From Candidatus Gastranaerophilales bacterium (GTDB taxonomy: Bacteria; Cyanobacteriota; Vampirovibrionia; Gastranaerophilales; Gastranaerophilaceae): 49,633 nt of DNA. The notes below the pieces were generated by a model. The model saw only the letters and a list, made by a program, of their open reading frames with translations, was not told the origin of the DNA and did not search any database. Positions 1-49,633 of the stretch are shown one piece after another. The translations under genes were made by a program, and so were the position numbers. Every line of letters begins with the position of its first letter. The first letter of the stretch is position 1. The DNA lies in NCBI GenBank assembly GCA_944326905.1, contig CALVFU010000009.1, positions 1-49,633 on the forward strand, given 5' to 3'.

Positions 1-77
1 AAAAGGGTTTTTCGGCTTCGCCTGCCGTCCATTCAAAACGATACGTAATCGTTTTGAACGGAGTCCTTGCCACGTCC
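1..77. repeat. Dispersed palindromic repeat, copy 1 (cut by the window edge)
   Basis: These 77 bases recur at 146-222 with no mismatch. The unit contains an inverted repeat with 11-bp arms (TTCAAAACGAT at 32-42, ATCGTTTTGAA at 48-58) around a 5-base loop. The left end of this copy lies outside the window. Weak open frames crossing it merely translate the repeat and are not genes. It resembles a small non-autonomous palindromic element. No transposase is nearby. Confidence 0.85.
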
Positions 78-141
78 CGATTTTTATTTTTTATTTAATT
101 GTCAAATAGGCGCAGCTTGGTATATTTCTATATACGGCTCA

Positions 142-222
142 CCGAAAAAGGGTTTTTCGGCTTCGCCTGCCGTCCATTCAAAACGATACGTAATCGTTTT
201 GAACGGAGTCCTTGCCACGTCC
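142..222. repeat. Dispersed palindromic repeat, copy 2
   Basis: Bases 146-222 equal 1-77. This copy also shows the left part missing from copy 1: a perfect hairpin, CCGAAAAAGGGTTTTTCGG at 142-160 (8-bp stem, 3-base loop), followed by the second palindrome at 177-203. The unit is therefore two hairpins joined by a short GC-rich spacer. The copies start 145 bp apart. Confidence 0.85.
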
Positions 223-384
223 GATTTAGTATTATATTTAAATTATTACAAGAGCACAGGTCATTGTCAATTATTAATATCCAAGAGTTGTTTGACGACA
301 ATGGATTTCTCCGGCATCTGAATATTCCAAGAAAGCGGATTTTTGGCAGGGCGCCGTACGAGTATAACTATAAGCGTGCTGTCC

Positions 385-605
385 ATGCTGAACTCGTTTC
401 AGCATCTTACCAGCGCGGCATTATACTTGTTTTCTTGCAAAATTCCGACAAGTTTAGGATGACATTCTAATTTATTGTCTTTTATATTCCTTCTTATTAC
501 AATCTGTATTTTTAATTGTTTCTTTGTTTTTTACACAAAGTTATTATGGGCAGTTGTGGCGCTTGTTTCGGAAGCTCACCGCTAACAAAACGCTGAAACG
601 AGTTC
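385..605. repeat. Inverted pair of a short dispersed palindrome
   Basis: ATGCTGAA (385-392) and TTCAGCAT (398-405) form an 8-bp stem with a 5-base loop. The 14-mer at 390-403 (GAACTCGTTTCAGC) returns in reverse complement at 592-605. Sequences of the type 'atgctgaactcgtttcagcat' are common dispersed intergenic repeats in several bacterial groups. No gene is supported between 1 and 761; the frame at 99-470 is translated repeat. The rest of this leader is AT-rich and without recognised features. Confidence 0.6.
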
Positions 606-729
606 GTAGTGACATTTTAGCCTATTCAGCGGAATTTGCTATATAAGTCACTGATATCCTGCTTGTTTATTAAAAAAAATACCGCCTCCGTTACTTTTCG
701 TAATACATAAGGATTTTTTATTTTATTTC

Positions 730-757
730 TGGTAAAATACTCTTACTTAGTAAGGAG
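730..757 (+). promoter_or_regulatory. Extended -10 promoter and RBS of rfaE2
   Basis: TGGTAAAAT at 730-738 matches an extended -10 (TGn followed by TAAAAT). No convincing -35 lies 16-18 bp upstream. The Shine-Dalgarno AAGGAG at 752-757 fixes the ATG at 762. Transcription would start near 745 and serve the rfaE2-lpxD-lpxC-fabZ operon. Confidence 0.5.
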
Positions 758-761
758 TTAT

Positions 762-1232
762 ATGGGGATTTTTGTAGACAAAAGTAATTTAGGAAGTATC
801 GTCAGCCAGCTGCGTGCAGACAATAAAACTATTGTTGTCACAAACGGCTGCTTCGACATTCTTCATGTCGGTCATGTCCGTTACCTTAAAGAAACAAAAA
901 CTTTTGCCGACAAATTAATTGTCCTTGTTAATTCTGATAAATCCGTACGACAAATTAAGGGTGAAGGCAGACCGATAAATCCTGAAAATGATCGGGCAGA
1001 AGTCTTATGTGCGCTGTCAGCAGTTGATTATGTTGTTCTGTTCGACGAAGCTTCTCCTGCAGCTCTTATTGATAAAATAAAGCCGGATATCTACACAAAA
1101 GGCGGAGATTATACCCTTGAAACTTTGCCTGAAAGAGATGTAATACGGAAAAACAACATAGAAGTAAAATTTATCAAATTTGTAGACGGCAAATCAACTA
1201 CAGGAATTATAAACAAAATTAATAATAAATAA
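762..1232 (+). CDS. rfaE2: D-glycero-beta-D-manno-heptose 1-phosphate adenylyltransferase (HldE C-terminal type)
   Basis: This 156-residue stand-alone nucleotidyltransferase should transfer AMP from ATP to heptose 1-phosphate, giving ADP-heptose for the LPS inner core. The nucleotide-binding HxGH signature is His35-Val-Gly-His38, within NGCFDILHVGH. The later blocks GRPINPENDRAEVL, YTKGGDY and the C-terminal GKSTTGII are typical of the RfaE2 family. The kinase half found in fused HldE proteins is absent, as in organisms with separate HldA and HldC. The gene is first in an operon with lpxD, lpxC and fabZ (12 bp to lpxD), which suits a role in LPS synthesis. Related glycerol-phosphate cytidylyltransferases share the fold, but the C-terminal motifs favour RfaE2. 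Confidence 0.88.
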   Translation: MGIFVDKSNLGSIVSQLRADNKTIVVTNGCFDILHVGHVRYLKETKTFADKLIVLVNSDKSVRQIKGEGRPINPENDRAEVLCALSAVDYVVLFDEASPAALIDKIKPDIYTKGGDYTLETLPERDVIRKNNIEVKFIKFVDGKSTTGIINKINNK

Positions 1233-1244
1233 GGAGATACTAAT

Positions 1245-2345
1245 ATGAAATCTTTCACACTCGAACAAATTGCACAAATTACAGGCGGAATGCTCTCCAA
1301 GGTATCCGATGCCACAATCACAAGACTTGCTCCGCCGCTTATTGCTGATGAAAATACGCTTGCCCTAGCGCTTTCAGAAGAAGAAATTGCTAATATTCCT
1401 TCGACAAAAGCAAAAGCAGTTCTTGTTCCTTTAGGTGTGAATATTGATACAATTTCAACTATAGAGGTTGAACGTCCGCGGCTTGCTATGATGAAATTAA
1501 TTACAATGTTCTATGAAGAACCTGAAACAAACAAAGATATACACCCAACAGCAGTTGTACACCCGGAAGCAAAACTCGGCGCCAATGTATCTCTAGGACC
1601 GAATGTCGTAATCGCAAAAGGCGCTGTTATTGGTGATAATACAAAAATATTGGCTAATTCCTATATTGGTAATGGAGCTGTTATCGGCAGTAATTGTTTC
1701 TTCCACCCTGGTGTAAATATCGGCGACCGCGTAAAAGTAGGAAACAAAGTTATTCTTCACCACGGAGTCTCTCTCGGCGCAGACGGTTTCAGCTTTGTAA
1801 CTGAAAGTCCTAACAATATTGAGCAAGCACGCCATGACGGTTCTATAAAAGAAAATAATTCCGAACAAGTTATATTTAAAATTCCTTCAATAGGTTCTGT
1901 AGTTATTGGTGATAATGTAGAAATCGGCGCAAACACGGCAATAGACCGCGGTACTATCGAAGATACTGTTATTGGTGAAAATACGAAAATTGATGACTTG
2001 GTAATGATAGGTCATAACTGCAAAATCGGTAAAGGCTGTATGATAGTTTCCCAAGTAGGTATTGCAGGAAGCTGTGTTATTGGTGACAGAGTTGTTATAG
2101 CAGGGCAGGCAGGACTTGCCGACCATATTACAATAGGCGACGATACTATTATCACGGCGAAAGCAGGCGTAACAAAGAGCTTCCCGGAAAAATCAATTAT
2201 TATTGGTATACCTGCTGTTCCGAGAAAAGAGTTTATTAAACAGTTAAAAACCATCAAGGATGCCGGTAATTACATAATGAAATTCAAAAAATATGAACCG
2301 ATTTTAAGTTCCTTCCTTGAAGAACAACAAATGGAAAATGTATAA
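1245..2345 (+). CDS. lpxD: UDP-3-O-(3-hydroxyacyl)glucosamine N-acyltransferase LpxD
   Basis: LpxD adds the second hydroxyacyl chain to UDP-3-O-acyl-glucosamine in cytoplasmic lipid A synthesis. The 366 residues comprise an N-terminal uridine-binding domain of about 100 residues and then a long left-handed beta helix of hexapeptide repeats (many I-G-x-N/x-x-x-I units, about 105-330). The likely catalytic histidine is His257 in MIGHNCKIG. Length fits the family (about 340-370). The start has the RBS AAGGAG. The stop codon overlaps the lpxC start by one base (TAATG at 2343-2347), so translation is probably coupled. Confidence 0.95.
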
Positions 2346-3184
2346 TGTCTACGATTCTTAATGAAATTAAGCTTTCAGGCAATACATTAATGAAAAACTA
2401 CCAGTGCGATGTTGTAATAAAGCCTTCGCGCGGGGATAAAATCCGTATATTTGTTGAAGGGGCAGATGTAGGTTTTGAAGCCGTTGTTGACAATGTATAC
2501 TCCACAGACCACTGTGTAACTTTATGCAGCAAAGAACATAGAACACTGCTTGGCGATTACAAATATAAAGCTATGCTATGCGAGCATTTTATGGCAGCGT
2601 GTGCGTTCTGTGGGATTACAGCTATAGACGTTTATATTTCTAAGCCGGAAATGCCTATTTTTGACGGCAGCTCTAAAATCTGGGTTGATGCTTTTAAAAA
2701 AGCCGGTATTACTGCAAAAAAAGATAAAGCGCTTTATACCGTCTCTGAACCTGTTTACTACTTAAACGGAAAAACAAGCATGGTTATTCTTCCTGATAAA
2801 GACCTGAATATTTCCTATGCTGTCAATTATGACCATAAAGATTTAAGGCAACGATGGGTTAGTTTCGATTTTAAAAATCAGGAAGAAATTATAGAAGCGC
2901 GTACTTTTGGATTCTATAAAGACCTTAAGAAATTTCAAATGCTTGGATTTGCAAAAGGCGTAACAATTGATAATACTATAGGTTTAACAGATGACGGATA
3001 CACAACTTCTTTACGCACTAACTTGGAACCAGTAAAGCACAAAATGCTTGACCTGTTCGGCGATTTATTCTTGACAGGGGTATCCCCGCTTGATATGAGG
3101 GCTCAAATACTTGTTAAAGAAGCTGGTCATGCTGTTCATATCAAAGTTGCTAAAATATTGAAGGATAAGTTAATAAAACTATAA
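2345..3184 (+). CDS. lpxC: UDP-3-O-acyl-N-acetylglucosamine deacetylase LpxC
   Basis: LpxC is the zinc deacetylase that commits UDP-GlcNAc to lipid A. Recognisable blocks are CEHFMAA with the catalytic Glu80 and zinc ligand His81, PIFDGSS (104-110), ARTFGF (185-190), and KHKMLD with zinc ligands His232 and Asp236. GHAVH holds the general-acid His262. The protein is a little short (279 residues against about 300), and the usual N-terminal GLHSG block is diverged to LSGNTLM. All catalytic residues are present. It sits directly behind lpxD and 14 bp before fabZ, an arrangement seen in many Gram-negative genomes. In some lineages lpxC is fused to fabZ; here they are separate. Confidence 0.92.
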   Translation: MSTILNEIKLSGNTLMKNYQCDVVIKPSRGDKIRIFVEGADVGFEAVVDNVYSTDHCVTLCSKEHRTLLGDYKYKAMLCEHFMAACAFCGITAIDVYISKPEMPIFDGSSKIWVDAFKKAGITAKKDKALYTVSEPVYYLNGKTSMVILPDKDLNISYAVNYDHKDLRQRWVSFDFKNQEEIIEARTFGFYKDLKKFQMLGFAKGVTIDNTIGLTDDGYTTSLRTNLEPVKHKMLDLFGDLFLTGVSPLDMRAQILVKEAGHAVHIKVAKILKDKLIKL

Positions 3185-3198
3185 AAAAGGAGAAAATC

Positions 3199-3651
3199 AT
3201 GACAGAAGAAATTAAAGAAGAGAGCTTAAGCTTTGACACAATGCAAATTATGGAGATGATACCGCATAGATATCCATTTTTACTTGTTGATAGAATTACA
3301 GAATGCGTACCGGGCAAATATGCAAAAGGTTATAAAAACTTAACAATGAACGAAGGATTTTTCCAAGGTCATTTCCCCGGTAATCCTATTATGCCCGGAG
3401 TTTTACAGCTTGAAGCTATGGCTCAGTGTTCAGCTCCGATTTTGCTTACTATGCCGCAGTTTAAAGGTAAGCTTGCGCTATTTGCAGGGCTTGAAAATGT
3501 AAGATTTAAAAATATAGTACGTCCGGGTGACAAACTTGAGATGCATATTGAATTAACTGCAGTAAAAGGTCCTATCAGCAAGTGCCACGCAAAGGGTACT
3601 GTTGATGGCAAAGTTGCGGTTGAGGCAGACATGACTTTTGCAATGAAATAG
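3199..3651 (+). CDS. fabZ: 3-hydroxyacyl-[acyl-carrier-protein] dehydratase FabZ
   Basis: FabZ dehydrates (3R)-hydroxyacyl-ACP to trans-2-enoyl-ACP in type II fatty-acid synthesis and competes with the lipid A pathway for hydroxyacyl-ACP. The 150-residue hot-dog protein has the family blocks IPHRYPFLLVDR (21-32) and GHFPGNPIMPGVL, with catalytic His58 and Glu72 in the canonical 14-residue spacing. The RBS is AAGGAG. It is the last gene of the LPS operon, followed by a very stable hairpin. Placing FabZ beside LpxC/LpxD allows hydroxyacyl-ACP supply to be balanced between membrane lipid and lipid A. Confidence 0.95.
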   Translation: MTEEIKEESLSFDTMQIMEMIPHRYPFLLVDRITECVPGKYAKGYKNLTMNEGFFQGHFPGNPIMPGVLQLEAMAQCSAPILLTMPQFKGKLALFAGLENVRFKNIVRPGDKLEMHIELTAVKGPISKCHAKGTVDGKVAVEADMTFAMK

Positions 3652-3670
3652 AGAGAGTTTGGGTTACGAT

Positions 3671-3714
3671 AAGAGAGAGGGGCGGTGCCGTGTGCTGCAC
3701 CGCCCCTCTCTCTT
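3671..3714 (+). terminator. Strong hairpin after fabZ (terminator-like, no U tract)
   Basis: A perfect 18-bp stem (3671-3688 with 3697-3714, ending GCACCGCCCCTCTCTCTT) encloses an 8-base loop 19 bp after the fabZ stop. Neither strand has a proper oligo-T run next to it, so it may end transcription without a U tract or protect the 3' end of the mRNA. It is far more GC-rich than its surroundings. The rest of 3715-3852 is AT-rich with no other feature. Confidence 0.7.
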
Positions 3715-3852
3715 AGACGTATTTTGCTAATAGTAAATATTAAGTTTTGTTAAGCGTATCTTCTTGTTTTAGCAATTTTTTAAATAAAGATAACTTTATT
3801 AATATACACACATTCATTTTACGGGTTAGTTTTAATAAAGGTAGGGTTTATT

Positions 3853-4452
3853 ATGGATTGGAATAGTTATTACAACATGATGTCAATGAATAGTTGGAAT
3901 TATCCAATGATGAGTTATTCAATGATGGGATATCAAAATCCTTATCAAAACTGGAATATGCCATTATGGAATTATCAAATGCCGTATTATTACAACGGTG
4001 CAGAAACTTCTAATCCAAGCTTTACAGGCAGAGAGAATACTGCATCTGCTGAGGAAAAAACAAAAACGCCGGTAAAAACAGAACCTAAGGAATATGTAAA
4101 TATCCATAAAGACGGTTCATTAAGCGAAAGCACCGCTTATATCGGCAAGCCTGAGACAATAGAAGCATACAAAAAAGAATATAAGCGTAAACAAAAAAAT
4201 CGTAATATTGCGAGTTTTGCAACATTATTTGGTGCTATGGCTCTGGGAGCTATTGCAGGTCCTAAAGTATTTAAATTACTTGAAAGCAAATACGGAACAA
4301 TGTTTGTTAATAATACTGATCGCCGTATATATTCAGCAATATTTGGCGCTATGCCAGGAGCATTGGGAGTTTGGGGCATTCAAGAATGCGGCAGCTGGAA
4401 AAAAGACCTTAAGGAAAAATACCAGCTTGAGAAACTTGACTTAACTGCTTAA
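3853..4452 (+). CDS. Unknown protein with Tyr/Met/Asn/Trp-rich N-terminus and two hydrophobic segments
   Basis: I do not recognise this 199-residue protein. Residues 1-50 are almost only Met, Asn, Tyr, Trp, Ser, Pro and Gln, a low-complexity, prion-like composition. A charged linker rich in Lys, Glu and Thr follows (about 55-115). Then come two hydrophobic stretches with small residues, ATLFGAMALGAIAGPKVF (about 120-137) and AIFGAMPGALGVWGI (about 160-174). The layout (disordered head, short hydrophobic tail segments) recalls the small proteins at 34939-35973. The RBS is probably AAAGGTAGGG. It stands alone, downstream of the LPS operon and convergent with the next gene. No function is assigned. 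Confidence 0.75.
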   Translation: MDWNSYYNMMSMNSWNYPMMSYSMMGYQNPYQNWNMPLWNYQMPYYYNGAETSNPSFTGRENTASAEEKTKTPVKTEPKEYVNIHKDGSLSESTAYIGKPETIEAYKKEYKRKQKNRNIASFATLFGAMALGAIAGPKVFKLLESKYGTMFVNNTDRRIYSAIFGAMPGALGVWGIQECGSWKKDLKEKYQLEKLDLTA

Positions 4453-4497
4453 AAATAGGAACTACAAAAAAAATTAAAATGAATTTTCTATAATTTT

Positions 4498-5799
4498 TTA
4501 TTTTAAAATCTCTTTTAATTTATTTATCATAAAAAGAGGAATATTAAACAAGCCGTTGTTAAATTCATAGTCGGCAAGCGATGTTCTAATGCTTTTTTCA
4601 GGTATAAATTTTTCTCTATAAACTTTAAGGCTTTTTGCCTGGATATTAGTACTTGCTTTAACTTCTAACGGAATTATATAGCCGTTTGTTTGTATAATAA
4701 AATCAATTTCTGCATTGCCTGATTTGCTTATCCAATACGCAGTCTCAATGTCATCAAATGTTTTTAATTGTTGTAATACGTACTGCTCTGCAAGTGCACC
4801 GTTAAACTCAGTAAATATTTTATCCCCGTCAATCAATGTCCTTGCAGGTAATTTACTAAGAGCAGATAATAATCCGACATCAAGAATAAATAATTTAAAA
4901 CTCTTGCTGTCTTCATAAGCTTTTATAGGTAAGGCGGGTTTTGTAATACAGTTTATTTTGTACACAAGACCGCAGTTAATAAGCCAGGACAGAGCTTCTT
5001 CGTAAGTATCGGCTCTTGCGTTTTGTTTAACTTTTTTATAGATAAATTTTTTACTCTCATGTGTTAATTGGTTTGGAATTGACTCCCAAAGCAAATCTAT
5101 TTTAAGCTTCCCGGAGGTTGAAATATGTTTTGAAAAATCATTTCTATATGTTTCTAAAATGGTATCTTGTATTTTTCTTACTTTTTGAAAGTCGTTTGTT
5201 TCAATAAATGTCTTTACGGCTTCCGGCATTCCTCCTACATAATAATATTTTTTAAGCCACTCAATATACTTTGTTTTAAATGTCATGATATTAGGAGAAG
5301 CCGGCGTATTTAACAACTCAATAAAGCTATTTTCACCAATAGCCTCAAGAAATTCTAAAAAAGATAACGGATATAAATCTAAAAATTCGACTTTTCCAAC
5401 CGGAAATGATATATCTTCATGGAGTGCAACGCCAAGCAGGCTGCCGGCAGCAACAATATGATATTCCGAATTGTTTTCATAAAAATATTTTAATGCTGTT
5501 AATGCTTTGGGACACTCTTGAATTTCATCAAGAATAATTAATGTATCATTCGGATTAATTTTAGAAAAAGTTAATTCCAATCCCTCGATAATTCTTTTGG
5601 TATCCAAATCTTTAGAAAAGTGTTCACGCATTAAATTTTGCAGTTCAAAATTAATGTAAACAGTCTTTTTATATTCAGTTTTTCCAAATTCTTTCATCAG
5701 CCAGGTTTTACCAACCTGACGAGTCCCTCTAATGATTAAAGGTTTTCGCTTAGGATTATTTTTCCATTCGGTTAATTTTTCCAGTGCGTATCTTCTCAT
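4498..5799 (-). CDS. AAA+ ATPase with C-terminal DUF4143-type domain
   Basis: This 433-residue protein belongs to the widespread 'ATP-binding protein / DUF4143' family. The P-loop is GTRQVGKT (25-32) and the Walker B motif is LIILDEIQ (Asp91-Glu92). The C-terminal part has the family's nuclease-like fold, with YWISKSGNAEIDFII followed by PLEVKAS, whose D and E-V-K pattern resembles a restriction-endonuclease core. Members are often patchily distributed and strain-specific. Their biological role is unsettled, with mobile-element and defence links suggested. It is transcribed away from radA, and a short tandem repeat lies upstream of its start. It has no operon partner. Confidence 0.85.
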   Translation of the reverse strand: MRRYALEKLTEWKNNPKRKPLIIRGTRQVGKTWLMKEFGKTEYKKTVYINFELQNLMREHFSKDLDTKRIIEGLELTFSKINPNDTLIILDEIQECPKALTALKYFYENNSEYHIVAAGSLLGVALHEDISFPVGKVEFLDLYPLSFLEFLEAIGENSFIELLNTPASPNIMTFKTKYIEWLKKYYYVGGMPEAVKTFIETNDFQKVRKIQDTILETYRNDFSKHISTSGKLKIDLLWESIPNQLTHESKKFIYKKVKQNARADTYEEALSWLINCGLVYKINCITKPALPIKAYEDSKSFKLFILDVGLLSALSKLPARTLIDGDKIFTEFNGALAEQYVLQQLKTFDDIETAYWISKSGNAEIDFIIQTNGYIIPLEVKASTNIQAKSLKVYREKFIPEKSIRTSLADYEFNNGLFNIPLFMINKLKEILK

Positions 5800-5863
5800 A
5801 GTCTACCTTCCAGTTATAATAACAAAAATCCGTAATATAAAACTCCTCTTAAAGTATTATTTT

Positions 5864-5948
5864 GCATTTTTTCAAGGGACTTTTTGTAAAAAATCGCATT
5901 TTTTCAAGGGACTTTTTGTAAAAAATCGCATTTTTTCGAGGGACTTTA
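5864..5948. repeat. 32-bp tandem repeat, about 2.6 units
   Basis: Units start at 5864, 5896 and 5928. The first two are identical, and the third is truncated with one A-to-G change (caaggg to cgaggg). Each holds GCATTTTTT, an AGGGAC core and GTAAAAAATC. There are no spacers, so it is not a CRISPR array. It lies in the divergent interval between the DUF4143 ATPase and radA. Confidence 0.9.
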
Positions 5949-6008
5949 GATAGATATTTTTAATCAAAATATTTTTCGCTGGTTGTAATTTTGTATTAAA
6001 ATTAAATT

Positions 6009-7382
6009 ATGGCTAAAGTTAAATCAAAATATGTTTGTCAGCAGTGCGGATACGAGAGTGCAGGGTATTTAGGCAGATGCCCTGAATGCGGGGCGTGGAG
6101 CAGTTTTGTGGAAGAGGTTACTAAGCAGCAAACAGCAAGCGAGCGTAAAGTTTTCACAGTATCTGATGATACTCCGCCGATTAAGGTTAATGATATAGTT
6201 ACTAACTCAGAAACCCGTTTTAAGACTAATATATCAGAATTTGACAGGGTATTAGGCGGCGGAATTGTACAAGGCTCAGTTATCTTAATAGCAGGCGACC
6301 CCGGAATAGGTAAGTCAACACTGCTTTTGCAAACCGGAGGAACTCTCTCTTCCATGGGAAGAAAAATTCTTTATATTTCTGCAGAAGAGTCTCTAAGCCA
6401 GATTAAATTGAGAGCTGAACGGCTTAAAGTTAATTCAGACAGTTTATACATATACTCCCAGACAAGTCTTGAGGCTATAAAACGCAGGATTGAAGAGAAC
6501 AAACCTGATTTGGTTATTATAGACAGTATTCAAGCAATTTATTCAGACGATATACAAAGCTCTGCCGGCAGCGTAAGCCAGATTAGAGAGTGCTGTAATT
6601 CGCTTATTAATATTGCTAAAGGTCAAAATATTGCAATAATTGTAATAGGACATGTTACCAAAGAGGGGAATATTGCAGGTCCTAAGGTGCTTGAACATAT
6701 GGTTGATGCAGTAATACAATTTGAGGGAGATAAGTATAAGCCGCATAGAATTTTACGTTCAATAAAAAATCGTTTTGGGAACACATCGGAAGTAGGTATT
6801 TTTGAAATGGAAGAAAACGGGCTGAGAGAAATAACTAATCCAAGCGAATTATTTATAAAGGACATAGATAGTGTACAGGCGCCTGGCAGTGTTACAATAG
6901 TTACAAATGAAGGTTCGCGTCCTTTACTTGTTGAAATTCAGGCGCTTGTTGGAACAACACCGTATCCGACACCCCGCAGAATTGCAAATGGGGTTGATAC
7001 AGGACGTGTACATCAAATTCTTGCAGTACTTGAGAAGCGTGTAGGGCTGAATCTTTCTAAACAGGACGTGTATGTAAATGTTATAGGCGGTATGGATATC
7101 ACGGAAACTGCTGCTGATTTAGGAATTGCGCTTGCTATAACAACTTGCGCCAGAGACATTATAATGGATAAATCAACTGCTATTGTCGGTGAAATAGGGC
7201 TTTCAGGCGAAATCAGAGCAGTTAGTAATATAGAAAAACGCATTATTGAAGCCCAAAAATTGGGATTTAAACGTATTATAATCCCTCAGTCCAATCATAT
7301 AAGCAAAGATATTCAAGGAATTGAAATAATTAAAGTTAAAAATATTCTTGATGCGTTTAATAAGGGACTTACAAAGGAGTAA
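6009..7382 (+). CDS. radA: DNA repair protein RadA (Sms)
   Basis: RadA is a RecA-like hexameric ATPase that drives branch migration of recombination intermediates. In order the protein shows a four-cysteine zinc finger (Cys10, Cys13, Cys24, Cys27), a Walker A motif GDPGIGKST (96-104), the RadA-specific KNRFG motif (about 254-258), and a C-terminal Lon-protease-like domain without the protease catalytic site. The length of 457 residues is normal. No Shine-Dalgarno precedes the ATG; the upstream bases are pure A/T with a TAAAAT 6 bp before it. The transcript is therefore possibly leaderless. It heads a compact operon with rsmE (2 bp gap) and cca. Confidence 0.95.
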   Translation: MAKVKSKYVCQQCGYESAGYLGRCPECGAWSSFVEEVTKQQTASERKVFTVSDDTPPIKVNDIVTNSETRFKTNISEFDRVLGGGIVQGSVILIAGDPGIGKSTLLLQTGGTLSSMGRKILYISAEESLSQIKLRAERLKVNSDSLYIYSQTSLEAIKRRIEENKPDLVIIDSIQAIYSDDIQSSAGSVSQIRECCNSLINIAKGQNIAIIVIGHVTKEGNIAGPKVLEHMVDAVIQFEGDKYKPHRILRSIKNRFGNTSEVGIFEMEENGLREITNPSELFIKDIDSVQAPGSVTIVTNEGSRPLLVEIQALVGTTPYPTPRRIANGVDTGRVHQILAVLEKRVGLNLSKQDVYVNVIGGMDITETAADLGIALAITTCARDIIMDKSTAIVGEIGLSGEIRAVSNIEKRIIEAQKLGFKRIIIPQSNHISKDIQGIEIIKVKNILDAFNKGLTKE

Positions 7383-7384
7383 GT

Positions 7385-8116
7385 ATGCCGCATTTTTTCA
7401 TTAATTCTGATAATGTTACAGAAAACACTGTACTAATAAACGATAAAGAAAATTACAACCATATAGCAAAATCTCTTCGTGCAAGAATAGGAGAGGAAAT
7501 CAAGCTTTGTGACGAAACAGAAAAACTTTACAGATGTAAAATTAAGGCAATAAACAAAACAGAGATTTGTGCAGAAATTTTATCAACTGAGCAGTCAGCC
7601 CGCAAACTTCTATTTGATTTAAGTGTTGCACAATCCCCGCTAAGAAGCGACGCTCAATTAACTCTTATAGAAAAAGTAACAGAGCTGGGTGTAAATAGAG
7701 TTTATCCAATTTATACAGACAACTGCGCCTTGCCCAAAAACATAGCAGCGGTTAAAACAGAAAAATGGCAGAAAACTATGTATGAAGCCTCAAAACAGTG
7801 CGAGCGTGCAAATATTCCAATCTGCGAATCTTTAACTGTTATTGATAAACTTCCGTTTAATGAGTTCAATAAAATTATAGTTTTTGCCGAACGGAATGAA
7901 AATATAACTCTAAAAGAATTTATAAATCAAAATCCTATTAATGAAAAAAACGCCATTCTTGTTATAATAGGACCAGAGGGCGGGTTTTCAGATAGAGAGT
8001 TTGAGTTATTTAAATCGAAAAATTTTCCGCTGGCGACACTGGGCAGACTCATTTTAAAAGCAGAAACCGCAGCAATTACGGGAATAGGAAATTTGATTTA
8101 TGGATATTCCAAATAA
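7385..8116 (+). CDS. rsmE: 16S rRNA (uracil-1498-N3)-methyltransferase RsmE
   Basis: RsmE methylates U1498 of 16S rRNA in the assembled 30S subunit, using S-adenosylmethionine. The 243-residue protein has the N-terminal PUA-like domain and a C-terminal SPOUT knot. The knot signatures are IGPEGGF (about 195-201) and LGRLILKAETA near the C-terminus, the loop that binds the methyl donor. An AAGGAG Shine-Dalgarno is embedded in the end of radA. The last 17 bases overlap cca. Confidence 0.93.
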   Translation: MPHFFINSDNVTENTVLINDKENYNHIAKSLRARIGEEIKLCDETEKLYRCKIKAINKTEICAEILSTEQSARKLLFDLSVAQSPLRSDAQLTLIEKVTELGVNRVYPIYTDNCALPKNIAAVKTEKWQKTMYEASKQCERANIPICESLTVIDKLPFNEFNKIIVFAERNENITLKEFINQNPINEKNAILVIIGPEGGFSDREFELFKSKNFPLATLGRLILKAETAAITGIGNLIYGYSK

Positions 8117-9482
8117 CATAATTATTGATACGCTTAAAAGAAGCGGCAGAGAAATTTATCTTGTAGGCGGCTCAGTAAGAGATGCAATACTTGGCAGGAA
8201 AACTTACGATAACGATATAATTGTAATTGATGAAGATGCCGGTACTTTTGCAAGAAACTTAGCCCAAACTCTTAAAGCGGTTTTTATTCCTCTTGATGAA
8301 GAGAACAAAATATACAGACTTGTTATGAGAGACAAGGTTAATTATATAGATATCACAAATCCAATAGAAAATAGTCTTGAAAAAGATATTTTGAGACGCG
8401 ATTTTACAATAAACTCAATAGCTTTAAATATTAATACCGGCAAGATTGTTGATATCTCCGGCGGGGAAAAAGATTTAAAAAATGGTATTATAAGGATGAT
8501 TAGACCTGAAAATTTTGATGATGACCCGTTAAGGATTTTAAGAGGATTTAGGTTTGAAAGTACATTAGGATTTAATATTGAACCAGAGACATTAAAAGCC
8601 ATGACACGGCGCGTTAATTTGATTTCTAAACCGGCAGTAGAGCGGATTAATTGTGAAATATTAAAACTCTTTGAAGGTAAATATTCTTCTAAATCCCTGC
8701 TTTCAATGGACAAGTCCGGACTTTTGGAGCTTATTTTTCCGCCAATTGCTGATGTAAAAAAAGTTCCGCCAAATACACATCATCACCTTGATTTATTTCA
8801 TCATTCGGTTGAGGTTGTAAGCCAGATACAAAAATTATATGAGACATCTTCTGATGAAATCCGCAGACACCTTGACGCGCATGATTTTGGCGGAACATCA
8901 CGGCTTGGACACCTTAAACTTGCCGGATTTTTACACGATATAGGAAAATTCCAGACTTGGACAATTGAAGAAAGCGGCAGACATAGGTTTATTAAACACG
9001 ATGAAGCCGGCGCTAAAATGGCAGATGCATTATTAAAAGAAATGCATTTTTCTAAAAAACAAATAGAATACCTGACTCAAATGATTAGATTGCACATTTA
9101 CCCTTCAAACGTAATACAAGCCCCTAATTTGTGCGAAAAACATTATATGCGCTATATTCGTAAAATGGGTGACAATGTAATAGATAATATTATCCTTGCA
9201 AAAGCAGACCGGCTTTCTGCTCTTGGCAGCGCAATTACTCAAGAAATGATTGAAGATAACCTAAACGGACTTGATAAAATGCTTAATTATTACTTGAGTA
9301 TACGTGATGCCCTAAAGCCGCTGCCTAAGCTCCTTAATGGTAATGATGTTATAAGGATATTGAAAATCAAGCCTTCTCCGCTGCTTGGTGAAATATTAGA
9401 CGGACTAAAAGAAGCGCAGATATCAGGAGAAGTTAATACTAAAGAGGAGGCAGTTAATTTTGTAAAAAATTACTCCCGCTAA
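8100..9482 (+). CDS. cca: tRNA nucleotidyltransferase (class II, with HD domain)
   Basis: This protein builds or repairs the 3' CCA end of tRNAs. The head domain has LVGGSVRDAILG (21-32) and metal-binding Asp37-Asn-Asp39, then RRDFTINSIA and the DDPLRILRGFRF motif that continues into the neck domain. A C-terminal HD phosphohydrolase domain is visible at LAGFLHDIGK (His279-Asp280). Length is 460 residues. The start overlaps rsmE by 17 bp and uses an AGGAAA-like RBS. A second class II enzyme lies at 19803-20876, so this one may add only CC, only A, or act as a poly(A) polymerase. Sequence reading alone cannot settle which. Confidence 0.88.
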   Translation: MDIPNNIIIDTLKRSGREIYLVGGSVRDAILGRKTYDNDIIVIDEDAGTFARNLAQTLKAVFIPLDEENKIYRLVMRDKVNYIDITNPIENSLEKDILRRDFTINSIALNINTGKIVDISGGEKDLKNGIIRMIRPENFDDDPLRILRGFRFESTLGFNIEPETLKAMTRRVNLISKPAVERINCEILKLFEGKYSSKSLLSMDKSGLLELIFPPIADVKKVPPNTHHHLDLFHHSVEVVSQIQKLYETSSDEIRRHLDAHDFGGTSRLGHLKLAGFLHDIGKFQTWTIEESGRHRFIKHDEAGAKMADALLKEMHFSKKQIEYLTQMIRLHIYPSNVIQAPNLCEKHYMRYIRKMGDNVIDNIILAKADRLSALGSAITQEMIEDNLNGLDKMLNYYLSIRDALKPLPKLLNGNDVIRILKIKPSPLLGEILDGLKEAQISGEVNTKEEAVNFVKNYSR

Positions 9483-9488
9483 TTTTTT

Positions 9489-11099
9489 TTATGCAGAATA
9501 ATCTTTGCCGCCGACAATTCTAAGGTGCCTGTTTGAACCTTCTCCGACCGATTTACTTTCAAGATTGTGCTGCTCGACAAGTTCATGCTGAAGTTTTCTT
9601 ATATGCTGGTTTTGCGGTGAAAGTTCAATGTGCTCAGCACCCGCAAGAATTTTATTAATAGCTGCTTTTGCTTCGTCAAGTGCCCGCTCTGCGTCGTCAC
9701 AGTATCCCTGCAGTCGTTCTGTCTGGTTTTGTAAATCAAGCGCTTCTTTCATAACTTTTTGGATTTGCGCCATTGAATTTGTTTTTACATAGAAAATTTG
9801 AAGTCTGTAATCATTTGCAGTAGAAAGAACTTTAGCTCCGCCCTTTGCAAAATTTTTGTGTGCAATAACTAAATCTGCTTCATCAATATTACGTGTAATT
9901 TCAACATTCAAGTCAAGACGTTCAATAATTTTTTCAACAATCGTTCTTGAAACCGCATAGAGGTATATTTTCTTAAACGACTTCATATCTTCGACATACT
10001 GCTTGCGGTTGAATGAAAATTTAAGGCTGTCAGAAGGCTCAGGAAGAATTTTTTCTTCAATCTTATTTATATGTTCTGCTACAGTCTGAACAGGAGTTTC
10101 AGCTTTTGACAGTTCTTCATACCCTTTATCGACTTTTCTTATTTCAGGTCTTATAGGCCAGCCTCTCAGGATATAATCGACAGCTTCTGCCGCATCTTTA
10201 TATACCGCAAGAGTATTTCTGTCAATAATTTCTATAACAATATCAAAAGTCGGTTGTTTTTCGCGTTCCAACACTGTTTTTTGCGAGCCGCGGCGCTTTG
10301 CTTCATCATCACCTAAGGTTACAGACTGTACCCCGCCTACAAGGTCTGAAAGCGTAGGGTTTTTAATAAGGCTTTCAAGGCTGTTACCATGAGCGGTGGC
10401 AATAAGCATTACTCCGCGCTCTGCAATTGTTCTTGCAGCCTGTGCTTCTGCTTCTGTTCCTATTTCATCAACCACTATAACTTCTGGTGTATGGTTCTCA
10501 ACCGCCTCAATCATTATATCTTTTTGATATTCCGGCTGGCGTACCTGCATACGTCTTGCACATCCTATTGCAGGATGCGGAGTATCACCGTCGCCCGCTA
10601 TTTCGTTTGATGTATCAACTATTACAACTCTTTTGCCCAATTCGTTTGCAACAAGCCTTGATATCTCTCTTAATTTTGTAGTTTTACCAACTCCCGGGCG
10701 TCCTAAAAATAAAATACTTTTCCCTAATAAGCATACATCCTTTATGCAAGCAATTGTTCCTGTAATTACACGTCCTATACGGCACGTTAGACCAACTATT
10801 TTACCCTGTCTGTTTCTTATAGCACTAATCCTGTGCAAGGTTCCCGGTATTCCTGAGCGGTTATCAGATGTAAATTCCTGGAGGTGGCTGGTTATGAAAT
10901 TAATGTCATCCTCGGTAATCTCTTCACATCCTATACGCTCAATTTTTCCGCCGGCGTGCCTGATTTCTGGAATACGTCCTATATCAAGCACTATTTCTAT
11001 TACATCTTCCAACTGGTCATGCGTAACATTACGGACAATTTTGTCAGGCATTATTGCTAACATTTTGTCTAAGTCATTATGGAATTGTATCTCATTCAT
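9489..11099 (-). CDS. Ycf45-like AAA+ ATPase with C-terminal R3H domain
   Basis: This 536-residue protein matches the Ycf45/R3H family, widespread in cyanobacteria and plastids and related in its ATPase to SpoIIIAA and PilT-like secretion ATPases. Walker A is GRPGVGKTT (133-141) and Walker B is VIVVDEIG (Asp211-Glu212). The ATPase core is followed by a variable linker and a long helical stretch. The C-terminal R3H single-strand nucleic-acid-binding domain (about 485-530) contains HIRKLQHELVEQ and RHLRI. The function is not established; binding of RNA or single-stranded DNA is likely from R3H. A TATAAT box with extended TGG lies 72 bp upstream. It supports a cyanobacterial affiliation. Confidence 0.85.
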   Translation of the reverse strand: MNEIQFHNDLDKMLAIMPDKIVRNVTHDQLEDVIEIVLDIGRIPEIRHAGGKIERIGCEEITEDDINFITSHLQEFTSDNRSGIPGTLHRISAIRNRQGKIVGLTCRIGRVITGTIACIKDVCLLGKSILFLGRPGVGKTTKLREISRLVANELGKRVVIVDTSNEIAGDGDTPHPAIGCARRMQVRQPEYQKDIMIEAVENHTPEVIVVDEIGTEAEAQAARTIAERGVMLIATAHGNSLESLIKNPTLSDLVGGVQSVTLGDDEAKRRGSQKTVLEREKQPTFDIVIEIIDRNTLAVYKDAAEAVDYILRGWPIRPEIRKVDKGYEELSKAETPVQTVAEHINKIEEKILPEPSDSLKFSFNRKQYVEDMKSFKKIYLYAVSRTIVEKIIERLDLNVEITRNIDEADLVIAHKNFAKGGAKVLSTANDYRLQIFYVKTNSMAQIQKVMKEALDLQNQTERLQGYCDDAERALDEAKAAINKILAGAEHIELSPQNQHIRKLQHELVEQHNLESKSVGEGSNRHLRIVGGKDYSA

Positions 11100-11170
11100 T
11101 ATATATAATATGCCTTTCTGGTTGGCTGAAACGGCTTATTAAGTTTTTAAATTAATCTCCCTGTATAATT

Positions 11171-11198
11171 ATTATACCACATTACGGCATTTTTATAA
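11171..11198 (-). promoter_or_regulatory. Promoter of the Ycf45-like gene
   Basis: On the minus strand TTATAA (11193-11198), a 16-bp spacer and TATAAT (11171-11176) preceded by TGG form an extended -10 promoter. Transcription would start near 11164, leaving a leader of about 65 bases before the ATG at 11099. Confidence 0.6.
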
Positions 11199-11247
11199 CA
11201 GACTTAACATTTTGCAAAAAAGATGGATTTCAAAATCGCCAAAAGCC

Positions 11248-12693
11248 TTATCTGGCAACAAGTTCGCGGTATAATTTTAGGTATTCTTTTGAACTTTTTT
11301 CCCATGAAAAATCAGCAGACATAGCACTGTTTCTCATGGCATTTAGAGTATACTTATCTTTGTAAACATACATAGCGCACTCTATTGCAGCTTTCATAGC
11401 CCAGCCGTCGTAATTCCAGAATTTAAACCCTGTAGAGTTATCAAGCGGATATCCGACAACCGTATTATCAAGCCCGCCGGTTGCTCTTACTATAGGAAGT
11501 GAGCCGTACCGCATAGCAATTAACTGGCTTAATCCGCATGGTTCAAAAGCTGACGGCATTAAGAAAAAGTCGCTCCCTCCGTACATAAGATTTGCTAAGT
11601 CCGCCTTATAGCCTATATAAGCTCGAATGTTTGACGAATTATTTGACAGCCAGATTAAAAGGTTTTCATAATCTTTATCCCCGCTGCCTAAAAATACAAA
11701 ATCTGCATCCATATATTTAAGCTCGTTCTCTACCTGCCTGATTAAATCAAGCCCTTTTTGCGGTACTAGACGAGAAATAAACGCAATAAGCGGACGCTCA
11801 GGGTTGTATCTTAAACCAAAAAACTCGCAGACTTTTTTCTTGTTTGCTTCTTTATTTTTTAATGATTTTTTATCATATTTCTTTACTAAATTCTTATCAG
11901 TCTTAGGATTGTAAACATCATAGTCAATACCGTTTAAAATACCGACAAGCTTATGTGTCTGCCCTCTTAAGGTATAATCCATTCCTTCACCATATTCAGG
12001 GGTTAAAATTTCCTCAGCGTATTTGGGTGATACAACAATTATTTTATCAGAGTAATTAATGGCTCCCTTCATCCAATTAACACGTCCCCAGTGTTCACAG
12101 CCCCATTCATTATAAACTATATCGCGCCGCATATTAGCAAAATCTACAACATCGTCAAACCATACTCCTTGATATGCAAGATTATGTATTTCAAAAACGT
12201 TCTTTGCTCTGCACCAGAAATCGTCAAATTTGTAATTCGCTTTAATATACAAAGGTATCATTGCTGTGTGCCAATCGTTAGAATGAATTATATCAGCTTT
12301 AAAATTAAGCTGTTTAGCATACTCCAAAACCGCCAAAGAAAACGCTATATATCTTTCGTGTTCGTATCTTGGATCAAGCCATTTGGGATAAACTTCCTTA
12401 AAACAGGAAAAATACCAATCGTTATGAACAAAAAATACATTAATATTTGTGCCTGGAAGTTTGCACATAAATAACCTGAACCTCTGCGGACGTTCCTGGA
12501 AGGATATCCACATAAGAGAGTTATCAAGTTCTTTAATCTCCCATTTATCAACATCAATGCATCCGTGGAGCGGAGTAAATATTGCTATCTCAGCATCCCT
12601 CTCCAGTGCTTTAGGCAGACTTCCTACAACATCCGCAAGACCGCCGGCTTTCGAAAACGGCGCAACTTCTGCTGACGCAAACAGTATCTTCAT
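11248..12693 (-). CDS. glgA: Glycogen synthase GlgA (ADP-glucose dependent)
   Basis: GlgA extends alpha-1,4-glucan chains from ADP-glucose in the cytoplasm. It is a GT-B retaining glycosyltransferase of family GT5. The N-terminal substrate loop reads KAGGLADV from Lys15 (the usual KxGGL). The C-terminal half has ISRLVPQKGLDL and the FEPCGLSQL block with the catalytic Glu. The length of 481 residues is typical. The start is backed by CAGAGG. Other glycogen genes (glgC, glgB, glgP) are not in this window. Glycogen storage fits a fermentative gut lifestyle, together with pflB further along. Confidence 0.94.
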   Translation of the reverse strand: MKILFASAEVAPFSKAGGLADVVGSLPKALERDAEIAIFTPLHGCIDVDKWEIKELDNSLMWISFQERPQRFRLFMCKLPGTNINVFFVHNDWYFSCFKEVYPKWLDPRYEHERYIAFSLAVLEYAKQLNFKADIIHSNDWHTAMIPLYIKANYKFDDFWCRAKNVFEIHNLAYQGVWFDDVVDFANMRRDIVYNEWGCEHWGRVNWMKGAINYSDKIIVVSPKYAEEILTPEYGEGMDYTLRGQTHKLVGILNGIDYDVYNPKTDKNLVKKYDKKSLKNKEANKKKVCEFFGLRYNPERPLIAFISRLVPQKGLDLIRQVENELKYMDADFVFLGSGDKDYENLLIWLSNNSSNIRAYIGYKADLANLMYGGSDFFLMPSAFEPCGLSQLIAMRYGSLPIVRATGGLDNTVVGYPLDNSTGFKFWNYDGWAMKAAIECAMYVYKDKYTLNAMRNSAMSADFSWEKSSKEYLKLYRELVAR

Positions 12694-12708
12694 ATTTAAC
12701 CTCTGCTT

Positions 12709-12737
12709 ATTTAAACGACATTAATATTTTATTTCAA
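12709..12737 (-). promoter_or_regulatory. Promoter of glgA
   Basis: On the minus strand TTGAAA (12732-12737) and TTAAAT (12709-12714) are separated by exactly 17 bp. The predicted start near 12702 leaves a leader of about 9 bases that would still hold the AGAGG before the ATG. Confidence 0.45.
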
Positions 12738-12832
12738 ACAATAATTTTGGTAAAGTAGGGGATAGAGTGATAAAAATAATTTTACCTATACGCAAAGTGA
12801 AAGCAGAATTAAATTATACACAAAAGAGAAAT

Positions 12833-13276
12833 TTATTCCTCTAATTCTTTTTTTATATCCTCGGAAGAAACATGTACTATTGGAGAGTTTTCATCTTTTC
12901 TAAGATAAACATCTTTAATTCCGGCTTGAATAATAAAACGTTTACACAAAATACAAATAATATCGTGCCCCCAAATATACATAGTTGCGCCTTTGCACCT
13001 GTCTTGACCTGCTTGAATAATTGCGTTTTGTTCAGCATGGATTGAGCGGCAGGTTTCGTATTTAGTGCCGGAAGGGATGTTGTTTTTGATTCTGTAGCAC
13101 ACACCTCGCTCATAACAAGATTCAACACCGCTAGGGGTGCCGTTGTAGCCGGTTGCCTTAATTTTTTTATCTTCGCCTACGATTACTGCTCCAACGTTTG
13201 CGCGTAAACAATTAGAACGAGAAGCGCAAGTTTTAGCTAAATCTAAAAAATAATCAGTCCAAGGCTTAATCCCCAT
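12833..13276 (-). CDS. Deoxycytidylate (dCMP) deaminase family protein
   Basis: This zinc deaminase of the ComEB/dCMP deaminase family converts dCMP to dUMP for dTMP synthesis. The zinc-binding and catalytic residues are His80-Ala-Glu82 in SIHAEQNAI and Cys108-x-x-Cys111. The usual proline before the first cysteine (PCxxC) is Ile107 here. Length (147 residues) suits the family. The start is supported by AAAGGA 9 bases upstream. A dGTPase lies elsewhere in the window (32228), so two dNTP-pool enzymes are present. The gene is probably monocistronic, between tsaD and glgA on the same strand. Confidence 0.88.
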   Translation of the reverse strand: MGIKPWTDYFLDLAKTCASRSNCLRANVGAVIVGEDKKIKATGYNGTPSGVESCYERGVCYRIKNNIPSGTKYETCRSIHAEQNAIIQAGQDRCKGATMYIWGHDIICILCKRFIIQAGIKDVYLRKDENSPIVHVSSEDIKKELEE

Positions 13277-13361
13277 AGCCGAAATCCTTTCTATCCCAAT
13301 TGTGACATATATTATGGAATTTTATCAAGCTTAAAAAACAGATTGTTACATTTTATAATAT

Positions 13362-13394
13362 TTATTTAAATACAACTAATCCGTATTTAAATAA
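13362..13394 (-). terminator. A/T-rich hairpin directly after tsaD
   Basis: TTATTTAAATAC (13362-13373) and GTATTTAAATAA (13383-13394) form a perfect 12-bp stem with a 9-base loop. It begins immediately after the tsaD stop codon (minus strand). The stem is almost all A/T, so termination would be weak; it may instead be an operator. Confidence 0.4.
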
Positions 13395-14423
13395 TTACGC
13401 TCTTGAAAAAACTTCCACATTTATATCATCTAAAGAATTTTCAAATAAACATGCACAGCTTGCAACCATAGAGGCGTTGTCTGTGCAATATTTCATTGCA
13501 GGAGCGTATACCTTATACCCCTCAGCCTCTAAATTAAAAATCTTTCTTCTTATTTCACTATTTGCAGCAACACCGCCGGCAAGCACTACAGTCTTATACT
13601 CTTTATCAACAAGCGCTTTTTTAACTTTTTTCAAAAGGGTTTCACTTACGCACTCTTGAAAAGATGCGCAAATATCATTAACCGGCAGCTCTGTCCCGTC
13701 AAAGCTCTTTACAAGCCTAAATACAGCAGTTTTTAAACCGCTGAAGCTAAAGTCATATTCTCCAATTTTTGCCTGAGGAAGCGGAAATGCTTTTGGATTA
13801 CCTGTTTGCGCAAGTTTATCCAGCTTTGGTCCGCCTGGGTACGGCAGTCCGATTAGTCTTGCTACTTTATCATACGCTTCGCCTACAGCGTCGTCTATTG
13901 TTTCTCCAATTATATTCATCTCAGAATAAGATTTAACTTCTATAATCTGTGTATGCCCGCCAGACACCAAGAGTGCTATAAACGGTGGCTCTAAATCTGT
14001 ATCTATAAAATTAGCACTGATGTGGGCGTGTAAATGGTTAATTCCAATAAAAGGTTTGTCATGAACAAGCGCAAGTGTTTTAACAGCATTTAACCCTACA
14101 AGCAGGCAGCCTACCAGCCCTGGACCTACAGTGCCTGCAAATGCTGTTACATCATCAGGCTTAAGACCTGCCTGCTTAAACGTTTCATCTATAACAGAAT
14201 TTACCGCTTCCAAGTGTTCGCGGGCAGCAATTTCAGGAATGACCCCGCCGTATACTTCATGAGTCTTAATTTGAGATGCTACAACGTTTGCAAGAACTTC
14301 GCGGCCTCCTTTTACTATAGCCCCGGCAGTCTCATCACAGCTTGATTCCAGAGCCATTATAATAGAGTTTTCGTCAATTGTAACAGGTTTATTAGAAAAT
14401 AATGTATTTTTTGTTGTGTTCAT
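13395..14423 (-). CDS. tsaD: tRNA N6-threonylcarbamoyladenosine synthase subunit TsaD
   Basis: TsaD transfers the threonylcarbamoyl group to A37 of tRNAs reading ANN codons, with TsaB, TsaE and TsaC. The ASKHA-fold protein has ALESSCDETAGAIV at its N-terminus, the iron/zinc-binding NHLHAH, SGGHTQ, and the GGVAANSEIR block near the C-terminus. I place the start at the ATG at 14423 (342 residues). The frame stays open to 14522, but that extension overlaps obgE and would lie upstream of the promoter. A TATAAT on the minus strand ends 7 bp before this ATG and no Shine-Dalgarno is seen, so the mRNA may be leaderless. A later ATG at 14357 (MALESS) is the alternative. Confidence 0.92.
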   Translation of the reverse strand: MNTTKNTLFSNKPVTIDENSIIMALESSCDETAGAIVKGGREVLANVVASQIKTHEVYGGVIPEIAAREHLEAVNSVIDETFKQAGLKPDDVTAFAGTVGPGLVGCLLVGLNAVKTLALVHDKPFIGINHLHAHISANFIDTDLEPPFIALLVSGGHTQIIEVKSYSEMNIIGETIDDAVGEAYDKVARLIGLPYPGGPKLDKLAQTGNPKAFPLPQAKIGEYDFSFSGLKTAVFRLVKSFDGTELPVNDICASFQECVSETLLKKVKKALVDKEYKTVVLAGGVAANSEIRRKIFNLEAEGYKVYAPAMKYCTDNASMVASCACLFENSLDDINVEVFSRA

Positions 14424-14429
14424 AGTAGC

Positions 14430-14437
14430 ATTATAAT
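14430..14437. promoter_or_regulatory. Shared palindromic -10 element between tsaD and obgE
   Basis: ATTATAAT is its own reverse complement and contains TATAAT on both strands: 14432-14437 for obgE and 14430-14435 for tsaD. The divergent genes are only 32 bp apart, so both promoters must use this element. Predicted starts fall near 14444 (plus) and 14423 (minus). No strong -35 is visible on either side. Confidence 0.6.
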
Positions 14438-14455
14438 ACAAAAGCGAATTAAAAA

Positions 14456-15748
14456 ATGAAATTTCTTGATAAAGCAAAAATAAGAATAGTTTCAGGCAAG
14501 GGCGGCAACGGAATGGTAGCATGGCGCCGTGAAAAGTATGTGGATAAAGGCGGACCAGCAGGCGGTGACGGCGGGCGCGGCGGTGATATTTACCTTATTG
14601 CCGATGAACATATTTCAACTCTTATGGATTTTAAGCATAAGTCTGTATACAAAGCCAATAATGGAGAAAACGGCGGAATTAAAGGAATGCACGGGGCAGG
14701 CGCCGATGATTTATATATAAAAGTTCCGCTTGGTACAGTTGTAAGAGACACAAAAACAGGAAATATAATAGGTGATTTAACCGAAGACGGGCAGACACTG
14801 CTTGCGGCAAAGGGCGGACGCGGCGGGCGCGGCAATGCACGTTTTGCAACTGCCAACAGAAAAGCTCCGCAGTTCTGTGAACCAGGAGAACCGGGTATTG
14901 AAAGAGTTTTGGAGCTTGAATTAAAACTTATTGCAGATGTAGGACTTCTTGGAATGCCAAACGCAGGCAAATCAACATTTATTAGTGCCGTAAGCTCTGC
15001 AAGACCCAAAATTGCGGACTATCCGTTTACAACACTTGTTCCCAATCTGGGAGTTGTAAAAAAATCCGACAATGGCGCTTATGTAATTGCTGATATCCCG
15101 GGGTTAATAGAAGGCGCAAGCGAAGGAGTCGGACTTGGGCATGAATTTTTACGCCACGTTGAACGCTGCAGGTTTTTGCTCCATATAGTAGATATGACTG
15201 CGCCAAATCCGCTTGAAAACTATAAAATTATTAATAATGAGCTTGCCAAACACTCAGAGCGGCTTAAAAATCTTTATCAAATAACCGTTCTTAATAAGTC
15301 GGATGCCGTTGAAGAAGCTGTCCGCGAAAGATGGAAAAACGAGTTTACACAAGTATCTAACGATGTTTTTGTTATTTCTGCGGTTACAAGAGAAAATTTG
15401 CAGGAGCTTTTATATTTTATTGAAAGAAAAATTGATGAAATTCCCAAACCGAATTTTGAAATAGATATTCAAGAAGATACCGGCGCGTATGATAATGATG
15501 ACAGTAGTTTTGAGATAACAAAATTTGCAAAAGACGGATTTATTGTAACCGGCGGAAAAATTAACCGCCTTGCAGGAGTTACAGACGCAAGAAATACTGA
15601 ACAAGTAGTAAGGCTTCAAAATATATTAACCTCTATGGGTGTTTTTGATGAACTCAAGAAAAAAGGTATAAAAAACGGGGATACAATAATAATCGGTCAC
15701 TTGGAACTTGTTCATTACGATGATGAACTTTGGGATACAAGTAAATAA
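14456..15748 (+). CDS. obgE: GTPase ObgE/CgtA
   Basis: Obg is an essential GTPase acting in 50S ribosome assembly and the stringent response. The N-terminal glycine-rich Obg fold (about 1-158) has GKGGNGMVAWRREK and repeated GGxGG runs. The G domain starts at GMPNAGKST (166-174), followed by the switch region PFTTLVPNLG, DIPGLIEGA, and NKSD. A C-terminal OCT domain fills the last 80 residues, and the length of 430 is typical. There is no Shine-Dalgarno; the predicted leader is only about 12 bases. It is divergent from tsaD and ends in a bidirectional terminator shared with lysS. Obg and RelA/SpoT, 2 kb downstream, interact functionally in other bacteria. Confidence 0.95.
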   Translation: MKFLDKAKIRIVSGKGGNGMVAWRREKYVDKGGPAGGDGGRGGDIYLIADEHISTLMDFKHKSVYKANNGENGGIKGMHGAGADDLYIKVPLGTVVRDTKTGNIIGDLTEDGQTLLAAKGGRGGRGNARFATANRKAPQFCEPGEPGIERVLELELKLIADVGLLGMPNAGKSTFISAVSSARPKIADYPFTTLVPNLGVVKKSDNGAYVIADIPGLIEGASEGVGLGHEFLRHVERCRFLLHIVDMTAPNPLENYKIINNELAKHSERLKNLYQITVLNKSDAVEEAVRERWKNEFTQVSNDVFVISAVTRENLQELLYFIERKIDEIPKPNFEIDIQEDTGAYDNDDSSFEITKFAKDGFIVTGGKINRLAGVTDARNTEQVVRLQNILTSMGVFDELKKKGIKNGDTIIIGHLELVHYDDELWDTSK

Positions 15749-15778
15749 AAAACGTGTGTTATATAACACACGTTTTTT
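15747..15778. terminator. Bidirectional terminator between obgE and lysS
   Basis: A perfect inverted repeat, AAAAAACGTGTG (15747-15758) with CACACGTTTTTT (15767-15778), has a TTATATAA centre. It ends in six T on either strand. It serves the convergent genes obgE and lysS. Confidence 0.9.
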
Positions 15779-15805
15779 AATATCCATAGATTTTTACTCA
15801 TTTGT

Positions 15806-17347
15806 CTAGCTGTTAGCAGCATTTTTTAAAGTTGGAAACATAATTACATCTCTTATTGTCGGAGAATTAGTCAAAAGCATTACAAGTCTGTCAATGCCCA
15901 TCCCCATGCCGCCTGTCGGCGGAAGTCCATATTCAAGTGCTGTTACATAATCTTCATCATAAGACATAGCTTCCTCATCGCCGTTAGCCTTTGCAAGCGC
16001 CTGAGCTTCAAATCTGTAGCGCTGGTCAATCGGATCCGTAAGTTCTGAAAACGCATTTGCAATCTCCCATCCGTTTACTCTTGTCTCAAACCGTTCAGTA
16101 AGCCGGTCATTGTCTCTGTGAATCTTTGCAAGCGGTGAAATTTCACGCGGATAGTCTATTATGTGGCAAGGCTGGATAAGAGTAGGCTCAACCGTGACTT
16201 CAAAGACTTTCTCTACAACCTGCCCCCAGTTATCGGTATCTTCTACGGGAGCATGAAGTTTCTTTGCGGCAGCAATTGCTTCTTCTGCCGTGAAAAATTC
16301 ATTAAAATCAATACCAGTAAACTCTTTTATAGAACCAAGCATTGTTTTTCTATCCCACGGAGGAGTTAAGTCAATAATATTATCACCATATTGGATTTTC
16401 ATTGTACCAAGAACCTCTTGCGCAACTGAACTTACAAGATTTTCAGTTAAAACCATCATTTCATTGTAATCTACATACGCCTGATAAAGTTCAATCATTG
16501 TAAATTCAGGGTTGTGTCTCGTATCAATACCTTCATTTCTAAAACATCTGCTTAATTCAAAGATTTTTTCATTCAGTCCGCCGACCATAATTCTTTTTAA
16601 GTGTAATTCCGGCGCAATTCTTAAAGTTAAATCCATATCAAGAGCATTGTGATGGGTGATAAAAGGTCTTGCATTAGCCCCGCTTGCTTGCGTATGAAGC
16701 ATTGGAGTTTCAACTTCTATAAACCCTTGTTTTGTTAAATATTCTCTTATTTTTTGAATAATAAGACTTCTTTTTCTGAATGTATCGCGGGTTTGTTCAT
16801 TAACAATCAAATCAACATAACGCTGGCGGTATTTTGTTTCCACATCAGTAAGTGTGGTGTGTGATTTCAATTGTTCTTTCTTTTCTTCCGAAATTTGTTT
16901 GTTTGGAAGCGGAAGAAGCGATTTGGAAAGGACTCTTAAAGACACCGCTTTAATAGACAATTCCCCGCGCGGAGTTCTTCTTATTGTTCCTGTAAAGCCT
17001 ACAATATCACCAAGGTCAATGAGTTTAAGAATTTTCATAGTATCCTCGTCCAGATTTTCTTTGTGGGAAAAAATCTGGATTTTGCCTGTAGGATCCATAA
17101 GGTCAATAAACATGCCGGAATTTCTCATCGCCATAACTCTTCCGGCTACTGAATAAGTATCTTCAGTTTCTTCTCCGGCAGGAAGATCTTTATATTTATC
17201 TTGCAAAAATTTTGCATCGGCATCTTTGTCAAAAGCGTACGGATATGGATTTACACCTTTGTCCGCAAGCTCCGCAAGTTTTTGTATTCTTGTCTGCCGG
17301 ATATTTTCTAAGGCAGAAGCCGGCTGATGTATTGTTTTTTCTGTCAT
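15806..17347 (-). CDS. lysS: Lysyl-tRNA synthetase, class II
   Basis: LysS charges tRNA-Lys. The 513-residue protein has an N-terminal OB-fold anticodon-binding domain (about 65-170; VAGRVMAMRNSGMFIDL). The class II catalytic core follows, with motif 2 FRNEGIDTRHNPEFTMIE and motif 3 GMGMGIDRLVML near the C-terminus. Length matches bacterial LysRS (about 500). The start has GAGGA about 10 bases upstream. No second lysS or editing domain is present here. Confidence 0.96.
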   Translation of the reverse strand: MTEKTIHQPASALENIRQTRIQKLAELADKGVNPYPYAFDKDADAKFLQDKYKDLPAGEETEDTYSVAGRVMAMRNSGMFIDLMDPTGKIQIFSHKENLDEDTMKILKLIDLGDIVGFTGTIRRTPRGELSIKAVSLRVLSKSLLPLPNKQISEEKKEQLKSHTTLTDVETKYRQRYVDLIVNEQTRDTFRKRSLIIQKIREYLTKQGFIEVETPMLHTQASGANARPFITHHNALDMDLTLRIAPELHLKRIMVGGLNEKIFELSRCFRNEGIDTRHNPEFTMIELYQAYVDYNEMMVLTENLVSSVAQEVLGTMKIQYGDNIIDLTPPWDRKTMLGSIKEFTGIDFNEFFTAEEAIAAAKKLHAPVEDTDNWGQVVEKVFEVTVEPTLIQPCHIIDYPREISPLAKIHRDNDRLTERFETRVNGWEIANAFSELTDPIDQRYRFEAQALAKANGDEEAMSYDEDYVTALEYGLPPTGGMGMGIDRLVMLLTNSPTIRDVIMFPTLKNAANS

Positions 17348-17527
17348 AGTCTAATTTCCTCATTTTATTTACTTATACCCTCATTTTAACATAAACAAAA
17401 ATACAATATTTTCAAATCTTATCTTCAATGTACAAACTTGAATTTGTAAGGATAACTCTCATTCAGACTTATATGTATTTTACCCCTCATGTTTACCCCC
17501 CTGATTAAATGAAATTTTAGTTCTTAC

Positions 17528-17556
17528 TTGAATTTTTACTGAAAAATCAGTATTAT
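17528..17556 (+). promoter_or_regulatory. Promoter of relA/spoT
   Basis: TTGAAT (17528-17533) and TATTAT (17551-17556) are separated by 17 bp. The predicted start at about 17563 is directly at the ATG (17564), and there is no Shine-Dalgarno, so the transcript would be leaderless. Confidence 0.65.
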
Positions 17557-17563
17557 TGTAATT

Positions 17564-19789
17564 ATGGACGATAAAGTAATATCCTTTGATGAAGTCAGAA
17601 ATCAACTAATAGCAGAGCATTACATTGACGATGACATAAAAGAAATTGAAGCAGCATTTGAGTATGCCAAAAAGCTGCATCACGGGCAGTATCGTGTCTC
17701 AGAAGAGCCTTATATTATACATCCAATTGAAGTTGTAAAAATTTTAGTATCCTTAAGAGCCGATAAACACACTCTTATGGCTGGGTATTTGCACGATATT
17801 CTTGAAGATACGGATACTACACCTGAAGAACTTAAAGAAAAATTCGGCGAAGATGTTTTAAACCTTGTCCAGGGTGTTACAAAGCTCGGGAAACTCCAGT
17901 TCAAATCCACGGAAGAACGGCAGGCAGAAAACTTCAGACGTATGTTTATTGCAATGGCATCTGATGTCAGGATTATATTTTTAAAACTTGCAGACCGACT
18001 TCACAATATGCGGACACTTAACTATATGACACCCGCAAAACAGCAGAAAATAGCACAGGAGACCCTGGATATATTTGCACCGCTTGCCAACCGCCTGGGG
18101 GTTGGTAAAATTAAGGCTGAATTAGAAGATTTGTCGCTTCGATACCTGCATCCTGATAAATATTACGAAATAGCTCAGCTGGTTTCTCAGAAGAAAACCG
18201 AGCGCGAAATGACAGTAAAACTCCTTATTGAAAGCATTTCAAAAGACGTACAAAAGAGTGGAATTAACGCTAAAATTACCGGGCGGGCTAAGCACTATTA
18301 TTCTATTTACAACAAGATGAAACGCTTAAATATAGCCTTCCATGATCTGTACGATATAACAGCAGTCCGCGTAATTGTAGATACGGAAAAAGAATGCTAT
18401 GAAGTACTTGGGCTAATTCACCAGCGCTTTAAACCTATTCCCGGGCGGTTTAAAGATTATATAGCAATGCCTAAAAGCAACATGTATCAGTCGTTACACA
18501 CTTCCGTTATAGGTCCCCGGCAAAAACCGCTTGAAGTCCAGATAAGAACCTGGGCAATGCACGAAATAGCAGAATACGGGGTTGCAGCTCACTGGAGGTA
18601 TAAAGAAAAAGGTGTTCAAAGAGCAGATTCTAATATTGACAAACAATTCTCATGGATGAGAAAGCTTGTTGAATACAACAAAGAATCCCAAGATGCAGAA
18701 GATTTTGTAAATGCAGTTAAATTAGATTTATTCTCCGACCAGGTATTTGCGTTTACTCCGCAGGGTGATGTTATTGACTTACCAGCAAATGCTACACCTG
18801 TTGATTTTGCATACCGCATCCACTCGGATGTAGGTAACAGAACCGTAGGCGCACTTATTAACGGCAGAATTGTCCAGCTTGATACAAAACTTAAGAACGG
18901 CGATATAGTTGAAATTCTAACTTCAAAAGTCTCAGCCCCGCGGCTTGACTGGCTTAATTTTGTTGTCACTAAACAAGCTATTTCTAAAATCCGGCAATGG
19001 TATAAAAAGAACAAACGCGAAGACCATATTGAACTAGGAAAAGCAAATCTTGAGCACGAACTTACCAAGGTAGTTTTTGATGAGTATATGAAAAACGGCG
19101 AGTTCGAAAAAGTTGCTCATCAAATGAATTACATTTCAGCAGATGACCTTTTTGCGGCGCTTGGGTATGGTGAAACAACCGTTAATAAAATTATTAACCG
19201 CCTGAAGAAACCGGCAAAGCCGCAGGAACCCAAATTCTCCGGCAAACGTCATAAAGCTTCGGAAAAAGATATAATAGGACTTGAGGGGCTTTTATACAGT
19301 TTTGCCCGCTGCTGTTCTCCTATACCCGGCGAGCCGATTGTCGGCGTTGTTACCCGCTCTAAAGGAGTTACAGTACACCGTTTGGACTGCAAAACCTTAG
19401 ATGATATTCCTCCTGAGAGACTGCTTGATATACGCTGGTCAGGACACCACGTTGATAAAACATATTCAACTACTATACGCGTTGAAACAGCTGAAAAAAT
19501 GGGACTTTTAAAAGATATTATCTCCGTAATTGCCGATAACAATACAAATATTAACTATGCTAACTGTAAAACGCGAAATAAAGTAGGAATAATTGAACTT
19601 GGAATAGAGCTTGATAATATAGATACTTTAAGAAAAGTTATGACAGCAATTCAATCATTGCCGGAAGTTTACAGCGTAAGACGGATACAAACCTCGTACA
19701 ATCAAGCACCTCAGCAGTTTGGCAAAAAGAATGTAAAATCCCGCGGAATTAAGTCACCTACTGCCGCTCCGCGGCATAAAAAGCAGTAA
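17564..19789 (+). CDS. relA: Bifunctional (p)ppGpp synthetase/hydrolase (Rel/SpoT)
   Basis: This long RSH protein makes and degrades (p)ppGpp, the stringent-response alarmone. The HD hydrolase domain keeps its metal ligands (His53, His77-Asp78 in GYLHDILEDT). The synthetase domain has the RxKD motif RFKD (295-298), the signature of bifunctional Rel/SpoT rather than hydrolase-dead RelA with ExDD. A TGS domain (about 390-450) and a C-terminal ACT domain (about 640-715) follow. The basic tail is rich in Lys and Pro. The length of 741 is normal, and it is probably the only long RSH in the genome. The -10 box sits 7 bp before the ATG, suggesting leaderless translation. Confidence 0.94.
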   Translation: MDDKVISFDEVRNQLIAEHYIDDDIKEIEAAFEYAKKLHHGQYRVSEEPYIIHPIEVVKILVSLRADKHTLMAGYLHDILEDTDTTPEELKEKFGEDVLNLVQGVTKLGKLQFKSTEERQAENFRRMFIAMASDVRIIFLKLADRLHNMRTLNYMTPAKQQKIAQETLDIFAPLANRLGVGKIKAELEDLSLRYLHPDKYYEIAQLVSQKKTEREMTVKLLIESISKDVQKSGINAKITGRAKHYYSIYNKMKRLNIAFHDLYDITAVRVIVDTEKECYEVLGLIHQRFKPIPGRFKDYIAMPKSNMYQSLHTSVIGPRQKPLEVQIRTWAMHEIAEYGVAAHWRYKEKGVQRADSNIDKQFSWMRKLVEYNKESQDAEDFVNAVKLDLFSDQVFAFTPQGDVIDLPANATPVDFAYRIHSDVGNRTVGALINGRIVQLDTKLKNGDIVEILTSKVSAPRLDWLNFVVTKQAISKIRQWYKKNKREDHIELGKANLEHELTKVVFDEYMKNGEFEKVAHQMNYISADDLFAALGYGETTVNKIINRLKKPAKPQEPKFSGKRHKASEKDIIGLEGLLYSFARCCSPIPGEPIVGVVTRSKGVTVHRLDCKTLDDIPPERLLDIRWSGHHVDKTYSTTIRVETAEKMGLLKDIISVIADNNTNINYANCKTRNKVGIIELGIELDNIDTLRKVMTAIQSLPEVYSVRRIQTSYNQAPQQFGKKNVKSRGIKSPTAAPRHKKQ

Positions 19790-19802
19790 CAAAACTTGTA
19801 CA

Positions 19803-20876
19803 TTATAAGCGATCTTGGAATGTTTTTACAATGGATAATTCGTCATCAAGGTTTAGTTTTGGATTTTTAAACCTTGCTTCCTGAATTAACTCCATTACTT
19901 TACCGATTTGTTTTCCTTTTAAACCAAGATGCAATAATTCTTTACCAGTTATAAATGGTTTAATTTTTTCACGATTTCTTAAATAATAAAGACCTTGCTC
20001 AGGATTATCATATATTGTCCAGAGTAAAACTGTTTGCACCTCGGATTTTGTACACTCAAGCAAAGGATTTTTACTCTGCCTTATCTTTTTTAAACCGTTT
20101 ATTATTTTAGATTCAGTTTTTGTTAAAGAAAGTCTGCTTAAATCAGTACTTCCCAGATATAAAAGCCAGGGAGATGAAATTTTAAACTCATTAACAATTG
20201 ATTTAATTGATATAAGAGGCTTTTGCGGCAGAGTACTTGTAAGCAGTTTATACATTCCTTCGTTAATAAATCTTTCCAGAGCTTCATCAAAATTAAGATT
20301 AAAACAATCAATCAGCTCTTTTTTCAACCGGGAAAAACTCATATCATAATTTACATTATTTAAGTACTCGTTTTTTAAATCCTCTGTATGCGGGTCAAAT
20401 TTGAATCCAAACCTTAAAGAAAACTTAAGTCCTCTTATAATTCTTGTTGGATCATCAATAAAACTTTTATCGTGATGAACGCGAAGTATTTTAGTTTTTA
20501 TATCTTTGCATCCGCCTGTCGGGTCAAAAATTTGACCAGTTTTAACCGACTTGGCTATAGAATTAATTGTAAAATCCCGTCTTGTTAAATCGTCTTTCAA
20601 TGGACAGCCGGTTTTAATAGTAACAGGTAAATGCCCTGGTTTAGGATAAATTTCTTTTCTTGTTGAAGCAAAATCAATTTCCCTGCCGTCGATTAAAACT
20701 TTTACAGTACGTATATCTTTTTGTGCTTTTATAATTGTATAATTCCTGGCAAGAACGTAGTCTATTACATCACCTTCGTAACATACATCAATATCTACAG
20801 ATGGAAGGTCAAGAATTTCATCACGGACACATCCGCCGACGTAAAATAATTTGCCTGAGTCGTCTTTTAATTCCAT
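19803..20876 (-). CDS. Second class II tRNA nucleotidyltransferase-like protein
   Basis: This 357-residue protein has the class II nucleotidyltransferase head: FYVGGCVRDEIL (11-22), the metal pair Asp28-Ile-Asp30, RRDFTINSIA (99-108) and the DDPTRIIRGLKF block. It has no HD domain, unlike the 460-residue homologue at 8100-9482. Two such enzymes in one genome often mean a split of labour, one adding CC and the other the terminal A, as known from Aquifex, Deinococcus and Synechocystis. One could also be a poly(A) polymerase. It is convergent with relA (13 bp between stop codons) and has no clear RBS. Confidence 0.82.
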   Translation of the reverse strand: MELKDDSGKLFYVGGCVRDEILDLPSVDIDVCYEGDVIDYVLARNYTIIKAQKDIRTVKVLIDGREIDFASTRKEIYPKPGHLPVTIKTGCPLKDDLTRRDFTINSIAKSVKTGQIFDPTGGCKDIKTKILRVHHDKSFIDDPTRIIRGLKFSLRFGFKFDPHTEDLKNEYLNNVNYDMSFSRLKKELIDCFNLNFDEALERFINEGMYKLLTSTLPQKPLISIKSIVNEFKISSPWLLYLGSTDLSRLSLTKTESKIINGLKKIRQSKNPLLECTKSEVQTVLLWTIYDNPEQGLYYLRNREKIKPFITGKELLHLGLKGKQIGKVMELIQEARFKNPKLNLDDELSIVKTFQDRL

Positions 20877-20912
20877 AAATTAGTTATTTACATATTAACA
20901 CAAATGGCATTA

Positions 20913-20979
20913 CTGAGAGAAGCTGCGGCAAGAAAAATGCAAAATTCTCCTGCAAAACACAAAAACTGCCGCTGCTCAG
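20913..20979. other. Intergenic inverted-repeat structure
   Basis: CTGAG (20913-20917) and GCGGC (20925-20929) can pair with CTCAG (20975-20979) and GCCGC (20968-20972), giving an interrupted stem around an A-rich loop. It lies upstream of the second nucleotidyltransferase, in an interval of about 200 bp (20877-21076) without a gene. It may be a 5' leader structure of that gene or have no function. Confidence 0.25.
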
Positions 20980-21030
20980 AATATCATCATCGTTATTTTA
21001 CGCCGGGACATGTGCCTCCCTAAATACTAT

Positions 21031-21064
21031 AAGTCTGGCATAATAAATGAATTATGCCAGACTT
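21031..21064 (-). terminator. Terminator-like hairpin after the sigma factor gene
   Basis: AAGTCTGGCATAAT (21031-21044) and ATTATGCCAGACTT (21051-21064) form a perfect 14-bp stem with a 6-base loop, 12 bp past the stop codon of the sigma gene. The downstream sequence on the minus strand is only moderately T-rich. Confidence 0.65.
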
Positions 21065-21076
21065 TTAAATTGTCTT

Positions 21077-22030
21077 TTAATCAGCATAACAATTTAGCAA
21101 TCCGCTTACTCTTATTTTATTCAGTGCCCTTGCCTCTGTCTGGCGTATGCATTCTTTAGTAACTCCAAATATTTTACCAATTTCTTCAAGTGTCTTTCTT
21201 GCAGTATTTTCAAGCCCAAATCTCATCCTTACAACATCTTGCTCACGTTCCTTTAATGTTGAAATCACAACATTAATATCATGCTTCAAACGTTCGTATT
21301 CAAGACTTGTTTCAAGACTTGCATTTTCATCCTTTAACAGTTCGCTAAGACTTATTTCACTGCCATCTTTGCCTTCAAAACTGCTTTCTATAGATAAACT
21401 TGCATTGTATGCTGAAAGATAAGAAACAATCTTTTCCGGCTCAATATTCATTTTTTTAGCAACATCCTCTGTTTTAACTTTACAGTCATACGCACGCTCC
21501 ATATCTGCTTTGATTTTAGAATATTTTGACAATGTTTCCTGTACATAAACAGGGATTTTCATACAATAAGCCTGTTCTGAAATAGCTTTAAACATGGCTT
21601 GCTTAATCCACCACCCTGCATAAGTTGCAAACCTATAACCTAAATCCGGGTTAAATTTTTCTACAGCAACCATAAGTCCTAAATTCCCTTCTTGAATCAA
21701 ATCAATATAAGGAATTTTAGACATGTGAATACTTTTTTTAGCTATGGTAAATACAAGTTTTAGATTAGCATTTACAAGTATTTTTTTTGCTTCCTTATCT
21801 CCTGATTTGATCCTTGCGGTAATTTCTGCTTCTTCTTTTGCAGAAAGAGACTTGTATGAATAAACGCGTTTGATATAACGTGCAAAATCACTTTGCGGAA
21901 GGATTGCAGTAAAAGTTCTGTTTTTTAATGGTGAAGATAAAAACTTTGTTTCTTCATTTTTAGTTTTGATCACTGGAGAGAGATTTTTTGCTTTTTCTAA
22001 TTGAGATTTGTGGGGAAAATGATTTGTCAT
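21077..22030 (-). CDS. RNA polymerase sigma-70 family factor (group 2-like)
   Basis: This 317-residue sigma factor has region 1.2/2.1 (about 50-90) and region 2.2-2.4 around PYIDLIQEGNLGLMVAVEKF and RFATYAGWWIKQA. Region 3 (about 150-210) and region 4, with RMRFGLENTARKTLEEIG and a helix-turn-helix FGVTKECIRQTEARAL, follow. The long region 1.1 and non-conserved domain of a primary sigma are missing. Region 2.4 reads AISEQAYCMKIPVYVQE, diverged from the primary-sigma consensus (AIADQARTIRIPVHM). It is therefore probably an alternative group 2 sigma, a class cyanobacteria carry in several copies. The RBS is AGGAG. The first 45 residues look disordered and basic. Confidence 0.88.
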   Translation of the reverse strand: MTNHFPHKSQLEKAKNLSPVIKTKNEETKFLSSPLKNRTFTAILPQSDFARYIKRVYSYKSLSAKEEAEITARIKSGDKEAKKILVNANLKLVFTIAKKSIHMSKIPYIDLIQEGNLGLMVAVEKFNPDLGYRFATYAGWWIKQAMFKAISEQAYCMKIPVYVQETLSKYSKIKADMERAYDCKVKTEDVAKKMNIEPEKIVSYLSAYNASLSIESSFEGKDGSEISLSELLKDENASLETSLEYERLKHDINVVISTLKEREQDVVRMRFGLENTARKTLEEIGKIFGVTKECIRQTEARALNKIRVSGLLNCYAD

Positions 22031-22147
22031 ACTATTAAACTCCTATTTTTTCATTGCAAACTAAGCCTCCAAAAGAGCACCTGTATTAGTTTTAATCAGT
22101 GCCTGGGGCTGGGTGATACACATTGGATATATAATCTGTATATCATC

Positions 22148-22176
22148 AATATATCATACTGCCTATATAAATTCAA
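22148..22176 (-). promoter_or_regulatory. Promoter of the sigma factor gene
   Basis: On the minus strand TTGAAT (22171-22176) and TATATT (22148-22153) are separated by 17 bp. The leader to the ATG at 22030 would be about 110 bases. It is long enough for post-transcriptional control, but I see no known motif in it. Confidence 0.5.
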
Positions 22177-22385
22177 CCCTTTTGTTAAGAAAGATTAAGG
22201 AAAAGTCCATTTTTTTTAGTTTATTGTTACAAAAATTAATAAATTTGATATTCATATATAAAAATTTATATATAACCCGGGGTCTTTAGATATAAATTTT
22301 TATAAATTGCTGCGAGTTTGGCGCCTTTTTCAATTGTACATGTCAAATAATTAGTTGCAAATTACTTAAATAAAGAAAGAAATGA

Positions 22386-22613
22386 GCAACTAAGAATAAC
22401 AATAATTGCTCTGGTGGTACACATTGGGATGGAAGTAAATGTACACCAAATGAAGAAATACAAAACCACAACTTTATAGATTGCTGCAAGTGGAATGGTA
22501 TTGTGTGTGTACCAGATAGTAACGATAGTGATAACAATGTTGATGAACAAATAGGAGAATGTAATTCTCCTTCAGGTATCGTGCCCAGCGAAGAAAATAC
22601 TCCATGCATATAA
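22386..22613 (+). pseudogene. Remnant of a Cys-rich (probably secreted) protein gene
   Basis: The plus frame from 22386 is open for 75 codons to a TAA at 22611-22613 and reads like real protein. It includes CSGGTHWDGSKC, FIDCCKWNGIVCVPDSN and GECNSPSG, with eight cysteines. There is no start codon: a TGA at 22383 closes it upstream, and no ATG or GTG follows before the Cys-rich part. A second plus frame, shifted by one, is open from 22555 and contains further Cys residues up to a stop near 22740. This looks like the tail of a decayed Cys-rich exported protein. The rest of 22031-22385 and 22614-22901 is AT-rich with no intact gene; an imperfect hairpin lies at 22851-22882. Confidence 0.45.
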
Positions 22614-22901
22614 GAAGAGAAAGATTACTTGTAAAAACAAGATTGCAAAGACGGGTATTGGGGAACGGTTCTTATTGTGCGCTGGAGCCGAATTATCTGA
22701 GTGTAAGAATAAACTTTTACAGAAACTGAAGAATATATAAACTCAACTCAATACCTGTTATTTGGCATATTTACTGCTGGTAACCTATCAAATACGATTA
22801 TCTATGTTTCCAAGGAGGACAGTATTATTTACAGTACATCGGCTATTTTACTATCGCTTGCTGTTTAACTAGCAATAGATAGTATAATCTTAAGAGAGAA
22901 A

Positions 22902-23981
22902 CTAAGCTGCCGGTTGAGCATTTACTGTACAGTTATTATCTATAATTATGGTGTGCCGGATAAAAGAATGTGCCATCAAAAGCAAGTATGGGTTCAGTTC
23001 GTTTGCAGCAGAAAGATTAACTTTAGCTTGATGTTCGTCAGCTTCTTCTTGTTTTGTAATAAGTACTTCGATATCTATATTTGTATGAACTGAATTATTT
23101 TTCATTTCTTCAGTTAAACGTTTGTGAAGCAATTCCTTAGGGAACTCTTCCGAACATAAAATAAGTACATCAATAGAATTTGACGTTGTAAGAGTAAGAG
23201 AACCTTTAACGTTACCGTAATTTTTTGTTTGTATAAGTACAGTAATAACGGAATCACTTCCTTCACTTTCATCCGGCGGAGCTCCTACTTCAAGTTCAAA
23301 TCCCACTCCCTGCGGCAAGGGGAGCCAAGGAAGATATAGCAGCATAAGACTTTTGAGTGTTGCCTGCGGATTATTATCATCAAGCATTGAAACGCAAGAA
23401 TTAAGTAAATTCATCGTTTCAAGTATTTGGCCGTTATCAATCCCCTGTTTAGAGGCATTAGTCATAACTGCAATAAGCTGTGTCATTGCGGCTCTTGAAT
23501 TTGCGCGTATTATTGATGCTACGTCATTAAGCCTTATTAAACCGCTGAATATAAGATCCATTTGCTGCTGCAATTGTTGTAATTGTACTGACTGGTTATT
23601 TCTTGTTGTTTGCTGTAAGAGTTGTTTTATCTCTTCTGTATCATTGAAAATTTGCATAAATTGAAGATTATTCATTAAGCTGCCGCGTGCGATACGGTTT
23701 CTTTGAAGCTGCAGCATAAGTTCAGCCAGCGATTGCGGAAGATTAAGCAGCATCTTTATATATGCAGAACGCTCTTGGCTTGCTAAATAGTTCATTTTTA
23801 ATTGCTGCTGTGTAGTAATTGTATTAAGCTGAATTTCTCTGATTATTTCCTGTGCATTTGACTGCGGGGCAGAAAACCCGGTATTAGACCCTGCAATATT
23901 TGTTTCCGCTGTTTTTATTCCTGTATATAGGTTTTGTCCCTGCAGACCTGCTATTATTCGTGAAACATTTATATTTTCCAT
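22902..23981 (-). CDS. Unknown protein, Gln/Leu-rich coiled coil; C-terminus faintly FliK-like
   Basis: I do not recognise this 359-residue protein with confidence. It begins with a Ser/Asn-rich, flexible 50 residues. A helical, Gln-rich region (about 50-190) follows, with stretches such as QLQQLQQQMDL suited to coiled coils. The C-terminal domain starts at LYLPWLPLPQGVGFELEV and continues with alternating beta-type sequence (GNVKGSLTLTTSNSIDVLI) and a helix. That order resembles the C-terminal domain of hook-length control proteins (FliK), but no flagellar gene is nearby and the likeness is weak. There is no signal peptide and no membrane segment. It is apparently a single-gene unit. Confidence 0.7.
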   Translation of the reverse strand: MENINVSRIIAGLQGQNLYTGIKTAETNIAGSNTGFSAPQSNAQEIIREIQLNTITTQQQLKMNYLASQERSAYIKMLLNLPQSLAELMLQLQRNRIARGSLMNNLQFMQIFNDTEEIKQLLQQTTRNNQSVQLQQLQQQMDLIFSGLIRLNDVASIIRANSRAAMTQLIAVMTNASKQGIDNGQILETMNLLNSCVSMLDDNNPQATLKSLMLLYLPWLPLPQGVGFELEVGAPPDESEGSDSVITVLIQTKNYGNVKGSLTLTTSNSIDVLILCSEEFPKELLHKRLTEEMKNNSVHTNIDIEVLITKQEEADEHQAKVNLSAANELNPYLLLMAHSFIRHTIIIDNNCTVNAQPAA

Positions 23982-24083
23982 ATTTATAATTATAACAATT
24001 TTAAACCTTAAGTCCAGCCGGCATTAGAAGGGTATCCCCGTTTAAGTTTTGCTGAGTATAGCTTAAATTTTTAATGCAAAAAA

Positions 24084-24106
24084 AAACCTTTCGAAAAGAA
24101 AGGTTT
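24084..24106 (-). terminator. Rho-independent terminator of the 24336-24932 gene
   Basis: AAACCTTTC (24084-24092) pairs with GAAAGGTTT (24098-24106) around a 5-base loop. On the minus strand the stem runs into a long T tract. It lies 230 bp after the stop of the upstream minus-strand gene, so that gene would have a long 3' UTR. The 24107-24335 interval is otherwise AT-rich and empty. Confidence 0.65.
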
Positions 24107-24335
24107 GGAATTTTTTTCATAATTCCTCATGTGTAGAAGGTTAGTGTGTAGGTTGTATGAAAGGTTTGGAGTTGTATGCTGTTTATTAATTACATATATA
24201 TAAAGTATATCTACATCGCAAAATTGCGCATTTAAAAATATTTGTTACAAAACTTTACACTATTTTTAAAAAGCCGCTGAAAATATAGGCATTGAAACAT
24301 TGTGTTAGTTGAATACACTTTTTTATAATAACTGT

Positions 24336-24932
24336 TTATAGTTTTATATTTTTTATCCCGTTATTTATTATCTCGTTTAGAAGTTTTTTTGCAATTTGTT
24401 CAAAATCTTTTATCCGATCAAAGGAGAAACCGTGCGCTTCAGGTCTTATAAAAAGGAGTCTTTCTGCTAAAATATCCACAGGTACTAATGAATCCCCATT
24501 TTCATTATCATAACCTTTGAGTCCAGCCTTAATCTTTTTTAATAAAGACAATCTTAGTGCTTTATTTTCCAAGTCTTTACAATTGTTTGATTTTAAGCCG
24601 GTCAATAAATCCATGTGCCATAGTTCGCTGTTATAATCACCCTTTATTGGCGTATTTGTCGGGTGGAATATATTTTGAATAAACCTTTGTGCTCCAAATA
24701 AAGGGTTTTTTATAGTTAAATCAATTTCATTTTTATATCCTTCATAACCATTTTTTGTACTTATAAAATTATTTATAAAAATTTCAGTTTTTTTGCTTCC
24801 GCGGTTTGCCATAATTTTCTCTGCTCCGTGCTGAAAGCTTTTAATTTCCTGTCCGTTTATTCCGAAAAGTCTTGCTTTAAAATTTGTATTATTTGAAGAT
24901 TGAGTATGGTTATTTATTTTATTAATTTGCAT
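24336..24932 (-). CDS. Unknown protein with N-terminal NFKA motif
   Basis: This 198-residue protein matches no family I know. Its first residues, MQINKINN followed by Ser/Asn spacers and NFKA, repeat the start pattern of the small proteins at 35337 and 35635 (M-K-x-x-x-I..., then N-F-x-G). The remainder is soluble, mixed alpha/beta in character and rich in Lys and Asn, with no signal peptide or membrane segment. The start is backed by AAGGAG. It is divergent from the ClC gene across an A/T-rich interval of about 190 bp. Confidence 0.75.
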   Translation of the reverse strand: MQINKINNHTQSSNNTNFKARLFGINGQEIKSFQHGAEKIMANRGSKKTEIFINNFISTKNGYEGYKNEIDLTIKNPLFGAQRFIQNIFHPTNTPIKGDYNSELWHMDLLTGLKSNNCKDLENKALRLSLLKKIKAGLKGYDNENGDSLVPVDILAERLLFIRPEAHGFSFDRIKDFEQIAKKLLNEIINNGIKNIKL

Positions 24933-25121
24933 TTTGACTCCTTAATTGTTTTTTTTTGTTTTAAAAATATAAATATTTTTTTTTGTTATTTTTCTAATTA
25001 ATTTTAACAAAAATTAATAAATTATAAAACGCAAAATATTTTGTATTGAAAACATGAACTGTTATTTATATTATAATTTGTTTTAGATTGTAGTTATTGA
25101 AATCAGATTTGATGTATAAGT

Positions 25122-26825
25122 ATGTTTTCAAGTAAAAATTTGTATAAAAATACCGAGTATTTTTTTCAAGAAATACTAAGAAGCAGGATAATAATTCAGG
25201 CAGTTCTTGCGGGAATAATTTCAGGCGGATTGGTGATTCTTTTTAAATTCAGTATTACAGAACTCTTTAATTTTATCCAGGAAAGATTAAACGGTTTATC
25301 ATTTTCGTCGAAGTTTCTAATTTTTCCGTTAATAACAACCTTAGGCGGCCTGATATCCGGGTTTTTAGTATTTAAATTTGCGCCAGAGACAAAAGGCAGC
25401 GGTATTCCTTATGTAAAAATGACTCTGGCACGAATGGGCAATTTAACTCGTGTAAGAAGTATAATTGTTAAATTCTTGGCCGGAGCAGCAGGGATTGGCA
25501 CCGGCTTATCATTAGGAAGAGAGGGACCTAGCGTTCAGTTGGGCGCCGGAGCCGGGGCGCTTGTCGGAAAAATGTTTAAAATGAAAGGTACCGACCAGGA
25601 AAGACTTATTGCCGCTGGTGCGGGTTCTGCTATAGGGGCAACTTTTAATGCTCCTATTGCAGGTACGATTTTTGTTTTAGAAGAGCTTTTAAATAAATTT
25701 TCGCCGTCTGTTTTGTTTCCTGTCCTTGTTGCAACTGTTTGTGCATCTTCGCTTGCCAGGCATTTTCTTGGTGAAAACCCTTCGTTTACTATTCCGGAAG
25801 CCACAGTTGCGGTTACAATCAAAAATATTCCGGCTTGTATTATATTAGGGGCAGTATCAGGGATTTTAGGCGTTTTATTTGCGAAAGTTATTTTTCTTAA
25901 TAATATATTTTTTGAAAAGCTAAATAAAATTCCTAACTGGATAAAACCGGGTATTGCTGGATTTTTTACAGGGATTGTCGGTTTGTTTATTCCATATGTT
26001 TTATCTTCTGGAAATTTAGGTGTGGATGCTCTTCTCGCTCACAAGTTTACCTTATTTTCAATTATTGTTATTTTTATTGGTAAATTTTTTATTACTCCGT
26101 TTTGTTTCGGCTCAGGCGCAGCCGGTGGAATTTTCTTGCCAATGCTTATGCTTGGTGCGTTTCTCGGGGATATTACAGGTGTTCTTTGCGATTTTGCAGG
26201 ATTTTCGGTTGATCCTGCTGCAATGGCGCTTATAGGAATGGGCGCATTTCTTTCAGCAGTTGCAAGGACACCAATTACTGCTGTTGTTATGGTTTTTGAA
26301 ATGACAGGCGGTTACAGTCATATTTTACCGATAATGCTCGCTGCTGCTATTGCAGATTTAATTGCAGAAAAGCTTGGGCATAAGCCTATTTATGCAATGC
26401 TTATTTTAAATTCTGTAAAATCGGACAAATCTAATCTGCTGGCAAGATTAAAAGTTAAAGATTTTATGAGCAGTCAAATAGAGACAGTTAAAAAAGATTG
26501 TACACTAGAAGATGTTAAATCAAAATTTGAAACTTCCCTACATAATATGTTTCCTGTTATAAACTCTAAAGGTAAGTTATGCGGAATAATTACAAGAGAC
26601 AGTATTGAAGATGCTGTTTTTCAGGGAATAAACGAAACAACTGCTGTTTTATATATTATGGAGCCTTCTCCTATAAAAATTTCTAAAGATGATAGTTTGT
26701 ATAAAGCGTATTTCAGGCTTCATGCAAATTCTGCGGAAGCTCTCGTTGTAACTGATTTTAATAACAATATTGATGGTATTATTACACGTTTTGATATTCA
26801 CAAAGCTCTTTTAGACAAAGAGTGA
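25122..26825 (+). CDS. ClC-family chloride transporter with C-terminal CBS pair
   Basis: This inner-membrane ClC protein most likely works as a chloride/proton antiporter. The chloride-pathway signatures are GSGIP (92-96), GREGP (132-136) with the gating Glu134, and GSGAAGGIFLP in the second half. About ten hydrophobic helices span residues 25-425. The C-terminus carries two CBS domains (about 445-565; VKDFMSSQIETVKKD and LYIMEPSPIKISKDD), which in relatives bind adenine nucleotides or regulate gating. Retention of the gating Glu favours an exchanger over a channel. No Shine-Dalgarno is evident; a TATAAT at 25072-25077 predicts a leader of about 38 bases. Acid resistance is the best-known role of bacterial ClC proteins. 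Confidence 0.93.
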   Translation: MFSSKNLYKNTEYFFQEILRSRIIIQAVLAGIISGGLVILFKFSITELFNFIQERLNGLSFSSKFLIFPLITTLGGLISGFLVFKFAPETKGSGIPYVKMTLARMGNLTRVRSIIVKFLAGAAGIGTGLSLGREGPSVQLGAGAGALVGKMFKMKGTDQERLIAAGAGSAIGATFNAPIAGTIFVLEELLNKFSPSVLFPVLVATVCASSLARHFLGENPSFTIPEATVAVTIKNIPACIILGAVSGILGVLFAKVIFLNNIFFEKLNKIPNWIKPGIAGFFTGIVGLFIPYVLSSGNLGVDALLAHKFTLFSIIVIFIGKFFITPFCFGSGAAGGIFLPMLMLGAFLGDITGVLCDFAGFSVDPAAMALIGMGAFLSAVARTPITAVVMVFEMTGGYSHILPIMLAAAIADLIAEKLGHKPIYAMLILNSVKSDKSNLLARLKVKDFMSSQIETVKKDCTLEDVKSKFETSLHNMFPVINSKGKLCGIITRDSIEDAVFQGINETTAVLYIMEPSPIKISKDDSLYKAYFRLHANSAEALVVTDFNNNIDGIITRFDIHKALLDKE

Positions 26826-26858
26826 AGCAAATTTTTTTTTATTGGTTTTAAATTTAAT

Positions 26859-27611
26859 ATGAATATTAAACCTGCAAAATATTGGAATATAAAAAAAACT
26901 CCTCAAAAAGTAGAATGGCGGAGTTTAGGCATAAATGACGACAGAAAAGTTTTTAGCTGCTGTGATTTTGACAACAAAATATTTGGAAATATTTCTGTTA
27001 ATATAAAGGACTATTGGGATGGGTTTGGAAGATGGGTTATTGAATTAAAAAATTCATTAGACAAACTTATGGGGTATGAAATTGTGCTTATGGAGAAAGA
27101 TTCTCATAATTTTATGGGAAATATGATTGAAGTTCTGGATGATTACAGGCGTAAAGGATACGGGTTTGGCGAAATTTTACGTTTATTTAGTGTTATGCTG
27201 ATGAATGAAAATAAATCCAAACGGTTTGAAATATATTCCAGAGGCAGTGCTGTATATTTTCATTCTAAATACAAATTTGTTCCTTATATTACACGGTATT
27301 CCGAACGTGATGATACTCTAAATATGATTGCCAAAGACAAATCTGCAGCATTTAGGGATTTGGCTGTAAGAGCAAAAGAATTAATTGAAATGGAGAAGAA
27401 AAATAATATAGATTTTATAAGAAGGATGTTTAATGAAACAAACAAACTTGTGCAGGAATATATCGAGCTAGCTGCACAGGAACCTAAGCCGGAAAAAACT
27501 CATCCGTTTAATTTCGGATTGCCAATGGTACTTACTGATAAAAATTTATACAAAAATAAAAAATTCTATAACGAATTATACACAAAGTATGGTTTAGATT
27601 ACTCAATTTAA
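26859..27611 (+). CDS. GNAT-like N-acyltransferase
   Basis: Residues about 70-140 look like a GNAT acyltransferase core. The acyl-CoA-binding motif A is Arg97-Arg-Lys-Gly-Tyr-Gly102 in a helix-capping context (VLDDYRRKGYGFGEIL). It is followed by a strand and YFHSKYKFVPY, the usual C-terminal GNAT element. The N-terminal 65 residues hold a beta-rich extension, and the C-terminal 90 are helical, charged and unlike the family. The substrate is unknown. It begins 33 bp after the ClC gene on the same strand and may be co-transcribed. No RBS is obvious. Confidence 0.6.
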   Translation: MNIKPAKYWNIKKTPQKVEWRSLGINDDRKVFSCCDFDNKIFGNISVNIKDYWDGFGRWVIELKNSLDKLMGYEIVLMEKDSHNFMGNMIEVLDDYRRKGYGFGEILRLFSVMLMNENKSKRFEIYSRGSAVYFHSKYKFVPYITRYSERDDTLNMIAKDKSAAFRDLAVRAKELIEMEKKNNIDFIRRMFNETNKLVQEYIELAAQEPKPEKTHPFNFGLPMVLTDKNLYKNKKFYNELYTKYGLDYSI

Positions 27612-27618
27612 ATATTAA

Positions 27619-27649
27619 GCAATGTAAATATTTTATGGAATGACATTGC
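27619..27649. promoter_or_regulatory. Inverted repeat upstream of creD
   Basis: GCAATGT (27619-27625) and ACATTGC (27643-27649) form 7-bp arms 17 bp apart. They lie between the GNAT gene and creD. This could be an operator or a weak terminator. Confidence 0.35.
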
Positions 27650-27712
27650 AAATTTGGATATTTTATTAAAAAATAATAAAAAATAAATTACGAGGCAGCA
27701 AGGAGGACTGTT

Positions 27713-28948
27713 ATGGCAAATGAAGAAAATAGTTTAGAATTAAAATCATATTGTAATTTTAAACCTAAAATGAACAGTAAAATCAAAAAATTCTATATTG
27801 TTTTAGGTATGCTGCTACTATTGTTAATACCTATAATGTTTATTTATGGACTTCTTGACGATAGGGAGAACTATCAAAGAGAAGCTATTGCAAAAGTTAA
27901 ACAGGCATGGGCAGGAGTACAAGTTATAAATGCTCCTAGCGTTAATGTAAAGATTCCTGGCAAAAAAGGCGAATTTACAACTAAAGAGTTAGCCTTGAAT
28001 AATTATGATATTGAAATTCTTGCAAATACTGAATATCGTAAAAAAGGCATGTTCAAAGTTCCTGTTTATACGGCGGATGTGTTAATAAAAGGAGATTTTA
28101 AAAACACGTACGGCAATATTAATAATCTTGATACAACTTTGGAATTTAAAGTTTCTGATTCTAAAGGGTTTGTATCTTCGCCAGAGGTAAAGTTTTTTTC
28201 AAAAGAGTTTGAGCACGTTAATTCTACTGAATATACTAAACGGGTAAATTCTAGTGCTAAAATAATCCCTTTTGAAATAAAATATCAGCTTCGCGGAAGT
28301 GACAGCATATCTGTGGTTCCGAATGGTCAGTATAATACAATAGAAATAGAAGGCAATTGGGCAAATCCTGAGTTTATCGGTAATTTCCTTCCAAAAGAAA
28401 AAGAAGTTCGTGATGATGGGTTTGAGGGAGAGTGGACAATGCCTGCAATAGCTGTATCCTCCTTTGAAACTCCGCAAGCAGGAGTATCATTTATAACCCC
28501 TGTAGATAATTACAGAATGGCTTCCAGAGCATTAAAATATGCAGTTCTCTTTTTGGCTCTGACATTTTTGGCGTTCTTTATATTTGAAATTGCTGCCGAG
28601 AAAAAAAGACCTATTCACCAACTTCAATATTTAATGATGGGAGGTGCTATGTTAATATTTTATCTGCTTTTGATATCTTGTTCAGAACTTATGGCGTTCT
28701 GGGCAGCATATACAATTGCAGCAATTATGACTATTACTCTCATTGGATTGTATACTTACAATATAATTACAGCGAAACAGGATAAGAAATTTGCACTTAT
28801 AATATCCGGCATTATGCTTATGTTGTATATTTTCTTCTATGTATTACTTGCTATAGAAGATTTCTCTCTGCTTATCGGCAGTTTAGTTTTGTTTGCTGTT
28901 ATGGCACTGATTATGTACACAACAAGAAAAGTTGATTGGTTTAATTAA
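27713..28948 (+). CDS. creD: CreD-like inner-membrane protein
   Basis: CreD is an inner-membrane protein of unclear biochemical role, part of the CreBC regulon in enterobacteria and linked to envelope integrity and beta-lactam response. The 411 residues show one N-terminal membrane helix (FYIVLGMLLLLLIPIMFIYG). A large exported domain follows, beginning with a CreD-like block (WAGVQVINAPSVNVKIP), and then about five closely packed helices from residue 275 to the end. Length is a little under E. coli CreD (450). The RBS AAGGAGG is strong. No creB or creC lies nearby, so control must differ from E. coli. It is an isolated gene with a hairpin after it. Confidence 0.8.
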   Translation: MANEENSLELKSYCNFKPKMNSKIKKFYIVLGMLLLLLIPIMFIYGLLDDRENYQREAIAKVKQAWAGVQVINAPSVNVKIPGKKGEFTTKELALNNYDIEILANTEYRKKGMFKVPVYTADVLIKGDFKNTYGNINNLDTTLEFKVSDSKGFVSSPEVKFFSKEFEHVNSTEYTKRVNSSAKIIPFEIKYQLRGSDSISVVPNGQYNTIEIEGNWANPEFIGNFLPKEKEVRDDGFEGEWTMPAIAVSSFETPQAGVSFITPVDNYRMASRALKYAVLFLALTFLAFFIFEIAAEKKRPIHQLQYLMMGGAMLIFYLLLISCSELMAFWAAYTIAAIMTITLIGLYTYNIITAKQDKKFALIISGIMLMLYIFFYVLLAIEDFSLLIGSLVLFAVMALIMYTTRKVDWFN

Positions 28949-28951
28949 TTT

Positions 28952-28989
28952 AATCCCGTCCGTCGGGGGGGGGCACCGGCGGACGGATT
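28952..28989. terminator. GC-rich hairpin after creD with a nine-G run
   Basis: CCGTCCG (28956-28962) pairs with CGGACGG (28980-28986). Flanking AATC (28952-28955) can pair with GATT (28986-28989 region), with one bulged base. The loop holds nine consecutive G (28965-28973). No T tract follows. Confidence 0.5.
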
Positions 28990-29013
28990 GCTGTTTCTAG
29001 AATAATAACAGCC

Positions 29014-29042
29014 TTGTTTATAATAAAAAATTGTAGTATAAA
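29014..29042 (+). promoter_or_regulatory. Promoter of the PDZ-protein gene
   Basis: TTGTTT (29014-29019) and TATAAA (29037-29042) are separated by 17 bp, giving a start near 29049. A GGGGG run at 29063-29067 may serve as Shine-Dalgarno for the ATG at 29072. Confidence 0.55.
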
Positions 29043-29071
29043 TAATTACAGGTGATAAGTATGGGGGTAAT

Positions 29072-29800
29072 ATGGTTAAAATAAACAAAATTTTAATGTC
29101 TTCTGCTGTAATTATTGGGTTGTTTAGTTTAAACGTCTTAGCTGGTGAAAATACTGAAGGTGTCGGTATCACTGCAATCAAAGATATTTATACAAAAAAA
29201 AGCTATGTTTTGGAAGTTATTCCATCCTCCTCTGCTGATGTTGTAAAAATTACTCCCGGAGCTGAAATCATAAGTATAAATAATAAAAAAGTAAAAAAAC
29301 TGTCTGAAGATGAAATCAATGCCTTGTTAAATGGTGAAAATTCAAATGATGTAGATATAAAAATAAAATATAATAAGCAAAAAACAAACTATCTTCTTAA
29401 AAAGGCAAATTACGATTTGAATTATGATGAAGATGAAAAATTTTTACTATATTGGCGTCAGGTTGCCCCGGAAAATTTGTATTTGAAGAAAATTCCTCAA
29501 GAGGTGCTGGTGAAGTTAAGTGAAGAGTGTCAGAATGATACTTTAAACAAACAAGGGTTTTGGATTAAACAAAAAGAGTATTTTAAAAAAGGCTATGATA
29601 CCTGCTTAACTTACCCTGAAGAAGAACAGAATACCTGCTTATTAAATCTTGTAAACACAATAAACAGTAATATAAGCAGAAATCAACAGCTTAAAGAAAC
29701 CGAAGACAGTGCGGTAAAACAACAAGACGGGATTCCTGTTTACAATGTAAATCAGATTATGCTGCAAAATACATTCCAAAACTTTGGCAACAGGTATTAA
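29072..29800 (+). CDS. Exported PDZ-domain protein of unknown function
   Basis: The first 24 residues form a signal peptide: basic MVKINK, hydrophobic ILMSSAVIIGLFSL, and a probable cleavage after LAG or near VLA-G. A PDZ-like domain follows (about 29-105), with the carboxylate-loop-like GVGI, VLEVIPSSSADVVKITPGAEIISINNKKV in two blocks, and a closing helix. The second half is hydrophilic, with four cysteines (about 151-190) that could form disulfides in the periplasm, and a Gln/Asn-rich tail. No protease domain is present, so it is a binding module rather than a DegP/CtpA enzyme. It stands alone. Confidence 0.7.
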   Translation: MVKINKILMSSAVIIGLFSLNVLAGENTEGVGITAIKDIYTKKSYVLEVIPSSSADVVKITPGAEIISINNKKVKKLSEDEINALLNGENSNDVDIKIKYNKQKTNYLLKKANYDLNYDEDEKFLLYWRQVAPENLYLKKIPQEVLVKLSEECQNDTLNKQGFWIKQKEYFKKGYDTCLTYPEEEQNTCLLNLVNTINSNISRNQQLKETEDSAVKQQDGIPVYNVNQIMLQNTFQNFGNRY

Positions 29801-29951
29801 TAAAAAGAGGTTGAAAAATTCTAAATAATAATTCTTTTGAAATTTTCTTATGTTTTTAAAATGTAAATTTTTCGTAAAACATATAGATTATTTGGCAATT
29901 ACACCAAAAAATTAAACTTTATAGCTGTATAAAGGAAATATTGGTGGAATT

Positions 29952-31013
29952 ATGCTAAAATTTACATCTGTAAGAAATGGTCTCAGGCTGACTAAAGGTG
30001 CTATTACGCATTTGAAAAGGAATGGAATTAATACTCCCCAAAAGGCTGAGGCGCTCGATATTGTTGATGTTACAAGAGGTACGATAAACACTCGCATTTT
30101 TACCTTTAGAGATAAAGATAATTATTTATTAAAACGACTAAAAATAGATGAAAATAGTGAAAGCGGAGTAAAAAATGTACAGGCAAGATTTTATGAGTAT
30201 TTAGGAGAATCGGGAGATAAACGCAGATTAAATAGAGTTTCTGCTTACGATTTTGGTGAAAATAATAAGTGTAAAAATTTTATAAATTGGGATTTTTATT
30301 ACCCATATAACACTTCTTCCGTGTGGTTTTCAAGACGGACAAAAGACGGCGCTGTAAATAATTTCCCTAAAACATCTGATTATTTAGAAGATGCAAGCGG
30401 ATTTAGGGTAAAGCCAATTTCAATAGCAGAGTTTCTTGATATTGAAAAAACGCTTGGCAGAAAATGTATTGTAGATGAACCTTGGACTTTAAATCAAACA
30501 ATTACAACGAATATTGCAGCGACAGATTGTATCAGAGAATGCACAGCCGTAGGAATTGTCGGTAAAAAGGGGATTACATTAAATCACTTAAACCCTAATA
30601 ATCCTCAAAATCGTGATATAACTGAAATAGAAAAGGCGCTTAAAGAGCAAATCGAATATCAAGGAAAAGATGCTAAAGCATTTATGCTTGGGTCTGTAGA
30701 AATTGATACTCCGAGTAATATCCAATTTTGGGGTTTAAGGAAAATTCTTGAAAAAACAGGGATTCCATTTTCAGTGTATAAGACGGGTGATAGTACTGTG
30801 CAGGAATTTATTAATACTCTGCCAAGAGGTTTAGCGCTTGTAAAACAAATAAAAAACGGACTAATGACACCATTTTATTTACATTCAAGCCAGCATATCG
30901 TGTGCAGCGGCAATGAAATCAAAGTTGCAAACTTGATTATTGATAAAGAATTGGCAAGAGGCAACCGAAATGCTGCAGATATGATAAAAAAGAGCTTTGC
31001 TGAAATTGTATAA
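29952..31013 (+). CDS. CheD-like deamidase-fold protein (tentative)
   Basis: Most of this 353-residue protein is unfamiliar. Residues about 185-285 resemble CheD, the chemoreceptor glutamine deamidase, whose site is a Cys in a 'C-V/T-A-V' turn and a His about 16 residues later. Here Cys197 stands in ECTAVGIVG and His212 in TLNHLNP, followed by a helix, KAFMLGSVEID, and a last block IPFSVYKTG, in CheD order. The N-terminal 180 residues form a separate domain that I cannot place. No chemotaxis gene is nearby, so the target is unknown. The likely RBS is GGTGGA. It ends 8 bp from the convergent S1-domain gene. Confidence 0.55.
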   Translation: MLKFTSVRNGLRLTKGAITHLKRNGINTPQKAEALDIVDVTRGTINTRIFTFRDKDNYLLKRLKIDENSESGVKNVQARFYEYLGESGDKRRLNRVSAYDFGENNKCKNFINWDFYYPYNTSSVWFSRRTKDGAVNNFPKTSDYLEDASGFRVKPISIAEFLDIEKTLGRKCIVDEPWTLNQTITTNIAATDCIRECTAVGIVGKKGITLNHLNPNNPQNRDITEIEKALKEQIEYQGKDAKAFMLGSVEIDTPSNIQFWGLRKILEKTGIPFSVYKTGDSTVQEFINTLPRGLALVKQIKNGLMTPFYLHSSQHIVCSGNEIKVANLIIDKELARGNRNAADMIKKSFAEIV

Positions 31014-31021
31014 TATTTGCT

Positions 31022-32071
31022 TTATTCTGCTAAATCAAGCGAAATTCTTCTGTCTTTTGAGTTAAACTTAATAATTTTAACTTTAATACTGTCACCAACG
31101 CTTAATTCTTTACCTGTATTTTTCTGGAATGTTTCAATGCAATTTTGCGGGAGAAGAGCTTCAACACCTTTTTTAACCTCAACAAATGCGCCAAAATTAC
31201 GTATACGAGTAATTAAACCTTCTGTAACCATACCTTCTTGAAATTCTTTTGCAGCATTTTCCCAAGGATCTGGCTCCAGGTTTTTTAAACTCAAGCTTAT
31301 TCGATTTTTCTTTGTATCAATGTCAATAATTTCTGCATCTATAATTTGTCCAATAGAAAGTAAGTCTGACGGATGTTCCACCCATTTCCATGATAATTGA
31401 GATAATGGCAGCAAACAGTCAAGACCTCCGACATTTACAAATACGCCAAAGTCTGTTAAGCGTACAACTTCACCTTTAACTACCTGTCCAACCTCAACTT
31501 GTGATAAAACATTTTTTCTGCTTTCTTCAATAGAAGATTCATAAACTTTTTTATTAGATAAAATAAGGTTATTTTGTTTTTTATCAACAGTAAGTATTTT
31601 TAACTCGAGTTTATCACCAATTTTTACCGGCGGATTACCTGTGTATATCTGCCCTTGAGGAACAAAACCCTGCAGACCGCTTATGTCAACAATAACTCCG
31701 CCCTTTACTATCTGAATAATCGGAGCGGCAATTGTTTCGTCGTTTTGTTTTACTTTTTCCAATTCAAGCCATATATATGCCATGTGCACACGTTTATGTG
31801 AAAGTGTAAAACGTCCGTCATCATCAGCATCCTGAATTATTAAAAATTCATACTCTTCGCCTTTTTTTAAGACCTCTTCAATATCAGCGCCTCTTTGGGC
31901 ACTTACTTCATACAACGGTACAAATGCTATATTTTTTGCTCCGATATCAATACTTACACCTGTTGAATCATAGCCATAAACCGTTCCTTTTACAATATCG
32001 CCTTTTTTAAATCTGTAATCATACTGAGCCAGCAATTTTTCAAAATCATTATCCGTCGTATTTTTCGGCAT
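31022..32071 (-). CDS. rpsA: Ribosomal protein S1 homologue (four S1 domains)
   Basis: This 349-residue protein consists of four S1/OB RNA-binding repeats. They begin at about 18 (GDIVKGTVYGYDSTG), 97 (diverged; IIQIVKGGVIVDISGLQGFVPQ), 181 (GQVVKGEVVRLTDFGVFVNV) and 265 (GMVTEGLITRIRNFGAFVEV). Repeat 3 is the most canonical. The length is far below the six-domain E. coli S1 and near the short S1 proteins of cyanobacteria and Firmicutes. It should bind mRNA leader regions on the 30S subunit, which is relevant because several genes here lack Shine-Dalgarno sites. The start has AAAGGG 7 bases upstream, and a minus-strand TATAAT lies at 32114-32119. Confidence 0.85.
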   Translation of the reverse strand: MPKNTTDNDFEKLLAQYDYRFKKGDIVKGTVYGYDSTGVSIDIGAKNIAFVPLYEVSAQRGADIEEVLKKGEEYEFLIIQDADDDGRFTLSHKRVHMAYIWLELEKVKQNDETIAAPIIQIVKGGVIVDISGLQGFVPQGQIYTGNPPVKIGDKLELKILTVDKKQNNLILSNKKVYESSIEESRKNVLSQVEVGQVVKGEVVRLTDFGVFVNVGGLDCLLPLSQLSWKWVEHPSDLLSIGQIIDAEIIDIDTKKNRISLSLKNLEPDPWENAAKEFQEGMVTEGLITRIRNFGAFVEVKKGVEALLPQNCIETFQKNTGKELSVGDSIKVKIIKFNSKDRRISLDLAE

Positions 32072-32146
32072 TCAAAAACCCTTTCGTTGATTGATTATGT
32101 CTCTATACCATGTATTATATCATTTTTCTGAAAAAAATCCAGTCTA

Positions 32147-32191
32147 ACCCCTATTTTTATTGATTAGGGGTAAAAAATCATACGTACGTAT
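32147..32191. promoter_or_regulatory. Hairpin and perfect palindrome between rpsA and dgt
   Basis: ACCCCTA (32147-32153) can pair with TAGGGGT (32165-32171). Nine bases further is the 12-bp palindrome ATACGTACGTAT (32180-32191). The palindrome sits just upstream of, or at, the expected -35 of the dgt promoter and is a plausible operator. The minus-strand -10 for rpsA is at 32114-32119. Confidence 0.45.
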
Positions 32192-32214
32192 TACATATAG
32201 TATTTGATTTGAGA

Positions 32215-32220
32215 TATAAT
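32215..32220 (+). promoter_or_regulatory. -10 box of dgt (leaderless start)
   Basis: A consensus TATAAT ends 8 bases before the ATG at 32228. An ATG at 32219 overlaps the box itself and cannot be in the transcript, so the true start is 32228. No clear -35 is present. Confidence 0.6.
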
Positions 32221-32227
32221 GTTTAAT

Positions 32228-33268
32228 ATGACAGAAGTAGATATCAATAATATAAAATACAGCTTGGAGCAAAAAGAGATTGAGACTCTAAGTCCTTACG
32301 CAACAAAAAGCAGGTTTACAAAAGGCCGCAACAAACCTTTAGAAACCCCGTATCCTATTAGAACAGAATTTCAGAGAGATAGAGATAGAATTTTACATTC
32401 AAAATCCTTTCGGCGTTTGAAACATAAAACCCAAGTTTTCTTGGCGCCATTTAATGACCACTTTAGGACAAGACTTACGCATACTTTAGAAGTTGCGCAG
32501 ATTGCAAGAACAATTTCAAGAGCCTTAAACTTGAATGAAGACTTAACAGAAGCAATATCTTTGGGGCACGATTTAGGGCATACTCCGTTTGGTCATTGCG
32601 GTGAAAAAGTTTTAGACAGGTTGGTAAAAGGCGGATTTGATCATAATATACAAAGTGTAAGAGTAGTAGAAATTTTAGAAAATATGAACCTTTGCAGAGA
32701 GACAGTTGAAGGTATATTAACTCACTCCTGGGGGCTTTCGCCAAGAACCCCGGAAGCACAGGTTGTTCAATTTGCTGATAAAATTGCTTATATAAATCAT
32801 GATATAGAAGACTCTGTAAGAGCCAGTATTATATCAGAAGAAGACTTGCCGTCTGATTGTATTAAATACTTTACTTCAAACCGCTCTAAACGCTTGGGTA
32901 AAATGATTATGGATGTTATTAATTCTTCTTATAATAAGCCAAAAGTTACTATGAGTGAAGAAGGCTGGTTTTATATGACTAAGCTTAGGACCTGGATGTT
33001 TGATAATATTTATATTGATTCTCCGGCTAAAACAGAAGAAGTAAAAGCAAGCAGAATTATAGAAGAACTCTTTAAATATTATAGTAAGATAGCAAGAGAA
33101 TACTGCCCTGAAGAAAGCTCAGAACGAGTTGTTGTTGATTATATTTCAGGTATGACTGATCAATATGCTATTGAGCGTTTTAAAGAAATTTTTATTCCAA
33201 AACCGCTCTTTAGTCCGTCTCACGATGAAACCTTTATAAAAATGCTTCAAACTAAAAATGCAGAATAA
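32228..33268 (+). CDS. dgt: dGTPase-like HD triphosphohydrolase
   Basis: This is an HD-superfamily deoxynucleoside triphosphate triphosphohydrolase (Dgt family, short type 2-like). It removes the whole triphosphate from dNTPs. The conserved HSKSFRRLKHKTQVF block precedes the HD motif: RLTHTLEVAQIAR with the first His, LGHDLGHTPFGH with His-Asp, and FADKIAYINHDIEDSVRA with the last Asp. I take the ATG at 32228 (346 residues); a start at 32219 would add three residues but overlaps the -10 box. No Shine-Dalgarno is present. Its stop lies two bases from the stop of the convergent CBS-protein gene. With dCMP deaminase it would shape dNTP pools. Confidence 0.9.
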   Translation: MTEVDINNIKYSLEQKEIETLSPYATKSRFTKGRNKPLETPYPIRTEFQRDRDRILHSKSFRRLKHKTQVFLAPFNDHFRTRLTHTLEVAQIARTISRALNLNEDLTEAISLGHDLGHTPFGHCGEKVLDRLVKGGFDHNIQSVRVVEILENMNLCRETVEGILTHSWGLSPRTPEAQVVQFADKIAYINHDIEDSVRASIISEEDLPSDCIKYFTSNRSKRLGKMIMDVINSSYNKPKVTMSEEGWFYMTKLRTWMFDNIYIDSPAKTEEVKASRIIEELFKYYSKIAREYCPEESSERVVVDYISGMTDQYAIERFKEIFIPKPLFSPSHDETFIKMLQTKNAE

Positions 33269-33270
33269 TA

Positions 33271-34623
33271 TTATTCATCTTCCTGAGATTGTCCGGCATC
33301 TTCTTGAGGTTTTGGCGGGAGTTTTTCTATAATAAGCTTGGTAACTCTTGCCCCGTCAACCTCGCTTACTGTGAATTTAAGCCCGTTAAACTCGACTGTA
33401 TCACCAACGGCAGCTATCCGCCCCAAGGATTTAACTACCAATCCGGCGATTGTTTCTATATCTTCTTCATCGAACTTATCTTCATCCAATTCAAAAAATT
33501 CAGCGACTTTGTCAGTTCGCATCATACCGTTAGCGACATACTTATTTTCACCAACTTGTTTGATATTAAGCTCTTCTTCATCAAATTCATCTTGAACTTC
33601 ACCTATAATTTCTTCCAAGACATCTTCAAGGGTTATAATTCCTGAGGTGCCGCCAAACTCGTCGACTACAATAGCAAGCTGGGCGCGTCGTTTACGAAAT
33701 TCAATAATAAGGTTATCCAAAGTCATTGTTTCAGGGACAAGCAATATTGGTCTTAATAAATTATCAATAGAATATGGTTTCCCCGAAACAGAGAGAGAAT
33801 AAATATCTTTTACATGTATAAAGCCAATAATCTTATCCATTGAATCTTTATAAACAGGGTATCTTGTATATTGGCTCTCAAACATTATCTTTTTCAATTC
33901 ATCGAAAGATATATCATATGGCAGGCATACAATATCAGTTCTGGGTATCATAACCTGTTTTGCGGTTAAGTCAGAAAACTTAAACATATTATGTATAAAC
34001 TCTGCTTCGGTTTCGTTTAGGACACCCTGGTCGAGGCTTGCGTCAACGATTAAATCAAGCTCCTGGGTTGTATGAGCAAGCTGAGCTGCTGAAGAATCAC
34101 AGACATGAAACATTTTCAATATAGAATTGCCAGAAAAGGTTAAAATCCATACAAAGGGTTTAAATATAACCATCATAATATGCATTGGTTTGGTAACTGC
34201 AAGTGCAATTTTTTCCGGGTACTGAATAGACAAACATTTAGGAAGCTGCTCGCCGAGAACTACGTGAAACATTGTGACAAGGATAAAGGATATAGGGACA
34301 GCAATTGCGTGAGCGGTAATGGTATGATTAATATGCGGTATAAAAGCGACAATTGGTTCAATAAGTCTTACTGCAGTTGCTTCGCCAACCCAGCCTAATC
34401 CGATACTTGCAACTGTCACACCAAGCTGCGCCGCCGCAAGCATAGCATTAACATCATCCAGCGTTTTAAGTGCCAGTTTTGCAATCTTATTGCCTTCATT
34501 AGAAAGTTGTTCCAGACGAGTTTTTCTCACTTTTACAAGAGAAAACTCGGCAGCCACAAAAAAAGCATTAACAAAAAGTAAAAACAGAATTACAAATATA
34601 TTTAATATTATACTCTGGTCCAT
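33271..34623 (-). CDS. CNNM/CorC-type membrane protein (DUF21, CBS pair, CorC_HlyC)
   Basis: This 450-residue protein belongs to the hemolysin-C/CorC/CNNM group, whose better-studied members transport or regulate magnesium. The N-terminal DUF21 membrane domain has about three to four helices within residues 1-160 and the conserved SLVKVRKTRLEQL and GEQLPKCLSIQYPEKIAL segments. A CBS pair follows (about 210-330), with MIPRTDIVCL and GGTSGIITLEDVLEEIIG. A CorC_HlyC domain with an acidic linker (about 340-435) ends in an acidic tail. The old name 'hemolysin' is not a safe functional claim. No Shine-Dalgarno is obvious. It is convergent with dgt. Confidence 0.88.
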   Translation of the reverse strand: MDQSIILNIFVILFLLFVNAFFVAAEFSLVKVRKTRLEQLSNEGNKIAKLALKTLDDVNAMLAAAQLGVTVASIGLGWVGEATAVRLIEPIVAFIPHINHTITAHAIAVPISFILVTMFHVVLGEQLPKCLSIQYPEKIALAVTKPMHIMMVIFKPFVWILTFSGNSILKMFHVCDSSAAQLAHTTQELDLIVDASLDQGVLNETEAEFIHNMFKFSDLTAKQVMIPRTDIVCLPYDISFDELKKIMFESQYTRYPVYKDSMDKIIGFIHVKDIYSLSVSGKPYSIDNLLRPILLVPETMTLDNLIIEFRKRRAQLAIVVDEFGGTSGIITLEDVLEEIIGEVQDEFDEEELNIKQVGENKYVANGMMRTDKVAEFFELDEDKFDEEDIETIAGLVVKSLGRIAAVGDTVEFNGLKFTVSEVDGARVTKLIIEKLPPKPQEDAGQSQEDE

Positions 34624-34847
34624 GTATACTAATTTAATACCTTGTCTCTATTTTTTAATTTTATAATACATTCAGTGAAATTGCAACAGGAAGCAAAAAC
34701 AATACCGTATCAGGTGCTAAAATTTATATTAGGAAGTGTATTCAAATGTTTTACACTATACAAAACAATTCAAACAATATAAATCCTCTGTAAGATACTG
34801 CGATATATATTTTATCCTCCATTATATTGATATCAGCGTAATATATC

Positions 34848-34876
34848 TTTACAAAACCTTGTTTAACATATATTAT
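34848..34876 (+). promoter_or_regulatory. Promoter of the small membrane-protein operon
   Basis: TTTACA (34848-34853) and TATTAT (34871-34876) are separated by exactly 17 bp, giving a start near 34883 and a leader of about 55 bases. The 34624-34847 interval is very AT-rich and otherwise empty. Confidence 0.6.
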
Positions 34877-34938
34877 GATATAGTATATTATTATAAATTG
34901 TATTCGAGGTTATATTAAATAAACGAGGGTTATTTAAA

Positions 34939-35316
34939 ATGAATATTCAAGCACTTAATAATGCCGGTGTGCCCGCATCTAAAGGAAGTATAGTAAAACC
35001 CGGTAAATTAACAAATTTAGCTTATTCTGCTGTTTTTGCTGCCTCATTGCTCGGCGCTGCTGATTGTTTTGTTAAACAAAATACAGTAGAAAATACAACT
35101 CCAAAAACGGAGCTTAAAGCAGGTTTATATTCTGATGACGATGAGTTCGCAAAATATATGGACGGCTCAGCGGCTGATGCTATAAAAAATTACAATATAA
35201 ATAACGATAAGCCGTCTAAAGGCGAAACAACAAAAACTATTCTTATGGGTATTTTCTCAGGAGTATTGGCCGGCGCTATTGCAAAAAGATTTGTAAATGA
35301 AATTAAATACGGTTAA
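34939..35316 (+). CDS. Small unknown protein, first of three related tandem genes
   Basis: This 125-residue protein starts MNIQALNN and has a first hydrophobic segment LAYSAVFAASLLGAAD (about 28-43). An acidic, Asp/Asn-rich middle follows, then a second hydrophobic segment TILMGIFSGVLAGAIA (about 99-114) and a short basic tail. The stretch LTNLAYSAVFAASLL closely matches LTKTAYAAMFSASLL of the third protein, showing common descent. Two membrane passes, or an export signal plus an anchor, are possible. It has GAGGG as RBS. I know no family for it. Confidence 0.75.
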   Translation: MNIQALNNAGVPASKGSIVKPGKLTNLAYSAVFAASLLGAADCFVKQNTVENTTPKTELKAGLYSDDDEFAKYMDGSAADAIKNYNINNDKPSKGETTKTILMGIFSGVLAGAIAKRFVNEIKYG

Positions 35317-35336
35317 TCTGCAAAGGGGATTTTAAA

Positions 35337-35621
35337 ATGAAAACACCAGTTATATCATCTTCCAATCAAACTAATTTTAATGGTATAAGTATTGGGAAAG
35401 TAAAAAAAACAGGTTTAGCCTGTGCTGCTATAGTACCTCTTATGGCTCTTGCTCCGATTAATTCAAGTGCCAAAAACAACAATGATTCTTTTGAAAAAAC
35501 ACCTATTGTAAAAATAGATGCACAGAAAAAAGCAGATACTTCATCAGGTTTTGTAGTAGTTGCATTAATTTCTGCTATTGCTACTTATCTGTGTACAGGT
35601 AATAATTATAAAAAACAATAA
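35337..35621 (+). CDS. Small unknown protein, second of three tandem genes
   Basis: This 94-residue protein has the N-terminal pattern MKTPVISS, a spacer, then TNFNGI. A hydrophobic segment GLACAAIVPLMALAPINSSA (about 26-45) looks like a signal peptide with an AxA-like end. A polar linker and a C-terminal hydrophobic stretch GFVVVALISAIATYL (about 71-85) follow. The order is the same as in its neighbours. RBS AAGGGGA lies at the right distance, and the gene begins 20 bp after the first one. The function is unknown. Confidence 0.72.
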   Translation: MKTPVISSSNQTNFNGISIGKVKKTGLACAAIVPLMALAPINSSAKNNNDSFEKTPIVKIDAQKKADTSSGFVVVALISAIATYLCTGNNYKKQ

Positions 35622-35634
35622 AATCGGAGATAAA

Positions 35635-35973
35635 ATGAAAATACAGGCGATAAATAATCAAAATTTTTCAGGAATTAAGCTAAATACAAAATCATTAACT
35701 AAAACTGCTTATGCGGCTATGTTTTCAGCTTCATTGTTATCAAATGCGGCACTTAATGCTGATAGTTTTACTAAAAATAAAAAAACATCTGAAACCGAGA
35801 TAGTAAATAATGTACAGTCGAAGCAACAAGCAGAAAATGGACTTGATATGATGGCTGATGGTATAAATGAATTAATCGGAGCTGAGGAAGGTTCTATATG
35901 GGGCGGTGTGCTGCTTTTGTTAGGTATGTGCGGCGCCGGTTTTTTATATCAAATGTCTAAAAATGATGACTAA
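35635..35973 (+). CDS. Small unknown protein, third of three tandem genes
   Basis: I start this protein at the ATG at 35635, which has CGGAG 6 bases upstream and gives MKIQAINNQNFSGI. An upstream ATG at 35578 lies inside the previous gene and has no RBS. The 112 residues hold a hydrophobic segment AYAAMFSASLLSNAALNA (about 25-42). A charged region follows, then the C-terminal membrane helix IWGGVLLLLGMCGAGFLY (about 88-105) and a short acidic tail. It is paralogous to the first gene. A bidirectional terminator overlaps its end. Confidence 0.75.
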   Translation: MKIQAINNQNFSGIKLNTKSLTKTAYAAMFSASLLSNAALNADSFTKNKKTSETEIVNNVQSKQQAENGLDMMADGINELIGAEEGSIWGGVLLLLGMCGAGFLYQMSKNDD

Positions 35974-36000
35974 AAAATCGGCATTAAAAGCCGATTTTTT
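35972..36000. terminator. Bidirectional terminator between the small-protein operon and the atp operon
   Basis: AAAAAATCGGC (35972-35982) and GCCGATTTTTT (35990-36000) form a perfect 11-bp stem with a 7-base loop and T runs on both strands. It separates two convergent operons. Confidence 0.92.
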
Positions 36001-36012
36001 TCACCTAATAAC

Positions 36013-36924
36013 TTAACCTTTTGCCGCATTAGCGCCGGAAACTATTTCAACAAGTTCCTGGGTAATCGCTGCTTGACGAGCTTTGTTATAATTAATGGTT
36101 AGGTTTGTAATCATTTCTTCTGCATTATTTGAGGCAGCAGACATAGCTGTCATTCTTGAAGCAAGCTCGCTTGCGCTTGCTTCTAACAGCGCTTGGTATA
36201 TTGTATTAGACAAATACATCGGTACAATAGCCTGTAAAACACTGTTAGGTGACGGCTCAAATTCCATCAACGGATCAAGTTCTTTCGCCTCAACATCATC
36301 AAGATTAACAGGTAAAAGCTGCTGTTCAGTTAATGAATATGACATCATATTATTAAAGTGTGTAGTAATAATTTTTATATCATCAATTACACCGATTGCG
36401 TAATCTTCTGCCATATCCTGCGCTATCATATCTGCGGCTCCTGCTGTGGGGTTATCGACAACGGAAGTATAGGTTTTAGCAACTCTTGCAGCTCCTTTTA
36501 AGTGCTTAAAAGCGGCAGAACCTTTCATCCCTACAACGTACAGAATGGTACCGTATCCCTGTGCTGAATTGTCGTCTATTTCTTTATTAACAGCGCGAAT
36601 AATATTTGCATTGTAAGCGCCGGCAAGCCCCTTATTAGAAGTCATAACCAGAAGTCCTCTGGTTTTAATTTCACGTGGAGTCAAAAGCAGATTATAATTA
36701 TCAATTGCCCGTTCAGGCGTTACACCTTCGGAAACTGATATATCAACTTTGCTAAGCATAGTTTTAAATAAAGATAACAGCTCATCAGAAAACGGGCGGG
36801 CTGATTTTACAGTTGTTTCTGCTCTCTTAACCTTTGCGGCTGCTACCATCTTCATAGCTTTGGTTATTTTTTTTGTGTTTTCTACACTTTGTATTCTATT
36901 TTTTATATCTTTTAAGTTTGGCAT
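36013..36924 (-). CDS. atpG: ATP synthase gamma subunit
   Basis: Gamma is the central rotor shaft of F1. The N-terminal MPNLKDIKNRIQSVENTKKITKAMKMVAAAK and C-terminal NKARQAAITQELVEIVSGA helices are canonical. At 303 residues it is longer than the E. coli protein (287) but lacks the loop of about 35 residues that cyanobacterial and chloroplast gamma carry in the middle: the region after QQLLPV passes directly to FEPSPNSVLQ. It is therefore not redox- or dark-regulated in the photosynthetic way. It is last of the seven-gene operon and is named atpC in cyanobacterial nomenclature. Confidence 0.95.
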   Translation of the reverse strand: MPNLKDIKNRIQSVENTKKITKAMKMVAAAKVKRAETTVKSARPFSDELLSLFKTMLSKVDISVSEGVTPERAIDNYNLLLTPREIKTRGLLVMTSNKGLAGAYNANIIRAVNKEIDDNSAQGYGTILYVVGMKGSAAFKHLKGAARVAKTYTSVVDNPTAGAADMIAQDMAEDYAIGVIDDIKIITTHFNNMMSYSLTEQQLLPVNLDDVEAKELDPLMEFEPSPNSVLQAIVPMYLSNTIYQALLEASASELASRMTAMSAASNNAEEMITNLTINYNKARQAAITQELVEIVSGANAAKG

Positions 36925-36937
36925 TATTTTTTCCTAA

Positions 36938-38449
36938 TTATAATGTTGCCTTGAAGTTGGTAAGAGTTTTTCTAAGCTCTTCTTTGTCCTCATCCGAAAG
37001 TGCACTTCCGCTGTTAAGCTTGCTGCTCAGTTCTGGAAGATTTGCTTCAAAATACTCAAACCATGCATCTTTAAATTTTTGAATCTCTTTATTTTCTACG
37101 TCATCCAAGAAACCTTCATTAGCGGCAAATAAAATGCTTATCTGCTTAGCTACAGAGAGCGGTTTATATTGCGGCTGTTTAAGGACTTCTGTCAGCTTTT
37201 GCCCTCTCAATAACTGATTCTTAGTTGCTGCATCTAAATCTGATGCAAACTGTGCAAACGCTTCTAATTCTCTGAACTGGGCGAGGTCTAACCTCAGTTT
37301 ACCTGCAACCTGCTTAATACCTTTGGTTTGAGCAGCTCCGCCAACCCGCGATACAGAAATGCCTGCATTGATTGCCGGTCTTACACCTGAGTTAAACAGG
37401 GCAGATTCTAAGAAAATCTGTCCGTCAGTAATGGAAATTACGTTAGTAGGAATGTATGCTGATACGTCGCCTGCTTGTGTTTCAATAATAGGCAGTGCTG
37501 TAATACTTCCGCCTCCTAATTCGTCATTAAGCTTAACTGCACGTTCGAGAAGTCTTGAGTGAAGATAGAATACATCACCCGGATATGCTTCACGCCCTGG
37601 CGGTCTTTTAAGAAGCAAACTCATTGCACGATACGCTTGAGCGTGTTTTGTTAAGTCATCATAAATTATAAGTACGTGTTTACCTTGTTCCATAAACTCT
37701 TCAGCCATTGTAACACCTGCAAATGGCGCAATATATTGCAGCGGGGCAGATTCATTTGCCGTAGCTGATACAATAATTGAATAATCCATAGCTCCATGGG
37801 TTTCCAGTGTCTTAGCCAGCTGGGCAACTGTTGATGCTTTTTGACCTATTGCAACATAAATACAAATTACATCTTGACCTTTTTGATTCAAAATTGTATC
37901 AAGCGCGATAGCTGTTTTCCCGGTTTGTCTGTCACCGATAATCAACTCTCTTTGACCTCTTCCAATAGGGGTTAATGCATCAATTGCAGTTAAACCAGTT
38001 TGTAAAGGCTGAAATACGGATTTTCTATCTACAATTCCCGGGGCTACACGTTCAATAGGTCTGATTTTTGAGGTGTGTAGATCACCTTTACCGTCAATAG
38101 GCACACCATTTGGATTAACTATTCTGCCGATTAGCTCCGATCCAACAGGAACAGACGCAATCTTGCCCGTTGTTTTTACGGTCATACCTTCTTTAATATG
38201 TGTATATTCCCCAAGAATTACAACACCTACGTTATCTTCCTCCAGGTTTAACGTTATGCCTATTGTACCTAAGCCGTCTTCAAACTCTACAAGTTCGTTA
38301 GACATAACATTTCTTAGACCGTAAACACGCGCAATACCATCACCGACTTCAAGCACGCTGCCGATGTTAGAAATCTCTGTTCTGGTCTCGTAATTTTTAA
38401 TATTCTCTTTAATTATCGAGCTGATTTCGTCCGGATTTATTACTGCCAT
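36938..38449 (-). CDS. atpA: ATP synthase alpha subunit
   Basis: Alpha forms the non-catalytic part of the F1 hexamer. The 503-residue length and the P-loop GDRQTGKTA, followed by IALDTILNQ, are typical. The C-terminal half has [20 protein letters not shown], the alpha-subunit signature. It lies 11 bp after atpH and 13 bp before atpG. The beta and epsilon genes are not in the window, as expected for the cyanobacterial split into two atp clusters. Confidence 0.97.
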
Positions 38450-38460
38450 AATTTCCCCTT

Positions 38461-39021
38461 TTATTTTGTTATTATTCTCTTACACAAATTGTTTAATTTA
38501 GTACGAATACTGTTATCTACTATTGTACCGTCTATATTAAATATTAAGCCGCCGATAATAGAACTGTCGACATTCCATTTTATATCCGCGTTTTTAGAAA
38601 GTTTTTCAATAATTTTGTTTTTTAAGTCTTCGCGTTTTGCATCGTCTATTTCAACTGCGGAAGTAACTTTTAGTCTTACAATATTTTCACATTTATTTAA
38701 TTCTTTTTTATACTCTTCAAGAATGTCCTCAAGCAAACCCAGCCTTTTTCTAAGAGCAAGAACCATTAAAAAATTTTTAACTGTTTTTGGAAAAGCATCT
38801 CCAAAAACTTTTTCTATAATCTCTTGTTTTTCTTCAACTGTTACAATAGGATTAACGAACAGTGACTTTAAGTCGCTGGAGGCATTAACAGTATCCACAA
38901 TGTCAGTTAAATGTTCAAGAAGAGATTCGCGAGTCAAGCCCTCATCCTGCGACAACTCAAATAACGATTTTGCCCATCTGTTTGCAGCTAGTTCGTTACT
39001 GCTGATTTTTACTGATTCCAT
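38461..39021 (-). CDS. atpH: ATP synthase delta subunit
   Basis: Delta (OSCP-like) links the peripheral stalk to the top of F1. The 186 residues show the N-terminal helical domain ([16 protein letters not shown]) and the C-terminal [22 protein letters not shown], which matches the family signature (GG-x-x-x-x-x-x-x-x-x-D-x-S). Its ATG directly follows the stop codon of the b gene with no gap, indicating coupled translation. Confidence 0.93.
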
Positions 39022-39531
39022 CTACTGTTTTACCTCATCTAAAGCATTTAAGCTTTCGTATATAAATTTGTCATGCAATTCAGAATGTTCTTCCAATTCT
39101 TTTTGAATGTTCTGTTTTGCAATTTCTACTGCTGCTAATGCTGTTTTTTTCATTAGTTCAGCCTGCAAGAGACTCATTTGAGCATCAATTCTTTTTTGTG
39201 TAGAAGTTATTATGCCCCTTGTAATGATACGTGCATCTTCAAGCATCTTTTTACCAAGAGCGTTTGCACTTTTTTCTGCAATTCCTAAAGCATTGTAAAT
39301 TTCTTCATCAATATGAGATGCATCTTCTGCTTTTTTCGCAAATTCTTCCTCTCTCAGTTTTTTTTCGGCTTCTGATTCCCGTATATTATTAACAACTTTT
39401 TGCCGAGCTTCTTCTAATTTTCTGGAAAAATCAAACTTAATACAAATGTAATAGAGCAGAGCAACCATGACAACAAAATTAAATATATTTGTTGACATTA
39501 ACCAATTCCAGATTTCAAGAAATCTATCCAT
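39022..39531 (-). CDS. atpF: ATP synthase b subunit
   Basis: This is one of two peripheral-stalk b-type subunits. A single N-terminal membrane helix (about 12-31, FNFVVMVALLYYICIKF) is followed by a long charged coiled coil, in 169 residues. I start at 39531 because AAGGAG lies 7 bases upstream; an ATG at 39549 lies before that site and within the preceding gene. The start overlaps the b' stop by 8 bases (ATGGATAG). Two different b genes next to each other are characteristic of cyanobacteria and plastids. Confidence 0.9.
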   Translation of the reverse strand: MDRFLEIWNWLMSTNIFNFVVMVALLYYICIKFDFSRKLEEARQKVVNNIRESEAEKKLREEEFAKKAEDASHIDEEIYNALGIAEKSANALGKKMLEDARIITRGIITSTQKRIDAQMSLLQAELMKKTALAAVEIAKQNIQKELEEHSELHDKFIYESLNALDEVKQ

Positions 39532-40021
39532 TATCTTGCTCCTTAACACAAACGCTTAATATGTTATCTACAGTGTCTTCATCAACCGAACTTATTTGTT
39601 TTTCGTATCCGAGGAATTTAGAGGCAACTGCACTTGCCAATTCCCCTATGTGTTCTTTTAACTTAGCTCTTGCATCTCTATCTATATTTTGCAGTCTGAG
39701 TTTAACGCCGGACATGTCCTTTGCTGAAATTGTATGTTCATACTCAATTAAAGTATCTTTTTTTAGCTTGTACTCCTTTATAACCTTAGAATAAACCTCG
39801 CGGGCGACTTCCTTAGATTTTTGTTTTCGTTCGACCGTCCAAGCGTCAAGTTTTTCCATTTTGTCTTTTGCTTCTTCTGCTTCTTTGTAGTTTGAGTTAA
39901 TATACCGCATGCGCCGGTGAACAACGTCAGCAAGCGGCTCATACAAAATGGCATTAAGCATTAGCAAAAATATAACAAAACTAACTATACAAACTAATAA
40001 TGTAGCGTTAAACTCAAGCAT
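39524..40021 (-). CDS. atpF2: ATP synthase b' subunit
   Basis: This is the second, divergent b-type stalk subunit, 165 residues. It starts with a membrane helix, LLVCIVSFVIFLLMLNAILY (about 8-27), then PLADVVHRRMRYI, the conserved junction of b', and a charged helical stalk. In photosynthetic bacteria b and b' form a heterodimer, in contrast to the b homodimer of E. coli. Its end overlaps atpF by 8 bases. Confidence 0.9.
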   Translation of the reverse strand: MLEFNATLLVCIVSFVIFLLMLNAILYEPLADVVHRRMRYINSNYKEAEEAKDKMEKLDAWTVERKQKSKEVAREVYSKVIKEYKLKKDTLIEYEHTISAKDMSGVKLRLQNIDRDARAKLKEHIGELASAVASKFLGYEKQISSVDEDTVDNILSVCVKEQDNG

Positions 40022-40036
40022 CTGGCACCTTATTTA

Positions 40037-40276
40037 TTATGAGAAAATTAATAACAAAGCTATGAACAAAGCATAGATAGATGTAGCTTCCGCAAGACCT
40101 GCACCTATGATGAAGTTTTTAAAAGCTTCACCCTTAATAGCCGGCTGTCTGGCAATTGCGTCAAGAACACCTTTTGTAGCAATACCAATACCGATACCGC
40201 CGCCAAATACACCTAATACAGCAAGCCCAGCACCTAATTTAGCTGCATCTAAACCTTGTTGTACTACTTCTTCCAT
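40037..40276 (-). CDS. atpE: ATP synthase c subunit (rotor ring)
   Basis: This proteolipid builds the membrane rotor. The 79 residues form two hydrophobic helices with the polar loop ARQPAIKGE between them. The ion-binding carboxylate is the Glu in GLAEATSIY. Alignment with sodium-type c subunits puts Ile at the Gln position of helix 1 (GGGIGIGIATKG) and Ala where the sodium type has Ser after the Glu, so proton coupling is more likely. The start is at 40276, after AAAGGAG; a frame extension to 40294 would need a TTG start. Confidence 0.93.
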   Translation of the reverse strand: MEEVVQQGLDAAKLGAGLAVLGVFGGGIGIGIATKGVLDAIARQPAIKGEAFKNFIIGAGLAEATSIYALFIALLLIFS

Positions 40277-40309
40277 AATAATGTCTCCTTTCAAATTATA
40301 TAATCAAAC

Positions 40310-41011
40310 TTAGTCTTCTTCTTGTATAGCCATTGTAATGTATGTTGTTGACAGTAAAGCAAAAACCAGCGCTTGGATTAATGCTACAAACAGTTCAAAC
40401 AGCATAAACGGTATCGGTACAAAATACGCAAACAATGACAGAAATGTAACAACCATAATCTCACCGGCAAGGATGTTGGCAAAAAGCCGCAAAGCAAGAG
40501 AAAATGGTCTTACAAACAATTCCAGCGTGTCAATTAACGTAATCATTATACCGTTGATACTCCAGCCGTGGAAGAAAAACTTCATACCGTTTTTCTTTAC
40601 GCCGTAGTAAATGTAGTATATTGATACAACAAGCGCCATAGCGGCAGTCATATTAATATCGTTATTAGGAGATGCAAATTCCCCTTGGTTCAAATGTAAT
40701 AATCTTAAAGGCAATTGACCTATAAGGTTTGCAGTTAAGATAAAGAAAAATAGAGTTAATATCAACGGGGAGTGTTTTCTTGCATATTTAGCCCCCATAC
40801 TTTGTGTAGTAATTTCTACAAAGTAATTAATAAAGGACTCCCATACCAATTGGAGCTTGGAGGGAAATATTGACAATTTCCGTGTTGTTAAAAGTGCTAA
40901 CAGCAATAAAATTGCCATTGCAAACCACATTGTTAAAATTGTGTCCATATTAAAATGGAGCGTGTGCCCATAAAATGCGTGGCTTATAACCCAATGTCCT
41001 TGTTCGCTCAT
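40310..41011 (-). CDS. atpB: ATP synthase a subunit
   Basis: Subunit a is the static half of the ion channel. About five to six membrane helices fill the 233 residues. The essential arginine is in SLALRLFANILAGEI (the conserved R-L-x-x-N), and TAN-LIGQLPL follows the usual pattern. I choose the ATG at 41011, which follows GAAGGG; the frame extends 33 bases further without an RBS. It is the first gene of the operon. No atpI gene precedes it. Confidence 0.93.
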   Translation of the reverse strand: MSEQGHWVISHAFYGHTLHFNMDTILTMWFAMAILLLLALLTTRKLSIFPSKLQLVWESFINYFVEITTQSMGAKYARKHSPLILTLFFFILTANLIGQLPLRLLHLNQGEFASPNNDINMTAAMALVVSIYYIYYGVKKNGMKFFFHGWSINGIMITLIDTLELFVRPFSLALRLFANILAGEIMVVTFLSLFAYFVPIPFMLFELFVALIQALVFALLSTTYITMAIQEED

Positions 41012-41141
41012 CTCTTTTACCCTTCTGGCTTTAAGATACCACAATATTAAACTTATAGCAAGTCACATAAAAAGATGATTTATCAAATATTTAAATTTTT
41101 TGTGATATTATTTTTTTTAAGGAAGAGGTTTATTAAGTGTT

Positions 41142-42863
41142 ATGTATAAACAAAACCCAGAAGATGATAATGAGAAGAAGCAGATAAAAATATTTCAAGG
41201 AAGAATTATTGGACTGCAAATCTTTTTTGCGGGAGTAATTATCTTGTTCATTGTATATCTTTTCTGTATTCAAGTACTTGATATACACAAATATCGTATA
41301 AAGGCGCAAAACCAGCGGCGCGGCAGTTCTTTTTCTTTAAGGGGAGATATATATGACCGTAACGGGATTAAATTGGCTGGAGATACTATATTTTATGATA
41401 TATTTGCGCGCCCGGCTGATTATGTGCATGATGAAGAGGAACTTGCAAAAATCCTGGCGCCTATTTTAAAAGTTTCTCAGTTTAATTTAACTGAAAAACT
41501 GAAGCGGCGAGAGCCGTTAATTTCGTTAAAAAAAGGAGCAGACCGTCAAACATACTCTCAAATTGCAAAATTGCGGCTGAGAGAAATCCCTATGGATCCC
41601 AAAAATATACGAGTTTATCCGCAGGGGGCGCTTGCATCGCATATTCTGGGCTACTATAATGCTGATGCCAATGTTTCTGCAGGTGTAGAGTATACGGCAG
41701 GAGATAAACTTGAGCACGTTGAAAATAAAATAAATATTGAGCGTACTCCGCGGGGAAAAATTATTTATGATCTGAATACTAACCCGATAGATGCACTTAA
41801 GCCGCAAAAGGGTGAAAATGTAACTCTTACCATTGATACCGCAATTCAGCATATCTGCGAAAAAGAATTAAACAAGGCAATTAAAAAACACAAAGCCTTA
41901 AGAGGGGCTGTAATAGTTATGAACCCTAAAAACGGAGAAATTTTAGCGTATGCGGTTTATCCGTTTTTTGATCCCAATAAATTTAAAGATGCGACTTTTT
42001 TACAAACCAAAAACTGGACTCTTACTGATGTTTTTCCTCCAGGTTCTACATTCAAAGCAATTACAGTTGCAAGTGCCATGGAGACAGGAAAAATTAACAA
42101 GCATACTAAAATTAACGATACCGGGAAGATAAAAGTAGGCTGGTGGACTATTAAAAATTATGATTATAGTAAGCATCCCCGTCCGGGATTAATAGATTTG
42201 GTATACTTGTTTGAGCATTCGAGCAATGTCGGCTCTGTTCTTGTAGCTCAAAAAATGACATCAACAGAGTTTTATGACATGTTAAAAAAGTTTGGATTTG
42301 GAGAAAAGACAGGCATTGACTTGCCGGGAGAATCTGTCGGGCTTTTAAAATCACCTAATAAATGGGATTCTTCTGACCATGCAACAATGGCTTACGGATA
42401 CGGAACTTCTGTTACTGCAATACAAATGGTTTCTGCGTTGTCTGCACTTGCAAATAATGGTGTCCGTGTAACTCCGCATGTTATTAAGTATTCTCCTGAA
42501 GAAGCCGCTGTTAAAATTAAAGAAACACGTGTTATGAGTGAAGAAAATGCTAAGTCTATTACTGAATTGCTAACGGCAAGTATAAACAGAGGCAACACAA
42601 TCTTAAAAGAAGGAAACTATAACATAGCGGCAAAAACAGGTACATCTATTAAGCCTAAAGAAAATGGCGCCGGGTATACAAATAAATTGTACACGTCTGT
42701 TTTTGGATATCTGCCGTCGACAGACCCCAAAATTCTTATTTATGTTATAGTGGATTCAGCCCAGGGTTATGAGATCTGGGGTAACACTGTTGCTGTTCCA
42801 ATATTTAAAGAGATTGCAAATCAGGTAACAAGAATGCTTAATTTGACACCTGATAAAAAATAG
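41142..42863 (+). CDS. Class B penicillin-binding protein (FtsI/PBP2 type)
   Basis: This transpeptidase cross-links septal or side-wall peptidoglycan in the periplasm. One N-terminal membrane helix (about 22-45) is followed by the PBP dimerisation domain with RGDIYDRNG, and then the transpeptidase domain. The catalytic Ser302 and Lys305 are in GSTFK, the second motif is Ser360-Ser-Asn362, and the third is KTGTS (about 490). The 573-residue length and its position directly upstream of murE match FtsI in division/cell-wall clusters. There is no PASTA domain. The RBS is the purine-rich GGAAGAGG, some 13 bases upstream. It is divergent from the atp operon. Confidence 0.88.
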   Translation: MYKQNPEDDNEKKQIKIFQGRIIGLQIFFAGVIILFIVYLFCIQVLDIHKYRIKAQNQRRGSSFSLRGDIYDRNGIKLAGDTIFYDIFARPADYVHDEEELAKILAPILKVSQFNLTEKLKRREPLISLKKGADRQTYSQIAKLRLREIPMDPKNIRVYPQGALASHILGYYNADANVSAGVEYTAGDKLEHVENKINIERTPRGKIIYDLNTNPIDALKPQKGENVTLTIDTAIQHICEKELNKAIKKHKALRGAVIVMNPKNGEILAYAVYPFFDPNKFKDATFLQTKNWTLTDVFPPGSTFKAITVASAMETGKINKHTKINDTGKIKVGWWTIKNYDYSKHPRPGLIDLVYLFEHSSNVGSVLVAQKMTSTEFYDMLKKFGFGEKTGIDLPGESVGLLKSPNKWDSSDHATMAYGYGTSVTAIQMVSALSALANNGVRVTPHVIKYSPEEAAVKIKETRVMSEENAKSITELLTASINRGNTILKEGNYNIAAKTGTSIKPKENGAGYTNKLYTSVFGYLPSTDPKILIYVIVDSAQGYEIWGNTVAVPIFKEIANQVTRMLNLTPDKK

Positions 42864-42897
42864 TGATACAATAGTCTTGCCCGTAGTTGGAGGTTTT

Positions 42898-44358
42898 ATG
42901 AAGCTAAGAAGTTTAATTGAACAAATTCAATATCTTGAACTGGTTAATGTAAATGATTACAGTATTGATGTTGAAAATGTCTCCTATAATTCAAAAACTA
43001 CACGTCCAAATGATATTTTTGTATGTATTGTAGGCGAGCATACCGACGGGCATGAATATTTTCAAGAAGCGGTTAATAACGGTGCTGTTGTTTGTATTGT
43101 AGAAAAAATTCTTAACTCAGATATTCCGCAAATCGTAGTTAGATCAACACAGGAAACTTTGGCTGATTTAGCCATAATTCTGAACGGTAACTCTTCTACG
43201 TCTTTAAATCTTATAGGTGTAACAGGAACTAACGGAAAAACTACCGTATCTCACCTGATCCAAAAAATAATAGAAGACCAAAAAGGAAATTGTGCATTAA
43301 TAGGTACTTTAGGCTACAAATACTCTTCTGCTGATGACTACTACGCAACAGGGCATACAACACCGCAGGCGCCGGAACTGCAGTCAATATTTGCTGATGT
43401 TAAGTATAACAAACAAATCTCTAATGTAGTTATGGAGGTAAGTTCTCATGCGCTTGCACAGCATCGGGTTAAAGGTTGTGATTTTAATGGAGCTGTTTTT
43501 ACAAATTTAACCCAGGATCATTTAGATTTTCATATAACAATGCATAATTATTTTATGGCAAAGGCAAAATTATTTGAAAATCTTGCAACGGGTGATTTTG
43601 CCGTTATAAATGTGGATGATGAATATGGGGTAAAATTAAAAAATATAATTTCACCGTCTGCGATGATTTATACATACGCGCTTAACTCTTCTGCTGATTT
43701 TATGGCAAAAGATGTTAAATATTCATCTAAAGGTGCATCATTTAAATGCGTTACTCCAAAAGAGACAATTAAAGTAAATCTTAAAATGAACGGTGTTTTT
43801 AGTGTATATAATGTACTGGCAGCATTAACTGTTGCTTATGCAATGCAGCTTGATATTAAAAAAGCTGTTAAATCAATTGAACCATTAAGCGGAGTCGCTG
43901 GGAGGTTTGAAGTAATTCATAATGATCCAATGGTAATTGTGGATTATGCACATACTCCTGATGGGTTAAAAAATATTCTTATGTCTGCAAGAGGTTTAAA
44001 AACTTCTAAGGGTAAACTTATATGCGTCTTTGGATGCGGCGGCGACCGTGATGTGACTAAACGTCCCCAAATGGGTGCGATTGCAGAAGAACTGGCTGAT
44101 AAAGTTATTCTAACAAGCGACAATCCAAGAAGTGAAAATCCTCAGCAAATTATTGCTGATATTTTATCAGGATTTAAGTCCACAAAAGATGTTATTGTAG
44201 AACTAGACCGAGAATCTGCTATCAAAGCTGCTCATAAAATAGCAAAAAAAGAAGATGTTATTGTTATTGCAGGAAAAGGTCATGAAGATTATCAAATTTT
44301 AAAAGATACAACAATACACTTTGATGACAGAGAAGAAGTTAGAAAAATTTTTAAGTAA
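42898..44358 (+). CDS. murE: UDP-MurNAc-L-Ala-D-Glu:meso-diaminopimelate ligase MurE
   Basis: MurE adds the third amino acid to the peptidoglycan stem peptide in the cytoplasm. The ATP-binding motif is GVTGTNGKTT, and the diaminopimelate-recognition motif is DNPRSENP, so the substrate is meso-DAP and not lysine. The C-terminal GKGHEDYQ block is conserved. I start at 42898 because TGGAGG lies 4-5 bases upstream, giving 486 residues; an ATG at 42877 lacks an RBS. It follows the PBP gene by 34 bp and continues into nagA, probably as one operon. Confidence 0.95.
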   Translation: MKLRSLIEQIQYLELVNVNDYSIDVENVSYNSKTTRPNDIFVCIVGEHTDGHEYFQEAVNNGAVVCIVEKILNSDIPQIVVRSTQETLADLAIILNGNSSTSLNLIGVTGTNGKTTVSHLIQKIIEDQKGNCALIGTLGYKYSSADDYYATGHTTPQAPELQSIFADVKYNKQISNVVMEVSSHALAQHRVKGCDFNGAVFTNLTQDHLDFHITMHNYFMAKAKLFENLATGDFAVINVDDEYGVKLKNIISPSAMIYTYALNSSADFMAKDVKYSSKGASFKCVTPKETIKVNLKMNGVFSVYNVLAALTVAYAMQLDIKKAVKSIEPLSGVAGRFEVIHNDPMVIVDYAHTPDGLKNILMSARGLKTSKGKLICVFGCGGDRDVTKRPQMGAIAEELADKVILTSDNPRSENPQQIIADILSGFKSTKDVIVELDRESAIKAAHKIAKKEDVIVIAGKGHEDYQILKDTTIHFDDREEVRKIFK

Positions 44359-44385
44359 TAATAGTTCGAAGGGAAGCGAGTTTTT

Positions 44386-45297
44386 GTGTACACAAGTACA
44401 AAACTTTTAATTGATCAGCATATTCATGGTGGATATGGGGTAGATTTAAGTAATGCAGATGCTGATAAAATAGTTTTTTTATCTGAATGCCTTTTTAGAC
44501 ATGGTATTGGAGGATATTTTCCAACACTTGTAACTGATAGTATAGAAAATATTAAGCGGCAAATTAAAGCTATTAAAAAAGCTGCTTTATGTGATAAAAA
44601 AAATATTGCTAAAATATTAGGGATACATCTTGAGGGAATTTTTATAAATCCTTTAAAAAAAGGAATACATAATCCTGAGCATTTTTTACCGGCAACTGTA
44701 GAAAATTATAAACTTGTTGAAGATGATTTTGTAAAAATAGTAACTTTAGCTCCTGAATTAGATGAGGGTTTGATTGACTATCTTAATAAAAAAGGTGTAA
44801 AAGTGCAGGCAGGTCACTGTATTGGTGCTGATTTATGGGGTATAAATGCGGCAACGCATCTGTTTAACGCAATGCAGGGGATTTCACACAGAAGGCATGG
44901 TACAGCACTAACGGCTTTGCTTAATGATAATATTTACACAGAGTTAATATGTGACGGAGTTCATTTAAACGATGAAATTATTATTTTGGCAGAAAAAATA
45001 AAACCTAGAAACAAGATAATTTTAATAAGTGATGCCCTGCCTATTGCCTACAGCGATATTAAAGAAATGGAATTTGCAGGGGAGAGAATATATTACAACG
45101 GAAAGAGTGCTACATCTTTAAATGGGACTATAGCCGGAAGTACCACTCTATTGGATAAGATTGTAAAAATATTGCATAATAAAAATTTATTTCATTCGGA
45201 GTATATAGATAACGTTTATAAGTATCATAATATCAACTTAAATGGTGAAATAATCTGGGATACTAATTTTGACATCTTAGAGGTAAGAAATGAATAG
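44386..45297 (+). CDS. nagA: N-acetylglucosamine-6-phosphate deacetylase-like amidohydrolase
   Basis: This metal-dependent amidohydrolase should remove acetate from GlcNAc-6-phosphate, feeding amino sugars into cell-wall synthesis or glycolysis. It retains DQHIHGG (first metal motif), [24 protein letters not shown] and SDALP in NagA order. At 303 residues it is short: usual NagA has about 380, and the N-terminal and C-terminal beta-sandwich strands appear missing. The start is a GTG (44386) after GAAGGGAAG. Its last 8 bases overlap ilvD (ATGAATAG). The neighbours murE and PBP suggest a link to peptidoglycan recycling. Confidence is good for the superfamily and moderate for the exact substrate. 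Confidence 0.75.
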
Positions 45298-46945
45298 CGA
45301 TAAAATAAAAAAAGGAATAGCAAGAACGCCGCATAGAGGACTTTTGTATGCAGCAGGAGTAAGTAAAAAAAATATTGATAAACCATTTATAGGCATTGCG
45401 AGTTCTTTTTCTGATTTAGTACCAGGGCACATTGGAATGAGAGACTTGGAGCGGCAGATAGAAAAAGGGATACACTCAGGGGGCGGGCAGTCTTTTGTTT
45501 TTGGCGTTCCGGCTGTATGTGACGGAATTGCAATGGGGCATAGCGGTATGCAGTATTCGCTTCCTTCAAGAGATTTGATAGCTGATTGTGTAGAAACAGT
45601 TGCCGGGGCACATCAGCTTGATGGACTTGTGCTTCTGTCAAATTGCGATAAAATTACTCCAGGCATGCTGATTGCGGCTTTAAGGCTGAATATACCTGCA
45701 ATTATAGTAACAGCAGGACCAATGCTGGATGGTGTATGCAAGCATCAAAAACTAACAATGATTAAAGGTTCTTTTGAGGCGGTTGGAAAATATCGCGCGG
45801 GAGTAATCAGCGAGGAAGAACTTTGTGAAATGGAAGAAAATTCCTGCCCGTCTGCAGGAGCGTGTCAAGGATTGTATACTGCAAATACAATGGCGTGCTT
45901 AACGGAGGTTATAGGTATGAGTCTCCCGCAATGCGGAACCGCATCTGCGGTATCAGCCCTAAAACGCCGTATAGCATTTGATTCGGGACTGCAGGTGGTA
46001 AACCTTGTAAGGGAGGGTATCAGACCATCTGATATTATTACAAGAGATTCTCTTAGAAACGCTATAATTTGCGATCTTGCAATGGGCGGATCTACAAATT
46101 CTTTTCTTCATATTCTTGCAATAGCAAATGCGGGCGGGATTGATATATCACTTAAAGACTTTGAAGAGTTGAGCGAAAAAGTAAAACAGATAGTCAAGCT
46201 TGATCCTTCTGCAGAGCCGACAATGGCAGATTTACATAATGCTGGAGGTATTAGTGCAGTTCTTAAAACGTTGTACAAAAACATTCCTGAATTAAAAAAT
46301 ACTGCTGGTGTAAACGGATACAACCTGGAAGAATTAACTAAAAATACCTGGGTGGATTCCAATTTAATTCATCCAGTAACAAGTCCTGTAACCCAAAAGC
46401 CGGGGCTGGGGATACTGTATGGAAATATAGCCTCCGGCGGATGTGTAACAAAGATTTCAGGTATTGATGAAAAATGTTATGAGTTTGAAGGAATAGCAAG
46501 ACCTTTTGACAGCGAAGAAGATGCAATGGAGGCACTTGAAAATGACAAAATAAAAGCCGGTGATGTCATTGTAATAAGATATGAAGGTCCAAAAGGCGGT
46601 CCAGGCATGCGTGAAATGTTAGCGCCGACTTCGCTCCTTGTAGGCAAAGGGCTTGGCACAAGCGTCGCTTTGATTACAGACGGAAGGTTCTCCGGCGGAA
46701 CAAGAGGAATCTGCATAGGACACATCTGTCCGGAAGCAGCGGACGGAGGAGTTATTGCTCTAATAGAAGAAGGAGATAAAATCAGGATAAATATTAACAA
46801 AAGAACTCTGGATCTCCTTGTTGACGATAAAACGCTTGATGAACGGCGGAAAAAATTGAAGCCTTTTACTCCAAAGCATGCAGGCGGTTATCTTGCAAAA
46901 TACGCAAGATTTGTTAAAGATGCAAGTCACGGCGCAATTGTTTAA
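45290..46945 (+). CDS. ilvD: Dihydroxy-acid dehydratase IlvD
   Basis: IlvD dehydrates 2,3-dihydroxy-isovalerate and its homologue in valine, leucine and isoleucine synthesis. Iron-sulfur ligands are in [10 protein letters not shown] and [14 protein letters not shown]. The segment before the first motif reads [10 protein letters not shown], as in the E. coli type (VPGH), not the TPCN of plant and mycobacterial [2Fe-2S] enzymes. An oxygen-labile [4Fe-4S] cluster is therefore likely, fitting an anaerobe. The C-terminal [10 protein letters not shown] and SGGTRG blocks are canonical. Length is 551. It overlaps nagA by 8 bp, an odd partner; no other ilv gene is here. Confidence 0.93.
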
Positions 46946-46967
46946 TTTATTAATAAAAGTTAAATTC

Positions 46968-46996
46968 TTGTAAATTAACAATTTTTATTGTATAAT
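46968..46996 (+). promoter_or_regulatory. Promoter of pflB
   Basis: TTGTAA (46968-46973) and a consensus TATAAT (46991-46996) are separated by exactly 17 bp. The start is near 47003, giving a leader of about 96 bases. Confidence 0.7.
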
Positions 46997-47006
46997 CTTA
47001 ATTAAC

Positions 47007-47024
47007 GGTAAATTATTATTTACC
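47007..47024 (+). promoter_or_regulatory. 5'-end stem-loop in the pflB leader
   Basis: GGTAAAT (47007-47013) and ATTTACC (47018-47024) form a perfect 7-bp stem with a TATT loop, only a few bases from the predicted 5' end. Such 5' hairpins often protect mRNAs from decay. Confidence 0.45.
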
Positions 47025-47098
47025 AAAGACATATCTTTAAAAAATCCGAGATATTTCACAAAATAAGAGAAGAATATACAAGAATAAAGGAGGTCAAA

Positions 47099-49303
47099 AT
47101 GGTTACCCAGGTTGTGGATAATACAGCAATTGACGTGGCTGCGTTTATTAAAAATAATTATACGCCATATTATGGTGATGACAGTTTTCTAAGCGGTCCA
47201 ACCCAGAGAACACTGTACATGTGGAGTAAAGTCAGCGAATTAATGAAAGAAGAACACAAAAAAGGTGTTCTTGACGCTGATACTTCGACTCCGTCATCAA
47301 TTACATCTCATGGAGCAGGTTATATTGATAAAGATAATGAACTTATAGTCGGGCTCCAGACTGATGCTCCTCTTAAACGTGCTATTATGCCAAACGGCGG
47401 CTATAGAATGATTGAAGCGTCCTGCAAAGCATACGGGCTGCCGGTAGATAAAGAACTTAAGACTATTTATACTAAATATAGAAAAACTCATAATGATGGT
47501 GTTTTTGACGTATATACAGAGGCTATAAAAAAATGCCGCCATTCTGCAATTATTACAGGGCTGCCTGATGCATACGGCAGAGGCAGAATTATAGGCGACT
47601 ACAGGCGTGTAGCATTATATGGTATTGACAGACTTATTGAAGAAAAACAGAAAGACAAACTCTCTACTGAAAATCTTCCAATGACTGAAGATAATATAAG
47701 ACTGAGAGAAGAACTAAGCGAGCAAATCCGTGCTTTAAAAGATATGAAAGAAATGGCTTTGTTATACGGTATTGATATCAGCAAGCCGGCTGAGAGCTTC
47801 CAAGAGGCAGTACAGTTTACATACTTTGGCTACTTAGCTGCAATTAAAGACCAAAACGGAGCTGCGATGTCGTTAGGCAGAGTGTCAACTTTCCTTGATA
47901 TATACTCAGAAAGAGATCTTAAATCCGGCAAAATTACAGAAGAACAAGCACAAGAAATTATGGACGATTTCATAATTAAATTGAGAATGGTTCGATTCCT
48001 GAGAACACCTGAGTATAATGATTTATTCAGCGGTGACCCTGTATGGACTACCGAAAGTATCGGCGGAATGACTATGGACGGTAAAACGCTGGTTACTAAA
48101 AACTCGTTTAGAATGCTCCAGACATTAATCAACCTTGGACCGGCTCCTGAACCTAATATGACTGTTTTATGGAGTAAAGATTTGCCGAAAGGATTTAAAG
48201 ACTATTGTGCAAGAGTAAGTATTGAAACAAGTGCTGTTCAATACGAAAATGATGACCTTATGCGTGAATCTTTTGGAGATGATTATGCGATTGCCTGCTG
48301 TGTTTCACCTCTAATCATCGGTAAAGAAATGCAGTTTTTTGGCGCTCGTGCAAACCTTGCTAAAGCGCTCCTTTATACAATTAACGGTGGTGTTGATGAA
48401 AGAACAGGCGATAAAGTAGCAGACTTTGAGCCTATTACTGATGAATACCTTGACTATGATACTGTAATGAAAAAATTTGATAAAGTTATGGACTGGCTTG
48501 CATATACCTACGTAAGCGCTCTGAATATTATTCACTATATGCATGACAAGTATAATTACGAAAAAGCACAGCTGGCTCTTATGGACTCTAATGCTGTTCG
48601 TAAGCTTGGCTGCGGGATTGCAGGATTTAGCGTAGTAACAGACTCTCTTTCTGCAATAAAATATGCAAAAGTGAGAGTAATTAGAGAAAACGGTATAGCA
48701 AAGCACTTTGAAATAGAAGGCGATTATCCTAAATACGGAAATAATGATGACAGAGCTGATTCAATCGGTGTTGATTTAGTAAACCGCTTTATGTCCAAAA
48801 TCGAAAAAATCCAGACCTATAGAGGGGCAATTCCAACGCAATCTATTCTTACGATTACAAGTAATGTTGTGTATGGTAAGAAGACAGGAGACACCCCTGA
48901 TGGCAGAGTCGCCGGCGTCCCGTTCTCGCCTGGTGCAAACCCGTTTAATGGCAGAGATTGTAAAGGTGCACTGGCTTCGCTCTGTTCAGTTGCAAAACTT
49001 CCATTTAAGAATGCTAAAGACGGGATTTCAAATACCTTTAGCATTCTGCCTGAAACACTGGGCAAATCACAGGATGAGCAAATCAGCAACCTTACCGGAA
49101 TGATGGACGGGTATTTTGGTAAAGGTGCCCAGCATTTGAATGTAAACGTGCTTAATCGTGAAACACTTCAAGATGCAATGGAGCATCCTGAAAACTATCC
49201 GCAATTAACAATTAGAGTCAGCGGCTATGCTGTTAATTTCATTAAGCTTACAAGAGAACAGCAGTTGGATGTTATTAATAGGACATTCCACGCGTCAATA
49301 TAA
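47099..49303 (+). CDS. pflB: Formate C-acetyltransferase (pyruvate formate-lyase) PflB
   Basis: PflB splits pyruvate with CoA into acetyl-CoA and formate in anaerobic fermentation. It is a glycyl-radical enzyme. The active-site cysteine pair is Cys400-Cys401 in IACCVSP, and the radical site is Gly709 in RVSGYAV near the C-terminus. The 734-residue length is normal. The RBS AAAGGAGG is the strongest in the window and the promoter is near consensus, so high expression is likely. The activating enzyme gene pflA is not in the window; it may be elsewhere. A long perfect hairpin follows 4 bp after the stop codon. Confidence 0.96.
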
Positions 49304-49307
49304 GATA

Positions 49308-49345
49308 AATCCTGGCGTGTCAGTGTATACTGACACGCCAGGATT
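49308..49345 (+). terminator. Strong hairpin after pflB (no U tract)
   Basis: A perfect 17-bp stem, AATCCTGGCGTGTCAGT (49308-49324) with its complement at 49329-49345, has a GTAT loop. It begins 5 bases after the stop codon. No T tract follows on the plus strand, as with the hairpin after fabZ. Confidence 0.75.
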
Positions 49346-49378
49346 AAAGCAAATGTGAAAATATATAAAAACTAAGGG

Positions 49379-49407
49379 TTGACATTATCAGCGCAATGAG
49401 TTATAAT
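49379..49407 (+). promoter_or_regulatory. Consensus promoter of small RNA copy 1
   Basis: TTGACA (49379-49384), a 17-bp spacer and TATAAT (49402-49407) match the sigma-70 consensus completely. An A/T-rich stretch upstream (49358-49374), also conserved in copy 2, may act as an UP element. Confidence 0.88.
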
Positions 49408-49413
49408 ATAATT

Positions 49414-49468
49414 GAGCCACCTTACGTGAGGGTTGTGGTCCCTCAACCGGGGGTGGCTCACCCTTTTT
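49414..49468 (+). ncRNA. Predicted small RNA, copy 1 (about 55 nt)
   Basis: The predicted first base is G49414, 7 bp after the -10. Stem P1 pairs GAGCCACC (49414-49421) with GGTGGCTC (49452-49459). Inside it P2 pairs TGAGGG (49427-49432) with CCCTCA (49440-49445) around the loop TTGTGGT. ACCC and five T follow. GGGTG (49451-49455) can alternatively pair with CACCC (49459-49463) as a canonical terminator directly before the T run; the two folds exclude each other. No open reading frame fits. I know no RNA family that matches. Confidence 0.7.
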
Positions 49469-49543
49469 ATTCATATTTTGTTATTTTATAGGTCTAATCA
49501 TTATTATCTATCAACAAACAGGAAAATATATAAAAACTAAGGG

Positions 49544-49572
49544 TTGACATTATCAGCGAAATGAGTTATAAT
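49544..49572 (+). promoter_or_regulatory. Consensus promoter of small RNA copy 2
   Basis: TTGACA (49544-49549), 17 bp, TATAAT (49567-49572), identical to copy 1 apart from one base in the spacer. Confidence 0.88.
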
Positions 49573-49578
49573 ATAATT

Positions 49579-49633
49579 GAGCCACCTTACGTGAGGGGTT
49601 TGGTCCCTCAACCGGAGGTGGCTCACCCTTTTT
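49579..49633 (+). ncRNA. Predicted small RNA, copy 2 (reaches the window end)
   Basis: P1 (49579-49586 with 49617-49624) and P2 (49592-49597 with 49605-49610) are kept without change. The loop is GTTTGGT and the junction base at 49616 is A, which creates GGAGGT and removes one pair from the alternative terminator hairpin. The five T at 49629-49633 are the last bases available. Confidence 0.7.

What the first reader, a model, noticed from the sequence alone, without database searches (positions are those of the whole stretch)
49357..49633. Twin small-RNA units with perfect sigma-70 promoters after pflB
Each 112-bp unit has TTGACA-17-TATAAT and, exactly 7 bp on, the first base of an 8-bp stem (GAGCCACC/GGTGGCTC) that encloses a second 6-bp stem and is followed by T5. 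The copies differ at four bases: one in the promoter spacer, two in the P2 loop and one in an unpaired junction base. The -35, the -10 and every P1 and P2 base pair are untouched, as expected for selection on a short structured transcript of about 55 nt. I recognise no known family. The second copy ends at the window edge, so a larger array is possible.
Basis: partly seen in the sequence, partly recalled or inferred. Interest (0 to 1): 0.9.

Follow-up and report, generated by a model that had tools for sequence, protein, structure and literature searches.

The report
Hairpin RNAs paired with bacterial toxins
The two tiny RNA genes at the end of this gut-bacterium contig belong to a large, unrecognised group of hairpin RNAs that sit on the opposite strand exactly where a toxin-like protein domain ends, and they are most likely RNA antidotes to those toxins, which would be an unusual form of bacterial immunity.

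Summary
In detail: two 112-bp units (four differences) with perfect TTGACA-17-TATAAT promoters and a 46-nt hairpin, at the end of a Gastranaerophilales contig. In sister genomes the same unit lies tail-to-tail against a polymorphic-toxin-like gene ending in an LPD3-type domain; the window keeps a nine-codon remnant of that end between its copies. Across the order, LPD3 domains (and PBECR1, a predicted RNase) have a consensus promoter and structured RNA on the opposite strand, directly behind the domain, often antisense inside the same ORF. A promoter score of at least 9 was found in 29/43 cases against 0/43 on the sense strand; 10/10 LPD3 domains in other protein contexts, found without using the RNA, also had one. 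RNA type follows toxin subtype; stems covary; loops are conserved; RNAs persist after the toxin decays. Best explanation: RNA immunity (antitoxin) genes swapped together with toxin domains, with the window copies probably orphan immunity RNAs. Neutralisation is inferred, not shown. [quoted passage not shown]

The parts
47099..49303 (+). pflB (formate C-acetyltransferase), upstream neighbour, not part of the system
49308..49345 (.). 17-bp perfect inverted repeat, likely bidirectional terminator of pflB
49357..49370 (+). conserved upstream element GAAAATATATAAAA of unit 1 (shared by units in the genus)
49379..49407 (+). sigma-70 promoter of RNA 1 (TTGACA-17-TATAAT)
   Evidence: same spacing in all 29 high-scoring relatives
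49414..49459 (+). RNA 1: 46-nt hairpin (P1, asymmetric internal loop, P2, loop UUGUGGU); followed by ACCC-T5
49467..49493 (-). remnant of the toxin 3' end: T-Y-K-I-T-K-Y-E-stop, like ..YKMTKF(K)-stop of the intact toxins in G001/G006
49522..49535 (+). conserved upstream element of unit 2
49544..49572 (+). sigma-70 promoter of RNA 2
49579..49624 (+). RNA 2: 46-nt hairpin with loop GUUUGGU; T5 runs to the contig end

Best explanation
Each unit is an RNA immunity gene. A strong promoter, presumably constitutive, makes a 45-60 nt hairpin RNA that recognises and neutralises one subtype of LPD3 toxin domain; a larger three-way-junction RNA does the same for PBECR1 domains. The RNA gene lies convergently at the 3' end of the toxin-domain coding sequence, so toxin domain and RNA are exchanged as one cassette even when the protein continues into another module. 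The toxins are polymorphic: a shared trafficking-like module, a glycine-rich region, and a variable toxin domain. When a toxin is lost or replaced the RNA is kept as orphan immunity against kin. The window's two copies, with only a nine-codon toxin remnant between them, are most likely such orphans, or the RNA end of a locus whose toxin lies past the contig end. Shown by sequence: RNA structure, promoter, position, toxin-RNA correspondence, retention after toxin loss. Inferred: transcription, toxicity, direct RNA-protein binding, neutralisation.
For: (1) Position: 10 of 21 strong class-1 RNAs found genome-wide by model R1 end within -6 to +3 nt of an LPD3 domain end, opposite strand; of 18 genomes with the RNA 17 have the toxin (40 of 288 overall), Fisher p 1.3e-15. 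(2) Promoter behind the domain, score at least 9: antisense 29/43, all with 17-bp spacer; sense 0/43; antisense over the upstream region 1/43; control ORFs 2/26. (3) Out of sample: 10/10 examined Pfam LPD3 domains in other chassis, including another family of the order, have the promoter at 17-bp spacing (8.8-9.8 of 9.8) and a hairpin-forming stretch behind the domain. (4) PBECR1 domains: 9/9 in the same chassis have a better antisense than sense promoter, with ~100-nt RNAs; 2 of 3 new ones agree. (5) Covariation 11/20 pairs, 94% paired, 0/500 shuffles. (6) Specificity: RNA classes on the toxin tree need 10 changes (minimum 9, shuffled 27.9); automatic test for divergent toxins r=0.42, p=0.0005, against r=0.03 for DNA 200 nt away. 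One ORF with two LPD3 domains has two different cognate RNAs. (7) Apical-loop UGGU invariant while P1 drifts. (8) Intact RNAs beside decayed toxins in G249 and G165, no LPD3 toxin found in G005, and in the window. (9) Sister proteins with other C-terminal domains are followed by membrane-protein genes instead, as in protein immunity.
Against: No RNA-seq, no toxicity or binding data; all loci are from metagenome assemblies. LPD3 has no known activity and no convincing PDB fold match. Three near-identical toxins of one genus (L099, L199, L200) and L208 lack a clear promoter. Toxin-RNA correspondence could partly reflect co-inheritance of one DNA segment. The window genome has no assembled LPD3 toxin.
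Confidence: 0.72

Rival explanations
1. Cis-antisense regulator (type I-like): the convergent RNA base-pairs with the toxin mRNA or interferes with its transcription, lowering toxin expression; no protein binding.
For: RNA is always convergent with, and often fully antisense inside, the toxin ORF; strong promoter.
Against: An antisense RNA and its target change together, so its loop need not be conserved, yet the loop UGGU is invariant across genera while P1 drifts; RNA class tracks toxin protein subtype; RNAs with intact promoter and fold remain after the toxin is gone; in the window's genus the RNA lies outside the coding sequence.
Confidence: 0.15
2. The RNA is a cofactor or guide that the toxin domain binds to act, not an inhibitor.
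For: Tight one-to-one pairing of RNA type and domain.
Against: Orphan RNAs kept without toxin and tandem copies of non-matching classes beside another toxin fit immunity better.
Confidence: 0.05
3. The hairpin is a folded DNA recombination site (integron attC-like) that moves toxin cassettes; the promoter is incidental.
For: Hairpin at the 3' end of a swappable coding unit; tandem arrays.
Against: 0 of 42 segments carry both attC core halves; consensus promoter with fixed 17-bp spacing; hairpins inside ORFs would have to recombine in frame.
Confidence: 0.03
4. A bidirectional terminator or unrelated housekeeping small RNA that merely sits next to toxins.
For: Several hairpins are followed by T-runs and could end transcription.
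Against: Presence follows LPD3/PBECR1 domains, not ORF ends: it lies mid-ORF behind the domain and high-scoring promoters are rare behind sister ORFs without the domain.
Confidence: 0.05

Closest known systems
Type III toxin-antitoxin systems (ToxIN, CptIN, TenpIN)
   Same: Small structured RNA paired with a toxin gene; RNA thought to bind the toxin; copies can occur in tandem.
   Different: Type III: one operon, repeat RNA upstream, terminator, toxin downstream, RNA cut by the toxin into pseudoknots (PMC5086642). Here: RNA behind the toxin domain on the other strand, own promoter, single hairpin, LPD3 or PBECR1 toxin.
AbiF / RCd22 RNA antitoxin (Rfam RF03085)
   Same: RNA antitoxin that works in trans by binding the toxin protein (PMC12373285).
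   Different: RCd22 is upstream and co-transcribed with abiF, with two motifs; no Rfam match for the present RNAs.
Polymorphic toxins with immunity proteins (MuF, LXG, Rhs, CDI)
   Same: Conserved leader, variable C-terminal toxin, adjacent immunity gene, orphan immunity genes.
   Different: The proposed immunity gene is an RNA, on the opposite strand, often inside the toxin ORF.
Polyvalent phage proteins with LPD3 and PBECR domains (Iyer et al. 2017, PMC5512222)
   Same: Same domains: PBECR1 and part of the LPD3 set exceed Pfam cut-offs; the model resembles viral LPD3 proteins.
   Different: The paper calls LPD functions elusive; the searched text has no mention of an RNA antitoxin.

Membership tests
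Type III toxin-antitoxin | RNA antitoxin and toxin in one operon, RNA upstream | tested here: not met
   RNA is convergent, behind the toxin domain, own promoter
Type III toxin-antitoxin | Tandem short repeats in one antitoxin transcript, cut by the toxin | tested here: not met
   Single hairpins; where copies are tandem each has its own promoter; cleavage itself not testable
Type III toxin-antitoxin | ToxN/CptN/TenpN toxin fold | tested here: not met
   AlphaFold model (pLDDT 91.6) has no significant PDB match; none of the listed top matches is ToxN
Type III toxin-antitoxin | Pseudoknotted RNA | tested here: inconclusive
   A nested hairpin explains the covarying pairs; tertiary contacts not testable
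Type III toxin-antitoxin | RNA neutralises toxin by direct binding | not testable with these tools
   inference only
Polymorphic toxin-immunity systems | Shared leader module with variable C-terminal domains | tested here: met
Polymorphic toxin-immunity systems | Adjacent cognate immunity gene that tracks the toxin domain, with orphan copies | tested here: inconclusive
   The genetic pattern is met by an RNA gene, not a protein gene; immunity itself untested
LPD3 (PF18798) | Score above the Pfam cut-off | tested here: inconclusive
   Above it for L109, L199 and the class search hits; window-genus members below it but in one alignable family and structurally like viral LPD3
PBECR1 (PF18809) | Score above the Pfam cut-off | tested here: met
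   L115, L110, L184
Known Rfam RNA family | Score above gathering threshold | tested here: not met
   (only tRNAs); nothing near a gathering score
Integron attC sites | Both core halves RYYYAAC and GTTRRRY | tested here: not met
   0 of 42

The most novel reading that the evidence does not exclude
A whole polymorphic-toxin world in gut Gastranaerophilales uses RNA instead of proteins as immunity: subtype-specific hairpin RNAs for LPD3 toxins and three-way-junction RNAs for PBECR1 RNases, encoded antisense inside or directly behind the toxin domain so that toxin and antidote recombine as one DNA segment. This would be a new type of toxin-antitoxin and of interbacterial immunity, and of overlapping coding (protein on one strand, antidote RNA on the other).
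Probability: 0.6. Interest if true: 0.95.

Novelty: new variant of a known kind. Interest (0 to 1): 0.9.

Why it matters
Immunity to polymorphic and secreted toxins is generally attributed to immunity proteins; the papers found here contain no RNA immunity gene for such toxins. If confirmed, the pairs give a function to the LPD3 domain (called elusive by its discoverers), an explanation for RNAs antisense inside coding regions, many natural RNA-protein recognition pairs for specificity studies, and a simple reason why toxin and antidote stay linked during domain swapping. It is directly testable with two-plasmid assays in E. coli.

Tried and rejected
Rfam at gathering and permissive thresholds: nothing real. 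Plasmid and phage records by DNA and by protein: no match. Viral contigs: no relatives; two queries could not be run. A BECR or ToxN fold for LPD3: not supported. Covariation of the window class alone: not significant with seven sequences, so the structural case rests on the 52-nt relatives. Model R1 does not hit the window; the window class is grouped with the loop-UGGU type by loop, position and the place of its partner toxin in the tree, not by model score. Integron attC: rejected. tRNA anticodon-loop mimicry (5-bp stem, 7-nt loop) was considered; no consistent anticodon pattern was seen by eye and no test was made. RNA classes were assigned by hand; the automatic similarity test was added because of that. 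Promoter scores use a simple hand-weighted consensus; controls used the same weights.

Full report
CHECK OF THE OBSERVATION. Units 49357-49468 and 49522-49633 differ at four positions only; promoters, 17-bp spacers and the stem starts at 49414 and 49579 are as stated. The one correction is that the fourth difference (49451) lies, in the predicted fold, in an extended P1 where it exchanges U-G for U-A. The contig ends inside the second copy, as can happen when an assembler meets a repeat.

WHOSE GENOME. The closest relatives carry record titles 'Candidatus Gastranaerophilales bacterium' (for example G001 contig C5, 122,827 bp, matches CALVDX010000005.1 in length and content), so the window is from a Gastranaerophilales genome (Melainabacteria/Vampirovibrionia, Cyanobacteriota), a group known from animal guts.

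WHAT THE UNITS SIT NEXT TO. Searching same-genus genomes with the unit found units with the same upstream element (GAAAATATATAAAA..GGGTTG) followed by one of two RNA types. Immediately downstream, tail to tail, is a gene for a 384-399 aa protein with a shared N-terminal module, a glycine-rich region and a variable C-terminal domain: polymorphic-toxin anatomy. In G001 the stop codon lies about 5 bp from the RNA stem. The toxin C-terminus ..YKMTKF(K) goes with the window-type RNA..YNIKPY.. with the second type. Between the two window copies the minus strand still reads TYKITKYE-stop (49493-49467), a remnant of the first kind. In sister genome G004 the RNAs and toxin lie between pflB and pflA; in the window genome pflA lies at the start of contig C15 with no toxin in the 437 bp before it, so the toxin is either lost or in the assembly gap.

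THE DOMAIN. The C-terminal domain belongs with Pfam LPD3: above the curated cut-off in several relatives and in one alignable family of 41; the window-genus members themselves score below it. An AlphaFold model (pLDDT 91.6) resembles viral polyvalent proteins with LPD3 but nothing convincing in the PDB, so I claim no fold class. Other members of the chassis carry PBECR1 instead, a predicted RNase (PMC5512222).

THE RULE. Behind nearly every LPD3 domain the opposite strand has a sigma-70 promoter and a hairpin RNA pointing at the domain. When the domain is C-terminal (the window's genus) the RNA follows the stop codon; when the protein continues into a C-terminal module the RNA gene lies antisense inside the ORF, in the linker right behind the domain. 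Promoter score of at least 9 of 9.8: 29/43 antisense behind the domain, every one with a 17-bp spacer; 0/43 sense; 1/43 antisense over the upstream region; 2/26 behind sister ORFs without the domain. A test on unseen loci followed: Pfam LPD3 hits in other protein contexts, including another family of the order. All ten examined have the promoter (8.8-9.8, spacer 17) and a hairpin-forming stretch behind the domain. PBECR1 domains obey the same rule with a larger, three-way-junction RNA of about 85-100 nt; one class-level PBECR1 locus (L284) does not.

THE RNAs. The LPD3 RNAs folded share one plan: a long outer stem, a small asymmetric internal loop, a ~5-bp inner stem and a 5-7 nt apical loop. 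In the best-sampled class (52 nt, loop ending UGGU) 94% of cells pair, 11 of 20 pairs show double changes and no shuffle does as well. P1 drifts, the last four loop bases are invariant. For the window's own 46-nt class the seven sequences alone are not significant. Model R1 on 288 genomes of the family finds 18 with the RNA, 17 of which have an LPD3 toxin (p 1.3e-15); ten RNAs lie -6 to +3 nt from the domain end, always on the other strand.

SPECIFICITY. Placing RNA classes on the toxin-domain tree needs 10 changes (minimum 9, shuffled mean 27.9). Because I assigned classes by hand, I also compared raw similarities: for divergent toxins (similarity below 0.6) RNA similarity follows toxin similarity (r=0.42, p=0.0005), while DNA 200 nt further on does not (r=0.03, p=0.25). 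One ORF (L126, also fetched as L187) holds two LPD3 domains of different subtype, each followed by its own RNA class.

ORPHANS. In G165:C11 the RNA and promoter are intact while only about ten codons of the toxin remain; in G249 the domain is truncated. G005 has two window-type RNAs and no LPD3 toxin found; G004 has a window-type RNA next to a second-class RNA and a second-class toxin. This is the pattern of orphan immunity genes and explains the window.

MECHANISM. The best-supported reading is RNA immunity: a small RNA from a strong promoter neutralises the matching toxin domain, protecting the producer and, as orphan, against kin. Shown: existence, structure, promoter, position, correspondence, retention. 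Inferred: transcription, toxicity, binding. The main rival, cis-antisense control of the toxin mRNA, does not explain conserved loops, subtype matching or orphans. Sister proteins with a different C-terminal domain are followed by membrane-protein genes, the classical protein-immunity layout, which makes the RNA in the same place the natural counterpart.

COMPARISON WITH THE KNOWN. Type III toxin-antitoxin systems and AbiF/RCd22 are the closest in principle (PMC5086642, PMC12373285), but the operon order, repeats and toxin fold of type III were tested and not met. No description of LPD3 with an RNA partner, or of RNA immunity for polymorphic toxins, was found in the papers searched; this covers open-licence papers only. 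I rate it a new variant of the RNA-antitoxin kind, bordering on a new category.

LIMITS. All loci are metagenome-assembled; related sequences are not independent; promoter weights are simple; four LPD3 rows lack a clear promoter (L099, L199, L200, L208); occurrence outside the class is untested.

Noticed in passing
L082 (G000:C39), L084 (G001:C31): Sister proteins of the same polymorphic family with a different C-terminal domain (..GEAHIYNAYIDxxGNLxxQIPDYYDF..) are mostly followed by a roughly 280-aa membrane-protein gene, a probable protein immunity; in G000:C39 they lie beside a phage terminase large subunit and a tail-type gene, hinting at delivery by a phage-like particle.
   Followed up: partly
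L033, L034, L037, L038 around the -35 box: In sister genomes the -35 box sits inside a GC palindrome (GCGAGGGGTTGAAAT..CCCTCGC) that the window copies lack; it could be an operator or a recombination hot spot.
   Followed up: no
L040, L045, L046 (G009): Several contigs repeat a gene start with the same strong promoter followed soon after the start codon by a run of G, which looks like a phase-variable gene family.
   Followed up: no
L037 644-1387, L041 2989-3735: DUF6973 proteins carrying the same VYVREYKRSDGTVVKAHWRS module near their C-terminus, close to class-2 RNAs.
   Followed up: no
L101 / G019:C1:368748-369066; L239 (G246:C1); L220; L197: Tandem arrays of RNAs of different or matching class near one toxin, as expected for stacked immunity genes.
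   Followed up: partly
L126 1860-2804, 6248-6319: tRNA genes close to the toxin locus, a possible integration place.
   Followed up: no
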